64,000 nt of DNA, from NCBI GenBank assembly GCA_030068145.1, contig JAPJBO010000428.1, positions 62,001 to 126,000 on the forward strand. The letters are read 5' to 3'. The notes under the pieces are model-generated. The model was not told where the DNA came from and did not search any database. It saw only the letters and a program-made list of their open reading frames with translations. Below, piece by piece: positions 1 to 64,000 of this stretch. The DNA is from Diplonema papillatum. Lineage: Eukaryota; Euglenozoa; Diplonemea; Diplonemida; Diplonemidae. Position 1 is the stretch's first letter. The number at the start of each line of letters is the position of its first letter. The translations under genes and the position numbers were made by a program.

Positions 1-329
1 TGCATCATCCGGGGCCTGTGGACATGGTCAACAGGATCGTCAACGTGTCACCACTTCAGATCTCTGCATCCGGGTTGCGGAATGTCCCTTTCGGCAATTC
101 TGCACCTCAGTGGCAGCTTTGAGGCGAGCAGTTACACCTTGCCTCAGGACGGACTGACCCATAGCCAAGCGGCCTCAACACTTTATATCCGTTTGGTGTA
201 CGCGTAAGCGCTTTCGTCCCGATGAAGAAATTACTTGCAAGGCACCATTACCACCGTTCATAGAGCACATGTCTTGATACGAGAGGTTCATCCCAGCCTT
301 CTGAATACCAGCAGTACGCTGATGCCCAG

Positions 330-422
330 CAAACTGGGCCACCTTGCAACCTGAGCTCTGGATCCAACTACGAGCTTTTTAACAGCAGCAGCATTAATAT
401 ACGCTATTGGTGCTGGAATTAC
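330..422 (-). rRNA. 18S rRNA fragment
   Basis: On the minus strand this stretch reads as the conserved SSU rRNA segment upstream of the V4 region: AATTCCAGCACCAATAGCGT, then TATATTAA, then TTAAAAAGCTCGTAGTTGGA. Two or three bases differ from the usual eukaryotic consensus. Homology stops abruptly at about 422, where the universally conserved partner sequence should continue but unrelated DNA begins. Positions 1-330 could be a diverged V4 and downstream region, but I cannot match them to conserved SSU blocks. Most likely a dispersed rDNA fragment rather than a working gene. Confidence 0.8.
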
Positions 423-536
423 GGCGGAGGTTGACGATTATGCAGGCTGGGACGAGGGAAGGGTGGAGGTGTAGGGGGCGGAGCCTACGGAGGGGGACGG
501 AAGGGGGCCAGGGGTGGTGTGGTATCGATCCGCCTC

Positions 537-1892
537 ATGCGCAGAGCGGCGCAGAAAGCAGCAACCTTGGTGCTGTTCCGCCGGCGGCATGGCTCTGCTG
601 CGGCCGGCCACGTGTGCACGATTACCGAGCCGATCGGGCAGCCGACGCCGGTCACCCACCCGCACCTGATGCCGCCCGAGGACGTCACGGTGGGCATCCC
701 GCTGTCGGAGTACACCCGCCGCCGCGCCGCCTTCGCCGCCAGCCTCCCGAAGGGGTCGACCGCGGTGCTCAACGCTTACCCGACCAAAATCATGACCCAC
801 GACATCCCGTGGCCGTTCCGCCAGGAGTCGAACTTCTGGTTCCTCACCGGCTGCTTGGAGCCCAACGCAGTGGCCCTCATCGACCACTCCCCGGAGGGCC
901 GGGTATCTTGGCGGCTTTTCGTCGCCGAAAAGGACCCCTCGCAAGAGCTGTGGACAGGGGTCATGACAGGGGTCCACAACGCGAAGCACTTCTTCAACCC
1001 GGACGCCAGCCACCCGCTGGCAGAGCTCGCGTCGGTTCTGAAGGCTGAGGTCGCGGGCGGCCGTCGGCGGGTGTTCCTGCACTCAGCCGGCAACAACCCG
1101 CACGAGCAGCTGGTGAAGAGCTTGTGCCCTGGGTACGCAGACGCAGGCGAGTATCTGCGGCGGGCGCGTAGCAGAAAGCACCCGCCGCAGATCGAGATGC
1201 ACTCTCGGTCGGCCGCGATAACGAAGGCGGCGTTCGAACGAGGAATGGGCGCCACGAAACCTGGGGTATCGGAGTGGACGATCAACTCGGTCATGGAGCA
1301 CACCGCCCGGCTCGAAGGAGCGCAGGGCTTGGCTTATCCCCCTGTCATCGCCGGCGGGAAGGCGGGCATGTCGCTGCACTACGTAGCGAACAACCAGCTT
1401 CTCAACAGCGGTGACTTGCTGCTGGTGGACGCGGGCGCAGAGTTCCACGGGCACCCTACCGACGTCACCAGGACCTGGCCCGTAGACGGCAAATTCACCG
1501 AGCCGCAACGCCATGTATACGCGGCAGTGCTCAACGTTCAGAAGCGCCTCCTCTCGGAGGCGAAACCGGGGGCGTCGGTCATGGGCTTGCACCGCAACTA
1601 CATGACGTACATCGCCGAGGAGCTTCTGGCGCTCGGCATCCTCGACAAGTCCTTCGGGGACGCCGCCGCGCAGGCGAGGACGAGGCGGGTCACCTCGCTG
1701 TCCCCGCATGCCTTCGGGCACTACATGGGCATGGACATACACGAGTCCGTCTCGGCCGATGATGGAGGGCAGCATCTGCAGCCGCAGATGATGCACACTA
1801 TCGAACCCGGCGTTTATCTGCCCGACAGCCCGTCGGTCCCACCGCGGTATCGCAACATATGCGTGCGGATCGAGGACAACATTCTCATCACG
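537..1892 (+). CDS. Xaa-Pro aminopeptidase (M24B, XPNPEP3-like), first exon, 3' end missing
   Basis: Encodes 452 residues of an aminopeptidase P family metalloprotease, which removes an N-terminal residue preceding proline. Residues 1-30 are basic and Arg/Ala-rich, compatible with a mitochondrial transit peptide, as in XPNPEP3/Icp55. An N-terminal creatinase-like domain spans about 50-190, followed by the pita-bread catalytic domain. All five metal ligands are visible: D298 (VDAGAEF), D309 (DVTRTW), H395 (FGHYMG), E423 (TIEPG) and E446 (RIEDN). The ATG at 537 is the first in frame. The exon ends in phase 0 at ATCACG with a GT donor at 1893; read through, it stops after 13 non-homologous residues. 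The last roughly 30 residues of the family should lie in another exon, which I could not find. The 3' part is duplicated downstream. It is either a real gene whose last exon is undetected or a truncated copy. Confidence 0.85.
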
Positions 1893-2275
1893 GTGTGCCT
1901 CCCCTTCCCTCCGGCTCTTCAGGCCCCATAAAGGACGCGTTCACCAAAAGAAGGGGGGTAATACTGCTACCACTGCTACTAGGGGGGGAAGCCAACCACC
2001 CAGGTGGCCCTAAAACGCTCCGAAAATCCAGAAAAAGTGGTCGTTTTGTTGATGCGTGCGGATCGAGGACAACATCCTCATCACGGTGTGCCTCCCCTTC
2101 CCTCCGGCTCTTCAGGACCCACAACGACCCCATAAAGGACGCGTTCACTAAAAGAAGGGGTGTAATACTACTACCACTGCTACTAGGGGGGGAAGCCAAC
2201 CGCTCAGGTGGCCCTAAAACGCTCCGAAAATCCAGAAAAAGTGGTCGTTTTGTTGCTGTTTGTTCCGGTTCGTGA
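1860..2275 (+). repeat. tandem duplication of aminopeptidase exon end plus donor
   Basis: A roughly 195-bp unit is present twice (about 1860-2054 and 2055-2275). Each copy contains the last coding bases (GTGCGGATCGAGGACAACAT), the GT donor and the following intron sequence. The intron part includes CATAAAGGACGCGTTCAC, a CTACTAGGGGGGGAAGCC block and TCCAGAAAAAGTGGTCGTTT. The same intron block recurs a third time after the second exon copy (2710-2786 and 4056-4370), where it is split by insertions. Confidence 0.85.
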
Positions 2276-2348
2276 AAGGGACATTCTTTTAGGGAATTGC
2301 ACAGTGAGGAGGAAAATATTTTCCTCGTTTTCGGCTTCTCTCCGCGGC

Positions 2349-2670
2349 CGTCGGTCATGGGCTTGCACCGGAAGTACATGACCTGCATCGCCGAGGAGTT
2401 GCTGGCGCTCGGCATCCTAGACAAGTTCTTCGGGGACGCCGCCGCGCAGGCGAGGACGAGGCGGGTCACCTCGCTGTCCCCGCATGCCTTCGGGCACTAC
2501 ATGGGCATGGACATACACGAGTCCGTCTCGGCCGATGATGGAGGGCAGCATCTGCAGCCGCAGATGATGCACACTATCGAACCCGGCGTTTATCTGCCCG
2601 ACAGCCCGTCGGTCCCACCGCGGTATCGCAACATATGCGTGCGGATCGAGGACAACATCCTTATCACGGT
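2349..2670 (+). pseudogene. duplicated 3' exon segment of the aminopeptidase
   Basis: Near-identical second copy of 1575-1892, encoding the catalytic-domain end from SVMGLHRKYMT to RIEDNILIT, with the ligands H, E and E intact and the same GT donor. It lacks the upstream catalytic aspartates, so alone it cannot make an enzyme. It differs from the first copy by a few substitutions. It could serve as an alternative or duplicated exon only if an acceptor existed upstream; none is obvious. Confidence 0.85.
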
Positions 2671-2786
2671 GCGTCTCCCCTTCCTTCCTTTTCACAAGAT
2701 TTGACGTCGAACGGCTCCCCAGGACCCACAAAGAAGACCCCATAAAGGATGCTTTCACCAAAAGAATGGGGGGTAATTCTACTACT

Positions 2787-4055
2787 CACGGTTGTGAAAC
2801 GAATGGATTATTGTACATTATTGTATTTCCCCCGCCGACCAAGAATTATTGTATTTTTATTGTACATTATTGTACGTTATTGTATATTATTGTACATTAT
2901 TGTACATTATTGTACAGTTATCGTATATTATTGTACGATTATTGTACATTATTGTACACGCAGTGGTGCAGGGGGTAAGGCGTGTGGAAGGTTTACGACA
3001 GGTTTTACACGGAATGACCCGATGAACTCGACAGACTTCCGAACATGGTGTCTTTGTCAGGGTTGCTCGAGCGCAAAAAGACAGCGTTGCAGCTCAAGCG
3101 GAGGGTGAAGATGCAGCAGGTGCCATATCACGGGCTACCAGAGAGAGCGACAAGCATTCGGAAAGGCAGTTGTCACGACAGGTGTCTTGGCGAGGAGGAC
3201 GTCTTGGTGGATCTTCACTTCGACAATCTTCACTTCGGCAATCTTCACTTCGGACTCAGTTCAGTCCGGAAATTGAAGTGAAGGTTTCCCGAGGTGAAGA
3301 CCCTTGATACAGACGTTTGCGTCAAAACGACATTTTCAGGGTCGAACGCAGCAGGGAAGTGAAATACATCGTATTTCGTTCTTTCTCGTTTCCCCGACCG
3401 AGCATGCTCTCCAGGGCGTGAACGGAAATACTGCCCCTTTCATTCAGATATCTGCTGCAATTGGGCGCAGCGAGATAGCTGTCAGAAGCTTCCCGCACCG
3501 GACTATACATCTCTGCCAACTAACTTTTCGAATTGGGTGGCAAATCCAGGTGCGCCTGATGCGCCTAAAGGGGTTATGGAGTACGCGCATTTTGGGTAAA
3601 TGCTCGGACTGTGTATTCGACATCTGGAAAAGCCTTTTTCGAGTTTGCTGTTCTGCTCAATCCTTTCTCGATCTCGCAGTTGTTTAAGTGCACTGGGCAG
3701 TTTCTTGCGGCCCAGTTTGTTCGTTGACCTTTTCGTGGAGCTTCTTCCCTTCTGCAGGAGTTTGGCCCTAAGAACCGTGGGCCATGTGTTCTATTTGCAG
3801 AAAAGGGAGGCAGTTCCCGTCATTTCTAAGATATCAGAAGAGTGCCTGATTGCTGCTGGAGCATCAGGATCGCTGGGACTGCAGTCGTACAATAATGTAT
3901 TGTATATTATTGTAAATTATTGTACATTCTTGTACATTATTGTAAATTATTGTAAATTATTGTATTATTGTACAGTATTGTATACAATAATATACGAAAA
4001 TCTGTACAATAAAAATACAATAAAATACAATAAACGATTCGTATCACAACCGTGA
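2787..4055. mobile_element. non-autonomous TIR transposon with 7-bp target duplication
   Basis: Ends TCACGGTTGTGA and TCACAACCGTGA; about 45 bp are inverted repeats (left 2787-2832, right 4010-4055). CTACTAC lies directly outside both ends (2780-2786 and 4056-4062). The interior carries two AT-rich arrays of a 10-bp unit (ATTATTGTAC, 2815-2957 and about 3888-4035) and about 930 bp without a recognisable gene. A related unoccupied site is seen in the tandem copies at about 1955-1985 and 2160-2190. TSD length is slightly ambiguous because the target is itself a CTA repeat. Confidence 0.8.
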
Positions 4056-4450
4056 CTACTACTAGGGGGGAAACAAACTACCAGGTGGTAATATGATAGT
4101 CAACCACGCATGAAATAAAAAGCAAAGACTGGCAAATGAAAGAGACTGGTGTTCATAAGGCAAGAACGCTAATCACTAGAGTGAGCCAACCACATTCTGA
4201 ATTGGAGCAGCACTCCGCTCTAGTGACATAGCTAACTAGTCTGGCATGACATCGCCTCGATAATCTCAAAGGCCCTAAAACGCTCCGAAAATCCAGAAAA
4301 AGTGGTCGTTTCGTTGCTGTAATTCTGAAAGACTTCCTGTAGGGAATTGCACTGTGAGGAGGTAAATCTTTTTTTAATAGTACATCTGTACTGACGGGAA
4401 CATTTCCGGAACAACGGTTGCACATGAAAGAGAAAACGAAGCCAACGAAA
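4056..4450 (+). repeat. third copy of aminopeptidase intron block, interrupted
   Basis: Continues the intron unit broken by the transposon: CTACTAGGGGGGAAAC, then about 180 bp of unrelated DNA (4088-4265), then GGCCCTAAAACGCTCCGAAA and the TAGGGAATTGCAC block that also occurs at 2213-2330. Confidence 0.75.
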
Positions 4451-4631
4451 AAGTGCTAGTACAGGAAAACCCCCCTGAGAGAGGTTTATGCCCTGTACAC
4501 GCGAAGAACAAGAAACTTTTGCCTTATCATTTTCATTACCCTTGGTCAGTTGATGCTGATCGTCCGTTGCTTCGTTTATCAGTGCAAGCCCCAACTCCGG
4601 AAATGTTGTTTTCGGCTCCTCTGGGCGGCGA

Positions 4632-4718
4632 AGTCGGGGGCGTCGGTCATGGGCTAGCACCGCAACTACATGACGTACATCGCCGAGGAGCTGGCGCTAG
4701 CATCCTCGACAAGTCCTT
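4632..4718 (+). pseudogene. degenerate third fragment of the aminopeptidase exon
   Basis: Matches the exon around GTCGGTCATGGGC...TACATGACGTACATCGCC but carries an in-frame TAG and deletions. Homology ends after the CTCGACAAGTCCTT block. Together with 2349-2670 it shows that the exon end was amplified at least twice. Confidence 0.75.
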
Positions 4719-5164
4719 AGTTATTTTCTTCGGGGCCCGGAGCCTAATTCCTAGTTCAGACCCATGGACAACGGTGACTTTGAAACCCCGGGTCTCGAAG
4801 CGAACTTACACACTAAAACACTTACAAACTTGGCTAGCCATAGTTACAGTGTATAATCATACCTGCTACCCTCATACTCCCCGCCTCACAGCCTCAATGG
4901 TCAACCGGAGACCCTAAAACACCGAACCTCTAAACCACAATAAACGCTAAAACAACGGTTGAGAACAACAAATCGCTCCACAGGAAACCGGCAACGTCGT
5001 CATGACCGCTGACATTCCGAAAGAAATAGACGAAGTGGAAGCATGTGTGCTCGCCGGCGCCTGAAGGCGTTGGTACAATACAAGCGATAGCCGGCTTCTT
5101 TGGCTTGCATTCCACTTGTTTGCGCATGTGAGCATTTAACCACGCCGGGCCAGGGAGCAAGGAC

Positions 5165-5420
5165 ATCTGTTACACATTAACGCAGGTGTCCTAAGGCAAG
5201 CTCAGCGGGAACAGAAATCTCGCGTAGAGCATAAGGGTAAAAGCTTGCTCGATACACGATCTTCAGTACCGATCCTCGGTATGAAAGCATGGCCTAACGA
5301 TCCTTTGGTCTCGTTTCATGTTCAAGGGATGAAGCCGGAGGTGACAGAGAAATTACCACAGGGATAACTGGCTTGTGGCAACCAAGCGTTACCCTTCGCT
5401 GACGATGCCGCGGGTCATCT
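5165..5420 (+). rRNA. 28S rRNA fragment
   Basis: Contains the universally conserved LSU blocks AACGCAGGTGTCCTAAGG, GAACAGAAATCTCG, GTGGCCTAACGATCCTTT in diverged form, and TTACCACAGGGATAACTGG followed by CTTGTGGCAACCAAGCGTT. Conservation fades after about 5400. No neighbouring rDNA is present and many normally invariant positions differ, so this is probably a dispersed or decayed fragment. Confidence 0.85.
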
Positions 5421-5635
5421 CCTTAACTCATTCCTATGCTGGTCGATCCGAGCAAAACTGAGGCAGCCGGCAAGCCGTCTCGCAACAGAAGCTTGGACGA
5501 TCCTCTTCGTGAATAGGTCCAGACGTCTCAACCGCTGCGAATCGATTTGCTTCTGGTTGCTGAGTGATTTGGCTACAGCCCGCCATTTCTCTGAAAAAAT
5601 GCGGCACCGTACTGAGGAGGGCCTACCGTAAGTAA

Positions 5636-5815
5636 GGTATGTGGACAATGGCCGAAACCACCAACGACCAACAACCAAGGTACCCACCGATCCTCTTACC
5701 TCGTGTAACCACCACTCTTACGACACTCAGAGCACAAAGGATATCTTCCCTTAACGACGAAGGTCACCCGGAAGCGAACTTTCACTCTAAAAACGCGGAC
5801 AAGCGAAGTGTGTTG
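5636..5815 (+). repeat. dispersed repeat, copy 1 (second copy 43178-43365)
   Basis: About 180 bp starting TATGTGGACAATGGCCGAAA and ending in a GCGAACTTTCACTCTAAAA tail, about 90% identical to 43178-43365. The tail motif (ACCCCGG...AAGCGAACTT.CACTCTAAAA) recurs at about 4770-4815 and 44660-44710, so it is a family-wide 3' end. The reading frame is not conserved. Confidence 0.8.
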
Positions 5816-6283
5816 CACTCCCAGAGTCCGGTTGTTCGCTCTGCTCTTTCCAACGCTATTCGTGGATTAGAACGTCGGTATTTTGATTTTCCATGGTCTC
5901 TTTGTGGTCCCATCTCACCTTCAAGACACGGCTGTGTCACGCATGCTCTTGACAGACGCTAGCGTCCGGCATTGTGCATGTGTGTTACAGTCGTTGTAGC
6001 AAGGGGTTTCACCCGACACTACGCGGGGCAAATGGCAACCCTGCTTCAAAAGAAGGGCACAAATATTATAGAAAACGTAGCTCAAAAAAAAAAAAAAAAA
6101 AAAAAAACGTGGTGGTAAACCGTTCTCGGCGAAGAACAGAGGAAAAAGCGAACCAGCGCCCCCAAAACGATCAAGCGGGGGGGAGGAAATCCGCCAACAA
6201 CTACACACGGTCGACGTTGTTCTTCTTTTCCAGCCGACTGTTTCAAGTCTGTCCCCTTGACTGCTTTTTTTGCTGGGTGCACA

Positions 6284-6826
6284 CGGTGAGGTCCAGCCTC
6301 AGAAGCTGGAGTTAAAGAGGATGTGCCGCGGAGTGACACCCGAAGTGCTACAACGAAAACTCGTAAAAATCCACAACCGAAAAGCGGGCTACCAAATCTT
6401 GCGGGTTGCGCTTCAGGGGCTAAAAAGACGTCGGCAGCTTGTTTTGGTGCTTGATCAGAATTTCCTTACCTGAAGATGACACAGGGTAAATACAAGTGGG
6501 AAAACGATAGAACCGGCACGCACAAACAAAAGCTTTAACTCCAAGTCCGTCCCCTTGACTTGCTTTTCTTGCTGGGTGTACAAGGTGAGGTCGAGCCTTA
6601 GAAGCTGGAGTTAAAGAGAGTGTGCCTGAGTGACACCCGAAGCGCTACAACCAAAACGCGTGGAAATCCACAACCGAAAAGCGGGTGTGACACACGCTTT
6701 TTTAGTACAGAATTTCCTGACCTGAAGATGACACAGGGTATATACAAGTGGGAAAACGATGAACCGGCGCGCACAAACAAAAGCTTTAACTCCAGCTTCT
6801 GAGGCTGGACTCCATCGGGTGGTAGC
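6284..6826. mobile_element. composite MITE-like element, CACGGTGAGG termini
   Basis: Left end CACGGTGAGGTCCAGCCTCA, followed by GAAGCTGGAGTTAAAG; the right end near 6791-6826 is the inverted form (CTTTAACTCCAGCTTCTGAG). The left-end motif recurs internally at about 6578-6615, so a copy is duplicated or nested. A second repeat (AATTTCC..ACCTGAAGATGACACAGG and AAGTGGGAAAACGAT) occurs twice inside and again at 54800 and 57400. No coding content. A poly(A) run lies upstream at 6085-6107. Confidence 0.65.
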
Positions 6827-7149
6827 CTCGGTGGTCCATTTATGCACGTCTTCAGTTAGAAGACGAGTTCCAGCCGCTCTCAACCTTCAGCTCTGGGCAG
6901 TCTTCCAGCTTGTTCACCAGCTCTTCGGAGACAAGGCCGGTTTCTAACCCGGGGACACCTTGCACCGGCTGGACTTTTTCAAAAAAAAAAAAGCCCCACA
7001 GAAGAGAGAGGGCTTTCGGCGGCGAGGCGACGTGGCGGGGCAGCACAGCTTCGGGGTACGTCTGCCGGTGAGCTGCTGGGCCTGTTCCTGTTGGGGGTTT
7101 TTGCTGTGTTCTGGTTCGGTTCACGTGTGAATGCAGAACGAATCTTAAA

Positions 7150-7880
7150 ATAACGAACAATAAAGTGCGAGGTTTGCCTGATGCAGATCAGGCCTGCCCC
7201 GGTCGGGGCTTGCCGCTGCTCGCCGCGCGCTTCGAGTTGGGGGCTTCCGAACCTGTTTTTCCGACCTTAACACACATGTTTCTCCACACGATATCCAAGG
7301 CACCGCACAGAAGCCACAGGCCCCAGGCCGTCGGCAAAGCGCGAATACAAGAGAAGGAGAGCGGCGCTACTCGCGGCTTCCAACACCTTCCGTTCCTTCT
7401 CGCAGGGAAGTCTTAGTTCCAAGCTTTGTATGGCTATCTAGCTATCTAGAGGTATTCAACTGGTTAACCGCATGTTGGCCGCTACACCGGTTGAAGGTGC
7501 AGTCATGACCGTGACCAGTTGTACCTCAATCACCAGTCCAAAACCCTTGTTCATGGGGTAAGAAGAGGTTCCTTGGGCGATAGGCAATCAGAAAGGCCCA
7601 TGCGTTTGCAGATCGTTCGTTCCTGCATGTTTTGCCTGCAATGAAGTACAGCAGCCTTGGACCTGTTACAAACAATGGGAATGCAACTGGAAGAATTGCA
7701 AAACGTTTAAAGCATGATGTGTCCTCATCCCCCCTGTGTCCTAGCTTCATCGTATCCATGTTTCGGTCCCTTACGCCATGGAAACGACGGCACGTTCAGC
7801 GAATCTTCATCAGGCATGAACCTCACGCACAGTGATGTGGTGCGTCTGATTCGTCAGGCAGCTTGTCAACGCCGGGACAA
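7150..7880. other. intergenic DNA, nothing recognised
   Basis: No conserved protein, RNA or clear repeat found. A small hairpin (GCCTGAT/ATCAGGC) occurs near 7173-7190. Confidence 0.5.
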
Positions 7881-8032
7881 TCAGTTAAATTCTCTTTGAG
7901 AAGCTCGAAGCCACCACTACCCGTGCCACGAAAGCACTTAGCTGTGAGCAATCAGTTAAATCCTCTTTGAGAAGCTCAAAGCCACCACTACCCGTACCAT
8001 GAAAGCACTTAGCTGTGAGCAATCAGTTAAGT
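7878..8032 (+). repeat. two-copy 73-bp tandem repeat
   Basis: Unit CAATCAGTTAAATTCTCTTT plus GAGAAGCTCGAAGCCACCAC and following bases, present twice with few changes and a third partial start at 8022. Confidence 0.8.
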
Positions 8033-8259
8033 TTGACTACCGTAATTGGAATAATGTTGAACTGGACAGAAGCTGGAACGGGTAAATGACAGACCGGATA
8101 AAAACTGGAACACCCGGGGGGGTCTCCCAGGTAGTCTCCTGCGTGACTTCACCAGTGGTGTCCTGCAGCCGCCTATGACAGCGGCATCTAGGGGTCGAGC
8201 TGAGGTCGCGACGTTCTGCAAAGTACGCAAAGTCGCTAACCCCGAAAAAGTTAGTATGT

Positions 8260-8515
8260 CGCTTTCTTTTGTTTGTGCGCAGTAGCGGAACTCACCTGCT
8301 TTGGCAAGTTTCATGTAGTACGCTGCCAACTACTAATTTCTAGTGTAAGTGGGATAAACACGCAGTCTTTTTCCCTCAGGTTTTGTTGTCGCAAACGAAT
8401 CCCCGTGTGCATCGGGCGGCGCGCACACGGAACCAAGCGCCCATGCGGGCCTCAAGCTCATCTGACAATCGATACATAACCTCATCAACTTACCGCACGA
8501 ACGTATCAGGTTACC
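8260..8515. repeat. two dispersed repeats joined
   Basis: 8260-8345 is the minus-strand copy of a repeat containing TTAGTAGTTGGCAGCGTACT and GCGCACAAACAAA, also at 17585-17690, 59312-59430 and 62246-62345. 8347-8515 matches 63801-64000 (GTGGGATAAACACGCAGTCT, then CGCAAACGAATCCCCGTGTG). No coding content. Confidence 0.8.
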
Positions 8516-8742
8516 ACACAACGCAAGCACACTCTCTCCGGTAGCTCCGGTCAGTCGACCTCCGCCGGGTTAAAAAATAGTTCTCAGTTGCCCCACAAGT
8601 TGCGATGGCAAGAGCTCCGCGGAGGGGAGCTACCGGAGAATGGGGGGAGTACACGACGATGTCGACGACGACGATTTCACGTTCCTCGGCCCTGAGCGAT
8701 GGACAATATGTGTGCGCTCGAGTCTGGTCTTGAGGATGGCCC

Positions 8743-9585
8743 TTTATGGCAAGATCTACCGACGGTGCCGCAAGCTTCGCCCCCAGTACCTCTAGGGCAA
8801 GATCTTCCGACGGTGCCCCATCTTGCCATAGAGGTACTGGGGGCGAAGCTTGGGGCATCGATCTTGCCATAGAGGTACTGGGGGGCGAAGCTTGGGGCAC
8901 CGTCGGAAGATCTTGCCATAGAGGTACTGGGGGCGAAGCTTGGGGCACCGTCGGAAGATCTTGCCATAGAGGTACTGGGGGCGAAGCTTGGGGCACCGTC
9001 GGTAGATGTTGCCATAGAGGTACTGGGGGCGAAGCTTGGGGCACCGTCGGAAGATCTTGCCATAGAGGTACTGGGGGCGAAGCTTGGGGCACCGTCGGTA
9101 GATGTTGCCATAGAGGTACTGGGGGCGAAGCTTGGGGCACCGTCGGTAGATCTTGCCATAGAGGTACTGGGGGCGAAGCTTGGGGCACCGATCTTGCCAT
9201 AGAGGTACTGGGGGCGAAGCTTGGGGCACCGTCGGTAGATCTTGCCATAGAGGTACTGGGGGCGAAGCTTGGGGCACCGTCGGTAGATGTTGCCATAGAG
9301 GTACTGGGGGCGAAGCTTGGGGCACCGTCGGTAGATCTTGCCATAGAGGTACTGGGGGCGAAGCTTGGGGCACCGATCTTGCCATAGAGGTACTGGGGGC
9401 GAAGCTTGGGGCACCGTCGGTAGATCTTGCCATAGAGGTACTGAGGGCGAAGCTTGGGGCACCGATCTTGCCATAGAGGTACTGGGGGCGAAGCTTGGGG
9501 CACCGATCTTGCCATACTGGGGGCGAAGCTTGGGGCACCGTCGGAAGATCTTGCCATAGAGGTACTGGGGGCGAAGCTTGCAACG
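8743..9585. repeat. 48-bp minisatellite with inverted left edge
   Basis: About 17 units built from GATCTTGCCATAGAGGTACT, GGGGGCGAAGCTTGGGGCAC and CGTCGGTA. Full units are 48 bp; some lack the CGTCGGTAGA part (about 38 bp). The leftmost unit (about 8743-8815) is in the opposite orientation, so the array begins with an inverted repeat. Because the unit is a multiple of three and free of stops, long repetitive reading frames exist on both strands (for example 8511-9779 minus). I see no non-repetitive domain and do not call a gene. Confidence 0.9.
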
Positions 9586-10284
9586 AAGGCAGGAAAAGGC
9601 GAACCTGCGGAAACGGAGCCGGGACTGCGTTGCCGTGCAGGGCGACAAGAATGGTGCCGTTGAAGAAAAGTCTCGCAAGGCTCAACCATTCGTACCGTGT
9701 TCCCGGAACAGAAGGAGAAGGACGATCGAAACCCCCAACATGACACCAGAAAAGCTGAAGAACGACTCGAGGTGATCAAGGTTCTGACTCTCGCAGACCT
9801 TGGGTCTATGAGGGCAGTGGGCGTTAGACATGAACAAGGGCACTCGTTCCTCTACTGTCCGGTGGGTCATGTTCAAAGAACAGGGGGCAGTAGTTGCATG
9901 TCAACGAGGTGGGAACATAGCCCGTCTCAACAAGAGGCCACACCGAACCGCAGACGTTCGAAGTCGATGTGCACCTGGGGGGGCCAGGAGGGGTAAACCA
10001 GAGCATATGGAGGACGTACCCAAGCGTACCAAGCTGTGAAAAGTTGGGCGGGGGGAACACATCGCGGCGATGGCGGCGCTTTAGGCGGATGCTCGACCGC
10101 CTTGGAGAAGCAGCAGGGCGGGCCAGCCGGGCAGCAGCGGCGGCTCGAAGCCAGAAGGAGCGAGGGGTGGCGCTGACGCTCCTCCAGGCGGCTATCAACC
10201 TCCTGGAAGCGGAGCAAGGGAACGAGACGAGCCAGGGGGGACCGGCGCTGTCGCAAGGATGGCCGAAGTACCAAGGCTCGGGTT

Positions 10285-10410
10285 GTGAAGGAGCACCGCA
10301 ACAGCAGCAACAGCAACAGCAACATCAACAGAAGCAACAGCAACCGCAACAGCAGCAACAACAACAGCAGCGGCAGCCCCAACAACAACGGCAACCGAGG
10401 CAACTACAAA

Positions 10411-10441
<31 letters not shown>

Positions 10442-10470
10442 CCAGCAACCGCAACAGCAGCTACAAGCAA
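10285..10470 (+). repeat. CAG/CAA microsatellite (poly-Gln in the lipase A frame)
   Basis: An imperfect CAACAG-type run. In the frame that leads into lipase A it encodes a Gln-rich stretch with His, Pro and Arg interruptions. The frame is open from 9969 to the lipase exon, so a Gln-rich N-terminal extension of lipase A is possible. The paralogue lipase B lacks it, so I start the gene downstream. Confidence 0.7.
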
Positions 10471-10589
10471 ACACACACCTGTTCTTTTTTCCTATTAATC
10501 CTTTCCGCAGAACTTCAAAAGGAAAACCTCCAAAGAGCTCGTACCTAAAAATGCAGTTCTTGAGAAGAACCTTTGCCTACATGACGGGC

Positions 10590-11114
10590 ATGTCAGGTGC
10601 GTCGTCCAGCAGCACACCGACGGCGCAGAAGCGGTCGCAGAGCAATCTAGAGCTTCCTCTATGGAATAAAGTGTACTCTGCGCACCGCCTGAGCATTCTG
10701 GCGTACATGCCGAAGGAGACCACTGCTATCGACCCGCACACGGGTCTGAAGAACAGCGTCATGGCATGGAGGAACGGCGAACGTATCGACTTGGGCCTGC
10801 ACGTCGCGGAAGAAGAGGCCAACATCGGAAAGGTGCCAGCAGAGCATGATTGCTACAGCACCTTGGAGCCGACTGAGTTCGACCCGATTAAAGTCGTCTG
10901 TTTCGGGGACAAGAGGCCGGACGGCTTCGCGCACCGGGTGCAGTGGCTGGCGGCGCGGAGGAACAACATCCTGTACATTGCGTTCAAGGGCACGAACAAC
11001 GGCGCTGACATGCTCATCGACGCTTCCATCACCGACGTAATCGCGCCCTCGGGCGCTCGGTACCACAGCGGCTTCTACGCAGCCGTCCAACCGGAACTTG
11101 CCGATATTCTGCGG
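10590..11114 (+). CDS. lipase A, exon 1 (class 3 lipase)
   Basis: First exon (175 aa) of a three-exon class 3 (fungal/plant DAG-lipase-like) lipase of about 580 aa, predicted to hydrolyse acylglycerol esters. Exon 1 carries the N-terminal alpha/beta part, including the ILYIAFKGTNNGADMLIDAS strand-turn, which matches the usual FRGT region. The start at MSGASSSS was chosen because the paralogue at 55467 begins with the same MSG and converges at LELPLWNKVYS. In-frame upstream codons (10581 and the poly-Gln region) leave the N-terminus open. No signal peptide is visible at this start. The donor CGG|GTATGA is phase 0 and at the same site as in lipase B. Confidence 0.85.
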
Positions 11115-11254
11115 GTATGAATAACTGAAATCTGGATTCGAAATGATGGGTTTCCTATGCGCAAACCGTTGAACTTTTGAAAAGGCTGCTTTTGCAGCGT
11201 TTTCCTGAAGAATAAGCTTCCCCGCCGAGTAGTCAACGTGATCTTGCTGCACCC

Positions 11255-11870
11255 GAAGCATTGAAGTTGTGGTGTTCTGCTCGTTCTCGAGGGGAATCTT
11301 GTTACTCTGTGGTACTCTGCGTACCTAGCAATCTGTTTACCTAGCGCTCTGGCCAGTAATTGGCTCTGACATGCGTCAACTGAAAACGTCGAAACCTTGC
11401 GAACCGTCAGGTGCGCAATGTGATCTTGATGGACAAGGCAAACTTCGTCGAAATATGGGGTGTTCTGCTGCTTCTCGAGGGGAATCTTGGTACTCTGCGT
11501 ACCTAGCAGTCTGTTTACCTAGCGCTCTGGCCAGTAATTGGCATTCTCTGACATGCGTCAACTGAAAACGTCGAAACCTTGCGAACCGTCAGGTGTGATG
11601 GACAAGGCAAACTTCGTCGAAGATGGGGTGTCTTCTGCTGATTCTCTGGGGGAATCTTGGTACTCTGCGTACCTAGCAGTCTGTTTACCTAGCGCTCTGG
11701 CCAGTAATTGGCATTCTCTGACATGCGTCAACTGAAAGCGTCGAAACCTTGCGAACCGTCAGGTGCGCAACGTGATCTTGATGGACAAGGCAAACTTCGT
11801 CGAAATATGGGGTGTTCTGCTGCTTCTCGAGGGGAATCTTGTTACTCTGCGTACCTAGCACTCTGGCCAG
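11255..11870 (+). repeat. intron 1 array of decayed exon-2 acceptor copies
   Basis: A 170-182-bp unit repeated about four times. Each unit carries CGAACCGTCAG followed by GTGCGCAATGTGATCTTGAT and GGACAAGGCAAACTTCGTCG. This matches the true exon 2 acceptor (CCCTCAG|GTGTGCAACGTGATC) and its first roughly 80 coding bases, with substitutions. The copies lie at about 11411, 11591 and 11762, with a remnant near 11262 and an isolated acceptor-like piece at 12242. None preserves the GHSLGG codons intact. Confidence 0.8.
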
Positions 11871-11915
11871 TAAATGAAGAAAGAAGAAGAAAAAAGAAAA
11901 GAAAAAAAGAAAAAG

Positions 11916-12187
11916 ACCGCTCCGGGTCCAGGAGCGTGACGGTCAACCACAGCTTGCAAGGCTTGAGTCGGAGGCAGCACAGTGCCACAACCCCGTCCGC
12001 TCTGCCCTGTGGCTGACCGTCTCGACGAGCTTGTGTTCAGCGCGAGCACCAAGCCCCAAGGTGCGTCACGCCTTTGATGCTTTAGTTTGGGAAATCGGTA
12101 GCCACTTGACCCGTAGGCCCGTGGCTCTGCAGTACCGCCGAACACGTGAAGCTTGGTCTCCCGTGTAGCAGGCTTTCCCTGGTACCC
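11916..12187 (+). repeat. 270-bp dispersed repeat, copy 1 (inside lipase A intron 1)
   Basis: Starts near GACCGCTCCGGGTCCAGGAG and ends CTTTCCCTGGTACC. Near-identical copies lie at 22706-22977 and 55165-55403, with a diverged inverted copy at about 61640-61865. SINE-sized, but I could not identify Pol III boxes with confidence. Confidence 0.85.
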
Positions 12188-12313
12188 AGTAAATGAAAAA
12201 AATAGTCGTTCCCTGAAACGTCGAAACCTTGAGAAACCGTCAGGTGCGCAGTATATGGCATTTTCTGACACGCGTAACCTGAAAACGTCGAAACCTTGCA
12301 AACCCCCCGAAAC

Positions 12314-12565
12314 GAGCAATCTGTTTCATCCACAACCAGCAATCTGTTTCATCCATAACCAGCAATCTGTTTCATCCACAACCAGCAATCTGTTTCATCC
12401 ATAACCAGCAATCTGTTCATCCATAACCAGCAATCTGTTTCATCCATAACCAGCAATCTGTTTCATCCATAACCAGCAATCTGTTTCATCCATAACTAGC
12501 AATCTGTTTCATCCATAACCAGCAATCTGGTTCATCCATAACCAGCATTCTGTTCGCCCCGCAAC
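12314..12565 (+). repeat. 23-bp minisatellite in lipase A intron 1
   Basis: About 12 units of CCAGCAATCTGTTTCATCCA plus TAA. The same satellite occupies the same intron of lipase B (56155-56490), so it predates the gene duplication or was copied with it. Confidence 0.9.
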
Positions 12566-12664
12566 CGGCATTCTGTTCACCTAGAGCTCTGCATAATTAG
12601 TCGCATCCTGACATGCGAAAAACTGTAAAAAGTCGAAGCTTTCCTTTTCATCTCCTTCCCTCAG

Positions 12665-13161
12665 GTGTGCAACGTGATCTTGATGGACGACGCGAACTGC
12701 GTCGAAGACGTGGTTTTCTGCGGCCACTCGCTCGGCGGCGCCTACGCGACGGTGGCGGCGCTGGAGCTGGCGGCAAGCCCGTTCTGGAAGGCGGAAAAGA
12801 GGCCCGAAGCCGTCACGTTCGGCGCGCCGCTGGTGGTCACGCAGTCGGCCAACGGCCACGCCAACGTCCCGAGCGCGCTGCTCGGCTGCATGCCGCGTAT
12901 GACGCACTTCGTCGCGAACTACGACATCGTGCCCCGCATGCTCGCCCTCAAGCCAGACTCCGTCTTGAAAATGGCGAAAGCGGTGCCAGACGCCATCCTA
13001 CAAGACAGCGGGTACCTCAAGACTTGGTCCGTCGGCGTCTTCATCAAGATGACCAGCCCCATCGACAAGATCGAAGGCATGATCCAGCAGGCGCAAGTCC
13101 TTCGCGAGCAGTACGTCGCCGTCGGAACCTACGTCTTCGCCATCACATCGGACAACGGCAG
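12665..13161 (+). CDS. lipase A, exon 2 (nucleophile elbow)
   Basis: Contains the class 3 lipase signature VVFCGHSLGGAYAT with nucleophile Ser197, the FGAPLV strand, and NYDIVPRM with the likely catalytic Asp262. Acceptor CCCTCAG|GTGTGC is phase 0; donor CGGCAG|GTCTGC leaves phase 2. The first roughly 290 bases and the preceding 88 intron bases are almost identical to lipase B, while the middle of the exon is clearly diverged, suggesting local gene conversion. Confidence 0.9.
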
Positions 13162-15008
13162 GTCTGCATTTGTGCACAATTTGCATCCATTTTCCCGAAC
13201 ATGTCAGCCAAAAACGTTTTCGAGCGTCGGGAACGTAATCGAGTTTAGTAGTTTGGGTGGGAATGTAAATAATCTGTGGCGATAATCTGCATCGGGCGAG
13301 TATCTGATCCGCAAGTCTTTGGGCGACCACAGGTTGGCGGACTCGTACTGGCCTGCCGTGAGGCTGTGCACGTTGAACCCGACGCCTGACCCGGATGACG
13401 GGGACAGACGCCAGTGGGATGACATCCGTGACCACAAGCACACGTACTGTCACTACCGCAGATACGATACGCACATTAATACACGATACCTTAAAAATGG
13501 TGTGATCTACAGTAGAAAACCTAACACTTCGCACGAACTAAGAACTTCCCGTGTACCTTTCTACACCCCAAGTAGGGTAAAATGACGATTTTCGGCGATT
13601 TTTTGCATTAGTACTTCCCGCACCCCCATGCAACCCCGCAGGCAAGCGCACGTGCAAGTGGTGCCGCCGATGAAGTTCTCGTTTGCGAGCAGGAACATGG
13701 ATGCGGGTTAGCTGCTCGCTCTTTACCCGCACGACTTCGACCACAAGGACGACGCCGAGTATCTGATCCGCAAGTCTTTGGGCGACCACAGGTTGGCGGA
13801 CTCGTACTGGCCTGCCGTGAGGCTGTGCACGTTGAACCCGACGCCTGACCCGGATGACGGGGACAGACGCCAGTGGGATGACATCCGTGACCACAAGCAC
13901 ACGTACTGCCACTACCGCAGATACGATACGCACATTAGTACACGATACCTTAAAAATGGTGTGATCCACAGTAGAAGACCTAACACTTCGCACGAACTAA
14001 GAACTTGCCGTGTACCTTTCTACACCCCAAGTAGGGTAAAATGACGATTTTCGGCGATTTTTTGCATTAGTACTTCCCGCACCCCCACGCAACCCCGCAG
14101 GCAAGCGCACGTGCAAGTGGTGCCGCCGATGAAGTTCTCGTTTACGAGCAGGAACATGGATGCGGGTTAGCTGCTCGCTCTTTACCCGCACGACTTCGAC
14201 CACAAGGACGACGCCGAGTATCTGATCCGCAAGTCTTTGGGCGACCACAGGTTGGCGGACTCGTACTGGCCTGCCGTGAGGCTGTGCACGTTGAACCCGA
14301 CGCCTGACCCGGATGACGGGGACAGACGCCAGTGGGATGACATCCGTGACCACAAGCACACGTACTGCCACTACCGCAGATACGATACGCACATTAGTAC
14401 ACGATACCTTAAAAATGGTGTGATCCACAGTAGAAAACCTAACACTTCGCACGAACTAAGAACTTGCCGTGTACCTTTATACACCCCAAGTAGGGTAAAA
14501 TGACGATTTTCGGCGATTTTTTGCATTGGTACTTCCCGCACCCCCATGCAACCCCGCAGGCAAGCGCACGTGCAAGTGGTGCCGCCGATGAAGTTCTCGT
14601 TCACGAGCAGGAACATGGATGCGGATTAGCTGCTTGCTTTTTACCCGCACGACTTCGACCACAAGGACGACGCCGAGTATCTGATCCGCAAGTCTTTGGG
14701 CGACCACAGGTTGGCGGACTCGTACTGGCCTGCCGTGAGGCTGTGCACGTTGAACCCGACGCCTGACCCGGATGACGGGGACAGACGCCAGTGGGATGAC
14801 ATCCGTGACCACAAGCACACGTACTGCCACTACCGCAGATACGATACGCACATTAATACACGATACCTTAAAAATGGTGTGATCCACAGTAGAAGACCTA
14901 ACACTTCGCATGAACTAAGAACTTCCCGTGTACCTTTATACAGGTAAAATGACGATTTTCGGCGATTTTTTGCATTAGTACTTCCCGCACCCCCACGCAA
15001 CCCCGCAG

Positions 15009-15392
15009 GCAAGCGCACGTGCAAGTGGTGCCGCCGATGAAGTTCTCGTTCACGAGTAGGAACATGGACGCGGACGAGCTGCTTGCTTTTTACCCGCACG
15101 ACTTCGACCACAAGGACGACGCCGAGTATCTGATCCGCAAGTCTTTGGGCGACCACAGGTTGGCGGACTCGTACTGGCCTGCCGTGAGGCTGTGCACGTT
15201 GAACCCGACGCCTGACCCGGATGACGGGGACAGACGCCAGTGGGATGACATCCGTGACCACAAGCACACGTACTGCCACTACCGCAGATACGATACGCAC
15301 ATTAGTACACGATACCTTAAAAATGGTGTGATCCACAGTAGAAGACCTAACACTTCGCACGAACTAAGAACTTCCCGTGTACCTTTATACAG
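15009..15392 (+). other. candidate cassette exon D of lipase A
   Basis: 384 nt between CCCCGCAG and the donor-like ATACAG|GTAAAATG, fully open in the frame set by exon 2 (phase 2 in, phase 2 out). It would add 128 residues: the exon 3 module with SLGDHRLADSYWPAV plus a roughly 40-residue tail of repeat origin. If the donor is not used, translation stops at the TAA inside GGTAAAA, giving an alternative C-terminus. Splicing is inferred from sequence only. Confidence 0.5.
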
Positions 15393-15457
15393 GTAAAATG
15401 ACGATTTTCGGCGATTTTTTGCATTAGTACTTCCCGCACCCCCACGCAACCCCGCAG

Positions 15458-15841
15458 GCAAGCGCACGTGCAAGTGGTGCCGCCGATGAAGTTCTCGTTC
15501 ACGAGTAGGAACATGGACGCGGACGAGCTGCTTGCTTTTTACCCGCACGACTTCGACCACAAGGACGACGCCGAGTATCTGATCCGCAAGTCTTTGGGCG
15601 ACCACAGGTTGGCGGACTCGTACTGGCCTGCCGTGAGGCTGTGCACGTTGAACCCGACGCCTGACCCGGATGACGGGGACAGACGCCAGTGGGATGACAT
15701 CCGTGACCACAAGCACACGTACTGCCACTACCGCAGATACGATACGCACATTAGTACACGATACCTTAAAAATGGTGTGATCCACAGTAGAAGACCTAAC
15801 ACTTCGCACGAACTAAGAACTTCCCGTGTACCTTTATACAG
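15458..15841 (+). other. candidate cassette exon E of lipase A
   Basis: Same structure and length (384 nt, phase 2-2) as the unit at 15009 and almost identical to it. The 65-nt spacers (15393-15457 and 15842-15906) begin GTAAAATGACG and end CAACCCCGCAG, so they could act as short GT-AG introns. Confidence 0.5.
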
Positions 15842-15906
15842 GTAAAATGACGATTTTCGGCGATTTTTTGCATTAGTACTTCCCGCACCCCCACGCAACC
15901 CCGCAG

Positions 15907-16627
15907 GCAAGCGCACGTGCAAGTGGTGCCGCCGATGAAGTTCTCGTTCACGAGTAGGAACATGGACGCGGACGAGCTGCTTGCTTTTTACCCGCACGAC
16001 TTCGACCACAAGGACGACGCCGAGTATCTGATCCGCCGGTCTTTGGGCGACCACAAGTTGGCGGACTCGTACTGGCCTGCCGTGAGGCTGTGCACGTTCA
16101 GCCCGACGCCTGACCCGGATGACGGGGACAGACGCCAGTGGGATGACATCCGCGACCAAATCGACGCGCTAAAGAGCAGGGCGGACGAAGGCAGCGACAT
16201 AACGGAGAAGGAGCTGTGGGCTGCGTACACGCCGAGCTTCTTGTACTCGCACGCGCTTCCCCCTCATATGCTGTCGGAGACGCTGAGCGGCGAAGCGAAG
16301 GAGCTCACGCAGAAGGTGCGGGCTGACGCGCTGCGGCTGGCGGCCGCGCTGACCGAAAAACGGCGGGAAGTGCTCGGTCTGAACGACAAGACGCACGTCG
16401 ACTTCCTGGGCGGCTACAGCGAGATGAACACCGACGTGCGCCCGCCGCCGCCGCACGTGGAGGAGGAGCCGAAGTCGAAGAAGAGGTTCAGCTTGATCCC
16501 TTGGAGGAACTGGTCCAGGGGCGACGAGCTCGACAAGTCGCAGCACGTGCTGAGCCCGGTGATCTCCGAGCTCGAAACCATGCACAAGACCAACGGGTAC
16601 CCGCTGTTCGTGGTCACCGACAACTAG
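15907..16627 (+). CDS. lipase A, exon 3 (C-terminal region)
   Basis: Terminal exon, starting in phase 2 after AACCCCGCAG and ending at TAG 16625-16627, completing a protein of about 580 aa. SLGDHKLADSYWPAV holds the best candidate for the catalytic histidine (His390), by analogy with the His of the Ser-Asp-His triad near the end of class 3 lipase domains. After it comes a charged C-terminal region, ending in an acidic/basic linker (EEEPKSKKRFSL) and LDKSQHVLSPV. It is colinear with lipase B exon 3. Confidence 0.9.
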
Positions 16628-17403
16628 AACACGATGTCCCTCTGTTTTCACACAGCAACAACAACAATACGACGCATTTCTTTTACATAAGCGCCCAGCT
16701 GTTGGAAAGAAATGCTCGACAACAGCTGCAAGACAAAGAACCGTATCCCAAGTGCTGTAACTACCGAACCACGTGTTGAACGGACGATGAGGTTCATGCG
16801 GGTCCCTACACACGCCGAGCTTCTTGTATTCGCACGCCGCGCTTCCCCTCAGATGCTGTCGGAGACTAGAACATGATGTGTCCCCCTGTTTTCACACAAC
16901 AACAGCAACAACAATACGACGCATTTCTTTTACGTAAAGCACCAGCTGTTGGAAAGAAGTGCTCGACAACAGCTGCAAGACAAAGAACCGTATCCAAAGT
17001 GCTGTAGCTACCGAACCACGTGTTGAACGGACGATGAGGTTCACGCGGGTCCCTACAAACGCCGAGCTTCCCCCTCATATGCTGTCGGAGATGCTGAGCG
17101 GCGAAGCGAAGGAGCTCGCGCAGAAGGTGCGGGCTGACGCGCTGCGGCTGGCGGCCGCGCTGACCGAAAAAAAGGCGAGAAGTGCTCGGTCTGGACGACA
17201 ACGCGCACGTCGACTTCCTGGGCGACTACAGCGAGATGAACACCGACGTGCGCCCGCCGACGCCGCACGCGGAGGAGGAGCCGAAGTCGAAGAAGAGGTT
17301 CAGCCTGATCCCTTGGAGGAACTGGTCCAGGGGCGACGAGCTCGACAAGTTGCAGCACGTGCTGAGCCCGGTGATCTCCAAGCTCGAAACGATGCACATC
17401 TGA
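16628..17403 (+). pseudogene. tandem partial duplication of lipase A 3' end
   Basis: The 3' flank (ACACGATG.., AACAACAATACGACGCATTT, ACCGAACCACGTGTTGAACG) is repeated at 16627-16800 and 16865-17050. Each copy is followed by a fragment of exon 3: a short one at about 16810-16866 and a long one at 17060-17400. The long fragment has a frameshift at GACCGAAAAAAAGGCG and ends at an early TGA after KLETMHI. It is non-functional as a lipase but shows that the duplication process also reached the gene's 3' end. Confidence 0.85.
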
Positions 17404-17584
17404 CCACGTTGTGGGAACGTTGTTGGTGCACAGTGCCTGGCGTGCGTTGTTGCCCCCCAGGATCTTCTTTCGGAAGTGGGGGTCGGGACTTCGGGCTGCG
17501 GGCTGGCTTTGCAGCTGATGAAAACGTACTGGGGCGGGCCAGATGCAGCAATCTCCGCCCGCTCTTACTCTTTTTTTGTGTTAA

Positions 17585-17690
17585 CAATGCATTGTTGGTA
17601 CTAAAAATTAGTAGTTGGCAGCGTACTAAAAGCAACTCACCAAATCAAGTGAAAAGCCGCTAGTGCGCACAAACAAACGGAAGCGCCATA
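17585..17690 (+). repeat. dispersed repeat (TTAGTAGTTGGCAG family)
   Basis: Matches 59312-59430, 62246-62345 and, inverted, 8260-8345. Shared core: GTACTAAAAATTAGTAGTTG and GTGCGCACAAACAAA. Confidence 0.8.
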
Positions 17691-17897
17691 CTAATTCTTT
17701 CGGTGAAGCTAACTTCAGAAGCTTTACCAGCTTCGGCTGACACCATTTGCGCACTAAACCATGGATAAGAAGACGACTGAAAGCATAGACACAAAGATAG
17801 CTCAAAGCATCTGCAGAATAACACGAAAAGCCTCTAGGCAAAAACCCGTCTTCACATTTCTTTCTCGATAAGATTCCAGCCTCCCAATCAAAAGGAT

Positions 17898-18440
17898 TTG
17901 GATTTTGAGGCCTACACGCGATCCAAGCTGCCTGGTGAAACGTTTGCCGAAAAAGGGTTGCAGATAGGATATCTAACACGAGCCATCAACGACCTAAGCT
18001 TTGCTGACACGGGGGCCTCAGCCTTCCCCGGGAAGTGGCGTCAGGGTGTATGCTCTTTACGCTGCCTGGGTGCGCCGGCAATGCCGGGATTCACACACCG
18101 TCCACGTTTTGCAGCTGGACGGAGGACAGAGGCGATGTTGAACGGCATAGTAGCAGTTTGCTCCAAAGACAGCTGGAATGACGCCAAACCCGTGTACCCT
18201 CAGGACGTAGCCTTCGCTCAATGGAAGCTGAAGTTTCCCATCAAGGTGTTAGCCGCCGCCGTAGGCCGCGCAGTCGCGAGAAAGAAGAGGGCCCGCAGCG
18301 TTACAAGGCGGCGATCCCCTGCGAGACGAGCTCGCCCGCCGGCCAGAGCGCCCGCTGCAGCACCAACTCCGGTGCCGCCACTCACTGTAGCAGAGCCGCA
18401 ACCTGCAGCGCGCCTCCGGAGCGACTTACGCCCGCCGTAG
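17898..18440 (+). other. open frame ending in an RP-rich tail, possible transposon remnant
   Basis: A 180-codon open frame of unknown function. Its C-terminal part (RRARPPARAPAAAPTP... RLRSDLRPP, stop) has a counterpart at 41936-42060 (KRARPPARSAPVVSTPTP... RLRRNDLRPP). In both places the block is followed by the repeat ending in GAGATGGTCCCTGCACTC, which suggests the last codons and 3' UTR of a retroelement ORF. The upstream residues are not recognised, and the frame could be partly fortuitous. Confidence 0.3.
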
Positions 18441-18454
18441 CAGTGCGAAGAGAA

Positions 18455-18525
18455 GTGAGGAGACCGGAAACTCCCCGGAGAGATGGTCCCTGCACTCTAA
18501 CTCGTCTCTCTCTCTCTCTCAAAAT
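18455..18525 (+). repeat. retroelement-like 3' end with CT tail
   Basis: GGAGAGATGGTCCCTGCACT, then CTAACTCG and a (TC)n run. Related copies at 22390-22465, 42085-42125, 49450-49525 and 61240-61310; the CT run is present in four of the five. Confidence 0.75.
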
Positions 18526-18529
18526 TTTT

Positions 18530-18770
18530 ACATAAGCGCCAGCTTGAAAGGAAAGGCTCGACGATGCTGTAAAGTTGAACGGACGTGAGGTCATGCGGGT
18601 CTACCCCGACACGACAAATCACACAAACACAACAGGTCAAAGTCCTGAGTGAGAAAGCAACACACGGTGGTGTAGGCGAAGACCAAATCAGATTGTATTT
18701 TCCTCTTACCTCTATATTTCCTCCCTTCCATTCGAAGTCGAAGCAGCAACGTCGAGTATTTTGCGCACAG
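18530..18770 (+). repeat. dispersed repeat, unoccupied version of the LINE target
   Basis: 18570-18685 matches 27790-27905, and 18705-18770 matches 33430-33495. At this locus the two halves are only about 20 bp apart; at the other locus the LINE separates them. The left edge (TAAGCGCCAGCTTGAAAGGA) is a member of the AAGCRCC repeat family also at 16680, 16930, 25075, 27560, 41510, 44108 and 62035. Confidence 0.75.
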
Positions 18771-18810
18771 AACCTGTCTCGCCGAAACTGGATCCTGGTG
18801 CCTCAACGTA

Positions 18811-21800
18811 CGCGGTGTACTCCAGCGCTGGGTGGAGGAGTTAACTGTGCGGTCAAATCCAGTGTGAAACCAAGTGTGGCACCCGTACATCCTTCGTGAC
18901 AATCCAGTGTACTGTCCGCAAAAAACAGGTGATCACACTGGATGCGGGTGTCACACCCGATTTCACACTCGATACGCGGGTGTGCCGCACCCGCAAATCC
19001 AGTGGGGCACCCGTAAATCCTTCGTGACAATCCAGTGTACTGTCCGCAAAAAACAGGTGATCACACTGGATTCGCGTCCGATTTCAGGGTGTGCCGCACC
19101 CGCAAATCCAGTGTGAAACCAGTGTGGCACCCGTACATCCTTTGTGACAATCCAGTGTACTGTCCGCAAAAAACAGGTGATCACACTGGATTCGCGTCCG
19201 ATTTCAGGGTGTGCCGCACCCGCAAATCCAGTGTGAAACCAGTGTGGCACCCGTACATCCTTTGTGGCAATCCAGTGTACTGTCCGCAAAAAAACAGGTG
19301 ATCACACTGGATTCGCGTCCGATTTCAGGGTGTGCCGCACCCGCAAATCCAGTGTGAAACCAGTGTGGCACCCGTACATCCTTTGTGACAATCCAGTGTA
19401 CTGTCCGCAAAAAACAGGTGATCACACTGGATTCGCGTCCGATTTCAGGGTGTGCCGCACCCGCAAATCCAGTGTGAAACCAGTGTGGCACCCGTACATC
19501 CTTTGTGACAATCCAGTGTACTGTCCGCAAAAAACAGGTGATCACACTGGATTCGCGTCCGATTTCAGGGTGTGCCGCACCCGCAAATCCAGTGTGAAAC
19601 CAGTGTGGCACCCGTACATCCTTTGTGGCAATCCAGTGTACTGTCCGCAAAAAAACAGGTGATCACACTGGATTCGCGTCCGATTTCAGGGTGTGCCGCA
19701 CCCGCAAATCCAGTGTGAAACCAGTGTGGCACCCGTACATCCTTTGTGACAATCCAGTGTACTGTCCGCAAAAAAACAGGTGATCACACTGGATTCGCGG
19801 CCGATTTCAGGGTGTGCCGCACCCGCAAATCCAGTGTGAAACCAGTGTGGCACCCGTACATCCTTTGTGACAATCCAGTGTACTGTCCGCAAAAACAGGT
19901 GATCACACTGGATTCGCGGGTGTCACACCCGATTTCACACTGGATACGCGGGTGTGCCGCACCCGCAAATCCAGTGGGGCACCCGTAAATCCTTCGTGAC
20001 AATCCAGTGTACTGTCCGCAAAAAACAGGTGATCACACTGGATTCGCGTCCGATTTCAGGGTGTGCCGCACCCGCAAATCCAGTGTGAAACCAGTGTGGC
20101 ACCCGTACATCCTTTGTGACAATCCAGTGTACTGTCCGCAAAAAAACAGGTGATCACACTGGATTCGCGTCCGATTTCAGGGTGTGCCGCACCCGCAAAT
20201 CCAGTGTGAAACCAGTGTGGCACCCGTACATCCTTTGTGACAATCCAGTGTACTGTCCGCAAAAAACAGGTGATCACACTGGATTCGCGGGTGTCACACC
20301 CGATTTCACACTGGATACGCGGGTGTGCCGCACCCGCAAATCCAGTGGGGCACCCGTAAATCCTTCGTGACAATCCAGTGTACTGTCCGCAAAAAACAGG
20401 TGATCACACTGGATTCGCGTCCGATTTCAGGGTGTGCCGCACCCGCAAATCCAGTGTGAAACCAGTGTGGCACCCGTACATCCTTTGTGACAATCCAGTG
20501 TACTGTCCGCAAAAAAACAGGTGATCACACTGGATTCGCGTCCGATTTCAGGGTGTGCCGCACCCGCAAATCCAGTGTGAAACCAGTGTGGCACCCGTAC
20601 ATCCTTTGTGACAATCCAGTGTACTGTCCGCAAAAAACAGGTGATCACACTGGATTCGCGGGTGTCACACCCGATTTCACACTGGATACGCGGGTGTGCC
20701 GCACCCGCAAATCCAGTGGGGCACCCGTAAATCCTTCGTGACAATCCAGTGTACTGTCCGCAAAAAACAGGTGATCACACTGGATTCGCGTCCGATTTCA
20801 GGGTGTGCCGCACCCGCAAATCCAGTGTGAAACCAGTGTGGCACCCGTACATCCTTTGTGACAATCCAGTGTACTGTCCGCAAAAAACAGGTGATCACAC
20901 TGGATTCGCGTCCGATTTCAGGGTGTGCCGCACCCGCAAATCCAGTGTGAAACCAGTGTGGCACCCGTACATCCTTTGTGACAATCCAGTGTACTGTCCG
21001 CAAAAAACAGGTGATCACACTGGATACGCGGGTGTGCCGCACCCGCAAATCCAGTGTGAAACCAGTGTGGCACCCGTACATCCTTCGTGACAATCCAGTG
21101 TACTGTCCGCAAAAAACAGGTGATCACACTGGATTCGCGGGTGTCACACCCGATTTCACACTGGATACGCGGGTGTGCCGCACCCGCAAATCCAGTGGGG
21201 CACCCGTAAATCCTTCGTGACAATCCAGTGTACTGTCCGCAAAAAACAGGTGATCACACTGGATTCGCGTCCGATTTCAGGGTGTGCCGCACCCGCAAAT
21301 CCAGTGTGAAACCAGTGTGGCACCCGTACATCCTTTGTGACAATCCAGTGTACTGTCCGCAAAAAACAGGTGATCACACTGGATTCGCGGGTGTCACACC
21401 CGATTTCACACTGGATACGCGGGTGTGCCGCACCCGCAAATCCAGTGTGAAACCAGTGTGGCACCCGTACATCCTTTGTGACAATCCAGTGTACTGTCCG
21501 CAAAAAACAGGTGATCGCACTGGATTCGCGGGTGTCACACCCGATTTCACACTGGATACGCGGGTGTGCCGCACCCGCAAATCCAGTGGGGCACCCGTAC
21601 ATCCTTTGTGACAATCCAGTGTACTGTCCGCAAAAAAACAGGTGATCACACTGGATTCGCGGCCGATTTCAGGGTGTGCCGCACCCGCAAATCCAGTGTG
21701 AAACCAGTGTGGCACCCGTACAGCCTTTGTGACAATCCAGTGTACTGTCCGCAAAAAACAGGTGATCACACTGGATTCGCGGGTGTCACACCCGATTTCA

Positions 21801-21875
21801 CACTCGATACGCGGGTGTGCGACACCCGCAAAATGGACGGCTCAGCTTACGGCGCTAGCACACCGGCACACCGTG
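18811..21875. mobile_element. MITE with internally amplified 120-bp satellite
   Basis: Flanked by TA on each side (18809-18810 and 21876-21877). The left end CGCGGTGTACTCCAGCGCTG and the inverted right end match the small MITE at 25799-26116. Between them lie about 24 units of a 120-131-bp repeat containing CAGGTGATCACACTGGATTC, GCCGCACCCGCAAATCCAGT and CAATCCAGTGTACTGTCCGC. Units are rich in inverted repeats (ATCCAGTGTG/CACACTGGAT; ACACCCGC/GCGGGTGT). From about 19897 two unit types alternate in a 371-bp higher-order repeat. The short related MITE holds only one or two diverged units. Confidence 0.85.
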
Positions 21876-21879
21876 TAAG

Positions 21880-22250
21880 GCATCGAAGAGCGCTTCTTTT
21901 GGCAAGACCTGCATTGTTGCCAAGCGCCCAATACTTTGGGCTTCTTCGTTTTCCGATTAGTAGTGCAATGCTGGGACAGGGCGAAGCACTTGGCATTGAA
22001 CTGTCTCTCTATTGAGAACTTGCAAGAGCATCGAACCCTTCAGAATCAACACGAAAAGCCCCAATGACACACCCCCGTTTTCACGCTTCTTCCACTAGGG
22101 GGGTTTTTTTTTTTCACGCTTCTCCCCACTAGGTTTTTGTCAACCTCCACGTCCCTTGATGCGAGGAGTGCATTTACCGCAAACCTCATAAACGTATCTC
22201 CTGAACCTGACTCACCGCGGGGGCTTTTGGTGAATAGTTTTCCCTGCACA
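21880..22250. other. intergenic DNA, nothing recognised
   Basis: No gene or repeat recognised apart from a short T run at 22106-22116. Confidence 0.5.
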
Positions 22251-22259
22251 TCTATTTGT

Positions 22260-22465
22260 CTCGTCCGCCAGTCAGAACGCCCCCGGCTGCGCCACCATCG
22301 GTGCAACAATCATCTTTGACAGGGCCACGGCTCGCTCCGCGCCCACGGCGCAACGACTTGCGCCCGCCGTAGTAGTACGGGATAGTAGTGGGGCGACCGG
22401 ATACTCCTCGGAGAGATGGTCCCTGCACTCTAACTCGTCTCTCTCTCTCTCTCTCTCTCTATTTA
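22260..22465 (+). repeat. retroelement-like 3' end with CT tail, copy 2
   Basis: Shares GCGCCCACGGCGCAACGACT, ACTTGCGCCCGCCGTAG and GAGAGATGGTCCCTGCACTC with the copy at 18455, and ends in (CT)n. The upstream frame is degenerate. Confidence 0.7.
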
Positions 22466-22705
22466 TTTCTGCGACTACCTCTAACTATTAGAACGTTGGT
22501 GAGCGACTTTCGTGCAGAACACCATTCTCACCGTTTTTCTAGCGGTGCACAGTCTTGATGAGAATTGCGAAGCCTCGGCAGCTAGTCTGAAGCACATTGC
22601 TTAAGGTTTGGGGACTGAGCCTTTGTTGCCACACAACAAATAAAAGAAGCTGTGGGCTACTAGAACACTTGCTGTCTAACGACGGAAGCAAAAGAAGAGA
22701 GAAAA

Positions 22706-22977
22706 AGGCCGCTCCTGGTCCAGGAATGTGTGGGTCAACCACAGCTTGCAAAGCTTGAGTCGGAGGCAGCACAGTGCCACAACCCCGTCCGCTCTGCCCT
22801 GCGGCTGACCGTCTCGACGAGCTTGTTTTCAGCGCGAGCGCCAAGCCCCAAGGTGCGCCACGCCTTGATGCTTTAGTTTGGAAATCGATAGCCACTTGAC
22901 TCATAGGCCCGTGGCTCTGCAGTACCGCTGAACACGTGAAGCTTGGCTCACGAGTAGCAGGCTTTCCCTGGTACCTA
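22706..22977 (+). repeat. 270-bp dispersed repeat, copy 2
   Basis: Near-identical to 11916-12187 and 55165-55403. Confidence 0.85.
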
Positions 22978-24145
22978 AAAGCACCCCATCCCGCCTAACG
23001 ACGGTAAAAAAACAACAAAAGAACGGCGCCGCTCGCTTCAAGCAACTTCCATCGGTAGGGAACCTGCCGATGGGAATTCAAGCACCTTTGGGTGATTAAC
23101 ACTTGCGGTCGCTGTGACAGGAAAAAAAAAATAACGCCAAAAAAAATCTCCTCCCTCTCAAAAAGAAAGATGAACTGAATACACGTGATGCTAGCCATCA
23201 AAACGTGCACGAAATGGCAGGATTCTGTCCCAAGACTAACCCCAAAACTAAGATTTCCCATCCCCTCCTTCCCCCTTCCCCCCCCCCCCCCCCCTCCCCC
23301 AAAAAAAAGGGAATTGCTTCGGGTTGCCAGAATTTCTAGAACCCCTCCATCCCTTCCGCCCCTTGACCAATGCGTTGCGAAAAAGTGATACCAATCCAAT
23401 TGCCGGAGGTGACCGAACAGTCGGTTTTCAGGCGTTTGTTTGCTGCGCTTCCTGGCCCCTCCTTTTCTTTCAACATAGTGCGGTTGCACTGCAGGATACA
23501 TTTCCGGAACAGCGGCTGCAGCGCCTTCGGGCAGGGGATTAGCTTCTATTTCCACATTGGGACTGTCAGTCCAAATTTGGAAAACCCGGCGGGGAAAAAA
23601 GAAGAATAGTTGAGTTGCAGCTCTTGACAAAGATAGACGGTAAAAAAGAAGGTGTTTTTTTATTCTTCGCTTTTTCTCACGAACGGGGGGGGGTCGGTCC
23701 TGCTTTTTGGCTTTGTAGGTTCTCCCGACTCCCCAATTCGTGGTTAGCACAAACTCAAGAGGTCTAGTCAACTATTCCCTGCAGTATTGGCATACTTTCA
23801 AGAAAAATAAAATGGCACTACACCATCACCCAGGCCCCCGGCAGCGGTGGCCAATGTGCAATCCGAAGCACTCAGGGCCCAGCATTGTCGTGAAGATAGG
23901 TCGCGTCGTGCTGTGTTGAGCCCATTCCCGAGTGAGGACGCAAAAAGCCGTTGGCGGTCCAAATTTGGAAAACGTGCCGGAAACCAAGCTAATGCCCTGC
24001 TTCGGGAGATGAAATAGAAGAAAAAACAGAGTCACCTGGAGACTTCAGAAGCCCTCCGGACTTCCAAGCTGGGCTCTCACTCAGTGGAGCATGAAAAGCT
24101 GAACGCCTACGCCGGCTCCAAACAGGTTTACACCTGTATGTAACA
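22978..24145. other. intergenic DNA, nothing recognised
   Basis: Contains a C-run at 23276-23295 and A/T-rich runs. Open frames here look random in composition; no domain recognised. Confidence 0.5.
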
Positions 24146-24149
24146 TGCG

Positions 24150-24900
24150 AGAAGAGCAATCACCTCTTTTTGCTTGTCATTTCTCACCGTCTTTGCTCGC
24201 GCATTTGCTGCAAGCCCCACCCCGGAAATGTTGCTTTGGCTTGTTTTATACTGGCAAACCTTCTGGCCTGCATCTCAACGCCGCCGGCAGCAGCAGGCTC
24301 GAACCTGCGGGTCACATGATAGTTCCAACAGGGATTTACTGCGTGACCGTGGTTGTCCGTTGTTTTTCAAGCTTGCGAAGAAGCATCACCGCAAAAGAAT
24401 TGCTGTACTGTCGACATCTCGTGGCGTGAAGTGGTTCTACACACGGCTACCTTCGCGAATCGTTCTCCGTCTGGTGTCTTATCCACTCCGCCCTTGATGT
24501 TTGCAGAACACGTGTTGTGGTAAACATGATTGATGCTGGCATCAGTGTGTACTCCTGTCGAATCTTTACGCAATTGCTGATGCAGGACTTATTGTTTGCA
24601 CACACACGTGTTATGGTAAGCATGATTGATGCTGGCATCAGTGTGTACTCCTGTCGTATCTTTACGCAATTGCTGATGTTTGCACGTGTGTTGTGGTAAG
24701 CAAGATTGATGCTGGCCTCAGTGTGTACTCAATTGCTGATTGATGTTCCCTTGTTGTGACGATATCGTGCGACGCGCAGCCTGTTTCTTTGTGGGTTTCG
24801 AGCGCTGCGAGCCCCGGTGTCGCAAGTTGAGAGCTGAGTCTCTGCGCCCCCCTCCCCCTTCGACTTCTTCCTCGCCCCGTCTCTTTATCCAAGAGTCCTC
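24150..24900 (+). repeat. dispersed repeat family, copy 1 (second copy 60250-60880)
   Basis: Shares with 60250-60880 several ordered blocks: CATCTCAACGCCG.CGGCAGCA, CGGGCTCGAAC-type, TGATGTTCCCTTGTTGTGA, and TTTCGAGCGCTGCGAGC followed by CAAGTTGAG.GCTGAGT. This copy also holds three tandem repeats of about 80 bp (24517-24740, AAGCATGATTGATGCTGGC). Confidence 0.75.
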
Positions 24901-25069
24901 TTTCGCAATATTATGCTACCGCCGGATTTTCTTTGGATTCACAACCTTATTAACCACGGGTTGCGTGAAAACTCGCCACAAGCTTGTGATGGTCATCCTG
25001 AGGTGCTAGTGGCATTCAGATATGAATGCCATATCTCAAAAATACCTTAGAAAACGTGCCCATTTTCTT

Positions 25070-25215
25070 TGTATAAGCACCTGCTTTGCAGGAAAGGCTT
25101 GAGGAGACTGCCAGTTGCGATAGATCAAAGGAGATAAATGTGCTGTTGCCCACACGAACCACAGGTAAAGCTGGGTTTAGTGTGAGTTAGCGGGCGTAAG
25201 CGTTCAACAAATTCT
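25070..25215 (+). repeat. AAGCACC dispersed repeat
   Basis: TATAAGCACCTGCTTTGCAG, GCTTGAGGAGACTGCCAGTT, AAATGTGCTG and CACACGAACCACAGGTAAAG, as at 44108-44240 and 62035-62160. Confidence 0.8.
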
Positions 25216-25798
25216 GGGAGATACAGAAGCCTCGCTGGAGTCCTCCAGTGGCCAATCCGAGCTCAAAAGACTCGCCTTGGTGTTAAGGGCCGAGGAAGAA
25301 TCTCACTTGCCCTGTACATCTTAACAAAAGACATGATAGATGAAGGCGGAATGTTAAGTAACCAATGGGGTTCCTCTTTTTCGTACACCATTCAAGCATC
25401 CTTTGTGTTGAGCGTCGCAACGAGGACGTCAGCCTTCTCGGTCTTGTCTAGCACCCTAAAACGCCACCTGCTGGACCATCGTGGTTCGATGCGTGATACA
25501 CATCACGCATCTGATACGGCATAAAGCACGGTTTCCCAGCGGGGTCTGTGGTTCGTAGGGGACAACAGTCCGCCTGGGTGTGTACAACTCATCTTGGGGT
25601 GCTTGATCGCTGGTGAGAGCTTCACTTTCTCATACACAGGGGAACTACGTTAGCTAAAAAAGATTTACTCACTCACAGAAACTTCGTATCGGAACAGTAG
25701 GGGCCAAGGACCCCTGCGCGGCAACGCCTTTCTCGCGTTAAATTGAAAATGGGCACATTTTCTGAGGTATTCTTGAGACGTACTCATATCTACACCTA

Positions 25799-26116
25799 CA
25801 CGGTGTACTCCAGCACCGGGCGGGTGGAGGAGTTAACTGCGCGGTCAAAGTGTCTTTGCGGGTGTAGGTAGGGCGCAAATCCAGTGTGGCACCCGTCCAA
25901 TCCTAAGTGACAACACCCGCAAAAGCAGGCGATCACCGGTGTCGCACCGGAATCTAATATCCGGTGTGGCACCCGTGAATGTTTAGTGACAATCCAGTGG
26001 ACACCCGCAAACAACAGGCGATTCTCACACTGGATTTGCGGGTGTCACACCCGATGTCACACTTGATTTGCGGGTGCGCAGTAAAACACCCCCACCCGGC
26101 GCTGGAGCACACCGTG
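25799..26116. mobile_element. 318-bp MITE with CACGGTG termini and TA duplication
   Basis: Left CACGGTGTACTCCAGCACCG, right the inverted CACGGTGTGCTCCAGCGCCG, flanked by TA (25797-25798 and 26117-26118). The interior contains diverged versions of the 18.8-21.9 kb satellite unit, so it is a short relative of that element. Confidence 0.85.
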
Positions 26117-26224
26117 TACGTAGCATGTGGGGCAACACAGGACACAGAGAATGCGCTACTCCTGGCGCTGCCGCGGGCCCTGCCGTCTGTCCGGCCGCTG
26201 CTGGTGAGCCCCCCCCTAGCCCTG

Positions 26225-26310
26225 GGCTGGCTGCATACGTGCATACGTATGCGTATGCAGATTTGAAAATATGCTTACGCATACGGCTGCATACGTATGC
26301 ATATGTAGGG
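26225..26310. repeat. GCATACGTATGC-rich low-complexity patch 1
   Basis: Repeated GCATACGTATGC-type palindromic words. A similar patch lies at 26870-26985. Confidence 0.7.
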
Positions 26311-26359
26311 CTGTGTGAGGCCAGCCCGGCCTTCTGGCTGCTGCATGCCTATGAGTAAA

Positions 26360-26485
26360 CACGGTGGAGTCCAGAGCCCCAGAAACTGGAGTTAAAACTG
26401 GAGTTGAAAAAGCGGGTGTCACACGCTTTTTAGGTGTGACTCGCGCCCTCTTTGACTGCAGTTTCTGAGGCTGGACCTCACCGTG
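26360..26485. mobile_element. 126-bp MITE with CACGGTG termini
   Basis: Left CACGGTGGAGTCCAGAGCCC, right inverted (CTGAGGCTGGACCTCACCGTG). The inner TIR GAAACTGGAGTT pairs with the right-hand GACTGCAGTTTC. TA follows the right end but not clearly the left. It has the same ends as the element at 6284. Confidence 0.75.
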
Positions 26486-26631
26486 TAACACTGCAATGTA
26501 CTGGCAAGTGGTAGACTACGAGGTAGAAAGCAGGTCGATGAGGATGCGTGCTGCCTCGCTTTTTCCCCGACGACGTCGAACGCCAGCTCGAAGCACTGCA
26601 CGAGCATGCTTCAGGGCGCACGACAGCCTAC

Positions 26632-26689
26632 AACGGGCTGGCGGAAAAGGCCCGCACCACGTGGGCGGGCCTTTCCGCCAGCCCGTTGC
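26632..26689. other. 25-bp-stem near-perfect hairpin
   Basis: CAACGGGCTGGCGGAAA...GCCCGC pairs with the downstream GCGGGC...TTTCCGCCAGCCCGTTG with one bulged A and a short loop. It is far longer than chance hairpins in the window. Function unknown; it could be a fold-back scar of transposition. Confidence 0.85.
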
Positions 26690-26869
26690 TCAGCAGATCC
26701 TGAGACAACCAGCTTCGGTTGCCTCGTCGGAGCGAGCACACTTGCCCGTGTACCCCGGGTTGCGGCGGATATAGGTTCCGTCGACACTCACGAAACTTTG
26801 CTTTTAAGTATCCTTTTCGACTCCCCCTTCGTCCTGGACGAAGGAGGTGCATTTCTAGAGAAGTCACAG

Positions 26870-26985
26870 CCATATGCATAGCCGTATGCATACGTATGCA
26901 TACGTGTGCACAGCCGTATGCAGCGCCGTATGCGTATGCAGGTTTGGGTACATACGCGTATGCAGCCGTATGCAGCCACCATAGC
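26870..26985. repeat. GCATACGTATGC-rich low-complexity patch 2
   Basis: Same words as 26225-26310. Confidence 0.7.
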
Positions 26986-27549
26986 CCTAGCCTAGGCTAG
27001 GGGGCACCGCTGGACTTCCCCCCCTGACCCCCGAAGGCCGGTGCAGGCAGTCGCTCTGCCTAACAAAAGGGTGGTAGAGCCGAACCCCTCCGCCCCCCTG
27101 GCTGTGGCCGCTCCCACAGTCTCGCCGGCCTCTGTAGCCCACAGGCCACCGACGAGGGTGGCGAAACGGAGGCACGAGGGGCATAACGACTTTGCGCTTT
27201 ATATCTGGCCTGAATGGAATCAGGTATCCCCCACGGCATTCGGTATACTTTGCAAAACATCGCGCTGGATAGGCGGTTCCCGCATTTTGCAACAATCGCG
27301 CAGTGGGCAGATTTTCTTGTGATTCAAACCAAAAGTTGACAACGTAAGCTACGATAGCTTTCAAAACGTGGCAGTGTTCGTTCTCCGTCTTCAAAAAAAG
27401 AAAAATAAAAAGGAGGAGAGAAAAACGCGAACCAGCTGCCTCTCCAAACACCTGACCAGGGGCCGCGTCTACCACTCTTCTTTTTCTTTGCCCACTCCTG
27501 CCCCCCCCCAACGGTGAAAATAATAACGGGCTCATGAAGTCGCCTTTCA

Positions 27550-27901
27550 CTCCCTTTTTTTTCACGTAGGCGCCAGCCTGGAAGGAAATGCTCGACGATG
27601 CTGCCAGACAAAAGAGCCGAAGGGATCCCAAGCGCTGTTACTACCGAACCACGTGTTGACCGGAACTCGGTGTCGGTCGCAAGAACTCCGGAGATGACAA
27701 GGCATAGGAAATGAGAGCGCGCTCTAAAATAAGTCGATTAGTCGGCAATCGGCAACAAAGGCATGCACACGTACTGCCCTGTGTTCAATAGTGTACGACG
27801 TGAGGTCATCCAGGTCTATCCCATCATGACAAGACGCACAAACACAACGGTCAAAGTCCTGGTGAGAAAACAAGCGGCATTGGTGTAAGCGAAGAACAAA
27901 G
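27550..27901 (+). repeat. left half of the repeat split by the LINE
   Basis: Contains GTAGGCGCCAGCCTGGAAGG (the AAGCRCC family) and, at 27790-27901, the sequence matching 18570-18685 (GACGTGAGGTCAT, ACACAACGGTCAAAGTCCTG). The match stops at about 27901. Confidence 0.75.
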
Positions 27902-30900
27902 GGGGATGAAGTGGAGCAGGGAGGCTGCGGTGGAGTGGGTGCAGCAGGGGGGCTCCACGTCCCGTCACCTTGCTGCCAGCACGTATCAGGCCTGGGTTCT
28001 GTCGGATCAATGTGAGACGCACACGCGACAGTGGTCCGTCCGGGTGTGTTCCTTGTAGCTTGGTGGGGGGGGGTTCAAGGCCCCGCGCAGCGGAATCTTT
28101 TTTTTGGGGGTGTTTTTTGTCCCCCCCGTGTTTAAGATCGTCCTCCCCCTGTATGTGTAAATTTGTTGCATTAGTGTGATTGTCAGGCCTCCGACTACCC
28201 TGAGCAACGCACTATGCACACTCCGTGTCTACGTCACAGCAGATGGAACGCGTCTGTTACGTCGCCGCGGAGGCGGCCTACGAGTGGGTGTCATTGTGGC
28301 CTCCCGGCCGGAGCCATCGTTGGATGACCCTTCGCTCGTTTCTTCGCGTTTGCGTCGGTTCGCGCGTCGGATGGACGCAGCCGGGGGCTGCGCATTGGGC
28401 GGCGTTCGTCGGGCGGGGGTGTTGGCCCGGAGTTGCGGCGTTGGCAGTTGAGTGCGTCGGCGCCGCCGCGCTGGGGGGGTGCGTGGGACGGAAGGGTCCT
28501 CCGCAGCACGCCGCCGCAGCGGCGCAGCGCGATCGATCGTTGGTGAGTCTCCCTGGCCGGAGCCGGAGGATTCCTCGCTCGTCTCCCCGCGTTTGCGTCG
28601 GAGCCCGCGTCGGGGCGCTGCCGGTGCCGGTTGAGGTCCCGCCGGAGGTGCAGGTGCCTCGTTCTCGTCGTCGGCGTCGTCCGGCCGGTCTCCCGCCCGG
28701 TGGTGGCCACTCCGGCAGCACACGGAGGCATTGGCGCAGCCGCCGCAACGCGTCAGGTGGTGCGCTCCGCAGCATTGCGTGAGGACACCGTCACCGGGCT
28801 CGTGGTGGTCCCGGCAACACTGCTCCGGCGTGCGCTGTGAGCTCGAGGCGCACAACGGACACTTCTTCTTCGCGCACTTGTCGCAGACCTGAAAACGCCC
28901 TCGCGTCATGGCCTGCGACGCGGGCACCAGCACTGGGTGCGCAGAGCGTGTCAGCACCGGCCTCCGCACCTCCCACTGCTGAGCGCGCTCAGCGCGTAGA
29001 GCCGAGTCGTACTGCGGGAACACGTCCCTACCCCACACTTGGCTTGTCAGCCCACCGACGGGCAGGGCACGCGTGGCACAGGCCTCCAGGACAGCCGCCG
29101 TTTCCGCGCCCGCCGCGAAGACGGGACGTACTTGCAGCCCGCCAATCACCCGCGGCACACCGAGCGTGTGGAGGCTCTTCACCCTCTCCAGTCTCGCCGT
29201 CGGCAGCGGCGAGGGCAGCTTCAGAGTCTCGCATAGGCGGCACAGCACTGCGAGCATCGCTCCTAGCCGCTGACCCCGTTCGGCCACCGATACGGGGCCA
29301 GCGGGGCGCTGAACCTTCGGCCTCTTGGGGCAGTGCTTGACATCCATCCCTGTGAACAGCTCGAAGTCCAGAGCGAGCTCGATATTGGAGACCCCTTCAA
29401 AGGTGGTCCACCGCAGCGCCGCCAACCAGCCCTTCAGAGCGCGCATCATCGGGGCGCCAAAGTTCCATTTCCGCGGCGCATCCGGTAGGTCGTTGTACCG
29501 AAATCTGTGGGCGGTCGCCTGTGTGGAGGCGGCGAGCACCCAGGCGTGGGTCACCGGCGCGGACTTCCAGCGCGCAAGGCTCGCCCCAGTCCTGGCTGCA
29601 AGGATCGTTCCCATCATGCGATGCAGGGCCGTGGCATCAATATCCAGTCCCACGGTGATGACACCGTGCACCCGGGTGCAGGAGGGCCAGCGCGAGCGGT
29701 CAGCCCGTACGAGGGCCGCGAAGCAGTCCATACTCCGGATGTTGTCGTACGCGGGGCATGCCCACCACAGGTGCTCCGCGGTGTCGGGGACCCGCAGCTC
29801 GCAGTCGGGGCAGTCACGGCCACGGGCCCGGGGAGCGCTTTCGCTGCTCGAGGTCACCTCGTCGAAAGCATCAGCTGATGCGGTCCGATCGTCTTCGCCG
29901 CCGGAGGAGGGCCCGGAGGACCCTTCAGCAGAGGAGGAGGAGGCGGCGGGGGACGCGGCCGAACCGTCACCGCCGTCGCCGGAGTCGCCCCGGCGGTCTC
30001 CGTTGCCGGCGCCGCGCCCCCAGCGCGTTGCGTAGTAGACGCCGCCGGCCAGGATGGTCGTGAGGGCCTTCCGCAGCGCAGCACTCGCCGTCGCTCGGCG
30101 GCGTTCCTCGTTGGTGCGAACGTAGTCTACACCGTGCTGCACCCCGTCAAAGGACGGGCGCTCCGCAGCAAGCTGCGTCCAGGCGGACTGTCGCAGCTGC
30201 CCCCGCAACACATGGTGCCGCTCGGCCCGTCGCATGTCCAGCAGGACCCGCCCTTGCACTTTCATGGTGCCGAGGTCAAACCCGTCGTATTCGGCCCCGA
30301 CCGGGGGGAGCCCGTCGGTGATCGCGATACCGACGGGACCCAAACCCCGTCCGAGCATCCCGCCCCGTTCGCCATACAGCCGGCAGATGCGCTTCATGCG
30401 TTCGCGCACGCCCGGCAACCGCTCGCACGAGTCCAGCAGTGAGCATAGCACCCAGTAAGGGCGCGCCAGCACGGGGTCGACCCGGTGGCCCTTCGCCAGG
30501 ACGGTCAGCACCGCAGAAACGCTCCGGGAGGTGCCCCTGTTTACCGGCCCAAAGACCCCTCGCGCAATCCTCGTGCGGAGACTCTTCAGGCCCGCTTTCG
30601 TGAAGGGTGTGTACTGACACCCAGACAGTGCGCTGCCCAGCGTGCTGGAGCTCGCGATCTCGCACCGCTCGTCGAAGGGGAGTGGCGACAGACCTAACGC
30701 GTCCATCAGCCCACTCTGGGCCTCCAGCCGTGCGTCGTTGGTGCGGTCGCACCTCTTGGTCGAGGTGTTCAACCTGCCACTCAGCACCTTCGTGGACGAC
30801 ACGGTGGGGAAGACCTCCTTGCCGTCGCCCTCGCCAATGTGCAGCGTGGACCGGTAGGGGCGCTGCATGCGTTGCTGCGTCTTGCCTTCGAGGATCCCGA

Positions 30901-33430
30901 GCGCTACCGTCTTCTTCACGTTCAGGCGCATGCCCGTAACGTCGCAGAACCGGCTCACAACGTCGACCGCCTTCTGCACAGCGGGCTCGTTGGACGCGTG
31001 CAGTGTGGCGTCGTCGGCGTACGACTCCGACGCCACCGGCACCGCCCTCAGCATCACTGACAACAGCGCGTTGATCAGGATGACCGAGATCGGGCATCCC
31101 TGCAGGATGCCGTTGGTGACCTCAAAGTAGGCCCCAACGCCTAGCGGCAGCTTGAACCGCCGCTTCAGCCCGCGGTACATCGCCTGCAACGGCTTGTGGA
31201 TGCGGGCGTCCAGCCCCATCTCCTCCGCAAGTCGCAGAACAATCCCTTGCGGCACCCTGTCGAAGCACTTGGCAAAGTCCAAGGCCAGGACGACGAGCGA
31301 CTTCGTCTCGTCGAGCAGCGTCTCCTCGACGAGCGTCGCCATCTCCATGAGGGCGTCGTCGCAGCGGTGTCCCGTCCGGAAGCCATGCTGGGTGGGGAGC
31401 GCCCACTCCTCCTGCCACGCCATGATGTCACGCAGCCTGCGGCACGCCCAAAGGCGGTACACGCAGCTGGTGACCGTGATGGGCCGCATGTTGGTGGGCG
31501 ATGGATCCTCGCTCTTTGGAATGAGCGACACCAACGCCGTCAGCAGCCCTTCTGGCCACCGCCCCTCCTTTTCAACCAGGTTGAAGAAGCTGGCGAAGGC
31601 GTCCATCAGTGGGACGGGCAGGGCTTTCAGCTCGTCCATGCGCCACCCGTCCACACCGCACGCCGAGGACTTCTTCTTCCTCTCTCGAAGGATGGTTCGC
31701 AGCTCCTCACCAGTGATGTCGGTGACTTGCATCGGCCGGTGTTGGACGTGCTCCCCAAAGGCCTTGGCGAAGTCGTCGTAGCTGGGCTCGGGGGTCTCCG
31801 GCGAGTACAGCCTCAGGATGGGGCCCCAAGCTTGCTGGAGGACATCATCCATCTCGTCGAGGTTCGCCGTAAGGCGGCCGCCATCAGCTCTGAGAGTGTC
31901 CGCCGAGGGCTTGGTGTCACCCCTCAGCATGGAAACCAGCGATCTGCGGTCCGTGGCGTACCTCTCTCGGAGCCCCTGGCGGGCTTGCCGTTCGCGGCTC
32001 TGCCTGGCCGCCGCATTGTGCTGGGCGCTCCGGGCTCTGACTCGATGCAGCATAGCCCGGGCGGCCTCGGCAGGCGGAGGTTCAGCCGGCGGCGGAGGTT
32101 CCCCTTCACACGTCAGCACCGGGATGCACCGCGCCCAACAAGCGCGCAGATCCTGCGGCACGACGAACGGCCCGGACACCTCCAGGCGGCTTCGTGCGTG
32201 CACGTAGTGCATCAGCCGTGTGATGGCCTTGCCGTATTTCAGCTCGGCCTCGCACGTAACGCCCTTCCCCGGGCAGCTCCGGGCAACCGCCCGGACCCGC
32301 CTCGGCTCCCTCGCGAGGCCACGGCCTACATACGGGCGTGCCTTTGCCGCCGGCACATCGCACCTGTCGAGGAGATGCTGCTCGCATGCCGCCGAAAGCT
32401 CACCCCAAGCCAGCTCTACGTCCCCGTCTGCCAGTGCCCCCTCGAACGCCTCCAGCGAAGGCACAGGGGCGTCGGGCTTGCTCACCGGAGGGAGCGCACG
32501 TGGCACGGAGTAACGCAGCGTCATTTGGTTGAACGCCGGTAGCGACAGCTGCACGCAGACGCAGCGGTGGCTACCGACGCTACCAACATTGAAGGTGCTG
32601 CACCCGGCAAATGCAAGGGCCGCAGACCTGTTCATCAGCGCATAGTCGATGCGCGTCTCCGCCTTCGACGTCGTATAAGTCGGAGGAGGCCGCACCGCGC
32701 CGTCGTGCTGCGCCTGCAGTTGCGCGGCATCGACCCAGCCATTGCCGAGCGCGCTCCGCAGCGCCGGAGACCTGTCCGTGTCCGTGTTCAGGTCCCCGAG
32801 GACGACAGCCGGGGCCCCTCCCACCATTGCCTGCGCGTCGAAGAGGACCGCCTGGAGCAGGCGTTCCCTGGCTGCCATCGTATTCGGGCCGCAGGGGGCG
32901 TACACCACGAAGCAGTGTAGGAAAGTCTTTCCTGCTCCTAGCGCCACCATCATGTGCAGGACCCGTTCGGATGATCCCGCGATGGCGCCGTTGTGCACCG
33001 CATGTACGACCCCCGGCCGCCGGTTGATGGCGCCAATACCTCCGCCCATCGTTCCGAAGTTGGGGTTACCACCCCTGGGAGGTCGCGGGGGCCCCCACAG
33101 CGATCCCCATCTTCCAGAGTCGGCGGGGCATGGTTCCGCCAGGTACCTCGACATCTCGCCCTGCTGCTTCTTCGACATCGCCGTCTCCAGGATGCCGATG
33201 ACGTCCGCAGGGATGAGGCTACGCACCTCATCAACGTGGTTTGGGAAGGCGGTGGTGTTGATCACCGCAAGAGAGATCGTCGGAGCGGGCCCCGGGTTGG
33301 GGTGCACATCCCCGCACCTTCTCAGACGGAGCCTGGCGGTACCGCTCGCGGTACGGGCACTGTGGCGCCCCCCCCCTGTATAAGATCGGTTTTTTTGGGG
33401 GGCGATCTTAAACACGGGGGGGGGGTAGGT
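27902..33430 (-). mobile_element. full-length-looking non-LTR retrotransposon (LINE)
   Basis: About 5.5 kb, minus strand. Boundaries are taken from the interruption of a dispersed repeat whose uninterrupted copy is at 18570-18770. The 5' region (33360-33430) and the 3' region (28118-28155) both carry C-rich blocks with GTGTTTAAGATCG. The single ORF is uninterrupted, so the insertion is young. I could not find a convincing target-site duplication. Confidence 0.85.
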
Positions 33431-33454
33431 ACCTCTATATTTCCCCCCTTCCAT
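28229..33454 (-). CDS. LINE polyprotein: 2A-like motif, EEP endonuclease, reverse transcriptase, Cys/His C-terminus
   Basis: Up to 1741 codons. The first residues (MEGGKYRGT) fall in flanking DNA, so the real start is downstream. A 2A-like CGDVHPNPGP lies at about 47-56. The APE-type endonuclease (about 60-310) shows GDLN (220), RIDYAL (268) and GSHR (294). The reverse transcriptase (about 595-860) has LIPK (644), QHGFRTG (689), LDFAKCFDRV (725), GILQGCPIS (782), SYADD (811) and LNVKK (844). Two Cys/His clusters follow: CPDC...H...C (about 1215-1233), and a run of Cys/His from 1524 to 1586 beginning CDKCAKKKCPLC. The tail is Arg/Pro-rich and disordered-looking. No RNase H domain is recognised. 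It would copy its RNA at a nicked chromosomal target (TPRT). Confidence 0.92.
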   Translation of the reverse strand: MEGGKYRGTYPPPVFKIAPQKNRSYTGGGRHSARTASGTARLRLRRCGDVHPNPGPAPTISLAVINTTAFPNHVDEVRSLIPADVIGILETAMSKKQQGEMSRYLAEPCPADSGRWGSLWGPPRPPRGGNPNFGTMGGGIGAINRRPGVVHAVHNGAIAGSSERVLHMMVALGAGKTFLHCFVVYAPCGPNTMAARERLLQAVLFDAQAMVGGAPAVVLGDLNTDTDRSPALRSALGNGWVDAAQLQAQHDGAVRPPPTYTTSKAETRIDYALMNRSAALAFAGCSTFNVGSVGSHRCVCVQLSLPAFNQMTLRYSVPRALPPVSKPDAPVPSLEAFEGALADGDVELAWGELSAACEQHLLDRCDVPAAKARPYVGRGLAREPRRVRAVARSCPGKGVTCEAELKYGKAITRLMHYVHARSRLEVSGPFVVPQDLRACWARCIPVLTCEGEPPPPAEPPPAEAARAMLHRVRARSAQHNAAARQSRERQARQGLRERYATDRRSLVSMLRGDTKPSADTLRADGGRLTANLDEMDDVLQQAWGPILRLYSPETPEPSYDDFAKAFGEHVQHRPMQVTDITGEELRTILRERKKKSSACGVDGWRMDELKALPVPLMDAFASFFNLVEKEGRWPEGLLTALVSLIPKSEDPSPTNMRPITVTSCVYRLWACRRLRDIMAWQEEWALPTQHGFRTGHRCDDALMEMATLVEETLLDETKSLVVLALDFAKCFDRVPQGIVLRLAEEMGLDARIHKPLQAMYRGLKRRFKLPLGVGAYFEVTNGILQGCPISVILINALLSVMLRAVPVASESYADDATLHASNEPAVQKAVDVVSRFCDVTGMRLNVKKTVALGILEGKTQQRMQRPYRSTLHIGEGDGKEVFPTVSSTKVLSGRLNTSTKRCDRTNDARLEAQSGLMDALGLSPLPFDERCEIASSSTLGSALSGCQYTPFTKAGLKSLRTRIARGVFGPVNRGTSRSVSAVLTVLAKGHRVDPVLARPYWVLCSLLDSCERLPGVRERMKRICRLYGERGGMLGRGLGPVGIAITDGLPPVGAEYDGFDLGTMKVQGRVLLDMRRAERHHVLRGQLRQSAWTQLAAERPSFDGVQHGVDYVRTNEERRRATASAALRKALTTILAGGVYYATRWGRGAGNGDRRGDSGDGGDGSAASPAASSSSAEGSSGPSSGGEDDRTASADAFDEVTSSSESAPRARGRDCPDCELRVPDTAEHLWWACPAYDNIRSMDCFAALVRADRSRWPSCTRVHGVITVGLDIDATALHRMMGTILAARTGASLARWKSAPVTHAWVLAASTQATAHRFRYNDLPDAPRKWNFGAPMMRALKGWLAALRWTTFEGVSNIELALDFELFTGMDVKHCPKRPKVQRPAGPVSVAERGQRLGAMLAVLCRLCETLKLPSPLPTARLERVKSLHTLGVPRVIGGLQVRPVFAAGAETAAVLEACATRALPVGGLTSQVWGRDVFPQYDSALRAERAQQWEVRRPVLTRSAHPVLVPASQAMTRGRFQVCDKCAKKKCPLCASSSQRTPEQCCRDHHEPGDGVLTQCCGAHHLTRCGGCANASVCCRSGHHRAGDRPDDADDENEAPAPPAGPQPAPAAPRRGLRRKRGETSEESSGSGQGDSPTIDRAAPLRRRAAEDPSVPRTPPARRRRRTQLPTPQLRANTPARRTPPNAQPPAASIRRANRRKREETSEGSSNDGSGREATMTPTRRPPPRRRNRRVPSAVT

Positions 33455-33700
33455 TCGGAGTCGAAGCAGCTACGTCGAGTATTTTCCCGCGAAAAGGGAG
33501 GGAGAGGGGGGGAGGGCTAGAAAAGGTCTGATTATTCTGGCGACCACCTTTTGCTGCAATCATTCGGTGAGTGTGTCTGCCAGCTAGGAAACTGTCCGCC
33601 GTCCCAAATACGGAGCTCTTTGCGGCATCGGGTGGTCCTGCTCTTGTGGTTGGCCTCTGCTCTCGCCACCTTGCTGCGGCATCCCTGATCCTTCGCTTCA
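33431..33700 (+). repeat. right half of the repeat split by the LINE
   Basis: ACCTCTATATTTCCCCCCTT, CCATTCGGAGTCGAAGCAGC and CGTCGAGTATTTT match 18705-18770. Beyond about 33500 there is no match. Confidence 0.75.
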
Positions 33701-33719
33701 CACAACCCGCTATCCACTA

Positions 33720-34600
33720 GCACCTATCGTGGTATTGTGGTATGCTGGTGGTATCCACAGCACCTATACCATAACCTCGTAGCTAGCAGGGATGCTGGCA
33801 TGTATACCATACTCGTGGGTGTGTACACACAACCCACCATCCACTAGCAGCTAGTGTGGTTTCGTGGTATGTGGTGGTACCATATTCGTCGGTGTGTGTA
33901 TCGTGGTATATACTCGCGGGTGTGTACACACAACCCACCATCCACTAGCAGCTAGTGCGGTTTCGTGGTATGTGGTGGTACCATATTTGTGGGTGTGTGT
34001 ATCGTGGTATATACTTGTGGGTGTGTACACACAACCCACCATCCACTAGCAGCTAGTGCGGTATCGTGGTGTGCTGTTGGGATCCACTACACCATACTCG
34101 TGGGTGTGTACACACAACCCAACATCCAGTAGCAGCTAGTGTGGTATCGTGGTATGTGGTGGTACCATATTCGTCGGTGTGTGTATCGTGGTATATACTC
34201 GCGGGTGTGTACACACAACCCACCATCCACTAGCAGCTAGTGCGGTATCGTGGTGTGCTGTTGGGATCCACTACACCATACTCGTGGGTGTGTACACACA
34301 ACCCAACATCCAGTAGCAGCTAGTGTGGTATCGTGGTATGTGGTGGTACCATATTCGTCGGTGTGTGTATCGTGGTATATACTCGCGGGTGTGTACACAC
34401 AACCCACCATCCACTAGCAGCTAGTGCGGTATCGTGGTATGCTGTTGGTATCCACTACACCATACTCGTGGATGTGTACACACAACCCAACATCCAGTAG
34501 CAGCTAGTGTAGTGTGTATCGTGGTATATACTCGTGGGTGTGTACACACAGCCCACCATCCACTAACAGCTAGTGTGGTATCGTGGTATGCTGTTGGTAT
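33720..34600. repeat. 83-bp satellite, orientation 1
   Basis: About 10 units combining ACACAACCCACCATCCACTA, GCAGCTAGTG.GGTATCGTGG and a GGTATCCACTACACCATACT or GGTACCATATTCGTCGGTGT part; two unit types alternate. The same satellite in opposite orientation is at 50690-51295. Confidence 0.9.
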
Positions 34601-34609
34601 CCACCTACG

Positions 34610-35885
34610 GGTGTGATAGGCGCTGGCGGATCCTCGCGTTTCTTGCGGCGCTGTTGGAGGTGCCCGCTTGCAGCACTGGCCAGGCCGTCGGTCGCGCAGG
34701 TCCGCTATCCCCCGCTGCAGTTCTCACAGAGCCAGACATACATGATGAGTCCTCCCACAGCACTCCACAACCTTCACGCACGTCGCGGAAATCGTCATCC
34801 GGCGCGTCTCAACAGGACGTTGACGGCTTGAGCAGCGTCATAAACTTCCCGGGCACAAGCATCGGCGACGTGAAGGCGGCCTCTTTGCCACTTGTGCAAG
34901 CGGCCGTATTGTGTACTGCGGCAAGGCGACGCTACTGCACCCTGTAAAAGGAAGACTTTGAAGGTGGAGAGTTGTTGGACGGTAGGGATCCCCCTATGCG
35001 GCGTCCGGAGAACGTTGCTGGACCTCTGTGAGACGGGCGTTACTGCAGCTATTGCAGCGGGCAAAGTGCCTCCTTTTGGCCTTATGGCGCGCGGCCACGA
35101 GTCATCTGGGGAACTTGACATTGATCGGCTACCTGTCCTGTCAGGCAGCTTCCGAAGCTAGGTAAGCTGCCCCCAGGCTCCCAGCGGCTGCTGTCGGAAT
35201 CTGGTGGGCAACGCCAACTGACAGCCAGGGGCATTCAGACACAGTCCTGCATCTGAAAGGAATGCTTTGTGCGCTTCACTCGGTGACGATCTTCACTAGT
35301 TCAATGAAATGAACGCGAAAGGAAGAAAACTAAACGAATTGCACTTACGACGGGGTAACCCCCCGAGATAGCCGCTGAATGGTGAGCGAAACAGGCTAGC
35401 CCAGGAGGTCACGGGGGACGGAGGGCGGAAACCCAGGTCCCCTGGACCTCGCGCTGAACGCGGACACGAAAAACAAGACAAGCAAACCGGTGTGGGTGAG
35501 TGGGAAGTTTTGTTGTCCGATTCCTTTGGAATCCGGTGCCCAACACCTTCCTAGTGAGTGGGGTCGTTACGCGCTGAGCATTCCCACGATGAATCGACGG
35601 AAGCCGTGTAAACAAAACTGACGTTGTCCACCCAGATGTGGACTAACACATCTCCGGAGGTTGCTGTTGACGTACTCCGGGTGTCCAGCCGCCGTCGAGG
35701 TCAAAGAGTGCGGGCGAGAATGGGGTGCCCCGATTTATTGTTTACACACATGCCCGATGTTTCAATCCTGCTCAACAACTATCAAGTGCTCAGTGCACAT
35801 GCCCGATCCTCAAGGCATCAGAAATCCGGAGTCTTATAGAATAAACCCTGCGTAGGTCAGAAAAAAAGAGAACGCAAGACGTACA
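34610..35885. other. intergenic DNA, nothing recognised
   Basis: Open frames of 90-125 codons exist on both strands (for example 34573-34947 plus and 34795-35121 minus), but I recognise no domain. Their overlap and composition do not favour a real gene. Confidence 0.45.
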
Positions 35886-35893
35886 TAATTAGT

Positions 35894-36353
35894 ATGGTGA
35901 TGCCCCACGGGTTGCTGGCGGTGATGCTGGCAGGTGCGGGCCTAGCGAACGCGAAGTTGAACACGGAAGGCCCTCATGGGCCGCCGTATGTGCTCGTGGG
36001 GGATATTCAGGTTCCTGTAGAAGGCACCCACAGGCAGGCAGACCCGCTTGGGGCCTCGCCATTCATGGGGAAAGCCAATTTGTGGCCTGGGGGTAGCCTG
36101 CGTTATGCCATCGCCACGGACTCCACCAATTCAGCAGATCCGGCACCCTACCTCTCCAACGACGACGCTAGAATTTCATGGGCTGTGGCCCACTTGGAAG
36201 AGAAGACGTGTATCAGAATGAGCAAGTGCGCCAGCCCCGCCACATGCGAGGAACCGTACATCCGTTTTAGATCATACGCGTCAGGGTGCAACTCTCCCAT
36301 GGGCAACACCGGACGTGTCAACACGATCAACTTGGCCAGTCGGTGCTCTCGAG
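35894..36353 (+). CDS. astacin-PLAT protease, exon 1
   Basis: First of three exons of a predicted secreted zinc metalloprotease (about 689 aa in all). The start MVMPHGLLAVMLAGAGLANA looks like a signal peptide. NLWPGGSLRYAI resembles the start of the mature astacin catalytic domain. TCIRM...EEPYIRF and GC.SPMGNTGRVNTINLASRC follow the family pattern, including its cysteines. The exon ends in phase 1 (CGA G|GTATAC). The exon joins exon 2 to read CSRGTVVHE, the usual family sequence across this point. AT-rich sequence precedes the ATG. Confidence 0.88.
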
Positions 36354-38370
36354 GTATACTCCTGTCCTACTACGAGGGTCAAGAAATATTGTTTACCTCC
36401 CCTTCTCATTTAGACGATTTCATTCTCTTTACCTTATTAAGTGTCGCGGCAAGTTTTGGCAGCCGCTGCTGGGACCACTTACGGACGAACTATAGTAGTA
36501 GTTCGTCCGTAGTTAATTCAAGAAAGTTCCCGTGTGCCAGTGAGAGGTAAAATAATGGTCGAAAGTGGTCGTCGTTTGCTTTAATGGAAAGATATGACAC
36601 AAATCTACAAAGTCTTGCACACTACTTGAGCACCTTGAGCCTGTGGGGAGTTTGCCTGATGAGGAATCAGAGGGTCAGAGGATGAAACGGAGGGTGGGCT
36701 TGCTCAACTCCCAGCAGGTCAGCGGGTTTACTTTGAGCTCAGCATGTGTGCGGGAGAACAGGCATCGCGCAAATTCGCGTCGTTGCCAGGGTTGGCACGC
36801 CATCTGCGCAATGAGCAAAAAGGGGTAGGCGGGTACCTCCGGGGCTTATGCTCCGTTTTCGGTCTCAGAGAAAATACGTGTGGTCCTTATGTGGGCGCTT
36901 AAGGCTCGAGGGGGAAAAAGACCTTTCCCCCCTTATGTGCGGCGGGCAAAAAAAACAAAAAAATAGCGTCACTACTGGACTTGGCGACACCTGGCTGTGC
37001 GGCCTTGGCGACTTGTGGGCCTAGACACCCCTGCATGTGGACCAACCTGTGGCAAGCACATGTAGGGGACAAAATAAATCGAAATCCGCGTGTGGTGCCT
37101 GTGGAAGGAAAATCCAAAGAAAACTACTAGTAACGTGTGGAAATCCACACGTTCCACACGTGGAGCGTAAGCCCTGTAACCTTTCCCCGCAATACCTTTC
37201 GAAGACGGCAGGGAGTGTACTGTCCCGATGGGCATTGGACTGTCAAGAGCAGACTTTTTGCCACACCGCATCTGCTGACGTCGGCACTGGTGGTTTCAGC
37301 TTAGTGTGAGTTTGATCAAAATAACATCAAGGCAGCCCTTACAAAGACCAGCCACAGTCAACGCCGTGTGGTGCGGGCTTTTGATATTAATCATCATGTT
37401 TCAAACCCCCGATTTTGCGCGTATTTTGGAAGCACCCAGAGGGTGTCGGTGGTACAAAGGTGCAGTTGCCCGCATCCATCCGGCAATCAGCTCGCATCGG
37501 GGAGGTGACGCTACCCACCTGGACGAGGTGTCCTGCCCTGCTGATAGAGTTGGTCGCGGACCCCAGTCGAAGATACAGCGAGACTACGTGACACGTAGTC
37601 CCTGTAAGAAGCACCCTGAAACGTGGCATTCACGGGTTGCCATCGCGTATTCTGACGGGCATCATCAGCAAACTTGATGCCAACATGTGCGCAACCGTGA
37701 CAAACCGGGCAATGCATGTGAATCAAACACATACTGTCGCAAAAACCTTCTGATCAGCAGACCTTCCAAACATCCCCGACTGATCCCGCAGCCGTGCTCT
37801 CAACGACACCGTGTCCGGTGAATGGGGAAGTGGTCGGTGCTCTCGGTTTGGAAAGCCGAGAGACCGGACGTTTATACCATGCAGTCTCGCATGATTATTT
37901 TGTTTGTCCTATCCCCTTTCCACTATCGTACTTACTCGTACGTTGACATCGTTCATGAGTTTTTCAGGGCACGTCGGATTAATCGGGCCACGACTAGCTT
38001 CGGCGAACGGCAACTTATTTCACATCCAGATCCCGTGTCACCAACCGATGGCAGCAAGTGTCAGAGCCCAGCCTACCCGAAGGCAGTTGATTACGTTGAA
38101 TACTCCCCCCTCCATTCCCGCCTTCTCGTGCCGGCGGGTGTTGTTTTGGGTGAGCTGTCCCTTTGTTTAGACTGTTTCTTATGAGTGAAAGTCATTCGCG
38201 CGTGTTTCCGACGACGAACGGCGTAAATTTGGTGTTGTTCCTGGTTCGGCTCCATTCGAAGGAGAAAACTCGGATGCGGATTTTTTGGAAAAACGATGAA
38301 TCTCTCCCCAGGAGTCTCTCGATGTCGGTCAATTGAATGGAAAGCGGACTCCTAGCGTTCAACTCCACAG
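36354..38370 (+). other. astacin gene intron 1 with repeat insertions
   Basis: 2.0-kb GT-AG intron. It contains a 12-bp perfect hairpin at 36481-36510 (ACGGACGAACTA/TAGTTCGTCCGT), a repeat at 36515-36600 shared with lipase B intron 2 (57140-57250), and a 240-bp repeat at 37307-37548 shared with 43716-43957. Confidence 0.75.
37307..37548 (+). repeat. 240-bp dispersed repeat, copy 1 (inverted copy 43716-43957)
   Basis: Roughly 90% identical to the reverse complement of 43716-43957. Both copies share a frame beginning FDQ(N/T)NIKAALTKTSHSQRR, which suggests decayed coding sequence of an unidentified mobile element. Confidence 0.8.
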
Positions 38371-39000
38371 GTACCGTGGTGCACGAAATCCTTCACAGCC
38401 TTGGCGTTCAGCACGAGCACGTGAGGTTCGACAGAGACGAGTACGTCACCGTCAACGCAAACAACCTGGAACCCGGCAAAACCTTTTCGAAGTACGGGGC
38501 GTCCGGCCGCGACCTGGGCGCGTACGATTACGGGAGCATTATGCACTACCCCAGCACGGCGTACAGCATCAATGGGAAACCGACGATCGAAGCCCCGCAG
38601 CCCATCGGACAGGACAGCGGATTGTCTGCGGGTGACATCGCTACGATAGACTTCTTGTACAACGGATGCTCTGCCGTGTTTGCAGCGCCTGTGTGCATGG
38701 CCAGCAGAGACGAGCATAAGACATACGAGATCAATCCATACCAGCAATTCCAGTGCCAGTTCAACGTGGAGTGGACGGCCGGTGAGAATGTGTACGTCAG
38801 TTACTCTCTTACCACGGCACCAGCGTCTTCCATGACGTTTCCCCAGGGCGCCCTGTTGAACGACAGCGATTCCAGAAGGGTGGTGTTCACGCCTTCTTTC
38901 CTCGACATGGACAAGGTTTACACCGTGGCCGCCACGTTCACCGCCGCCACGGATGCGGCGCTTAGCACGACGTGCAGCACGACCGTCAGAGTTGTACCAG
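38371..39000 (+). CDS. astacin-PLAT protease, exon 2 (zinc site)
   Basis: Carries the astacin zinc motif HEILHSLGVQHEHVR (residues 158-172; ligands His158, His162 and His168, base Glu159) and the Met-turn SIMHY (209-213) with its tyrosine. The DRDEYV and YDYGSIMHYPSTAYS blocks match the family closely. After CSAVF comes an approximately 100-residue beta-rich segment (about 240-360), possibly Ig-like. Exon length 630 nt; phase 1 in and out; acceptor ACTCCACAG|GTACCG, donor GTACCAG|GTGTGT. Confidence 0.93.
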
Positions 39001-39069
39001 GTGTGTTCTTGTCCCAAGCGTCTAGAAAGGGATCACGAGCAAGGATGAGAGCAAAGGTCGGAGGGGAGA

Positions 39070-39977
39070 GGGACGAGATACCTTGCATCATCCTCCGTTT
39101 ACGAACCGGGTCTGCTCAGACATTATCGAGAGACGAGGAGTACCTTGCACCATTATAAAGAGACTATAGAGAGACGAGAACTTTGCATCAGGCACATTAT
39201 AGAGAGACGAGGCACCTTGCACCACCCTCAGCGCTTACGAACGAGGTCTGCTCGGATACACTGGAAGAGACGAGTATCTTGCATCACCCTCAGCGTTTAC
39301 GAATTTACTAACGAGTCCGCTCAGATACATTATAGAGACACGAACACCTTGCATCATCACTCCGTTTACGAACCGGGTCTGCTCTGACACATTTATAGAG
39401 AGACGAGGCATCTTGCATCACCCCCAGCGCTTACGAACGACGTCTGCTCAGATACATTATAGAGACGATGGAGAGACGAGTATCTTGCATCACCCTCAGC
39501 GTTTACGAATTTACTAACGAGTCCGCTCAGATACATTATAGAGACACGAACACCTTGCATCATCACTCCGTTTACGAACCGGGTCTGCTCCGACACATTT
39601 ATAAAGAGACGAGGCATCTTGCATCACCCCCAGCGCTTACGAACGACGTCTGCTCAGATAGAGACGATGGAGAGACGAGTATCTTGCATCACCCTCAGCG
39701 TTTACGAATTTACTAACGAGTCCGCTCAGATACATCATAGAGACACGAACACCTTGCATCATCACTCCGTTTACGAACCGGGTCTGCTCCGACACATTTA
39801 TAAAGAGACGAGGCATCTTGCATCACCCCCAGCGCTTACGAACGAGGTCTGCTCAGATACATTATAGAGAGACGAGTTCCTTGCATCACCCTCAGCATTT
39901 ACGAATTTACGAACGAGGTCTGCTCAGATACATTATAGAGAGACGATAGAGAGACGAGTATCTTGCATCACCCTCAG
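39070..39977 (+). repeat. intron 2 array of acceptor-containing units
   Basis: About 15 units of 60-70 bp with the theme CTTGCATCACCCTCAGCGTT, ACGAACGAGGTCTGCTCAGA and TACATTATAGAGAGACGAG; three units form a higher-order period near 200 bp. The last unit's CTTGCATCACCCTCAG is the acceptor of exon 3, and the following unit bases (CGCTTACGAACGACGTC) resemble the exon start (GGCCTACGTACGTCG). Confidence 0.9.
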
Positions 39978-40957
39978 GGCCTACGTACGTCGATGTGAAG
40001 ACCGGACACATGAGCAACGCGAAGACTAACGGCGAGGTTTCCATCGTCCTGTTCGGCTCAGGGTCCGATGCCGCAGGTGACGCGGTCATGGACTCGCCCG
40101 ACACAGGCGACATCACGACCGTGGTGGTATTATCGAAGGTGGCGCCCGAAACCGTCGAAAGAGCGAGCATCAGCCTGTTGAGCGGGAACGACTGGTACGC
40201 TGAGTATCTTATGATCGGGGACAGAATCGCGGTGTTCGACCGCTGGGTCGAGTCGGACTCCTCAGTGTTTTTCGCTGACTTCACCAAGAGTAAGAGATAC
40301 AGCGTCATGGTGAAGACCGGCACGCTGACCAGCGCCGGTACCGACTCGAACATCTGGCTGACCGTCGTCGGCTCGCTGGGGGAGACCCGCGCTGTTTTAC
40401 TCAACCCGCGGCTGTCGGGAAACGCCTTCGAGAACGGCGACACGGACACGCTCGATTTCGACGGCCGCGACGTCGGAACCATCTCAAGCCTGAAGGTGAA
40501 GAGTGACGGCGCGTTTGCCGGGTCGGATTGGGACCTGGACTACGTCGAAGTCAACAGCCAGCGCGCCTGCTTCCGCAGGTGGATCGAGGAGGGCACGTAC
40601 ACGCAGGCCGTGCTCGGAAGTTGCGATTGGAAGGTGTACAGCGTCGTCGTGAAGACTGGCACGCGAAGTGGCGCCGGCACGGACTCGAACATCTGGCTGA
40701 CCGTCATCGGCGACCGGAGCGAGACCAACGCCGTCAAACTCAACCCGCTGCTGTCGGGAGACGCCTTCGAAAACGGCGACACGGATCGTCTCACGTTCAG
40801 CAACCGCGACGTCGGCAACATCGTGAGCGTAAAGGTGCAGAGCGACGGCATGTACGCCGGGTCCGATTGGGACCTGAGCTACATCACAGTCAACAGCAAG
40901 ACCGCCATCTTCAACACGTGGATCGAGGAGGGCACGTACACGCGAACCGTGCAGTAG
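39978..40957 (+). CDS. astacin-PLAT protease, exon 3 (PLAT domains)
   Basis: Encodes three consecutive PLAT/LH2-type beta-sandwich domains. The first is divergent (YVDVKTGHMSNAK...FDRWV). The second has YSVMVKTGTLTSAGTDSNIW...FENGDTD...SDWDLDYV. The third has YSVVVKTGTRSGAGTDSNIW...FENGDTD...SDWDLSYI. Such domains usually bind lipid or protein partners, so they may localise the protease to a surface. Acceptor CACCCTCAG|GGCCTA in phase 1, stop TAG at 40955-40957. The second and third domains are about 60-70% identical, a further internal duplication. Confidence 0.9.
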
Positions 40958-41020
40958 CAACGCGGGATCCATCTTGAGAAAACAGGATCATCAAGTATAA
41001 CTAGTAGGCTACCTTCCTTA

Positions 41021-41275
41021 CACGGCGAACACCAGCAACTTTTGCTCGAGTTAAACCAGGCTTCAAAAGCAAGTGTGCCACACCCGCAAATAGGGGTGTG
41101 GCACACCCTATTTTACACCCTATTTCCGGTGTGGCCACACCTGCACTTGAGGCCGGACTTTAGCTCGAGCAAAAGTTGCTGGAGTTCACCCTGCAATAGA
41201 GTGTGCACACCCTATTTCCGGGTGTGGTCACACCCGCACTTGAGGCCGGACTTTAGCTCGAGCAAAAGCACCGTG
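41021..41275. mobile_element. 255-bp MITE, CACGGCG/CACCGTG ends, TA duplication
   Basis: TA at 41019-41020 and 41276-41277. Inverted GCAACTTTTGCTCGAGTTAA (left) and TTTAGCTCGAGCAAAAG (right). The interior has two tandem copies of a palindromic GGGTGTGG.CACACCC segment, and the right end is duplicated (41155-41185 and 41245-41275). Confidence 0.85.
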
Positions 41276-41509
41276 TAGTCGTTCTCTCTCCTCCTTCCCC
41301 TTACCCACAACAGCAGAGCCTCCACCTGACTTGACAATTTAGCAGACGCGCTGGCATCTACCGCCGTGCCAATGGAGACGCCGACGCTGGTCATACCACA
41401 CGCACAGACTGAACGCCCAAATTGCCACGTGAAGCCACGTCCATGATGTGGGTTCTGGTGAGTGCGGTCAACGAAAACTTTGGGTCCCCTCTCCTTCTCT
41501 TCCTTGTAG

Positions 41510-41660
41510 GAAATACTTGAGGAGACCTGCCAGTTGCGAAATCTCAAGTGTGGTACTCATCGGCGCATGCCGGTGACTCCCTACCGCAGCAACATTCCAC
41601 TCTCAAAGGAGGCGAATGTGCTAGCCCACACGGAACACAGGTTATATAGCGATAGTAGAA
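41510..41660 (+). repeat. AAGCACC dispersed repeat, diverged copy
   Basis: TAGGAAATACTTGAGGAGAC, TGCCAGTTGCG and AATGTGCTAGCCCACACGGA, as at 44108 and 62035; interrupted in the middle. Confidence 0.65.
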
Positions 41661-41935
41661 GGGGGTCCCTGTCCAAGCGCGTGATTTTTGCCAACCAACA
41701 CAAGCCCTCTCTGTTTTTAAATTGTGCGTATTCCACGAACACTATTCACACCCGGACGGAAAATACGAGTGAACGAGTGCCTCGTTGTCCGTTATGAAGT
41801 TGGAGAGCTGAGGGGAGCTGAGGGTTCCCGCCCAACGGCAACCCCGCGCGAGCCGTGAGAATGTAGCATAGGGCCACAACGTACACTAAGACTCCGTAGT
41901 AAGAGTGCAGAAGATAAATGATAGCCTGGCGCTTT

Positions 41936-42125
41936 CTTTTGTCGGCTCCCCCGCGAAACGGGCTCGCCCGCCAGCCAGATCGGCCCCGGTTGTGTCAACA
42001 CCGACGCCGTCACCCTCGGTGATAGGACCGCGCCTCCGACGGAACGACCTACGCCCGCCTCAGACGTACAGGGTTGAAGTGAGGCGACCAGAAACTCTTC
42101 GGAGAGATGGTCCCTGCACTCACGA
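41936..42125 (+). repeat. retroelement-like 3' end, copy 3
   Basis: Protein-level match to 18300-18440 (KRARPPAR...RLRRNDLRPP), followed by GGAGAGATGGTCCCTGCACT. There is no long CT run here. Confidence 0.65.
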
Positions 42126-42129
42126 CTTC

Positions 42130-43170
42130 CACTTCAACCAAGGAGTGTCTCGCTCCCTTCCTTTCGACGGCAACACACGCAAACGACGCTCGTTGATGCT
42201 ATCGGGCGCCATGCACTCGAGCAAGCGAATCTGTGCCAACGTATTTCCTCCACTCCACCACAACACTACCACAACACAACATACCGCCACTTTATGGGAA
42301 CGAAAAAGGCGGCGGTTGTTGACAAAGGAAAATTAAGTAAACACCAGAAGAAGATACAAATCGCAACCATCGCAAGTTGTGTTCTCCCACTCTTTTTTTC
42401 TCTTTTTCTTTTAGACTCTTTTTTATCAGAAAAAGCCAGGGATTATCCTGCACGGTTAAAAAATTATTTCAGGGGATTAGTTTACGTTGCAGCAACGGTC
42501 TAAATCTGCAAACCCGGGTCGACGAGGGGAATATAAAAAAATCGTAGGAAAAACGCAAACCACAGCGTTTCCAGGAAAAAATCGATAGGTGGGAGGGTGG
42601 AATTTGCGCGAAGGCGCCGAAGGCGCCTAGACCTATATGATACAAGTCGCGGTTACTTGCTACCGACAAAGTTGCAGAGGTGTGTGGCTCCGCCCCGAGC
42701 CACCGAAACGAAAGCGCTGACCAAACCGCCTCCCCACAAACGGTCAATATCTGCAAACCCGTTGAACCTCTGAACTAATACCCTGATTATTTCACAAAAA
42801 AAAAAAGGTCGCAAGACACCAAACTGATCGTCCTTCGGGATCGACGGTAACACAAAAAAGAATATTCTCAAAACAGGCCGGTTTAAAAGGTTTTTTTAAC
42901 CACAGGAGTTTCTGGTGAAAACTTTTTTGTGCTTGCAAGGCCAGTGCCACGGAGGCTACAGGACCCGCAGGACCCACAGGTGGGGTCTACAACAAAGTGG
43001 CGAAGCAGCAACACGCCCACGAAGGTCGCATACCAGGATTTCAGGCCATTAGAGAAACCTCGCTCAACGTGGACAAAAAAAATCTTGCCGGCCATGTTAC
43101 AAAGTTTTTAACCATGATTTTCCCGAATTTCGGGGAATAGAATAACCCCTGGAAAAAGCCACAAAAAAGT
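42130..43170. other. intergenic DNA, nothing recognised
   Basis: A/T-rich and without a recognisable gene or long repeat. Confidence 0.5.
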
Positions 43171-43177
43171 CACCTAC

Positions 43178-43365
43178 TATGTGGACAATGGCCGAAACCA
43201 CCAATGACCAACGACCAAGGTACCCACCGATCCTCTTACCTCGTGTAACCACCACTCCTACGACACTCAGAGCACAAAGAATATCTTCCCTTCACGACGA
43301 AGGTCACCGGGAGACTTTAAAACCCCGGAGTTTCAAGCGAACTTTCACTCTAAAAAAAAAAAAAT
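43178..43365 (+). repeat. dispersed repeat, copy 2 (see 5636-5815)
   Basis: About 90% identical to 5636-5815; the tail GCGAACTTTCACTCTAAAA runs into an A-rich stretch. Confidence 0.8.
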
Positions 43366-43715
43366 CCGACTTTGCCAAATGTGAACGAGTTGTCATGAGA
43401 AGTGTATGTCTACGGATAATTAAGCAAGAGCCGGAGCTGGAGACAAAGCGTCAGAATGGGCCACCTGGCTGAATTTCTATTTGCAAAAGGGAGTAAACTG
43501 ATTGGTGAGAATGAATAGTCCTAGAGGAAGAAAATTTTAGTTTGAAAGGAGGAAATAAAAGGTCCACAAGGAAAACAAAGCAAGCAAATAAACAAACTCA
43601 TCAGACATCAGAACGACGTATATCGTCGACCGCACAAAAAAAACGCGCAAAGGACGGGGTGCTACGGCATGATTCGGCAACCGCTGCTAGACGGTGATAG
43701 ATAAGAACTCGATGC

Positions 43716-43957
43716 TAGACGAGGGCAGCAGGACACCTTGTCCAGGTGGGTAGCGTCACCTCCCCGATGCGAGCTGATTGCCGGATGGATGCGGGCAACT
43801 GCACCTTTGTACCACCGACACCCTCTGGGTGCTTCCAGGTTACGCGCAATCGGGGGTTTGAAACATGATGATTAATATCAAAAGCCCACACCACACGGCG
43901 TTGACTGTGGCTGGTCTTTGTAAGGGCTGCCTTGATGTTAGTTTGATCAAACTCACA
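43716..43957 (-). repeat. 240-bp dispersed repeat, inverted copy 2
   Basis: Reverse complement of 37307-37548 with scattered changes. The plus-strand repeat at 37307 lies inside the astacin intron. Confidence 0.8.
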
Positions 43958-44099
43958 CAAATCCATGGTAAAGAAAGAAAGCCCAAAATACCGTCACTAA
44001 AAGGCATAAAAAGATTGCTGAAAGTATATGATGTTGTCGACAACGAAAAGCAAAAGAATACGCCAAAACTACGCATTTCTTCTCGTTGTTTGTTTGTTT

Positions 44100-44335
44100 G
44101 TTTTTCGTATAAGCACCTGCTTTGTCGGAAATGCTTGAGGAGACTGCCAGTTGCGATAGATCAAAGGAGGTAAATGTGCTGTAGCCCACACGAAAAAAGA
44201 CAGGTAAAGCTGGGTTTAGTAGCATAAGGGCGTAAGCTTTCAACAAAAAAAGACCCACTTTGTAGTTGTATTGTTTTCTCCCCCTCTAGCCTCCTTCGAA
44301 ATGAGCACAAGGCAGTCCCTCGAGTATTTCCTCTG
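44100..44335 (+). repeat. AAGCACC dispersed repeat
   Basis: Matches 62035-62245 over about 200 bp (CACCTGCTTTG.CGGAAATG, CTGGGTTTAGTAG, AGACCCACTTTGTAGT, CTCCTTCGAA.TGAGCACAAG) and 25070-25215 over its first half. Confidence 0.8.
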
Positions 44336-44578
44336 CCGTCCAACGCTTTCCTGGACCCAATGGGCGGGTGTAAACGAACGGGCAAAAAAGAAATTGAATC
44401 ATGATCAGCCTCCCTCGCAGCTCCGCCATCGCTCCGCTTTGGCAACCGCAGAACCATCGCAGTAGATCAGCAGCTATTGTAAGCAAACTAGTACAAACAA
44501 CTCAATGAACGCCGTCACAGCCAACTGACTGCAGCGAATATAGCCGGAAACACAAACAGGCAACAAAGACACACGTAC

Positions 44579-44645
44579 AAGCACACGTACTGCCACTACA
44601 GCAGATACGATCCGCGCACTAACATACTATACCTTAAAGAAACCT
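44579..44645 (+). repeat. dispersed copy of the lipase A cassette tail
   Basis: ACAAGCACACGTACTGCCAC, then TACAGCAGATACGATCCGCG and TATACCTTAAAGAAA, corresponding to the non-lipase tail of the 449/459-bp units at 13.3-15.9 kb. Confidence 0.8.
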
Positions 44646-44802
44646 TTACGACAATGGTCACCCGGAGAGTATAAAACCCCGGATCCCCGGAGCGAACTTG
44701 CACTCTAAAAAGACAACCTCCATCCGACACACGAAACCGGGTCAATCCCTTCTGGGATTTTTTGACAATCCGGGGGAATGCGCCGCGGTGTCTCACCAAA
44801 AC

Positions 44803-46127
44803 CAGTGGCCGAGCTTATGCATGTAAACTCGGCCAGCTGACCGAGCTTGCACTTTAAACCAGAAAAAACTCGGTCAGGCAAAAAAAAAAAAAAAAAAAAC
44901 TATGATTTTGAATTTTTGGGGAGGTTTTTTTGGGTGGGAGCTGGAGGGCGACCCTCTCAGCCCTGTTGGGTCTGGCTGACAACTTTGGCTCCTTTTGCAA
45001 ATTCACAAATTTATTTGAATCCTTCATGGCCTTCCACACAACAACTGCTCAACCGTACTTGATGGAGCCTGACAGGGACAGGTGTCCCAGGATTCCCTTT
45101 CCTCGATTGCTGACCATTACATGTCAGTCGGACCAGGCATCACAGACAAATATACCTGTCCAGATTTTGAAGCGCCGGCAGTGCATCCGCCAAAGTGGAT
45201 CCAAGCACACAAAACTTCCATCATATCTGAGTGTGCAAGCGTTTGTGCCGAGATTCGTCAGTTGGGTCTCTCGGATCTCAACACTGTGATTCAGCGCTTC
45301 ACAACAGGGAACCTGTCCGTGAAGTACCCGGCAACCTGCAAACTTCTCCAGCTTGCCTCCATCCTTCCTCTGGGATCCGCATCAGTGGAGCGCTTGTTTT
45401 CCAAACTTCGGTTGGTGTCGACAAGGTTGCGCAAGCTGGCTGCTGACAATCTGGCAACTGTTCTTTTCGTTGGCGTGGAGTGTAAAATGGGGGCACGAGG
45501 CATTGACGAAGAGACACTGGCAAAATACATTGCAAAATTCTGTGCAAACCCAAGGAGGCTGCACTACGCGTCGCTGGAGGAATAATTGGCTTGTCGCAAT
45601 GCTGTGCAGCACTGGAGATCGACAGCAAGAGCAGCCCCTCAACAAGCCAGCAAGGCAACACAAGTTGATGCTGCAGATTTGGTTCTCAATCTGGTGTTTT
45701 AGCAGATTTATGTCACATTTGGTGTCCGTCTTTTGCTTCCTCTTTGTGACCCAGTATCGGAACCAGTAAAAACAAACTTGCATGTAACTCTAAAATTCGC
45801 TTACTTGACAAAGAAAGCTCGGCCCCTCTTTTAAAGACCCCTGACCGAGATTTTTTTCAACCTCTTTTTCGGATCTTGCCAGCCTAGTTCAACACCGGCA
45901 GGCAGAACCGGCGCTCCGAAGCCACACTTCCGCATGAAGCACTGTGGCAGGGCGTCTTGCGGTCTGAGACGGGTTGATGCACACCGTAAACAGAGCAGCG
46001 TGTGCAGCTACTGCCAGCTGCTGTGGGAAGCGTTGCTGGTAACGTTGCTTGCTAATTTTAGACTACCACTGCTGACCGACTTTGACCGAGTTTGGCCAAA
46101 ACCTCGCCAGGTCAAGCTCGGCCCCTG
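44803..46127 (+). mobile_element. hAT transposon, internally deleted, with exact 8-bp TSD
   Basis: Ends CAGTGGCCGAGCTT and (inverted) CAGGGGCCGAGCTT. ACCAAAAC directly flanks both ends (44795-44802 and 46128-46135), the 8-bp duplication typical of hAT. Subterminal repeats of CTCGGTCAG/GGCCGAGC type lie at 44803-44875 and 45815-46127. At 1325 bp it is too short for a full transposase, so it depends on another copy. Confidence 0.93.
45046..45585 (+). pseudogene. hAT transposase C-terminal (dimerisation) fragment
   Basis: Open frame with the hAT dimerisation signature: KYPATCKLLQLASILPLGSA, then SVERLFSKLRL and RLRKLAADNLATVLFVG. The BED finger and the catalytic DDE core upstream are absent, so this is the 3' part of a deleted element. 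It lies in the correct orientation within the TIRs. Confidence 0.9.
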
Positions 46128-46391
46128 ACCAAAACCAACTTTTTCACTGCAACAAAAATTCTCTTAGTGTCGCTGGGAATCGGACATCAAACCCAGAGCA
46201 GGACAACACAGCCAGTAAACCAGGAGGAGGGGGTTGGGCTACTCGAAAACCAAAATACCCACCCTCCCTTCCCCCCGGGCTTCCTTTTTACCCCTGCAAA
46301 CTCGTGAATAGGCGCTACGGGAGTATCTGGCAACCGCTGCTTAACAACCCCCGGACGCAACAAGAAGAAGAGGCCCTCCTCACCCACCCAG

Positions 46392-46829
46392 GTGGGCGTA
46401 CAACGGGAAACGCCAGTAGGAAAGCGAGCGGCGCGAGCGCCGCTCGCGGCAACGAAAAAGGAGACGGCGACGACCGGACGGGCGACCAAGAGGCCGCCAC
46501 CAACGCCAGGAACCAGCGAACGACCAGCGCTGAAGAAGAGGGTGCTCGGCACCCCGAAGGAAGGCCCGATCGCCGGCCGCAAGCGGAAGAAGACGAAGGC
46601 GACCACACCCGACTCAGGGGTGCATCGAAGGAAGAAGAAGGTACCGAGGGCAAGCAGCTCTCAGAAACGACCGGGGACCACGGGCACCAATGCCCTCGAA
46701 AGTGGAAAACGGGCACACGTGCCCGCTCTCGTACTCGCCGACTCAGTCTCTGGAATCGCAAGAAAGCCAAACCCCGCTAGCTCCACAAATGCTGACGACG
46801 CAATGGCAGGTGACGACGTCATCCGATAA
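46392..46829 (+). other. basic low-complexity open frame, unrecognised
   Basis: About 145 codons rich in Lys, Arg, Thr and Pro (for example KRKKTKATTPD). An overlapping frame (46082-46780) is also open. It could be a decayed gag-like or nuclear protein, or chance in a stop-poor region. It is followed at 46846-46930 by the repeat also seen at 54455-54530 and 63890-63990. Confidence 0.25.
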
Positions 46830-46845
46830 CCTGACTTTCAAGGTA

Positions 46846-46930
46846 GTGCATGCTAATCCATGTGGTTCGTGTACTTAAAAGAACTCAATGCTTAGCAGTG
46901 CTCACGTGGGCGGTGTCTTCGGACAGCACC
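46846..46930 (+). repeat. dispersed repeat (CATGTGGTTCGTGTACTT family)
   Basis: GCATGCTAATCCATGTGGTT, CGTGTACTTAAAAGAACTCA and ATGCTTAGCAGTGCTCACGT. Related: 54455-54530 (plus) and 63890-63950 (minus). Confidence 0.75.
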
Positions 46931-47637
46931 TCGTGATGTTCGCATCACAAAACAAAGAAGACAGTAAAATGGTCGTTGCCTGGTCGGGTTTCGCTCGCGA
47001 CCGTTTCCTGAACAATCCTTCACTAAATCCGCGGTTAAATAACCTGGCCTCAGTGGTGCAAGCACCACGCGCTCTTCAAACCCAAGAAACATTTTCCCCC
47101 CTGTGACCTCGACCTTTTGGGCCGAGGTAAATGCCCCAACGCTCCTGCAAGTTTTCCCTCGCTCCCTCTCTCTTTCTCTTGCTCATTATTGTGATTCCCA
47201 AACGATCTGACATGAAGCGCTTTGTTCTCCAATGTTTCCCTCCTTGTTTATCCCTGCTCGTAGCCGCCGATGAAAGATTCTCAGGCTGTGCAGTCTTCCG
47301 AAAATCTCAGTGCAAATCTCAGACTGTGCGGTTTCCTCGAAAATTGGGGGTTTTTGGTCTGCACAATCTGGGATTTTGCCCTTTAAGAAGTTTGACTCAC
47401 ACTACCGAGCCTCAATGGTCAACCGGTGACCTACAACAGCATACTTCCAAACCACAACCACAATAAACGCTAGCAATTCGAGTTTTGAGTTTGAAAATCT
47501 CAGATAGATGCTGTCGTCTGCACTATCTGAGATTTTAGAGAGAAGAACAAGCGTTTCAAGCGAACTGTTTCACACTGGAAAAGAAGAGCGTGCATCTCTG
47601 GTTTGCCCGAAGACCCATCCCAACCCCCCCCCTAGGG

Positions 47638-48083
47638 CAGTGATGTTATCAAACGTTTGCAAACGTACGTTTGACAAGATTTATCAAACGCAAACGTTTG
47701 ACAAACGTGCAAACGTGACGTTTGCCAATCGATGGACCGGGTCTGTACACAGTACACGACCCTTGATAGCACTTGTCCACGTGGCTGCAGGCGGACACGA
47801 CGAAAATAAGGGAACAAGACATCCTTCTGGTTCTCCTTGGGCGTGCACAGGGAGATACAGGGAGATACTAGCCTTCAGCAAGTGTTTCCTCCCACTTTCT
47901 GGGGCCCCGGGCATGAAGATCTTGCCCTTGTGGCTCGAGTGTTCACACGCCGACCCCACACTCGGATCCCCACTGCAGGAGCAGCCAGCGCCTCACTCAC
48001 GTTTGATACACGTTTGACATGAATTTCGCAAACGCAAAACGTTTGTCAAACGTTCAAACGTTCAACGTTTGCCCTGATCACTG
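47638..48083. mobile_element. non-autonomous TIR element with AAACGTTTG subterminal repeats
   Basis: Both ends start CAGTGAT when read inward. The outer roughly 90 bp on each side are packed with AAACGTTTG/CAAACGT words in inverted arrangement. The ends and the subterminal repeat density fit hAT MITEs, but the flanks (CCCTAGGG and a C-run) do not show an 8-bp duplication, so the superfamily is a guess. Confidence 0.65.
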
Positions 48084-48344
48084 CCGCCCCCCCCCCCCCC
48101 CCCCCCCCGACAATATGCCACTCCACAACCCAACTCTATTTAGTTAGCACGGTGGACCGGTCATGTGCTGGGATTGGGGTCATTGCCCGCACAAAAAATT
48201 TGACCGCAACGGTGCAATGTTTCCCGGCAGACTTTCTCATGCGTGTGGCCAAAAGAGCTGACCTTAAGTATGAGCGACAATGGCCACCTTTAAAAAGGAA
48301 CGCATTGTAACGACGGCTGGTCGTGGTCAGTACCGCACCCCTCT

Positions 48345-49310
48345 AACCGCAAGAATATGACCGCCACGTTATGTTTGCTTTGTTGTTCTTGGTCATTTTG
48401 ACCGCAATAATATGACCGCCACGTTGTGTTTGCTTGTTGTTCCTGGTCATTTTGACCGCAAGAATATGACCGCCACGTTGTGTTAGCTTGTTGTTCCTGG
48501 TCATTTTGACCGCAAGAATATGACCGCCACGTTATGTTTGCTTGTTGTTCTTAGTCATTTTGACCGCAAGAATATGACCGCCACGTTATGTTTGCTTGTT
48601 ATTCTTAGTCATTTTGACCGCAATAATATGACCGCCACGTTGTGTTTGCTTTGTTGTTCTTGGTCATTTTGACCGCAATAATATGACCGCCACGTTATGT
48701 TTGCTTGTTGTTCTTGGTCATTTTGACCGCAATAATATGACCGCCACGTTGTGTTTGCTTGTTGTTCCTGGTCATTTTGACCGCAAGAATATGACCGCCA
48801 CGTTGTGTTTGCTTGTTGTTCCTGGTCATTTTGACCGCAAGAATATGACCGCCACGTTATGTTTGCTTGTTGTTCTTAGTCATTTTGACCGCAAGAATAT
48901 GACCGCCACGTTGTGTTTGCTTGTTGTTCTTAGTCATTTTGACCGCTATAATATAACCGCCACGTTGTGTTTGCTTGTTGTTCCTGGTCATTTTGACCGC
49001 AAGAATATGACCGCCACGTTGTGTTTGCTTGTTGTTCTTGGTCATTTTGACCGCAAGAATATGACCGCCACGTTATGTTTGCTTGTTGTTCTTAGTCATT
49101 TTGACCGCAAGAATATGACCGCCACGTTATGTTTGCTTGTTATTCTTAGTCATTTTGACCGCAATAATATGACCGCCACGTTATGTTTGCTTGTTGTTCT
49201 TGGTCATTTTGACCGCAATAATATGACCGCCACGTTATGTTTGCTTGTTGTTCTTAGTCATTTTGACCGCAATAATATGACCGCCACGTTATGTTTGCTG
49301 GTTCTTGTAC
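48345..49310 (+). repeat. 54-bp satellite
   Basis: About 18 units of GTCATTTTGACCGCAAGAAT, ATGACCGCCACGTTATGTTT and GCTTGTTGTTCTTG. The unit is a multiple of three, giving a repetitive 18-residue open frame (48683-49393); no unique domain supports a gene. Confidence 0.92.
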
Positions 49311-49449
49311 TTGCAGTCGGGAAAATGACCGGTTCCACTGTGTCAAACGTGAACAGACGAAAACCCGGAGACTCTAACAATCCTGGAATCTGAAAGCGAA
49401 CTGAACTCTGAACTCTGAAAAAGCTCTTCTCCCTTCATTAAGTTGCTTC

Positions 49450-49525
49450 GGGAGAAAAAATGAGGACCAGAAACTCCCAGGAGAGGTGGTCCCTGTACTC
49501 GAACTCGTCTCTCTCTCTCTCTGAA
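49450..49525 (+). repeat. retroelement-like 3' end with CT tail, copy 4
   Basis: GACCAGAAACTCCCAGGAGA, GGTGGTCCCTGTACTCGAAC and (CT)n. Confidence 0.7.
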
Positions 49526-49859
49526 CTTCCTTACCTCGGGCTTATTTGGACCAGCCGCGTTGCTGCCCTCAAACCTCGCACTCGTGTGCTTGCTAACCAG
49601 AAAGGTAAAACCAAGCTAGACCACTAAACTGCACTACTTGTGCCACAAGATACACCCCGGACTCCCACTCCATTGCGGGAGTGGTTTTGCGGTCGTTTGT
49701 GCGGTCGGCCTCACCCCCTCAATGCGGGAGCGGCACTTCCCTCAATGCCAGTGGCACTCCCGCACTTTTTCACTTCGAGATCTCATTCTCTTGCATCGGG
49801 CCGTGCCGTTAACCGCAGTAGGTCTCCTGGGCTAAAAGCCTCTGGCCGACAGAACAATG

Positions 49860-50227
49860 TCCTGCTGCTGTACTGGGATCAGTCTGCGTACACTCTCATG
49901 GCTGGCAGTCAGTCGTGAGACTGACGCGTCTGATTCAGCTGCTGGGATCAGTCTGCGTACACTTTTTGTGAGACTGACAGATCTACACGCGCAGTGATTC
50001 AGCTGTTGTATGAGAGCAGCCTGCGTACACACTCATGGCTGGCAGTCAGTCGTGAGACTGACAGATCAACACGCGTCTGATTCAGCTGTTGGAAGCAGCC
50101 TGCGTACACTCTCATTGCTGGCAGTCAGTCGTGAGACTGACAGATCTACACGCGCTGTGATTCAGCTGTTGTATGAGAGCAGCCTCCGTACACTCTCATG
50201 GCTGGCAGTCAGTTGTGAGACTGACGA
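49860..50227 (+). repeat. tandem repeat of GGCTGGCAGTCAGTCGTGAG units
   Basis: About five irregular units of 55-90 bp containing CTGCGTACACTCTCATGGCT, GGCAGTCAGTCGTGAGACTG and ACACGCG.GATTCAGCTG. Confidence 0.85.
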
Positions 50228-50244
50228 GGTACGGGAAGTCGGCA

Positions 50245-50300
50245 AACTGGATCCGTAACTTCGGGAAAGGATTGGTGGGACGGTGGACCGCGACGGTCGG
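50245..50300 (+). rRNA. possible short 28S rRNA fragment
   Basis: GATCCGTAACTTCGGGAAAG followed by GATTGG resembles the conserved LSU block (GTAACTTCGGGAWAAGGATTGG) with one base missing. Only about 25-30 bp are convincing. Confidence 0.4.
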
Positions 50301-50419
50301 GCGCGCTGAGGCGGGTGTTGGCGGATCGAGCGTCAGCGAGGGATTTCTCCGACGTCTTCGGCGGGGGGGGGGTGGATCTGTCGGTCAAGCACGAAACACA
50401 AAGACCGCAGGAGCACCAA

Positions 50420-50475
50420 GCTAGTGTGATGGACCTTTCTTCGGAGGGGCTCACGCACTCAAAGATCGACATATA
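50420..50475 (+). repeat. short dispersed repeat (matches 63078-63140)
   Basis: GTGATGGACCTTTCTTCGGA, then GGGGCTCACGCACTCAAAGA, against a close copy at 63088. Confidence 0.7.
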
Positions 50476-50689
50476 CGCAGGAGCACCAAGCAATTCCCTT
50501 CCCGAAAAGCTGTATTGTGCGGGCGGCTTCATTTTGCAGAGAGACTCGTGTTCTTCATACGGCAGCTGGTATCGGGACCTGTACACCCCGGGCTTCAGCA
50601 CATATACCAGTGCGGCCCCTGTTTTTTTCCGTGCACATCCACAAGACACCCTACTACACGAAAAAAGTGCAGTTTTCCCGGATCGTTAA

Positions 50690-51295
50690 CCCTGTCACAC
50701 TAGCTGCTAGTGGATGGTGAGTTGTGTGTACACACCCACGAGTATGGTATAGTGGATACCAACAGCATACCACGATACCACACTAGCTGCTAGTGGATGG
50801 TGGGTTGTGTGTACACACCCACGAGTATGGTATAGTGGATATCAACAGCATACCACGATACCACACTAGCTGCTAGTGGATGGTGGGTTGTGTGTACACA
50901 CCCACGAGTATGGTATAGTGGATACCAACAGCATACCACGATACCACACTAGCTGCTAGTGGATGGTGGGTTGTGTGTACACACCCACGAGTATGGTATA
51001 GTGGATACCAACAGCATACCACGATACCACACTAGCTGCTAGTGGATGGTGGGTTGTGTGTACACACCCACGAGTATGGTATAGTGGATACCAACAGCAT
51101 ACCACGATACCACACTAGCTGCTAGTGGATGGTGGGTTGTGTGTACACACCCACGAGTATGGTATAGTGGATACCAACAGCATACCACGATACCACACTA
51201 GCTGCTAGTGGATGGTGGGTTGTGTGTACACACCCGAGTATGGTGTAGTGGATACCACCACGTACCACGATACAAACACCCACGAATATGGTACC
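50690..51295. repeat. 83-bp satellite, orientation 2
   Basis: Seven near-identical units of TAGCTGCTAGTGGATGGTGG, GTTGTGTGTACACACCCACG, AGTATGGTATAGTGGATACC and AACAGCATACCACGATACCA. Reverse orientation of the array at 33720-34600 and more homogeneous. Confidence 0.92.
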
Positions 51296-51450
51296 ACCCG
51301 CGTGAAGGGTCAACCCTTCCTGCAAAAAGAGACCACGCCGGATCAAGCCTGTGCCTCTGCGTCGTCGACGCACACAAGCCAAGAAGAAGACAAGAGAAAC
51401 CGTACACCGCGAGAGCAGGAGAAAGTAGAAAAGGGAAACTAGAGTTTTCG

Positions 51451-51560
51451 TTGACCGCGCTACCCTGAGCCCAAATCCTGGACGTGGCAAATTTGGCAAA
51501 TGATCATGATCAGAAGGTCCTACTTGGGCGGTTCAGTTACCTCACACATTGCATTGTGGC
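51451..51560 (+). repeat. direct repeat flanking the reverse-transcriptase nest, left
   Basis: TTGACCGCGCTACCCTGAGC, CCAAATCCTGGACGTGG, AGAAGGTCCTACTTGGGCGG and CTCACACATTGC. Same orientation as 55060-55155. Confidence 0.85.
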
Positions 51561-51606
51561 TAAAGAAATAATAGAAAACGCACATTGCCATGTTTCAGCC
51601 CCCGCC

Positions 51607-51840
51607 TTAGCATTGGCGCACGCGCGCATTGCACGCGTCGTTCATACCAATGCCGAAGTAACGCGAAATACCCGCGTCCAACGGGAACTGGTAAAAAGTA
51701 CGACTTGCCGTCGCACTGTGCATCGCGTACCGGCGGCGCTTACCTCGGCTACGAGTTGTTGCATCCTCGGCAGGGTCCATCGGCGGCGGCCGATCCATCG
51801 CAGTAAGTATGGCGTTGACCACGAGGCGACGTCTTCCCGT
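51607..51840 (-). pseudogene. antisense reverse-transcriptase fragment (palm part)
   Basis: On the minus strand it encodes FYQFPLDAGISRYFGIGM and, upstream, an RLVVNA-like stretch, matching the plus-strand element (FYQFPVDASISRYFGIGM, DGRTARLVLDARPLND). Frame breaks are present. It joins exactly to 54572-54710 if the insert 51847-54565 is removed. Confidence 0.85.
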
Positions 51841-51914
51841 CCTTCTAGAACGTAGTCTATTCATGAAAACCAGCTACATAATACGTAATATTACTAATTG
51901 TTATTAGACCTACC

Positions 51915-52136
<222 letters not shown>

Positions 52137-54110
52137 GCCTTACTGCTCTCGGGACTCCGAATGGTAGGGTTGGAATGGCGGTGACATGGACGCGCGCGTG
52201 GTGGAGATGGACGGGAGGGCCCACAACCCGTCCGGTGGAGCGCGTGGTGCGGGTGGACGGCCGCAGTCGGGCGGACGAGCCGGACGACGAGCGGCAGGCC
52301 TTTGGTCGCTGGGTGAGGAAGCGACCGAGGGTGGACGGGGGAAAGCGCCGCGGGGACGGGTGCGGCCGCCGTTCGCTCTCGCCGACGTGGGTGCTTGCCG
52401 TTGGGGGCCCGCAGTCGGCCGGTCGCGGTGGCCGTGTAGGCGGAGTGGGTCGGGATGCGTCGCGTCTTGCAGGGCTGCAGAGGCGGCTGCAGGGCATCGC
52501 GGGCGGGCTGGCGGTGTACGACGAAGCCCCGGACAACGTGTCCAGCTCGACCTACTCGTCGACGCCCTCACTTCCAGGGTGTCGAGTGGCTCCGGGTAGG
52601 CGGGCGGACGCGGGGCTCCCTCTGGCGAGGGTAACGTCGAACCGCATCGACGTGGAGGCGTTGGCGGCGATGGACGGTGTCGGTCGATTCCGCGAGGTGC
52701 TGCCGATGTTGATGGATCCGGTAGCGTTTGCGGAGGCTTTCGTGTCTGGGGACGCCGCAGGCGGGTGCCGGGTGCCGTCGCGCGGGATGGAGCGACACCG
52801 GGCGACTCTGCGGTCGTGCGGGGTGGCGAGCGACGCACGTTCGCGGCCGGCATTCGCCATGAAGGCCTTCACGACGCCGAAGAAGGACGGACGAACGGCA
52901 CGTCTCGTTCTGGATGCCCGGCCGCTGAACGACGCGATGCGGCGACTTCATCGCCGAGGTCGAGAGGCACCGGTTCGCCATGCAGTGCGACGGCGTGTCG
53001 TACTTCTACCAGTTCCCAGTAGACGCGAGCATTTCGCGATATTTCGGGATTGGTATGAAGGGGTGCGACATGCTGTTGAACGTGCTGTGCATGGGGTGGT
53101 CTTGGGCGCCGTGCATTGCGCAGCGCGCGTCGAACGTGCTGGTCCGGGACCTGGGCCTCGCCTGGGTGGACAACTTCCTTGTCTTGGGTGGGACGCTGGA
53201 CGAGGCAGAGCGGAACGTGGCCGTTTTTCGGAAGCGGGCGCAGGCGGCGCGGGTCGAAGTGCGGGCGGAAGGCGACGACGCGTTGTGGCAGGTTCGCTCG
53301 CGGTTCGTGTGTGTGGGTGTGGAGTTCGACCTGGCTGCCGAGACGCAGCGGCACAGGCTCGACCCGGCGTGGGCGGAGCGGTGGGTCGACGGCAGCGGGA
53401 TGACGGCGGTGCTTTCCGGCAGAGCGACGGCCCGTCAGTTCGCCGAAGTCTTCGGGGGCGCCGTCTGGGCGACGGACATCCTGGCGGTGCCCCGCTGCCA
53501 TTTCGCGGCGTTGCTGTCGTTCGCGGGGAGGCTCGGCGGTCGCATGGTGGGTGCCGCAGCGCCGGTGTGGGACGAGGTCGTCGACGTTCCTCCGTCGGCG
53601 AGACGGGAGCTGGGCGCGCTCCGGAAGATCGTCCGGGAGAACCCGTGGGTCGTGGGCGGCGTCCCTGAGGACACAGGGAGCGTCCTGTGGACGGACGCCA
53701 GCTCGCGGGCGTGGGCGGCGCTGCTGGAGGCGGAAGGCCGGTTCGTGGACGGGCGGCAGGGCGTGTTCGCGGGACCGGACGCGGACGCCCACATCAACTT
53801 GAAGGAGATGTTGGCGTTCGCGGAAGGTGTGGTTCGGCTGTGCTGGGCGCCGGGGGCGCAGCGGTGCCGCATCGACAACGCGGCGGTTGTGGGCGCCGTG
53901 GCGAAGGGGAGTTCTTCCTCGTACGCCGCGAATCGCGTTTTGTCCCGGTCTCTTCGTGTTGCCGGGCGCAGAGGGATTGTCCTCCGCCCTGACTGGGTGC
54001 CGTCCGGCGGACAGCTGGCGGACCCGTACACGCGGGGGACCTCGTTGCCTCGGTTCCCGGCGCAACTTCCGCTCCCGCGGTCACGTGCCACACCCTTTGA
54101 CTTGTTTTGA
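52137..54110 (+). pseudogene. reverse transcriptase-RNase H ORF with one frameshift
   Basis: Two overlapping frames together encode an RT-RNase H protein. The first (to about 52940) ends with AMKAFTTPKKDGRTARLVLD and the ARPLND block. The second (52943-54110) begins with DFIAEVERHRF and continues FYQFPVDASISRYFGIGM, MGWSWAPCIAQ, then WVDNFLVLG where (Y/F)xDD is expected. The RNase H-like part follows: LWTDASSRAW, HINLKEMLAF, RCRIDNAAVVGAV, and DWVPSGGQLADPYTRG. The order and RNase H style recall DIRS/VIPER-type elements. No gag, integrase, tyrosine recombinase or protease is visible. The +1 shift near 52940 is mutation or programmed frameshifting. Confidence 0.85.
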
Positions 54111-54206
54111 TGTGTTCTCGGGAAAGGTCAACGCGGTAGCGGTGACCACGAGAACACATACAGGTGGGTGGGGAGAGGCCCTGGGACTGCTAAGGCGTGA
54201 CTAACC
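54089..54206 (+). repeat. terminal-type direct repeat, copy 2, with nested hairpin
   Basis: Unexpanded form. TGTGTTCTCG (54111-54120) pairs with CGAGAACACA (54149-54158), and inside it GGTCA (54126-54130) pairs with TGACC (54143-54147), giving a two-storey hairpin. Confidence 0.93.
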
Positions 54207-54287
54207 CCGTCCCTGTCCCTCCCAGGGAGCCACCCCGGAACTAGCCTAGCCCACCTGACGGTGGGGGCCCACCTGACGGTGGAGGCC

Positions 54288-54312
54288 CACACCCTTTGAC
54301 TTGTTTTGATGT

Positions 54313-54405
<93 letters not shown>
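54288..54405 (+). repeat. terminal-type repeat, copy 3, truncated after the CT run
   Basis: CACACCCTTTGACTTGTTTT, GATGTGTTCTC and about 88 bp of CT, then TTATTATAAAAGG instead of the normal right half. Confidence 0.9.
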
Positions 54406-54409
<4 letters not shown>

Positions 54410-54571
54410 ATAAAAGGTGTCACGGGATAAGCCGGCAGCCGCTGCTTAACGGCTTAGTGCATGCAGATCCGTGTGGTCCGTGTACTTAAAAGTTCCCAAT
54501 GCTTAACGGCTTTATCACGTGGGCGGCCCTGAGATTACACCACTTTATCTTTAGCCATACTTCAACCTTCT

Positions 54572-54710
54572 TCGGCGTCGTGAAAGCCCGCTTGGTGAAC
54601 AGCGGGGGGACCTGTGCGTCGTCCGTGACCCCGAAGGCCTGCATCAAGCTCCGGCACCGCTCCAAGTCGCGCGACACCGCTTCGAACCCTGCCTCGCACC
54701 GAGAAGTTGG
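54572..54710 (-). pseudogene. antisense reverse-transcriptase fragment (fingers part)
   Basis: Minus-strand SRDLERCRSLMQAFGVTDDA and KRAFTTPKK match the plus-strand element's ERHRATLRSCGVASDA and KAFTTPKK. It is the upstream part of the antisense copy whose continuation is at 51607-51840. Confidence 0.85.
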
Positions 54711-54739
54711 TTGATTTGTATACTTTTAGTACTAACAAT

Positions 54740-54865
54740 CTCGCGGGTTGCCCTTCAATGTATTGTGCAGGCTAAAAAGACGTAGTCAGCGTGTTTTGGT
54801 CGTTGGAATTCCTTACCTGAATATACACAGGGTAAATGCAAATGGGAAAACGATCACCCGGCTGA
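54740..54865 (+). repeat. dispersed repeat (CTAAAAAGACG family)
   Basis: TCTCGCGGGTTGCCCTTCAA, TGCAGGCTAAAAAGACG and AAATGGGAAAACGATCACCC, matching 57325-57465 and parts of 6395-6540. Confidence 0.8.
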
Positions 54866-55059
54866 CGGGCTGCCTCGGCGACCCTGTCCTCCGCTTGCGC
54901 CCGCCTCGGAGCCCCACGGCGTGCCGAGTAGTCGATCACCTGCTGGACCGCCGGGTTTCCCCTCTTAAAAAAGAAAGTGGACGGGGCGTCCACCGCCACC
55001 ACTTTTTTTCACGAGGGCGACCGCCTTATCAGCTCGTTCGAACGACATACTGTATTTTG

Positions 55060-55155
55060 TTGACCGCACTACCCTGAGCCCAAATCCTGGACGTGGTTTC
55101 AGAAGGTCCTACTTGGGCGGTTCAGTTTCCTCACACATTGCGTGTGAGGAAACTA
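55060..55155 (+). repeat. direct repeat flanking the reverse-transcriptase nest, right
   Basis: Near-identical to 51451-51560 with a short deletion; 3.6 kb apart, same orientation. Confidence 0.85.
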
Positions 55156-55164
55156 ACAAGGAAA

Positions 55165-55403
55165 AGGCCGCTCCCGGTCCAGGGTCAACCACAGCTTGCG
55201 AAGCATGAGTCGGAGGCAGCACAGTGCTACAACCCCGTCCGCTCTGCCCTGTGGCTGATCGTCTCGACGAGCTTGTGTTCAGCGCAAGCGTGGCGCACCT
55301 TGATGCTTTAGTTTGGGAAGTCTGTAGCCGTAGGCCCGTGGCTCTGCAGTACTGCCGAACACGTGAAGCTTGACACCCGTGTTGAAGGCTTTCCCTGGTA
55401 CCT
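55165..55403 (+). repeat. 270-bp dispersed repeat, copy 3, just upstream of lipase B
   Basis: AGGCCGCTCCCGGTCCAGGG to CTTTCCCTGGTACC, ending 64 bp before the lipase B ATG. It may therefore occupy the promoter or 5' UTR. Confidence 0.85.
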
Positions 55404-55466
55404 ATCCAACTGTAACTCTAAACCGCAGGTGCTTATTCAAAGAAAAAGAAAAGAAAAGTTGCAAGG

Positions 55467-55982
55467 ATGTCAGGTACGGCCACTAGTGCACCGACGGAGG
55501 GTAAGAACCTCAACCTGGAGCTTCCTCTATGGAACAAGGTGTACTCTGCGCACCGTCTGAGCATTCTGGCGTACATGCCGAAGGAGACCACTGCTATCGA
55601 CCCGCACACGGGTCTGAAGAACAGCATCATGGCATGGAGGAACGGCGAACGTATCGACTTGGGCCTGCACGTCGCGGAAGAAGAGGCCAACATCGGAAAG
55701 GTGCCAGCAGAGCATGATTGCTACAGCACCTTGGAGCCGACTGAGTTCGACCCGATTAAAGTCGTCTGTTTCGGGGACAAGAGGCCGGATGGCTTCGTGC
55801 ACCGGGTGCAGTGGCTGGCGGCGCGGAGGAACAACATCTTGTACATTGCGTTCAAGGGTACTAACAATGCTGCTGACATGCTCATCGACGCTTCAATCAC
55901 CGACGTAATCGCGCCCTCGGGCGCTCGGTACCACAGCGGCTTCTACTCAGCCGTCCAACCGGAACTTGTCGGTATCCTGCGG
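55467..55982 (+). CDS. lipase B, exon 1 (class 3 lipase)
   Basis: First exon (172 aa) of a 576-aa class 3 lipase, the paralogue of lipase A. Start MSGTATSAPTEGKNLNLELP; the next convincing upstream in-frame start is absent and the preceding sequence is a dispersed repeat plus an A-rich leader. It is more than 90% identical to lipase A exon 1 from LELPLWNKVYS onward, including AFKGTNNAADMLIDAS. The donor CTGCGG|GTATGG is at the same position and phase. No signal peptide is visible. All three exons join in frame (516+497+718 nt), and the coding sequence has no defects, so this is the better candidate for an ordinary functional copy. Confidence 0.9.
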
Positions 55983-56154
55983 GTATGGATAGCTTACAAC
56001 TGGATGCGAAGATCAATCAATTAGTTCGTTAACCAAGAGCTTCAAGCGAACCTTAGACCTTTTCAAGTTTTTAGTCGAGGTACCCTAAAGACACCGCTTT
56101 CAAAGCTCTGCGTCATTCTATTCGAAGCATCAAGGGTGTGCTGTTCTGCTGGGC

Positions 56155-56490
56155 TAGCAATCTGTTCGCCCCGTCCATAACCGGCAATCTGGTTCATCCA
56201 TAACCAGCAATCTGTTTCATCCATAACCAGCAATCGGTTTCATCCACAACCAGCAATCTGTTTCATCCGTAACCAGCAATCTGTTTCATCCATGACCAGC
56301 AATCGGTTTCATCCACAACCAGCAATCTGTTTCATCCGTAACCAGCAATCTGTTCATCCATAACCAGCAATCTGTTTCATCCGTAACCAGCAATCTGTTC
56401 ATCTATAACCAGCAATCTGTGTCATCCATAACCAGCAATCGGTTTCATCCATAACCAGCAATCTGTTTCATCCATAACCAGCAATCTGGT
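56155..56490 (+). repeat. 23-bp minisatellite in lipase B intron 1
   Basis: About 15 units of CCAGCAATCTGTTTCATCCA plus TAA, with CGG and CCGT variants; homologous to 12314-12565. Confidence 0.92.
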
Positions 56491-56583
56491 TCTTTTCACC
56501 TAGAGCTCTGCATAATTAGTCGCATCCTGACATGCGAAAAACTGTAAAAAGTCGAAGCTTTCCTTTTCATCTCCTTCCCTCAG

Positions 56584-57080
56584 GTGTGCAACGTGATCTT
56601 GATGGACGACGCGAACTGCGTCGAAGACGTGGTTTTCTGCGGCCACTCGCTCGGCGGCGCCTACGCGACGGTGGCGGCGCTGGAGCTGGCGGCAAGCCCG
56701 TTCTGGAAGGCGGAAAAGAGGCCCGAAGCCGTCACGTTCGGCGCGCCGCTGGTGGTCACGCAGTCGGCCAACGGGCACGCCAACGTCCCGAGCGCGCTGC
56801 TCGGCTGCATGCCGCGTATGACGCACTTCGTCGCGAACTACGACATCGTGCCCCGCATGCTTGCCCTCAAGCAGGACTCCGTCTTGAAAATGGCACTAGC
56901 GGTGCCCAGCACCATCCTCCAGAACAGCGGGTACCTCAAGACTTGGTCCGTCGGCGTTTTCCTGAAGATGACCAGTCCCCTGGATAAAGTGGGAGGCGTC
57001 ATTCAGCAGGCGCAAGTCCTTCGCGAGCAGTACGTCGCCGTCGGAACCTACGTCTTCGCCATCACAACGGACAACGGCAG
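56584..57080 (+). CDS. lipase B, exon 2 (nucleophile elbow)
   Basis: VVFCGHSLGGAYAT with Ser194 and NYDIVPRM with the candidate Asp. Acceptor CCCTCAG|GTGTGC (phase 0), donor CGGCAG|GTTTGC (phase 2). The 5' half is nearly identical to lipase A; the segment around 56880-56995 (LAVPSTILQNSG, FLKMTSPLDKVGG) is diverged; the end is identical again. Confidence 0.92.
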
Positions 57081-57722
57081 GTTTGCCGGCAGCTTTTGTA
57101 GCGTTTTCAACCACTTGAGGGCGAACTACCGCTGTGGTGGTAATTCATTCAAGAAAGTTCGCGGGTGTCAAGTTCGCGGGCGAGAGACCAAGGAATGGTC
57201 AAAAGTGGTCGCCGTTTGTTTTGTTGGAAAGATCTGTCACAAATCTTTGACGTGCGTCCTTTCTCGGGCAGAAGTCATAAACCCTGCCCCGTCCTTATGT
57301 GGTTAACGTAAATATCAATCTTGCGGGTTGTCCTTCAACGTATTTTGCAGGCTAAAAGACGCAGACACAGCGTGTTTTGGCGATCGATCAGAATTTCTTT
57401 CCGTGAAAATGACGCGGGGAGAATACAAGTGGGAAAACGATCATCCGGCACGTACAAATAAAACGAGCGCCTGTCTGTTTGAGCACATTCTTGGGCACAC
57501 TTGCTTACATGGTGGTATACTGTGAACACATGCACATGTAGAACTGTAAAGGCGTTGCCCACATGCATACCACGTACCGTATAGCAGCGCTGCTGTGCAC
57601 TAGAGGATGATGAGCTCGTGCTGTGCATCATAGTACTCGTGGTGGTTATCAGGGACTCTTCCAGTGTCCTGACCACCTCAACCAGTAGCTTGCAGACGGC
57701 AATGCATTCAAACACAACGCAG
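57081..57722 (+). other. lipase B intron 2, no cassette array
   Basis: 642-bp GT-AG intron. It contains the repeat shared with 36515-36600 and a CTAAAAGACG-family repeat at 57325-57465. Unlike lipase A, it has no exon-derived units; the region before the acceptor is unique. Confidence 0.85.
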
Positions 57723-58440
57723 GCAAGCACACGTCCAAGTGGTAACGCCGATGAAGCATTCATTCACGAGCCACAATACCGACGCGAGCGAGTTGCTCGC
57801 CTTTTACCCGGAATTCGACCACAAGGATGACCCGGCGTATTTGATCCGCCGGTCTTTGGGCGACCACAAGTTGGGAGACTCGTACTGGCCTGCCGTGAGG
57901 CTGTGCACGTTCAGCCCGACGCCTGACCCGGATGACGGGGACAGACGCCAGTGGGATGACATCCGCGACCAAGTCGGGGCGCTGAAGAGCAAGGCTGACA
58001 AAGGCAGCGACATAACGGAGAAGGAGCTGTGGGCTGCGTACACGCCGAGCTTCTTGTACTCGCACGCGCTTCCCCCTCATATGCTGTCGGAGACGCTGAG
58101 CGGCGAAGCGAAGGAGCTTCTGCAGAAGGTGCGGGCTGACGCGCTCCGGCTGGCGGTCGCGCTGACCGAAAAACGGCGGGAAGTGCTCGGTCTGAACGAC
58201 AAGACGCACGTCGACTTCCTGGGCGATTACACCGCAATGAACACCGACGTGCGCCCGCCGCCGCCGCACAAGGAGGAGGAGCCGAAGTCGAAGAAGAGGT
58301 TCAGCCTCGTGTTTTGGAAGAAGTCGTCTGGAAGCAGCGAACTCGACAAGTCGCAGCACGTGCTGAGCCCAGTAGTCGCCGAGCTCGAAAACATGCACAC
58401 GAACAACGGGTACCCGCTGTTCGTCATCAGCGACAACTAA
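57723..58440 (+). CDS. lipase B, exon 3 (C-terminal region)
   Basis: Begins in phase 2 after AACACAACGCAG. RRSLGDHKLGDSYWPAV holds the candidate catalytic His. It continues colinear with lipase A through HALPPHMLSETLSGEA and EEEPKSKKRFSL, and ends TAA at 58438-58440. It differs from lipase A mainly in the basic linker (VFWKKSSGSSE). Confidence 0.92.
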
Positions 58441-59310
58441 AGACCGCCACTACTCTTTTTAGTACTGACCCCCCCCTCCCCCCCCCAATTCTTTGCCCAC
58501 AAATCTCGCCGAAAGATGCAGCATGGCGCCAAGATGTACCAAATTCTTTTTGAGCTTCTTCGTTTTCCAACTGTATAATAGCTGGAAGACTTGCTGTTGC
58601 CTTTCACGGGCGGCAAGAGCCAAGCTTGTCGCAGCCGTACATGAAACACTAGTCATTCTTAATCGTGCACTCGTGATTCTTACTTGGTGAATGAGTCCAC
58701 TTTGTTGGAAAATGAAAACAGCCCTTGGAAGGGATTCCTTCACAAAATGCGCTAGTCACTAGCCATTTACCAGCCATTTCACTGTGACCACTAGTAAGAA
58801 TGACGAGTCATCGTAATGATTAGTCATTGACTTGTAAGGTGAGACGAGAGGCACCGGTTCACTGAATGTTACTCAATGACTGCATGTCACGCATGCCCTT
58901 CAATGTCCCTGTGTCACTCTACACCCCCGTTGCTGCAGCATTCACCACAATCAACCAGGGGTATTCGACGTCAGGAGGACGAGGACTCCTGAGATTCGTC
59001 AAGACATCTTCTCCTCAGAGGCGGGACGCGGAAAACCCCTGCAAACAACACAAAACAACGGAATCGGCATACAGAAAAAAAAGCAAGAAATGCTCGGAGG
59101 CGGCGCCGGTACGGTACTGCGGTAGTCCTCCCCCCGGCTCGTGCAAACTAAAATGTTCGTTCGCGTTTTTAAAGGGAAATGAGCACGTGCATGCGACCAC
59201 AGATTTACCTGCGTTTTGTTTGTGCGGAGTTAGGGCTGTTGCGTGCGCGATTTTGTCGTTTGACGGATTGGCTGTTTTTTTGAGCTCATGCATCCGCGTC
59301 GTCTTTCTTT
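58441..59310. other. intergenic DNA, nothing recognised
   Basis: A C-run at 58470-58487 and short direct repeats (ACTAGTCATT-type) near 58640-58830; no gene recognised. Confidence 0.5.
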
Positions 59311-59311
59311 G

Positions 59312-59430
59312 TGTTAACAATGCATTGCTGGTACTAAAAATTAGTAGTTGGCAGTGTACTACATGAAACTTACCAAAGCCGGTGAGTTCCGCTACTGCGC
59401 ACAAACAAAAGAAAGCGCCATACTAATTTT
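59312..59430 (+). repeat. dispersed repeat (TTAGTAGTTGGCAG family)
   Basis: Longest copy of the family also at 8260 (minus), 17585 and 62246. Confidence 0.8.
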
Positions 59431-60084
59431 TTGGACTTCTGCTTCGATTTCGTGCGGTCGCATCGTCCCGTTCTGCTTCTGACACAAGGCTCATCAATCT
59501 CCGCCGTTTGCGCTCGTTGACTTCGTGCTTGTACCGTGCCTGCTTGTGTTCATTCCGCTGAGTACAGACCAACCCACGTCTCTAACAGCTTTCTTAACGG
59601 GCTATCGCTCCTCTTCTCTATCTCGCTTACCGTCTGAGGCATGGTTGTCCCGATCGTCAGCAGCCGTTGATGCAGTTACCGACGATATTTTCAGCCGATG
59701 TCCACGGCACAAGACGTTTTGCACACAGCGTCGCTTCGCCGTGCTCTTGTGACGTTGCTGAAAAGTCATCAGCACACTCCGCACTATATTCCCTCACGGT
59801 AATTCGCAACTGACGGCCGCCTCGAGCACATCTTACAAAATAGTTTGCAGATCCAAAAAAGTAAAAAAAAAAAATAAAAAAACCGTCTGACACTTTTGTC
59901 GTCAGGGGGGAAAAAAAGGAATAACCGCCGAACTCAAGCAACCACAACTGAAGGAAAGATATTCTGATACAACAGGGTCATGAAAAAAAACTTAGCGAAG
60001 GCAGCATACAAGTGCTCACTCACAGAGAAAATGAAACATAGTGAAACCTGGCAAGTTATCGTTTTCACCATGATTGATCCGCAG

Positions 60085-60240
60085 GGCTTCACCTGGCCTA
60101 GAGCGGGGAGTGCGCGTGCGCTGCGCACCCACGCGCTTACCTGAAGCAGGGAGTGCGCGCATGATGCGCACGCACGTGCTTTACTCGAGCAGGGAGTGCG
60201 CGCATGCTGTGCACACCACGTGCTTACCTTGCCCCGCAGC
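60085..60240 (+). repeat. three-copy 50-bp repeat with GCGC palindromes
   Basis: GCAGGGAGTGCGCGCATGAT, GCGCACGCACGTGCTTAC. Each unit contains a GTGCGC...GCGCAC inverted repeat. Confidence 0.85.
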
Positions 60241-60249
60241 AACATAACT

Positions 60250-60880
60250 GCGCATACGCGCTGTGCGTAGTATCACCTGCACGAGTCGATGCTGATCACC
60301 AGTTGCTTCGTTATTTTTGCAACCACACTCCGGGATACTCTTCCTTCGGCTTGTTTACCGACAAAACTTCCGGCCTGTATCTCAACGCCGTCGGCAGCAC
60401 CGGGCTCGAACTTACACTTCACATGATGGCCACAACACGGAATGCATGATGCTTGGACGTTAGTGTGTGTTCTCCACGCTTGTGAAGAAGAGACGTAGCC
60501 TACTCTACGCCTGGGGCTGTATTGAAGACCCGTTCACATATTTGTTTTTTAGGACTCTTCTACGTCAGGTGGGTGTCCTACCCACTGTGCTGGGTGTCCT
60601 CGCAGCACCTGTTCTTGCGAAAAGGACAGACTCCTACTCCATCTTACAGGCATCAATATGTGCCCGTCTTCTCGTGTTCGAAAGAAAGACTTCGACACGA
60701 ATGAGTTCATATGAACCAGGGATCATGATGTTCCCTTGTTGTGAAGCGATATCGTGCGAAGTGCAACCCTTGCTTACGTTTTGGCTTTCGAGCGCTGCGA
60801 GCTCCGTAGTGGCAAGTTGAGTGCTGAGTGACCGCTCCCCCTATTCGATTTCTCTCTTGTTCCTTCGCTCACCCAAGAGA
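60250..60880 (+). repeat. dispersed repeat family, copy 2 (see 24150-24900)
   Basis: Shares the ordered blocks listed for 24150-24900, including TTCGAGCGCTGCGAGC and CAAGTTGAGTGCTGAGTGA. Confidence 0.75.
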
Positions 60881-61239
60881 CCCATTCCCTGTGTCTTAAG
60901 CCTTCTTGCACCGGTCGCGGCGGACGTGTTCGACACGACTTGCAAGAGGAGATTAGGGACGTTTGGGTCTAGACCTCGCGACGAAAGTGAGGCTATTTCG
61001 CAGGTTACCTGCAGAGCCTCTTGGTCTTCACTTCAGAATCCAAAAGAAGCCCATTTACGACCGTGCGCAGAAATACGAGCTTGTTGTGCAGCAAATGCTT
61101 CACTTCTCAAAGGCTAAGTCCAACGACGGCAAGTCTGCGTACGGTGGTAGACGGGGGGAAGGGCGAAAAAAAAAAACGAGCTTTCATCTGCTGATCCACG
61201 AACGTAAGCACAACCCCCACCCCCAGTTCTTTCTTTTTG

Positions 61240-61310
61240 TAGTGGGGCGACCGGATACTCCCTGGAGAGATGGTCCGTGCACTCTAACTCGTCTCTCTCT
61301 CTCTCTCTTT
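61240..61310 (+). repeat. retroelement-like 3' end with CT tail, copy 5
   Basis: GGGGCGACCGGATACTCCCT, GGAGAGATGGTCCGTGCACT and (CT)n. Confidence 0.75.
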
Positions 61311-61639
61311 CTGTTAAACGTACGCGGGGAAGCAGCTGGATCCGGCCGGGACGGATTCCCCTCCTTTTTTTCGTTTTCTGTTCTGCGAGCACAATTGTAC
61401 CGGGGGAAGGCCTGCTGCACGGCAACCTCCGCGTGTTCAGTGGAATTGCAGAGCCACGGGTCACAGCCTACACGGCAATTCCTCAAGGAAACACATCAGA
61501 ACCCCAAACTGGGGGTCTCCAGAAACCCAAAACTCGAAACCTACCACTCAGGTGGCCATAAAACGCCCCGGAAATGCAGCTCGTTTAGGCCGAAATAGCG
61601 GCCGCAGAATGCGAAAACAAGGCGAAATCACCCCGCAAG

Positions 61640-61865
61640 GCAATTCCTAGGCAATTCCTTAAGGACGGGTCAAGTGGCTAGTGGCGTACCTGGGGGCTTG
61701 GTGCTTGCGCTTGGCGGTTGCGCCGAACACTAGCTTCGTGGGGGCGGTTATCCACGGGGGTAGAGCGCACAGGGTGGAGGCTCTGTGCATCACTTCGACT
61801 CAAACTTTGCTTGCTGCGGTTGACCGTCCGCACCCTTGCCCCGGGGCGAGCCTTTTCCTCCCCCT
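61640..61865 (-). repeat. 270-bp dispersed repeat, diverged inverted copy 4
   Basis: Read on the minus strand it follows 11916-12187: GACGGTCAACCGCAGC, TTTGAGTCG, GTGTTCGGCGC and GCCACTTGACCCGT, with many substitutions. Confidence 0.6.
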
Positions 61866-62034
61866 TTAAACGTAAGCGACTGCTGCGCGGGAATAACAGG
61901 AGGACACTTCGGTAATTGAGCGAGCTCAAGATGCCGTTCCTTCACGCGAGAACCGCATGCATTTTTCGACTCAGGGGACCCATCACCAGCTCGCGGGTCT
62001 GTCGAGCTGCAACCGGTTGGCTCTTTTTTGTTGT

Positions 62035-62345
62035 GTAAGCACCTGCTTTGTAGGAAATACTTGACGAGGCTGCCAGCTGCAAAAGATCAACGGAGGTAAA
62101 TGTGCTGCAGCCCACACGAAACACAGGCGAATCTGGGTTTAGTGGTGGGGCGCAAGTGTTCAACTAAATAGACCCACTTTGTAGTGGTATTGTTCTCTCC
62201 CTCCGGCCTCCTTCGAAGTAAGCACAAGGCAGCCCCTCGGGTATTTTGTTAACAATGCTGTTGTTGGTACTAAAAATTAGTAGTTGGCAGCGTACTACGT
62301 GAAACTTCCCAAAGCAGGTGAGTTCCGCTAGTGCGCACAAACAAA
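62035..62345 (+). repeat. AAGCACC repeat joined to TTAGTAGTTGG repeat
   Basis: 62035-62245 matches 44108-44335; 62246-62345 matches 59312-59400. The same junction sequence suggests that one family inserted beside the other. Confidence 0.8.
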
Positions 62346-62349
62346 GACC

Positions 62350-63077
62350 CATATATATATATTAATATCGTGTCTTATATACACGACTAGTCTAAGAACC
62401 GACTGAGAACATACTGCGTGCAGGGCTTCTCTCCCTTATCTCCAACCGCTTTCGTTCTTGCTGACCCACCATCCCCCCACGCTCCCCCTTGCTTCCCGTG
62501 TCCTGAGACGCCACAACGGAAGTGTGGCGAAGATCGTTGTAGTAGTCGAGCTCGTTTCTACTTCACCCCTTTTCCGCAGCGACACATGTACACAAGGACT
62601 GGAGCCGATCCCAGCGTTAGGAGTCAGAGTGTACTGTTGCGCTCCCGAAAAAAAGGATATGGCAGCTGAAAAGTGATAGTGTCGGCTTCGTGGTCGTTAG
62701 AACCCGTTTAAAGGTGAACCAAAACGGTGCGGATCCACACACCCGTTCCCCTGCGACGAAGCCGCCACCCACTCCTGCTCCCGTCACCAGATGCGAGCAG
62801 ATCACTTCGCAAAAGCTTGGGCATGTTTAGTTGGTTCTCGAGTGAGAACTTGGAAGTAGAGCAGTCCACGCGCAGCGAGCACTGAAGCGGCCCGCGTCGC
62901 AGGTGACACAAGATCGACTAAGTGAAGACCGGCGGCGGGTCTGCACTTAGCCAAGTCTGCACCCAGCCTGAGTGTAGATTAAAAAAAATTAGATTTGCTG
63001 AGTGTCGAGCCTGGTGTCCGAACCAGCAGTCGCCAATTTACACCTAGCTTTGAACCCCATGAGACCCGGGCTAGTAG
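62350..63077. other. intergenic DNA, nothing recognised
   Basis: No gene, RNA or long repeat recognised. Confidence 0.5.
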
Positions 63078-63140
63078 TCTGAAACCAGTGCGACGGGCCT
63101 TTCCTCAGAGGGGCCCGCGCACTCAAAGCTCGACTTATCT
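63078..63140 (+). repeat. short dispersed repeat (matches 50420-50475)
   Basis: GCGACGGGCCTTTCCTCAGA, then GGGGCCCGCGCACTCAAAGC. Confidence 0.7.
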
Positions 63141-63800
63141 AAAACTGCCGCAAACGCTCGAAGCTTTGCACTCCTCCGCGAATGGGGCCGGATCCAGCTG
63201 CTGCGTCGTGGGAACGAAGCGGACCGTGCCAGAATATTCACGCTCACGCACAGGAAAAGGGTCGTCGGATCTCGTCGTTGGGGAGTCCGAGAAAGGACCA
63301 AATCATCAAGGGCCGCGAGAGGAGGGGGGGGAAAAACACACACGGGGCCCCCTCTCGTGCATCGGCAGCACCCGGCATTTGCGAGCTGCACGCATTTGCG
63401 TCGATCAGCGTCGAGGCGGTAGTCGTGCCCTCAGAGCAAGACTACCAACGATCTCCGCCACTTGCCACGGAGAGGTGGCGTCGCTCCTCTGTACCGTCCC
63501 TCGTGCAGCAGCACCTCGTGTGCTCGTCGTTCTTCTGCGTATCGTGTTCGGCACGTGTCATATGTGAAAGGCCTGCAAGAAAAGTGCAGCCGCCATCTTG
63601 AGACCACCAAAGCGACCGAGGGACGCGACGTGGCCCCGTCGTTGCTCATTCTTCATGGGTTGCCTTCATGGAAAGTCCGAGAGAGCGTCTAAAACGGAGG
63701 TATGCACACGTACACGAGGAGGGGTTCTTTTTGGTCAAAGCAATTTGGCTGCATCGCAAGAACGACCGTATGTGTATGCGTTGCCGGTCCCGTTTTTTAT

Positions 63801-64000
63801 TGAGTGGGATAAACACGCAGTCTTTTTCCCTCCGAGGTTTTGTTGTCGCAAACGAATCCCCGTGTGCAGGGCAGTGCCCACGGCACACGGCACCAGGCAT
63901 TGAGTTCTTTTGTGTACATGAACCACATGGATTAGCATACACCAAGCATCCATGCGGAGCATCAAGCTCGTGTAACAGCCAGCGCACACGTATCAGGCTG
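63801..64000 (+). repeat. dispersed repeat, matches 8347-8515
   Basis: GAGTGGGATAAACACGCAGT, CGCAAACGAATCCCCGTGTG and CGCACACGTATCAGG. It contains at 63890-63950 the reverse complement of the 46846-46930 family. Confidence 0.8.

Follow-up and report, generated by a model that had tools for sequence, protein, structure and literature searches.

A tandem array of repeat-tailed exon 3 heads in intron 2 of a class 3 lipase gene of Diplonema papillatum

The lipase genes and the intron 2 array

Diplonema papillatum belongs to a group described as marine eukaryotes in the title of its genome paper (PMC10161547). The window analysed here, that is, the whole stretch of DNA under study, comprises 64,000 nt of contig JAPJBO010000428.1 (186,242 bp), positions 62,001–126,000 of the forward strand. 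It contains two paralogous genes, lipase A and lipase B, with the following features (window positions; a slash marks the splice position in donors).

10581–11114, + strand: lipase A exon 1 (coding part, deposited model; the deposited protein P0001 is reproduced exactly)
11310–11865, + strand: older, decayed array of about three units in intron 1 of lipase A
12665–13161, + strand: lipase A exon 2, with the GHSLGG nucleophile region and the donor CAG/GTCTGC
13297–13641, + strand: unit u0, 5'-truncated (exon part 13297–13434, tail to 13576, spacer to 13641)
13642–14100, + strand: unit u1, with an in-frame TAG in the exon 3 head, then an undeleted tail and a spacer
14101–14559, + strand: unit u2, like u1 (TAG, undeleted tail, spacer)
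14560–15008, + strand: unit u3, in-frame TAG and 10-bp deletion
15009–15457, + strand: unit u4, open (exon 15009–15269 in the deposited model, 15009–15392 in the preliminary description)
15458–15906, + strand: unit u5, identical to u4 (exon 15458–15718 in the deposited model, 15458–15841 in the preliminary description)
15907–16627, + strand: true exon 3 of lipase A, including the stop codon
16652–17398, + strand: extra copies of the 3' part of exon 3 and its 3' flank, downstream of lipase A
55467–58440, + strand: paralog lipase B, without an intron 2 array (exons 55467–55982, 56584–57080 and 57723 onward; protein P0002)

Both genes are predicted to encode class 3 lipases, as P0001 and P0002 matched Pfam Lipase_3 (PF01764) with 55.7 and 56.5 bits, respectively, above the curated cut-off of 22. 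P0002 (hypothetical protein DIPPA_02639) corresponds to lipase B with 100% identity and 100% coverage. A protein search with lipase B, in which the best 8000 candidates from a database clustered at 90% identity were scored, returned nine proteins, none of them a version of lipase A with zero extra modules. Eight of the nine were aligned, and S194 in GHSLGG, D259 and the pair D385-H386 (P0002 numbering) were invariant in 8/8; these would include the presumed residues of the Ser-Asp-His triad of the Lipase_3 family. The Asp-His pair sits in the GDHKL...SYW segment of the homologues, and the units keep GDHRLADSYW; given the invariance of this pair, the proposal that each unit carries the catalytic-His module is plausible. 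The PDB lipase and EDS1 matches of lipase B do not place the His because all of them end by residue 274 of 576. A literature search found no paper linking Diplonema with EDS1.

The dN/dS ratio between lipase A and lipase B was approximately 0.32 in exon 1, 0.32 in exon 2 and 0.40 in exon 3, with weaker constraint after nt 250 of exon 3 (approximately 0.64). Among the 39 residue differences between the two proteins, counted after dropping alignment columns with fewer than four outgroup residues, the outgroups showed the A residue alone seven times and the B residue alone nine times, so that A is not clearly more decayed than B. Apart from a few letters at the acceptor, intron 2 of lipase B showed no match to that of lipase A, and a search for structured RNA in 12000–18000 gave 0 Rfam matches at the gathering score.

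In lipase A, a partial unit and five full ones are arranged in tandem within intron 2, ahead of true exon 3. Tandem Repeats Finder gave, for this intron, 13297–16158 with a period of 449, 6.3 copies and 98% matches, and the start-to-start spacings were 459, 459, 449, 449 and 449 for one repeat family, and a second family that overlaps it gave 459, 459, 459, 449 and 449. Each full unit consists of the intron end, a 3' splice site, nt 1–252 of exon 3 and a tail. The acceptors of the full units are at 13642, 14101, 14560, 15009 and 15458, and true exon 3 has its own at 15907; a single C/T position is all that distinguishes the five full units and exon 3 from one another within the 25 nt preceding the acceptor. 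Exon 3 is a terminal exon without a native donor, and 252 of its 721 nt are copied into the units. The tandem array is real and not a product of chance, because the five full units differ at just 0–12 of 449 positions, leaving the 10 bp aside. The repeat finder, the spacings and the acceptor positions confirmed the number of units given in the preliminary description; the partial unit, however, starts at 13297, not at 13289 as given there.

Several details that had been read from the sequence were also borne out. The three upstream full units (13642, 14101 and 14560; 3/5) have an in-frame TAG, and the 10 bp CCCCAAGTAG, which the partial unit and the full units at 13642 and 14101 retain, are missing from the units at 14560, 15009 and 15458. 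The proposed donor, CAG/GTAAAA, defines a 384-nt exon followed by a 65-nt GT...AG spacer. The units at 15009 and 15458 are free of stops and in phase, which makes both of them, with lengths that are multiples of three, potential in-frame cassettes; in agreement with the proposed phase 2-2, the translation that includes the unit at 15458 stays open up to the true stop. If the donor were left unspliced, GGTAAAA would be read as LYR followed by TAA, as had been described.

The array of intron 1 is built from units that comprise the end of intron 1, an acceptor and up to approximately 70 nt of the exon 2 head, with 80–82% identity to that head. It is of the same design as the intron 2 array, and older.

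Repeat-derived tails and the order of changes among units

The tail had been described as foreign. It does lie beyond the exon copy, but it is made of pieces of two dispersed repeat families, here X and Y, and is not anonymous DNA. The exon 3 copy stops at approximately nt 252, and the tail opens with a piece of X of ~61 nt. In unit u4 the pieces are as follows.

15261–15321, + strand (limits approximate): piece of dispersed repeat X, containing the deposited donor CAC/GTACTG
15322–15436, + strand (limits approximate): piece of the MITE-like Y, 3'-truncated, containing the donor CAG/GTAAAA

The search for X yielded 54 matches, 46 of them outside the lipase genes; 45 of these 46 touch X, the sequence of 20 stretches among them was examined, and 25 copies were compared; the copy number of X is a lower bound because 40 of 1085 first-look candidates were scored. 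For Y, scoring 40 of 140 candidates gave 35 matches outside the array, and the best 14 of the 35 were examined. A matching inverted end of the ATGGTGTGATCC type (up to three mismatches in 14 letters) was present at 167–224 bp in eight of these 14 copies, and six were without it; because of these inverted ends we call Y a putative MITE-like element. The Y piece of lipase A breaks off 21 nt short of exon 3, and the whole spacer except for these 21 nt belongs to Y. At the junction of exon 3 and X, approximately two letters (CA) are common to both sequences. In a further locus, L009 (G000:C185), Y is inserted in X after CCTTAA, the same site as in lipase A; this locus and lipase A may share one X:Y composite, or Y may have a strong target preference. 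By eye, TAA flanks Y on both sides in L009. Another copy of X, 87% identical to the unit tail, lies at 44577–44638 of the window.

The dispersed copies of Y give the direction of the 10-bp change. With an undeleted unit as the query, which somewhat favours undeleted copies, the gap was found in 0/14 distinct Y copies that span its position (L024 and L048, being the same place, were counted once), several of which have substitutions there, and the Y copy of L009 is also without it. Because none of these copies has the gap, the 10-bp loss in units 3–5 is derived, as had been stated. The converse, a 10-bp insertion in units 0–2, is ruled out by the same copies. At the position of the TAG codon, units 4 and 5, true exon 3 and lipase B have GAG, and the TAG of units 1–3 is derived because lipase B and true exon 3 both have GAG.

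Along nt 1–130 of the exon part, units 4 and 5 are identical to true exon 3. Along nt 131–252, six differences from exon 3 and lipase B are common to all units, five of them nonsynonymous and one synonymous; they show no sign of coding constraint, although their number is too small for a test. Over 449 nt, u4 and u5 have no differences, u1 and u2 have five, u3 and u4 six, u1 and u4 11, and u2 and u4 12, and the series from u5 through u3 to u2 against u4 (0, 6 and 12) upholds the older-to-newer gradient that had been proposed. The accompanying idea of a stepwise conversion into usable exons fails, in contrast, since GAG is ancestral, units 1–3 have decayed, and units 4 and 5 are recent with the sequence of exon 3 at nt 1–130. 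These comparisons suggest that units 4 and 5 owe their open frames to recent copying, and that units 1–3 decayed from the GAG state. Selection for usable cassettes as the cause of the open frames of units 4 and 5 was rejected on the same two observations, the ancestral GAG and the equality with exon 3 at nt 1–130.

Candidate donors and the deposited protein

The public gene model of lipase A already contains units 4 and 5. P0001 ('Protein EDS1B', 757 aa) is, letter for letter, the translation of 10581–11114, 12665–13161, 15009–15269, 15458–15718 and 15907–16627. The inclusion of the two units thus agrees with the preliminary description, but the donor does not: the model uses CAC/GTACTG, inside X, which gives exons of 261 nt, instead of CAG/GTAAAA, inside Y, which gives 384 nt. 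With the deposited donor, the 10-bp loss would be intronic and irrelevant. The 384-nt exon, although open and in phase, is not the sole choice of this kind, as units 4 and 5 have 11 in-phase, stop-free GTs, including one at 150 nt and the one at 261 nt that the deposited model uses. In the tail of the undeleted unit u2, the deposited donor is the only in-phase GT.

According to the genome paper, the pipeline behind the deposited model used assembled transcripts, and expert inspection covered the three largest contigs only (PMC10161547); the 186-kb contig of the array is not among these. RNA-seq-informed predictions in D. papillatum are described in a separate report as often merging coding regions (PMC12817076). 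Most likely, the deposited two-module protein would be an automatic model that ends each cassette at the first GT beyond the end of the coding similarity.

The usual 5' end of U1 snRNA is AUACUUACCUG. U1 was found in the D. papillatum genome, with three of four matches above the cut-off, and its 5' end (...GTACATACCTGA) could be read in L057 and, as the reverse complement, in L058 and L060. The 5' end of these three genes (GUACAUACCUGA) is unlike the usual one and suits GTATG donors; (G)/GTATG donors have been reported for three relatives, and the D. papillatum U1 end fits them (PMC12621601). U1 duplex energies, which are a rough proxy for donor strength, were −11.8 (A) and −12.3 (B) kcal/mol for the exon 1 donors and −8.4 and −8.6 kcal/mol for the exon 2 donors. 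The CAG/GTAAAA donor gave −8.3 kcal/mol, compared with −5.1 at the same place without the 10-bp loss, so that this loss brings pairing there close to that of the exon 2 donors. Pairing at least as good was found for 8.2% of the GTs in the window, and exon 3 itself has a GT of −8.0. The deposited donor gave −4.3 kcal/mol, a value equalled or exceeded in strength by 48% of the 3986 window GTs. When the universal U1 end was used instead, the values were −8.8 for CAG/GTAAAA and −1.0 for the deposited donor.

A second change creates a candidate donor within the exon part. In all six units (13297–15906), AAG has become AGG at exon nt 150, turning CAA/GTTGGC into CAG/GTTGGC, an in-phase site with −7.8 kcal/mol in the units and −1.5 in exon 3. 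Two of the changes tested, the 10-bp loss and the nt-150 substitution, go towards usability. As a control for chance, 4125 single deletions of 1–30 nt were made in the tail; 93 of them gave an equally strong donor, 33 of which were in phase and 32 also open. A donor-making deletion is therefore uncommon by chance, but this was judged after the fact.

Possible explanations and known systems

Taken together, these observations lead us to favour, as fairly probable, the view that the array is a by-product of recombination, a variant of the repeat-bounded gene structures of this species, with at most leaky inclusion of units. The 449/459-bp unit begins within X, crosses the MITE-like Y, the last 21 nt of the intron and the 3' splice site, and ends at nt 252 of exon 3. 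The process would have started with an intronic insertion of X:Y just upstream of exon 3; a rearrangement using approximately 2 nt of shared sequence (CA) would then have joined nt 252 of exon 3 to X, and unequal exchange would have multiplied the unit and maintained the similarity of the proximal copies to exon 3; the more distant ones would have decayed by acquiring TAG or by truncation. Repeated unequal exchange with exon 3 is suggested because nt 1–130 equal exon 3 and nt 131–252 share six differences. Most transcripts would join exon 2 to true exon 3 (13161 to 15907). Occasional inclusion of one or two extra modules is possible because the 3' splice sites are near-identical and units 4 and 5 have open, in-phase frames, and the upstream acceptors could possibly be used too, bringing in a stop. 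The dispersal of X and Y through the genome, the direction of change read from lipase B and the Y copies, the older array of the same design in intron 1, the additional 3' copies behind the gene and the poor U1 pairing of the deposited donor speak for a by-product, as does the published account of repeat-bounded genes (PMC10161547). Against it, the clean skipping of the first five of six near-identical acceptors is hard to explain and needs some extra signal, a real junction may lie behind a model that drew on assembled transcripts, the CAG/GTAAAA donor of units 3–5 and the exon 2 donors pair with U1 to about the same degree, and the published example is situated upstream of a gene rather than in a late intron.

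Alternatively, units 4 and 5 may be real cassette exons, with either the 261-nt or the 384-nt donor, so that lipase A would have one to three catalytic-His modules. P0001 contains exactly 15009–15269 and 15458–15718, the two alternative lengths are multiples of three and open, the pairing energy of CAG/GTAAAA (−8.3 kcal/mol) is close to the −8.4 and −8.6 of the two exon 2 donors, and the unit-wide change at nt 150 adds a further in-phase donor (−7.8 compared with −1.5 in exon 3). We nevertheless consider this unlikely, given that the deposited and the proposed donors disagree, approximately 8% of the window GTs match the latter in U1 pairing, and the extra modules are absent from lipase B and the six other aligned homologues; moreover, in their treatment of such arrays, the genome authors warn that these mislead automatic models, and they give alternative splicing for approximately 5% of multi-exon genes (PMC10161547). 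If instead the acceptors at 13642, 14101 and 14560 were used, the units would act as poison exons, with a TAG after 22 codons per unit, and lipase A would be largely silenced at the RNA level. The near-identity of the 25 nt before the acceptors of the units and exon 3 (one C/T position) and the location of the TAG units at the front of the array would fit this, whereas the intact coding sequence of lipase A, its dN/dS values against B (~0.32, 0.32 and 0.40, ratios that can lag a recent loss of expression) and the outgroup-matched residues (7 vs. 9, with A not clearly more decayed) make it quite improbable. That the array was expanded or shuffled by misassembly is hardly credible: the identity of units 4 and 5 over 449 nt does leave the number of units uncertain, but other unit pairs differ at 5–12 positions with private and shared changes, and PacBio support is reported for another array of this genome in the worked example of the genome paper (PMC10161547).

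The recombination by-product that we favour resembles a phenomenon already described for D. papillatum, of which the array appears to be a variant, a young intronic array whose units combine a 3' splice site, an exon head and a repeat-derived tail. In our literature search on tandem and exonization arrays, the genome paper was the only one among the matches listed to name Diplonema (PMC10161547). In its account of 'repeat-bounded' genes, the worked example has a unit of approximately 400 bp, RNA-seq indicates that the array is absent from the mature mRNA, PacBio reads support the assembly, and arrays are said to give over-long models and spurious introns (PMC10161547). As in that account, part of a gene and adjacent non-coding sequence stand in tandem beside an expressed copy, in the same species, and the array interferes with automatic models (PMC10161547). 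The expressed copy in lipase A is presumably exon 3, to judge from the paralog and the homologues. The copies also diverge away from it (u5, u3, u2 and u1 differ from u4 at 0, 6, 12 and 11 of 449 positions). In contrast, the worked example lies upstream of its gene, and others in the same account repeat the end of the first exon within the first intron (PMC10161547). The lipase A array lies in intron 2 and repeats an internal 3' splice site with the head of the last exon; we file it as a variant because it is not at a gene end or beside a first exon. In addition, two of its units stay open and in phase, and the five full units are at least 97% similar, compared with 71–96% for copies 1–12 of the worked example as presented there (PMC10161547).

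Other known processes share some of these traits. Exonization of transposable elements, as outlined in two articles, is similar in that repeat-derived sequence could supply the exon end and the donor, but the repeat in lipase A forms the tail attached to an exon head that has been duplicated (PMC2911107, PMC2879366). Intron gain by tandem genomic duplication, as set out in its source, also yields new GT...AG spacers beside coding sequence; however, the lipase A spacers reproduce the final part of an intron that already existed and are not new introns within an exon (PMC4974935). The array and these processes thus overlap in part. In tandem exon duplication, a whole exon is duplicated with both of its splice sites. 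Lipase A likewise has tandem exon-bearing segments, each with its own 3' splice site, but its units carry nt 1–252 of a 721-nt terminal exon with no native donor, and hence are not whole exons with both sites. Because exon 3 has no donor of its own, any donor of a unit must be repeat-derived or internal to the exon, and the tail candidates are located in X and Y.

On paper, one or two modules could be included in frame, and an extra module would then repeat the region of the presumed catalytic His. A single gene thus illustrates how tandem duplication and repeat sequence place ready-made, in-phase potential exons in an intron, and the public gene model incorporates them into a longer protein. 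Should these modules prove to be spliced, lipase A would offer a present-day example of evolution in module number by way of intronic arrays; if they are not, the deposited 757-aa protein needs correction. D. papillatum is reported to be amenable to genetic manipulation (PMC12621601). A broader proposal, which we regard as distinctly improbable, is that D. papillatum varies the copy number of protein modules, in lipase A the catalytic-His module, by a general route in which a 3' splice site and exon head are amplified in the preceding intron, transposons supply donors, and young units are spliced in frame until they decay; were it true, the old and young arrays in successive introns of lipase A would be snapshots of the cycle.

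Some other repeats were observed in the window. A 23-bp satellite (AACCAGCAATCTGTTTCATCCAT) is present in intron 1 of lipase A (12311–12554) and of lipase B (56174–56492). Two arrays, at 33808–34510 and 50696–51273, are made of seemingly the same 83–101-bp unit in opposite orientation, as judged by eye. Finally, 39950–40957 contains an open frame with a repeated domain, of period ~339 bp, which may resemble a PLAT/LH2 repeat.
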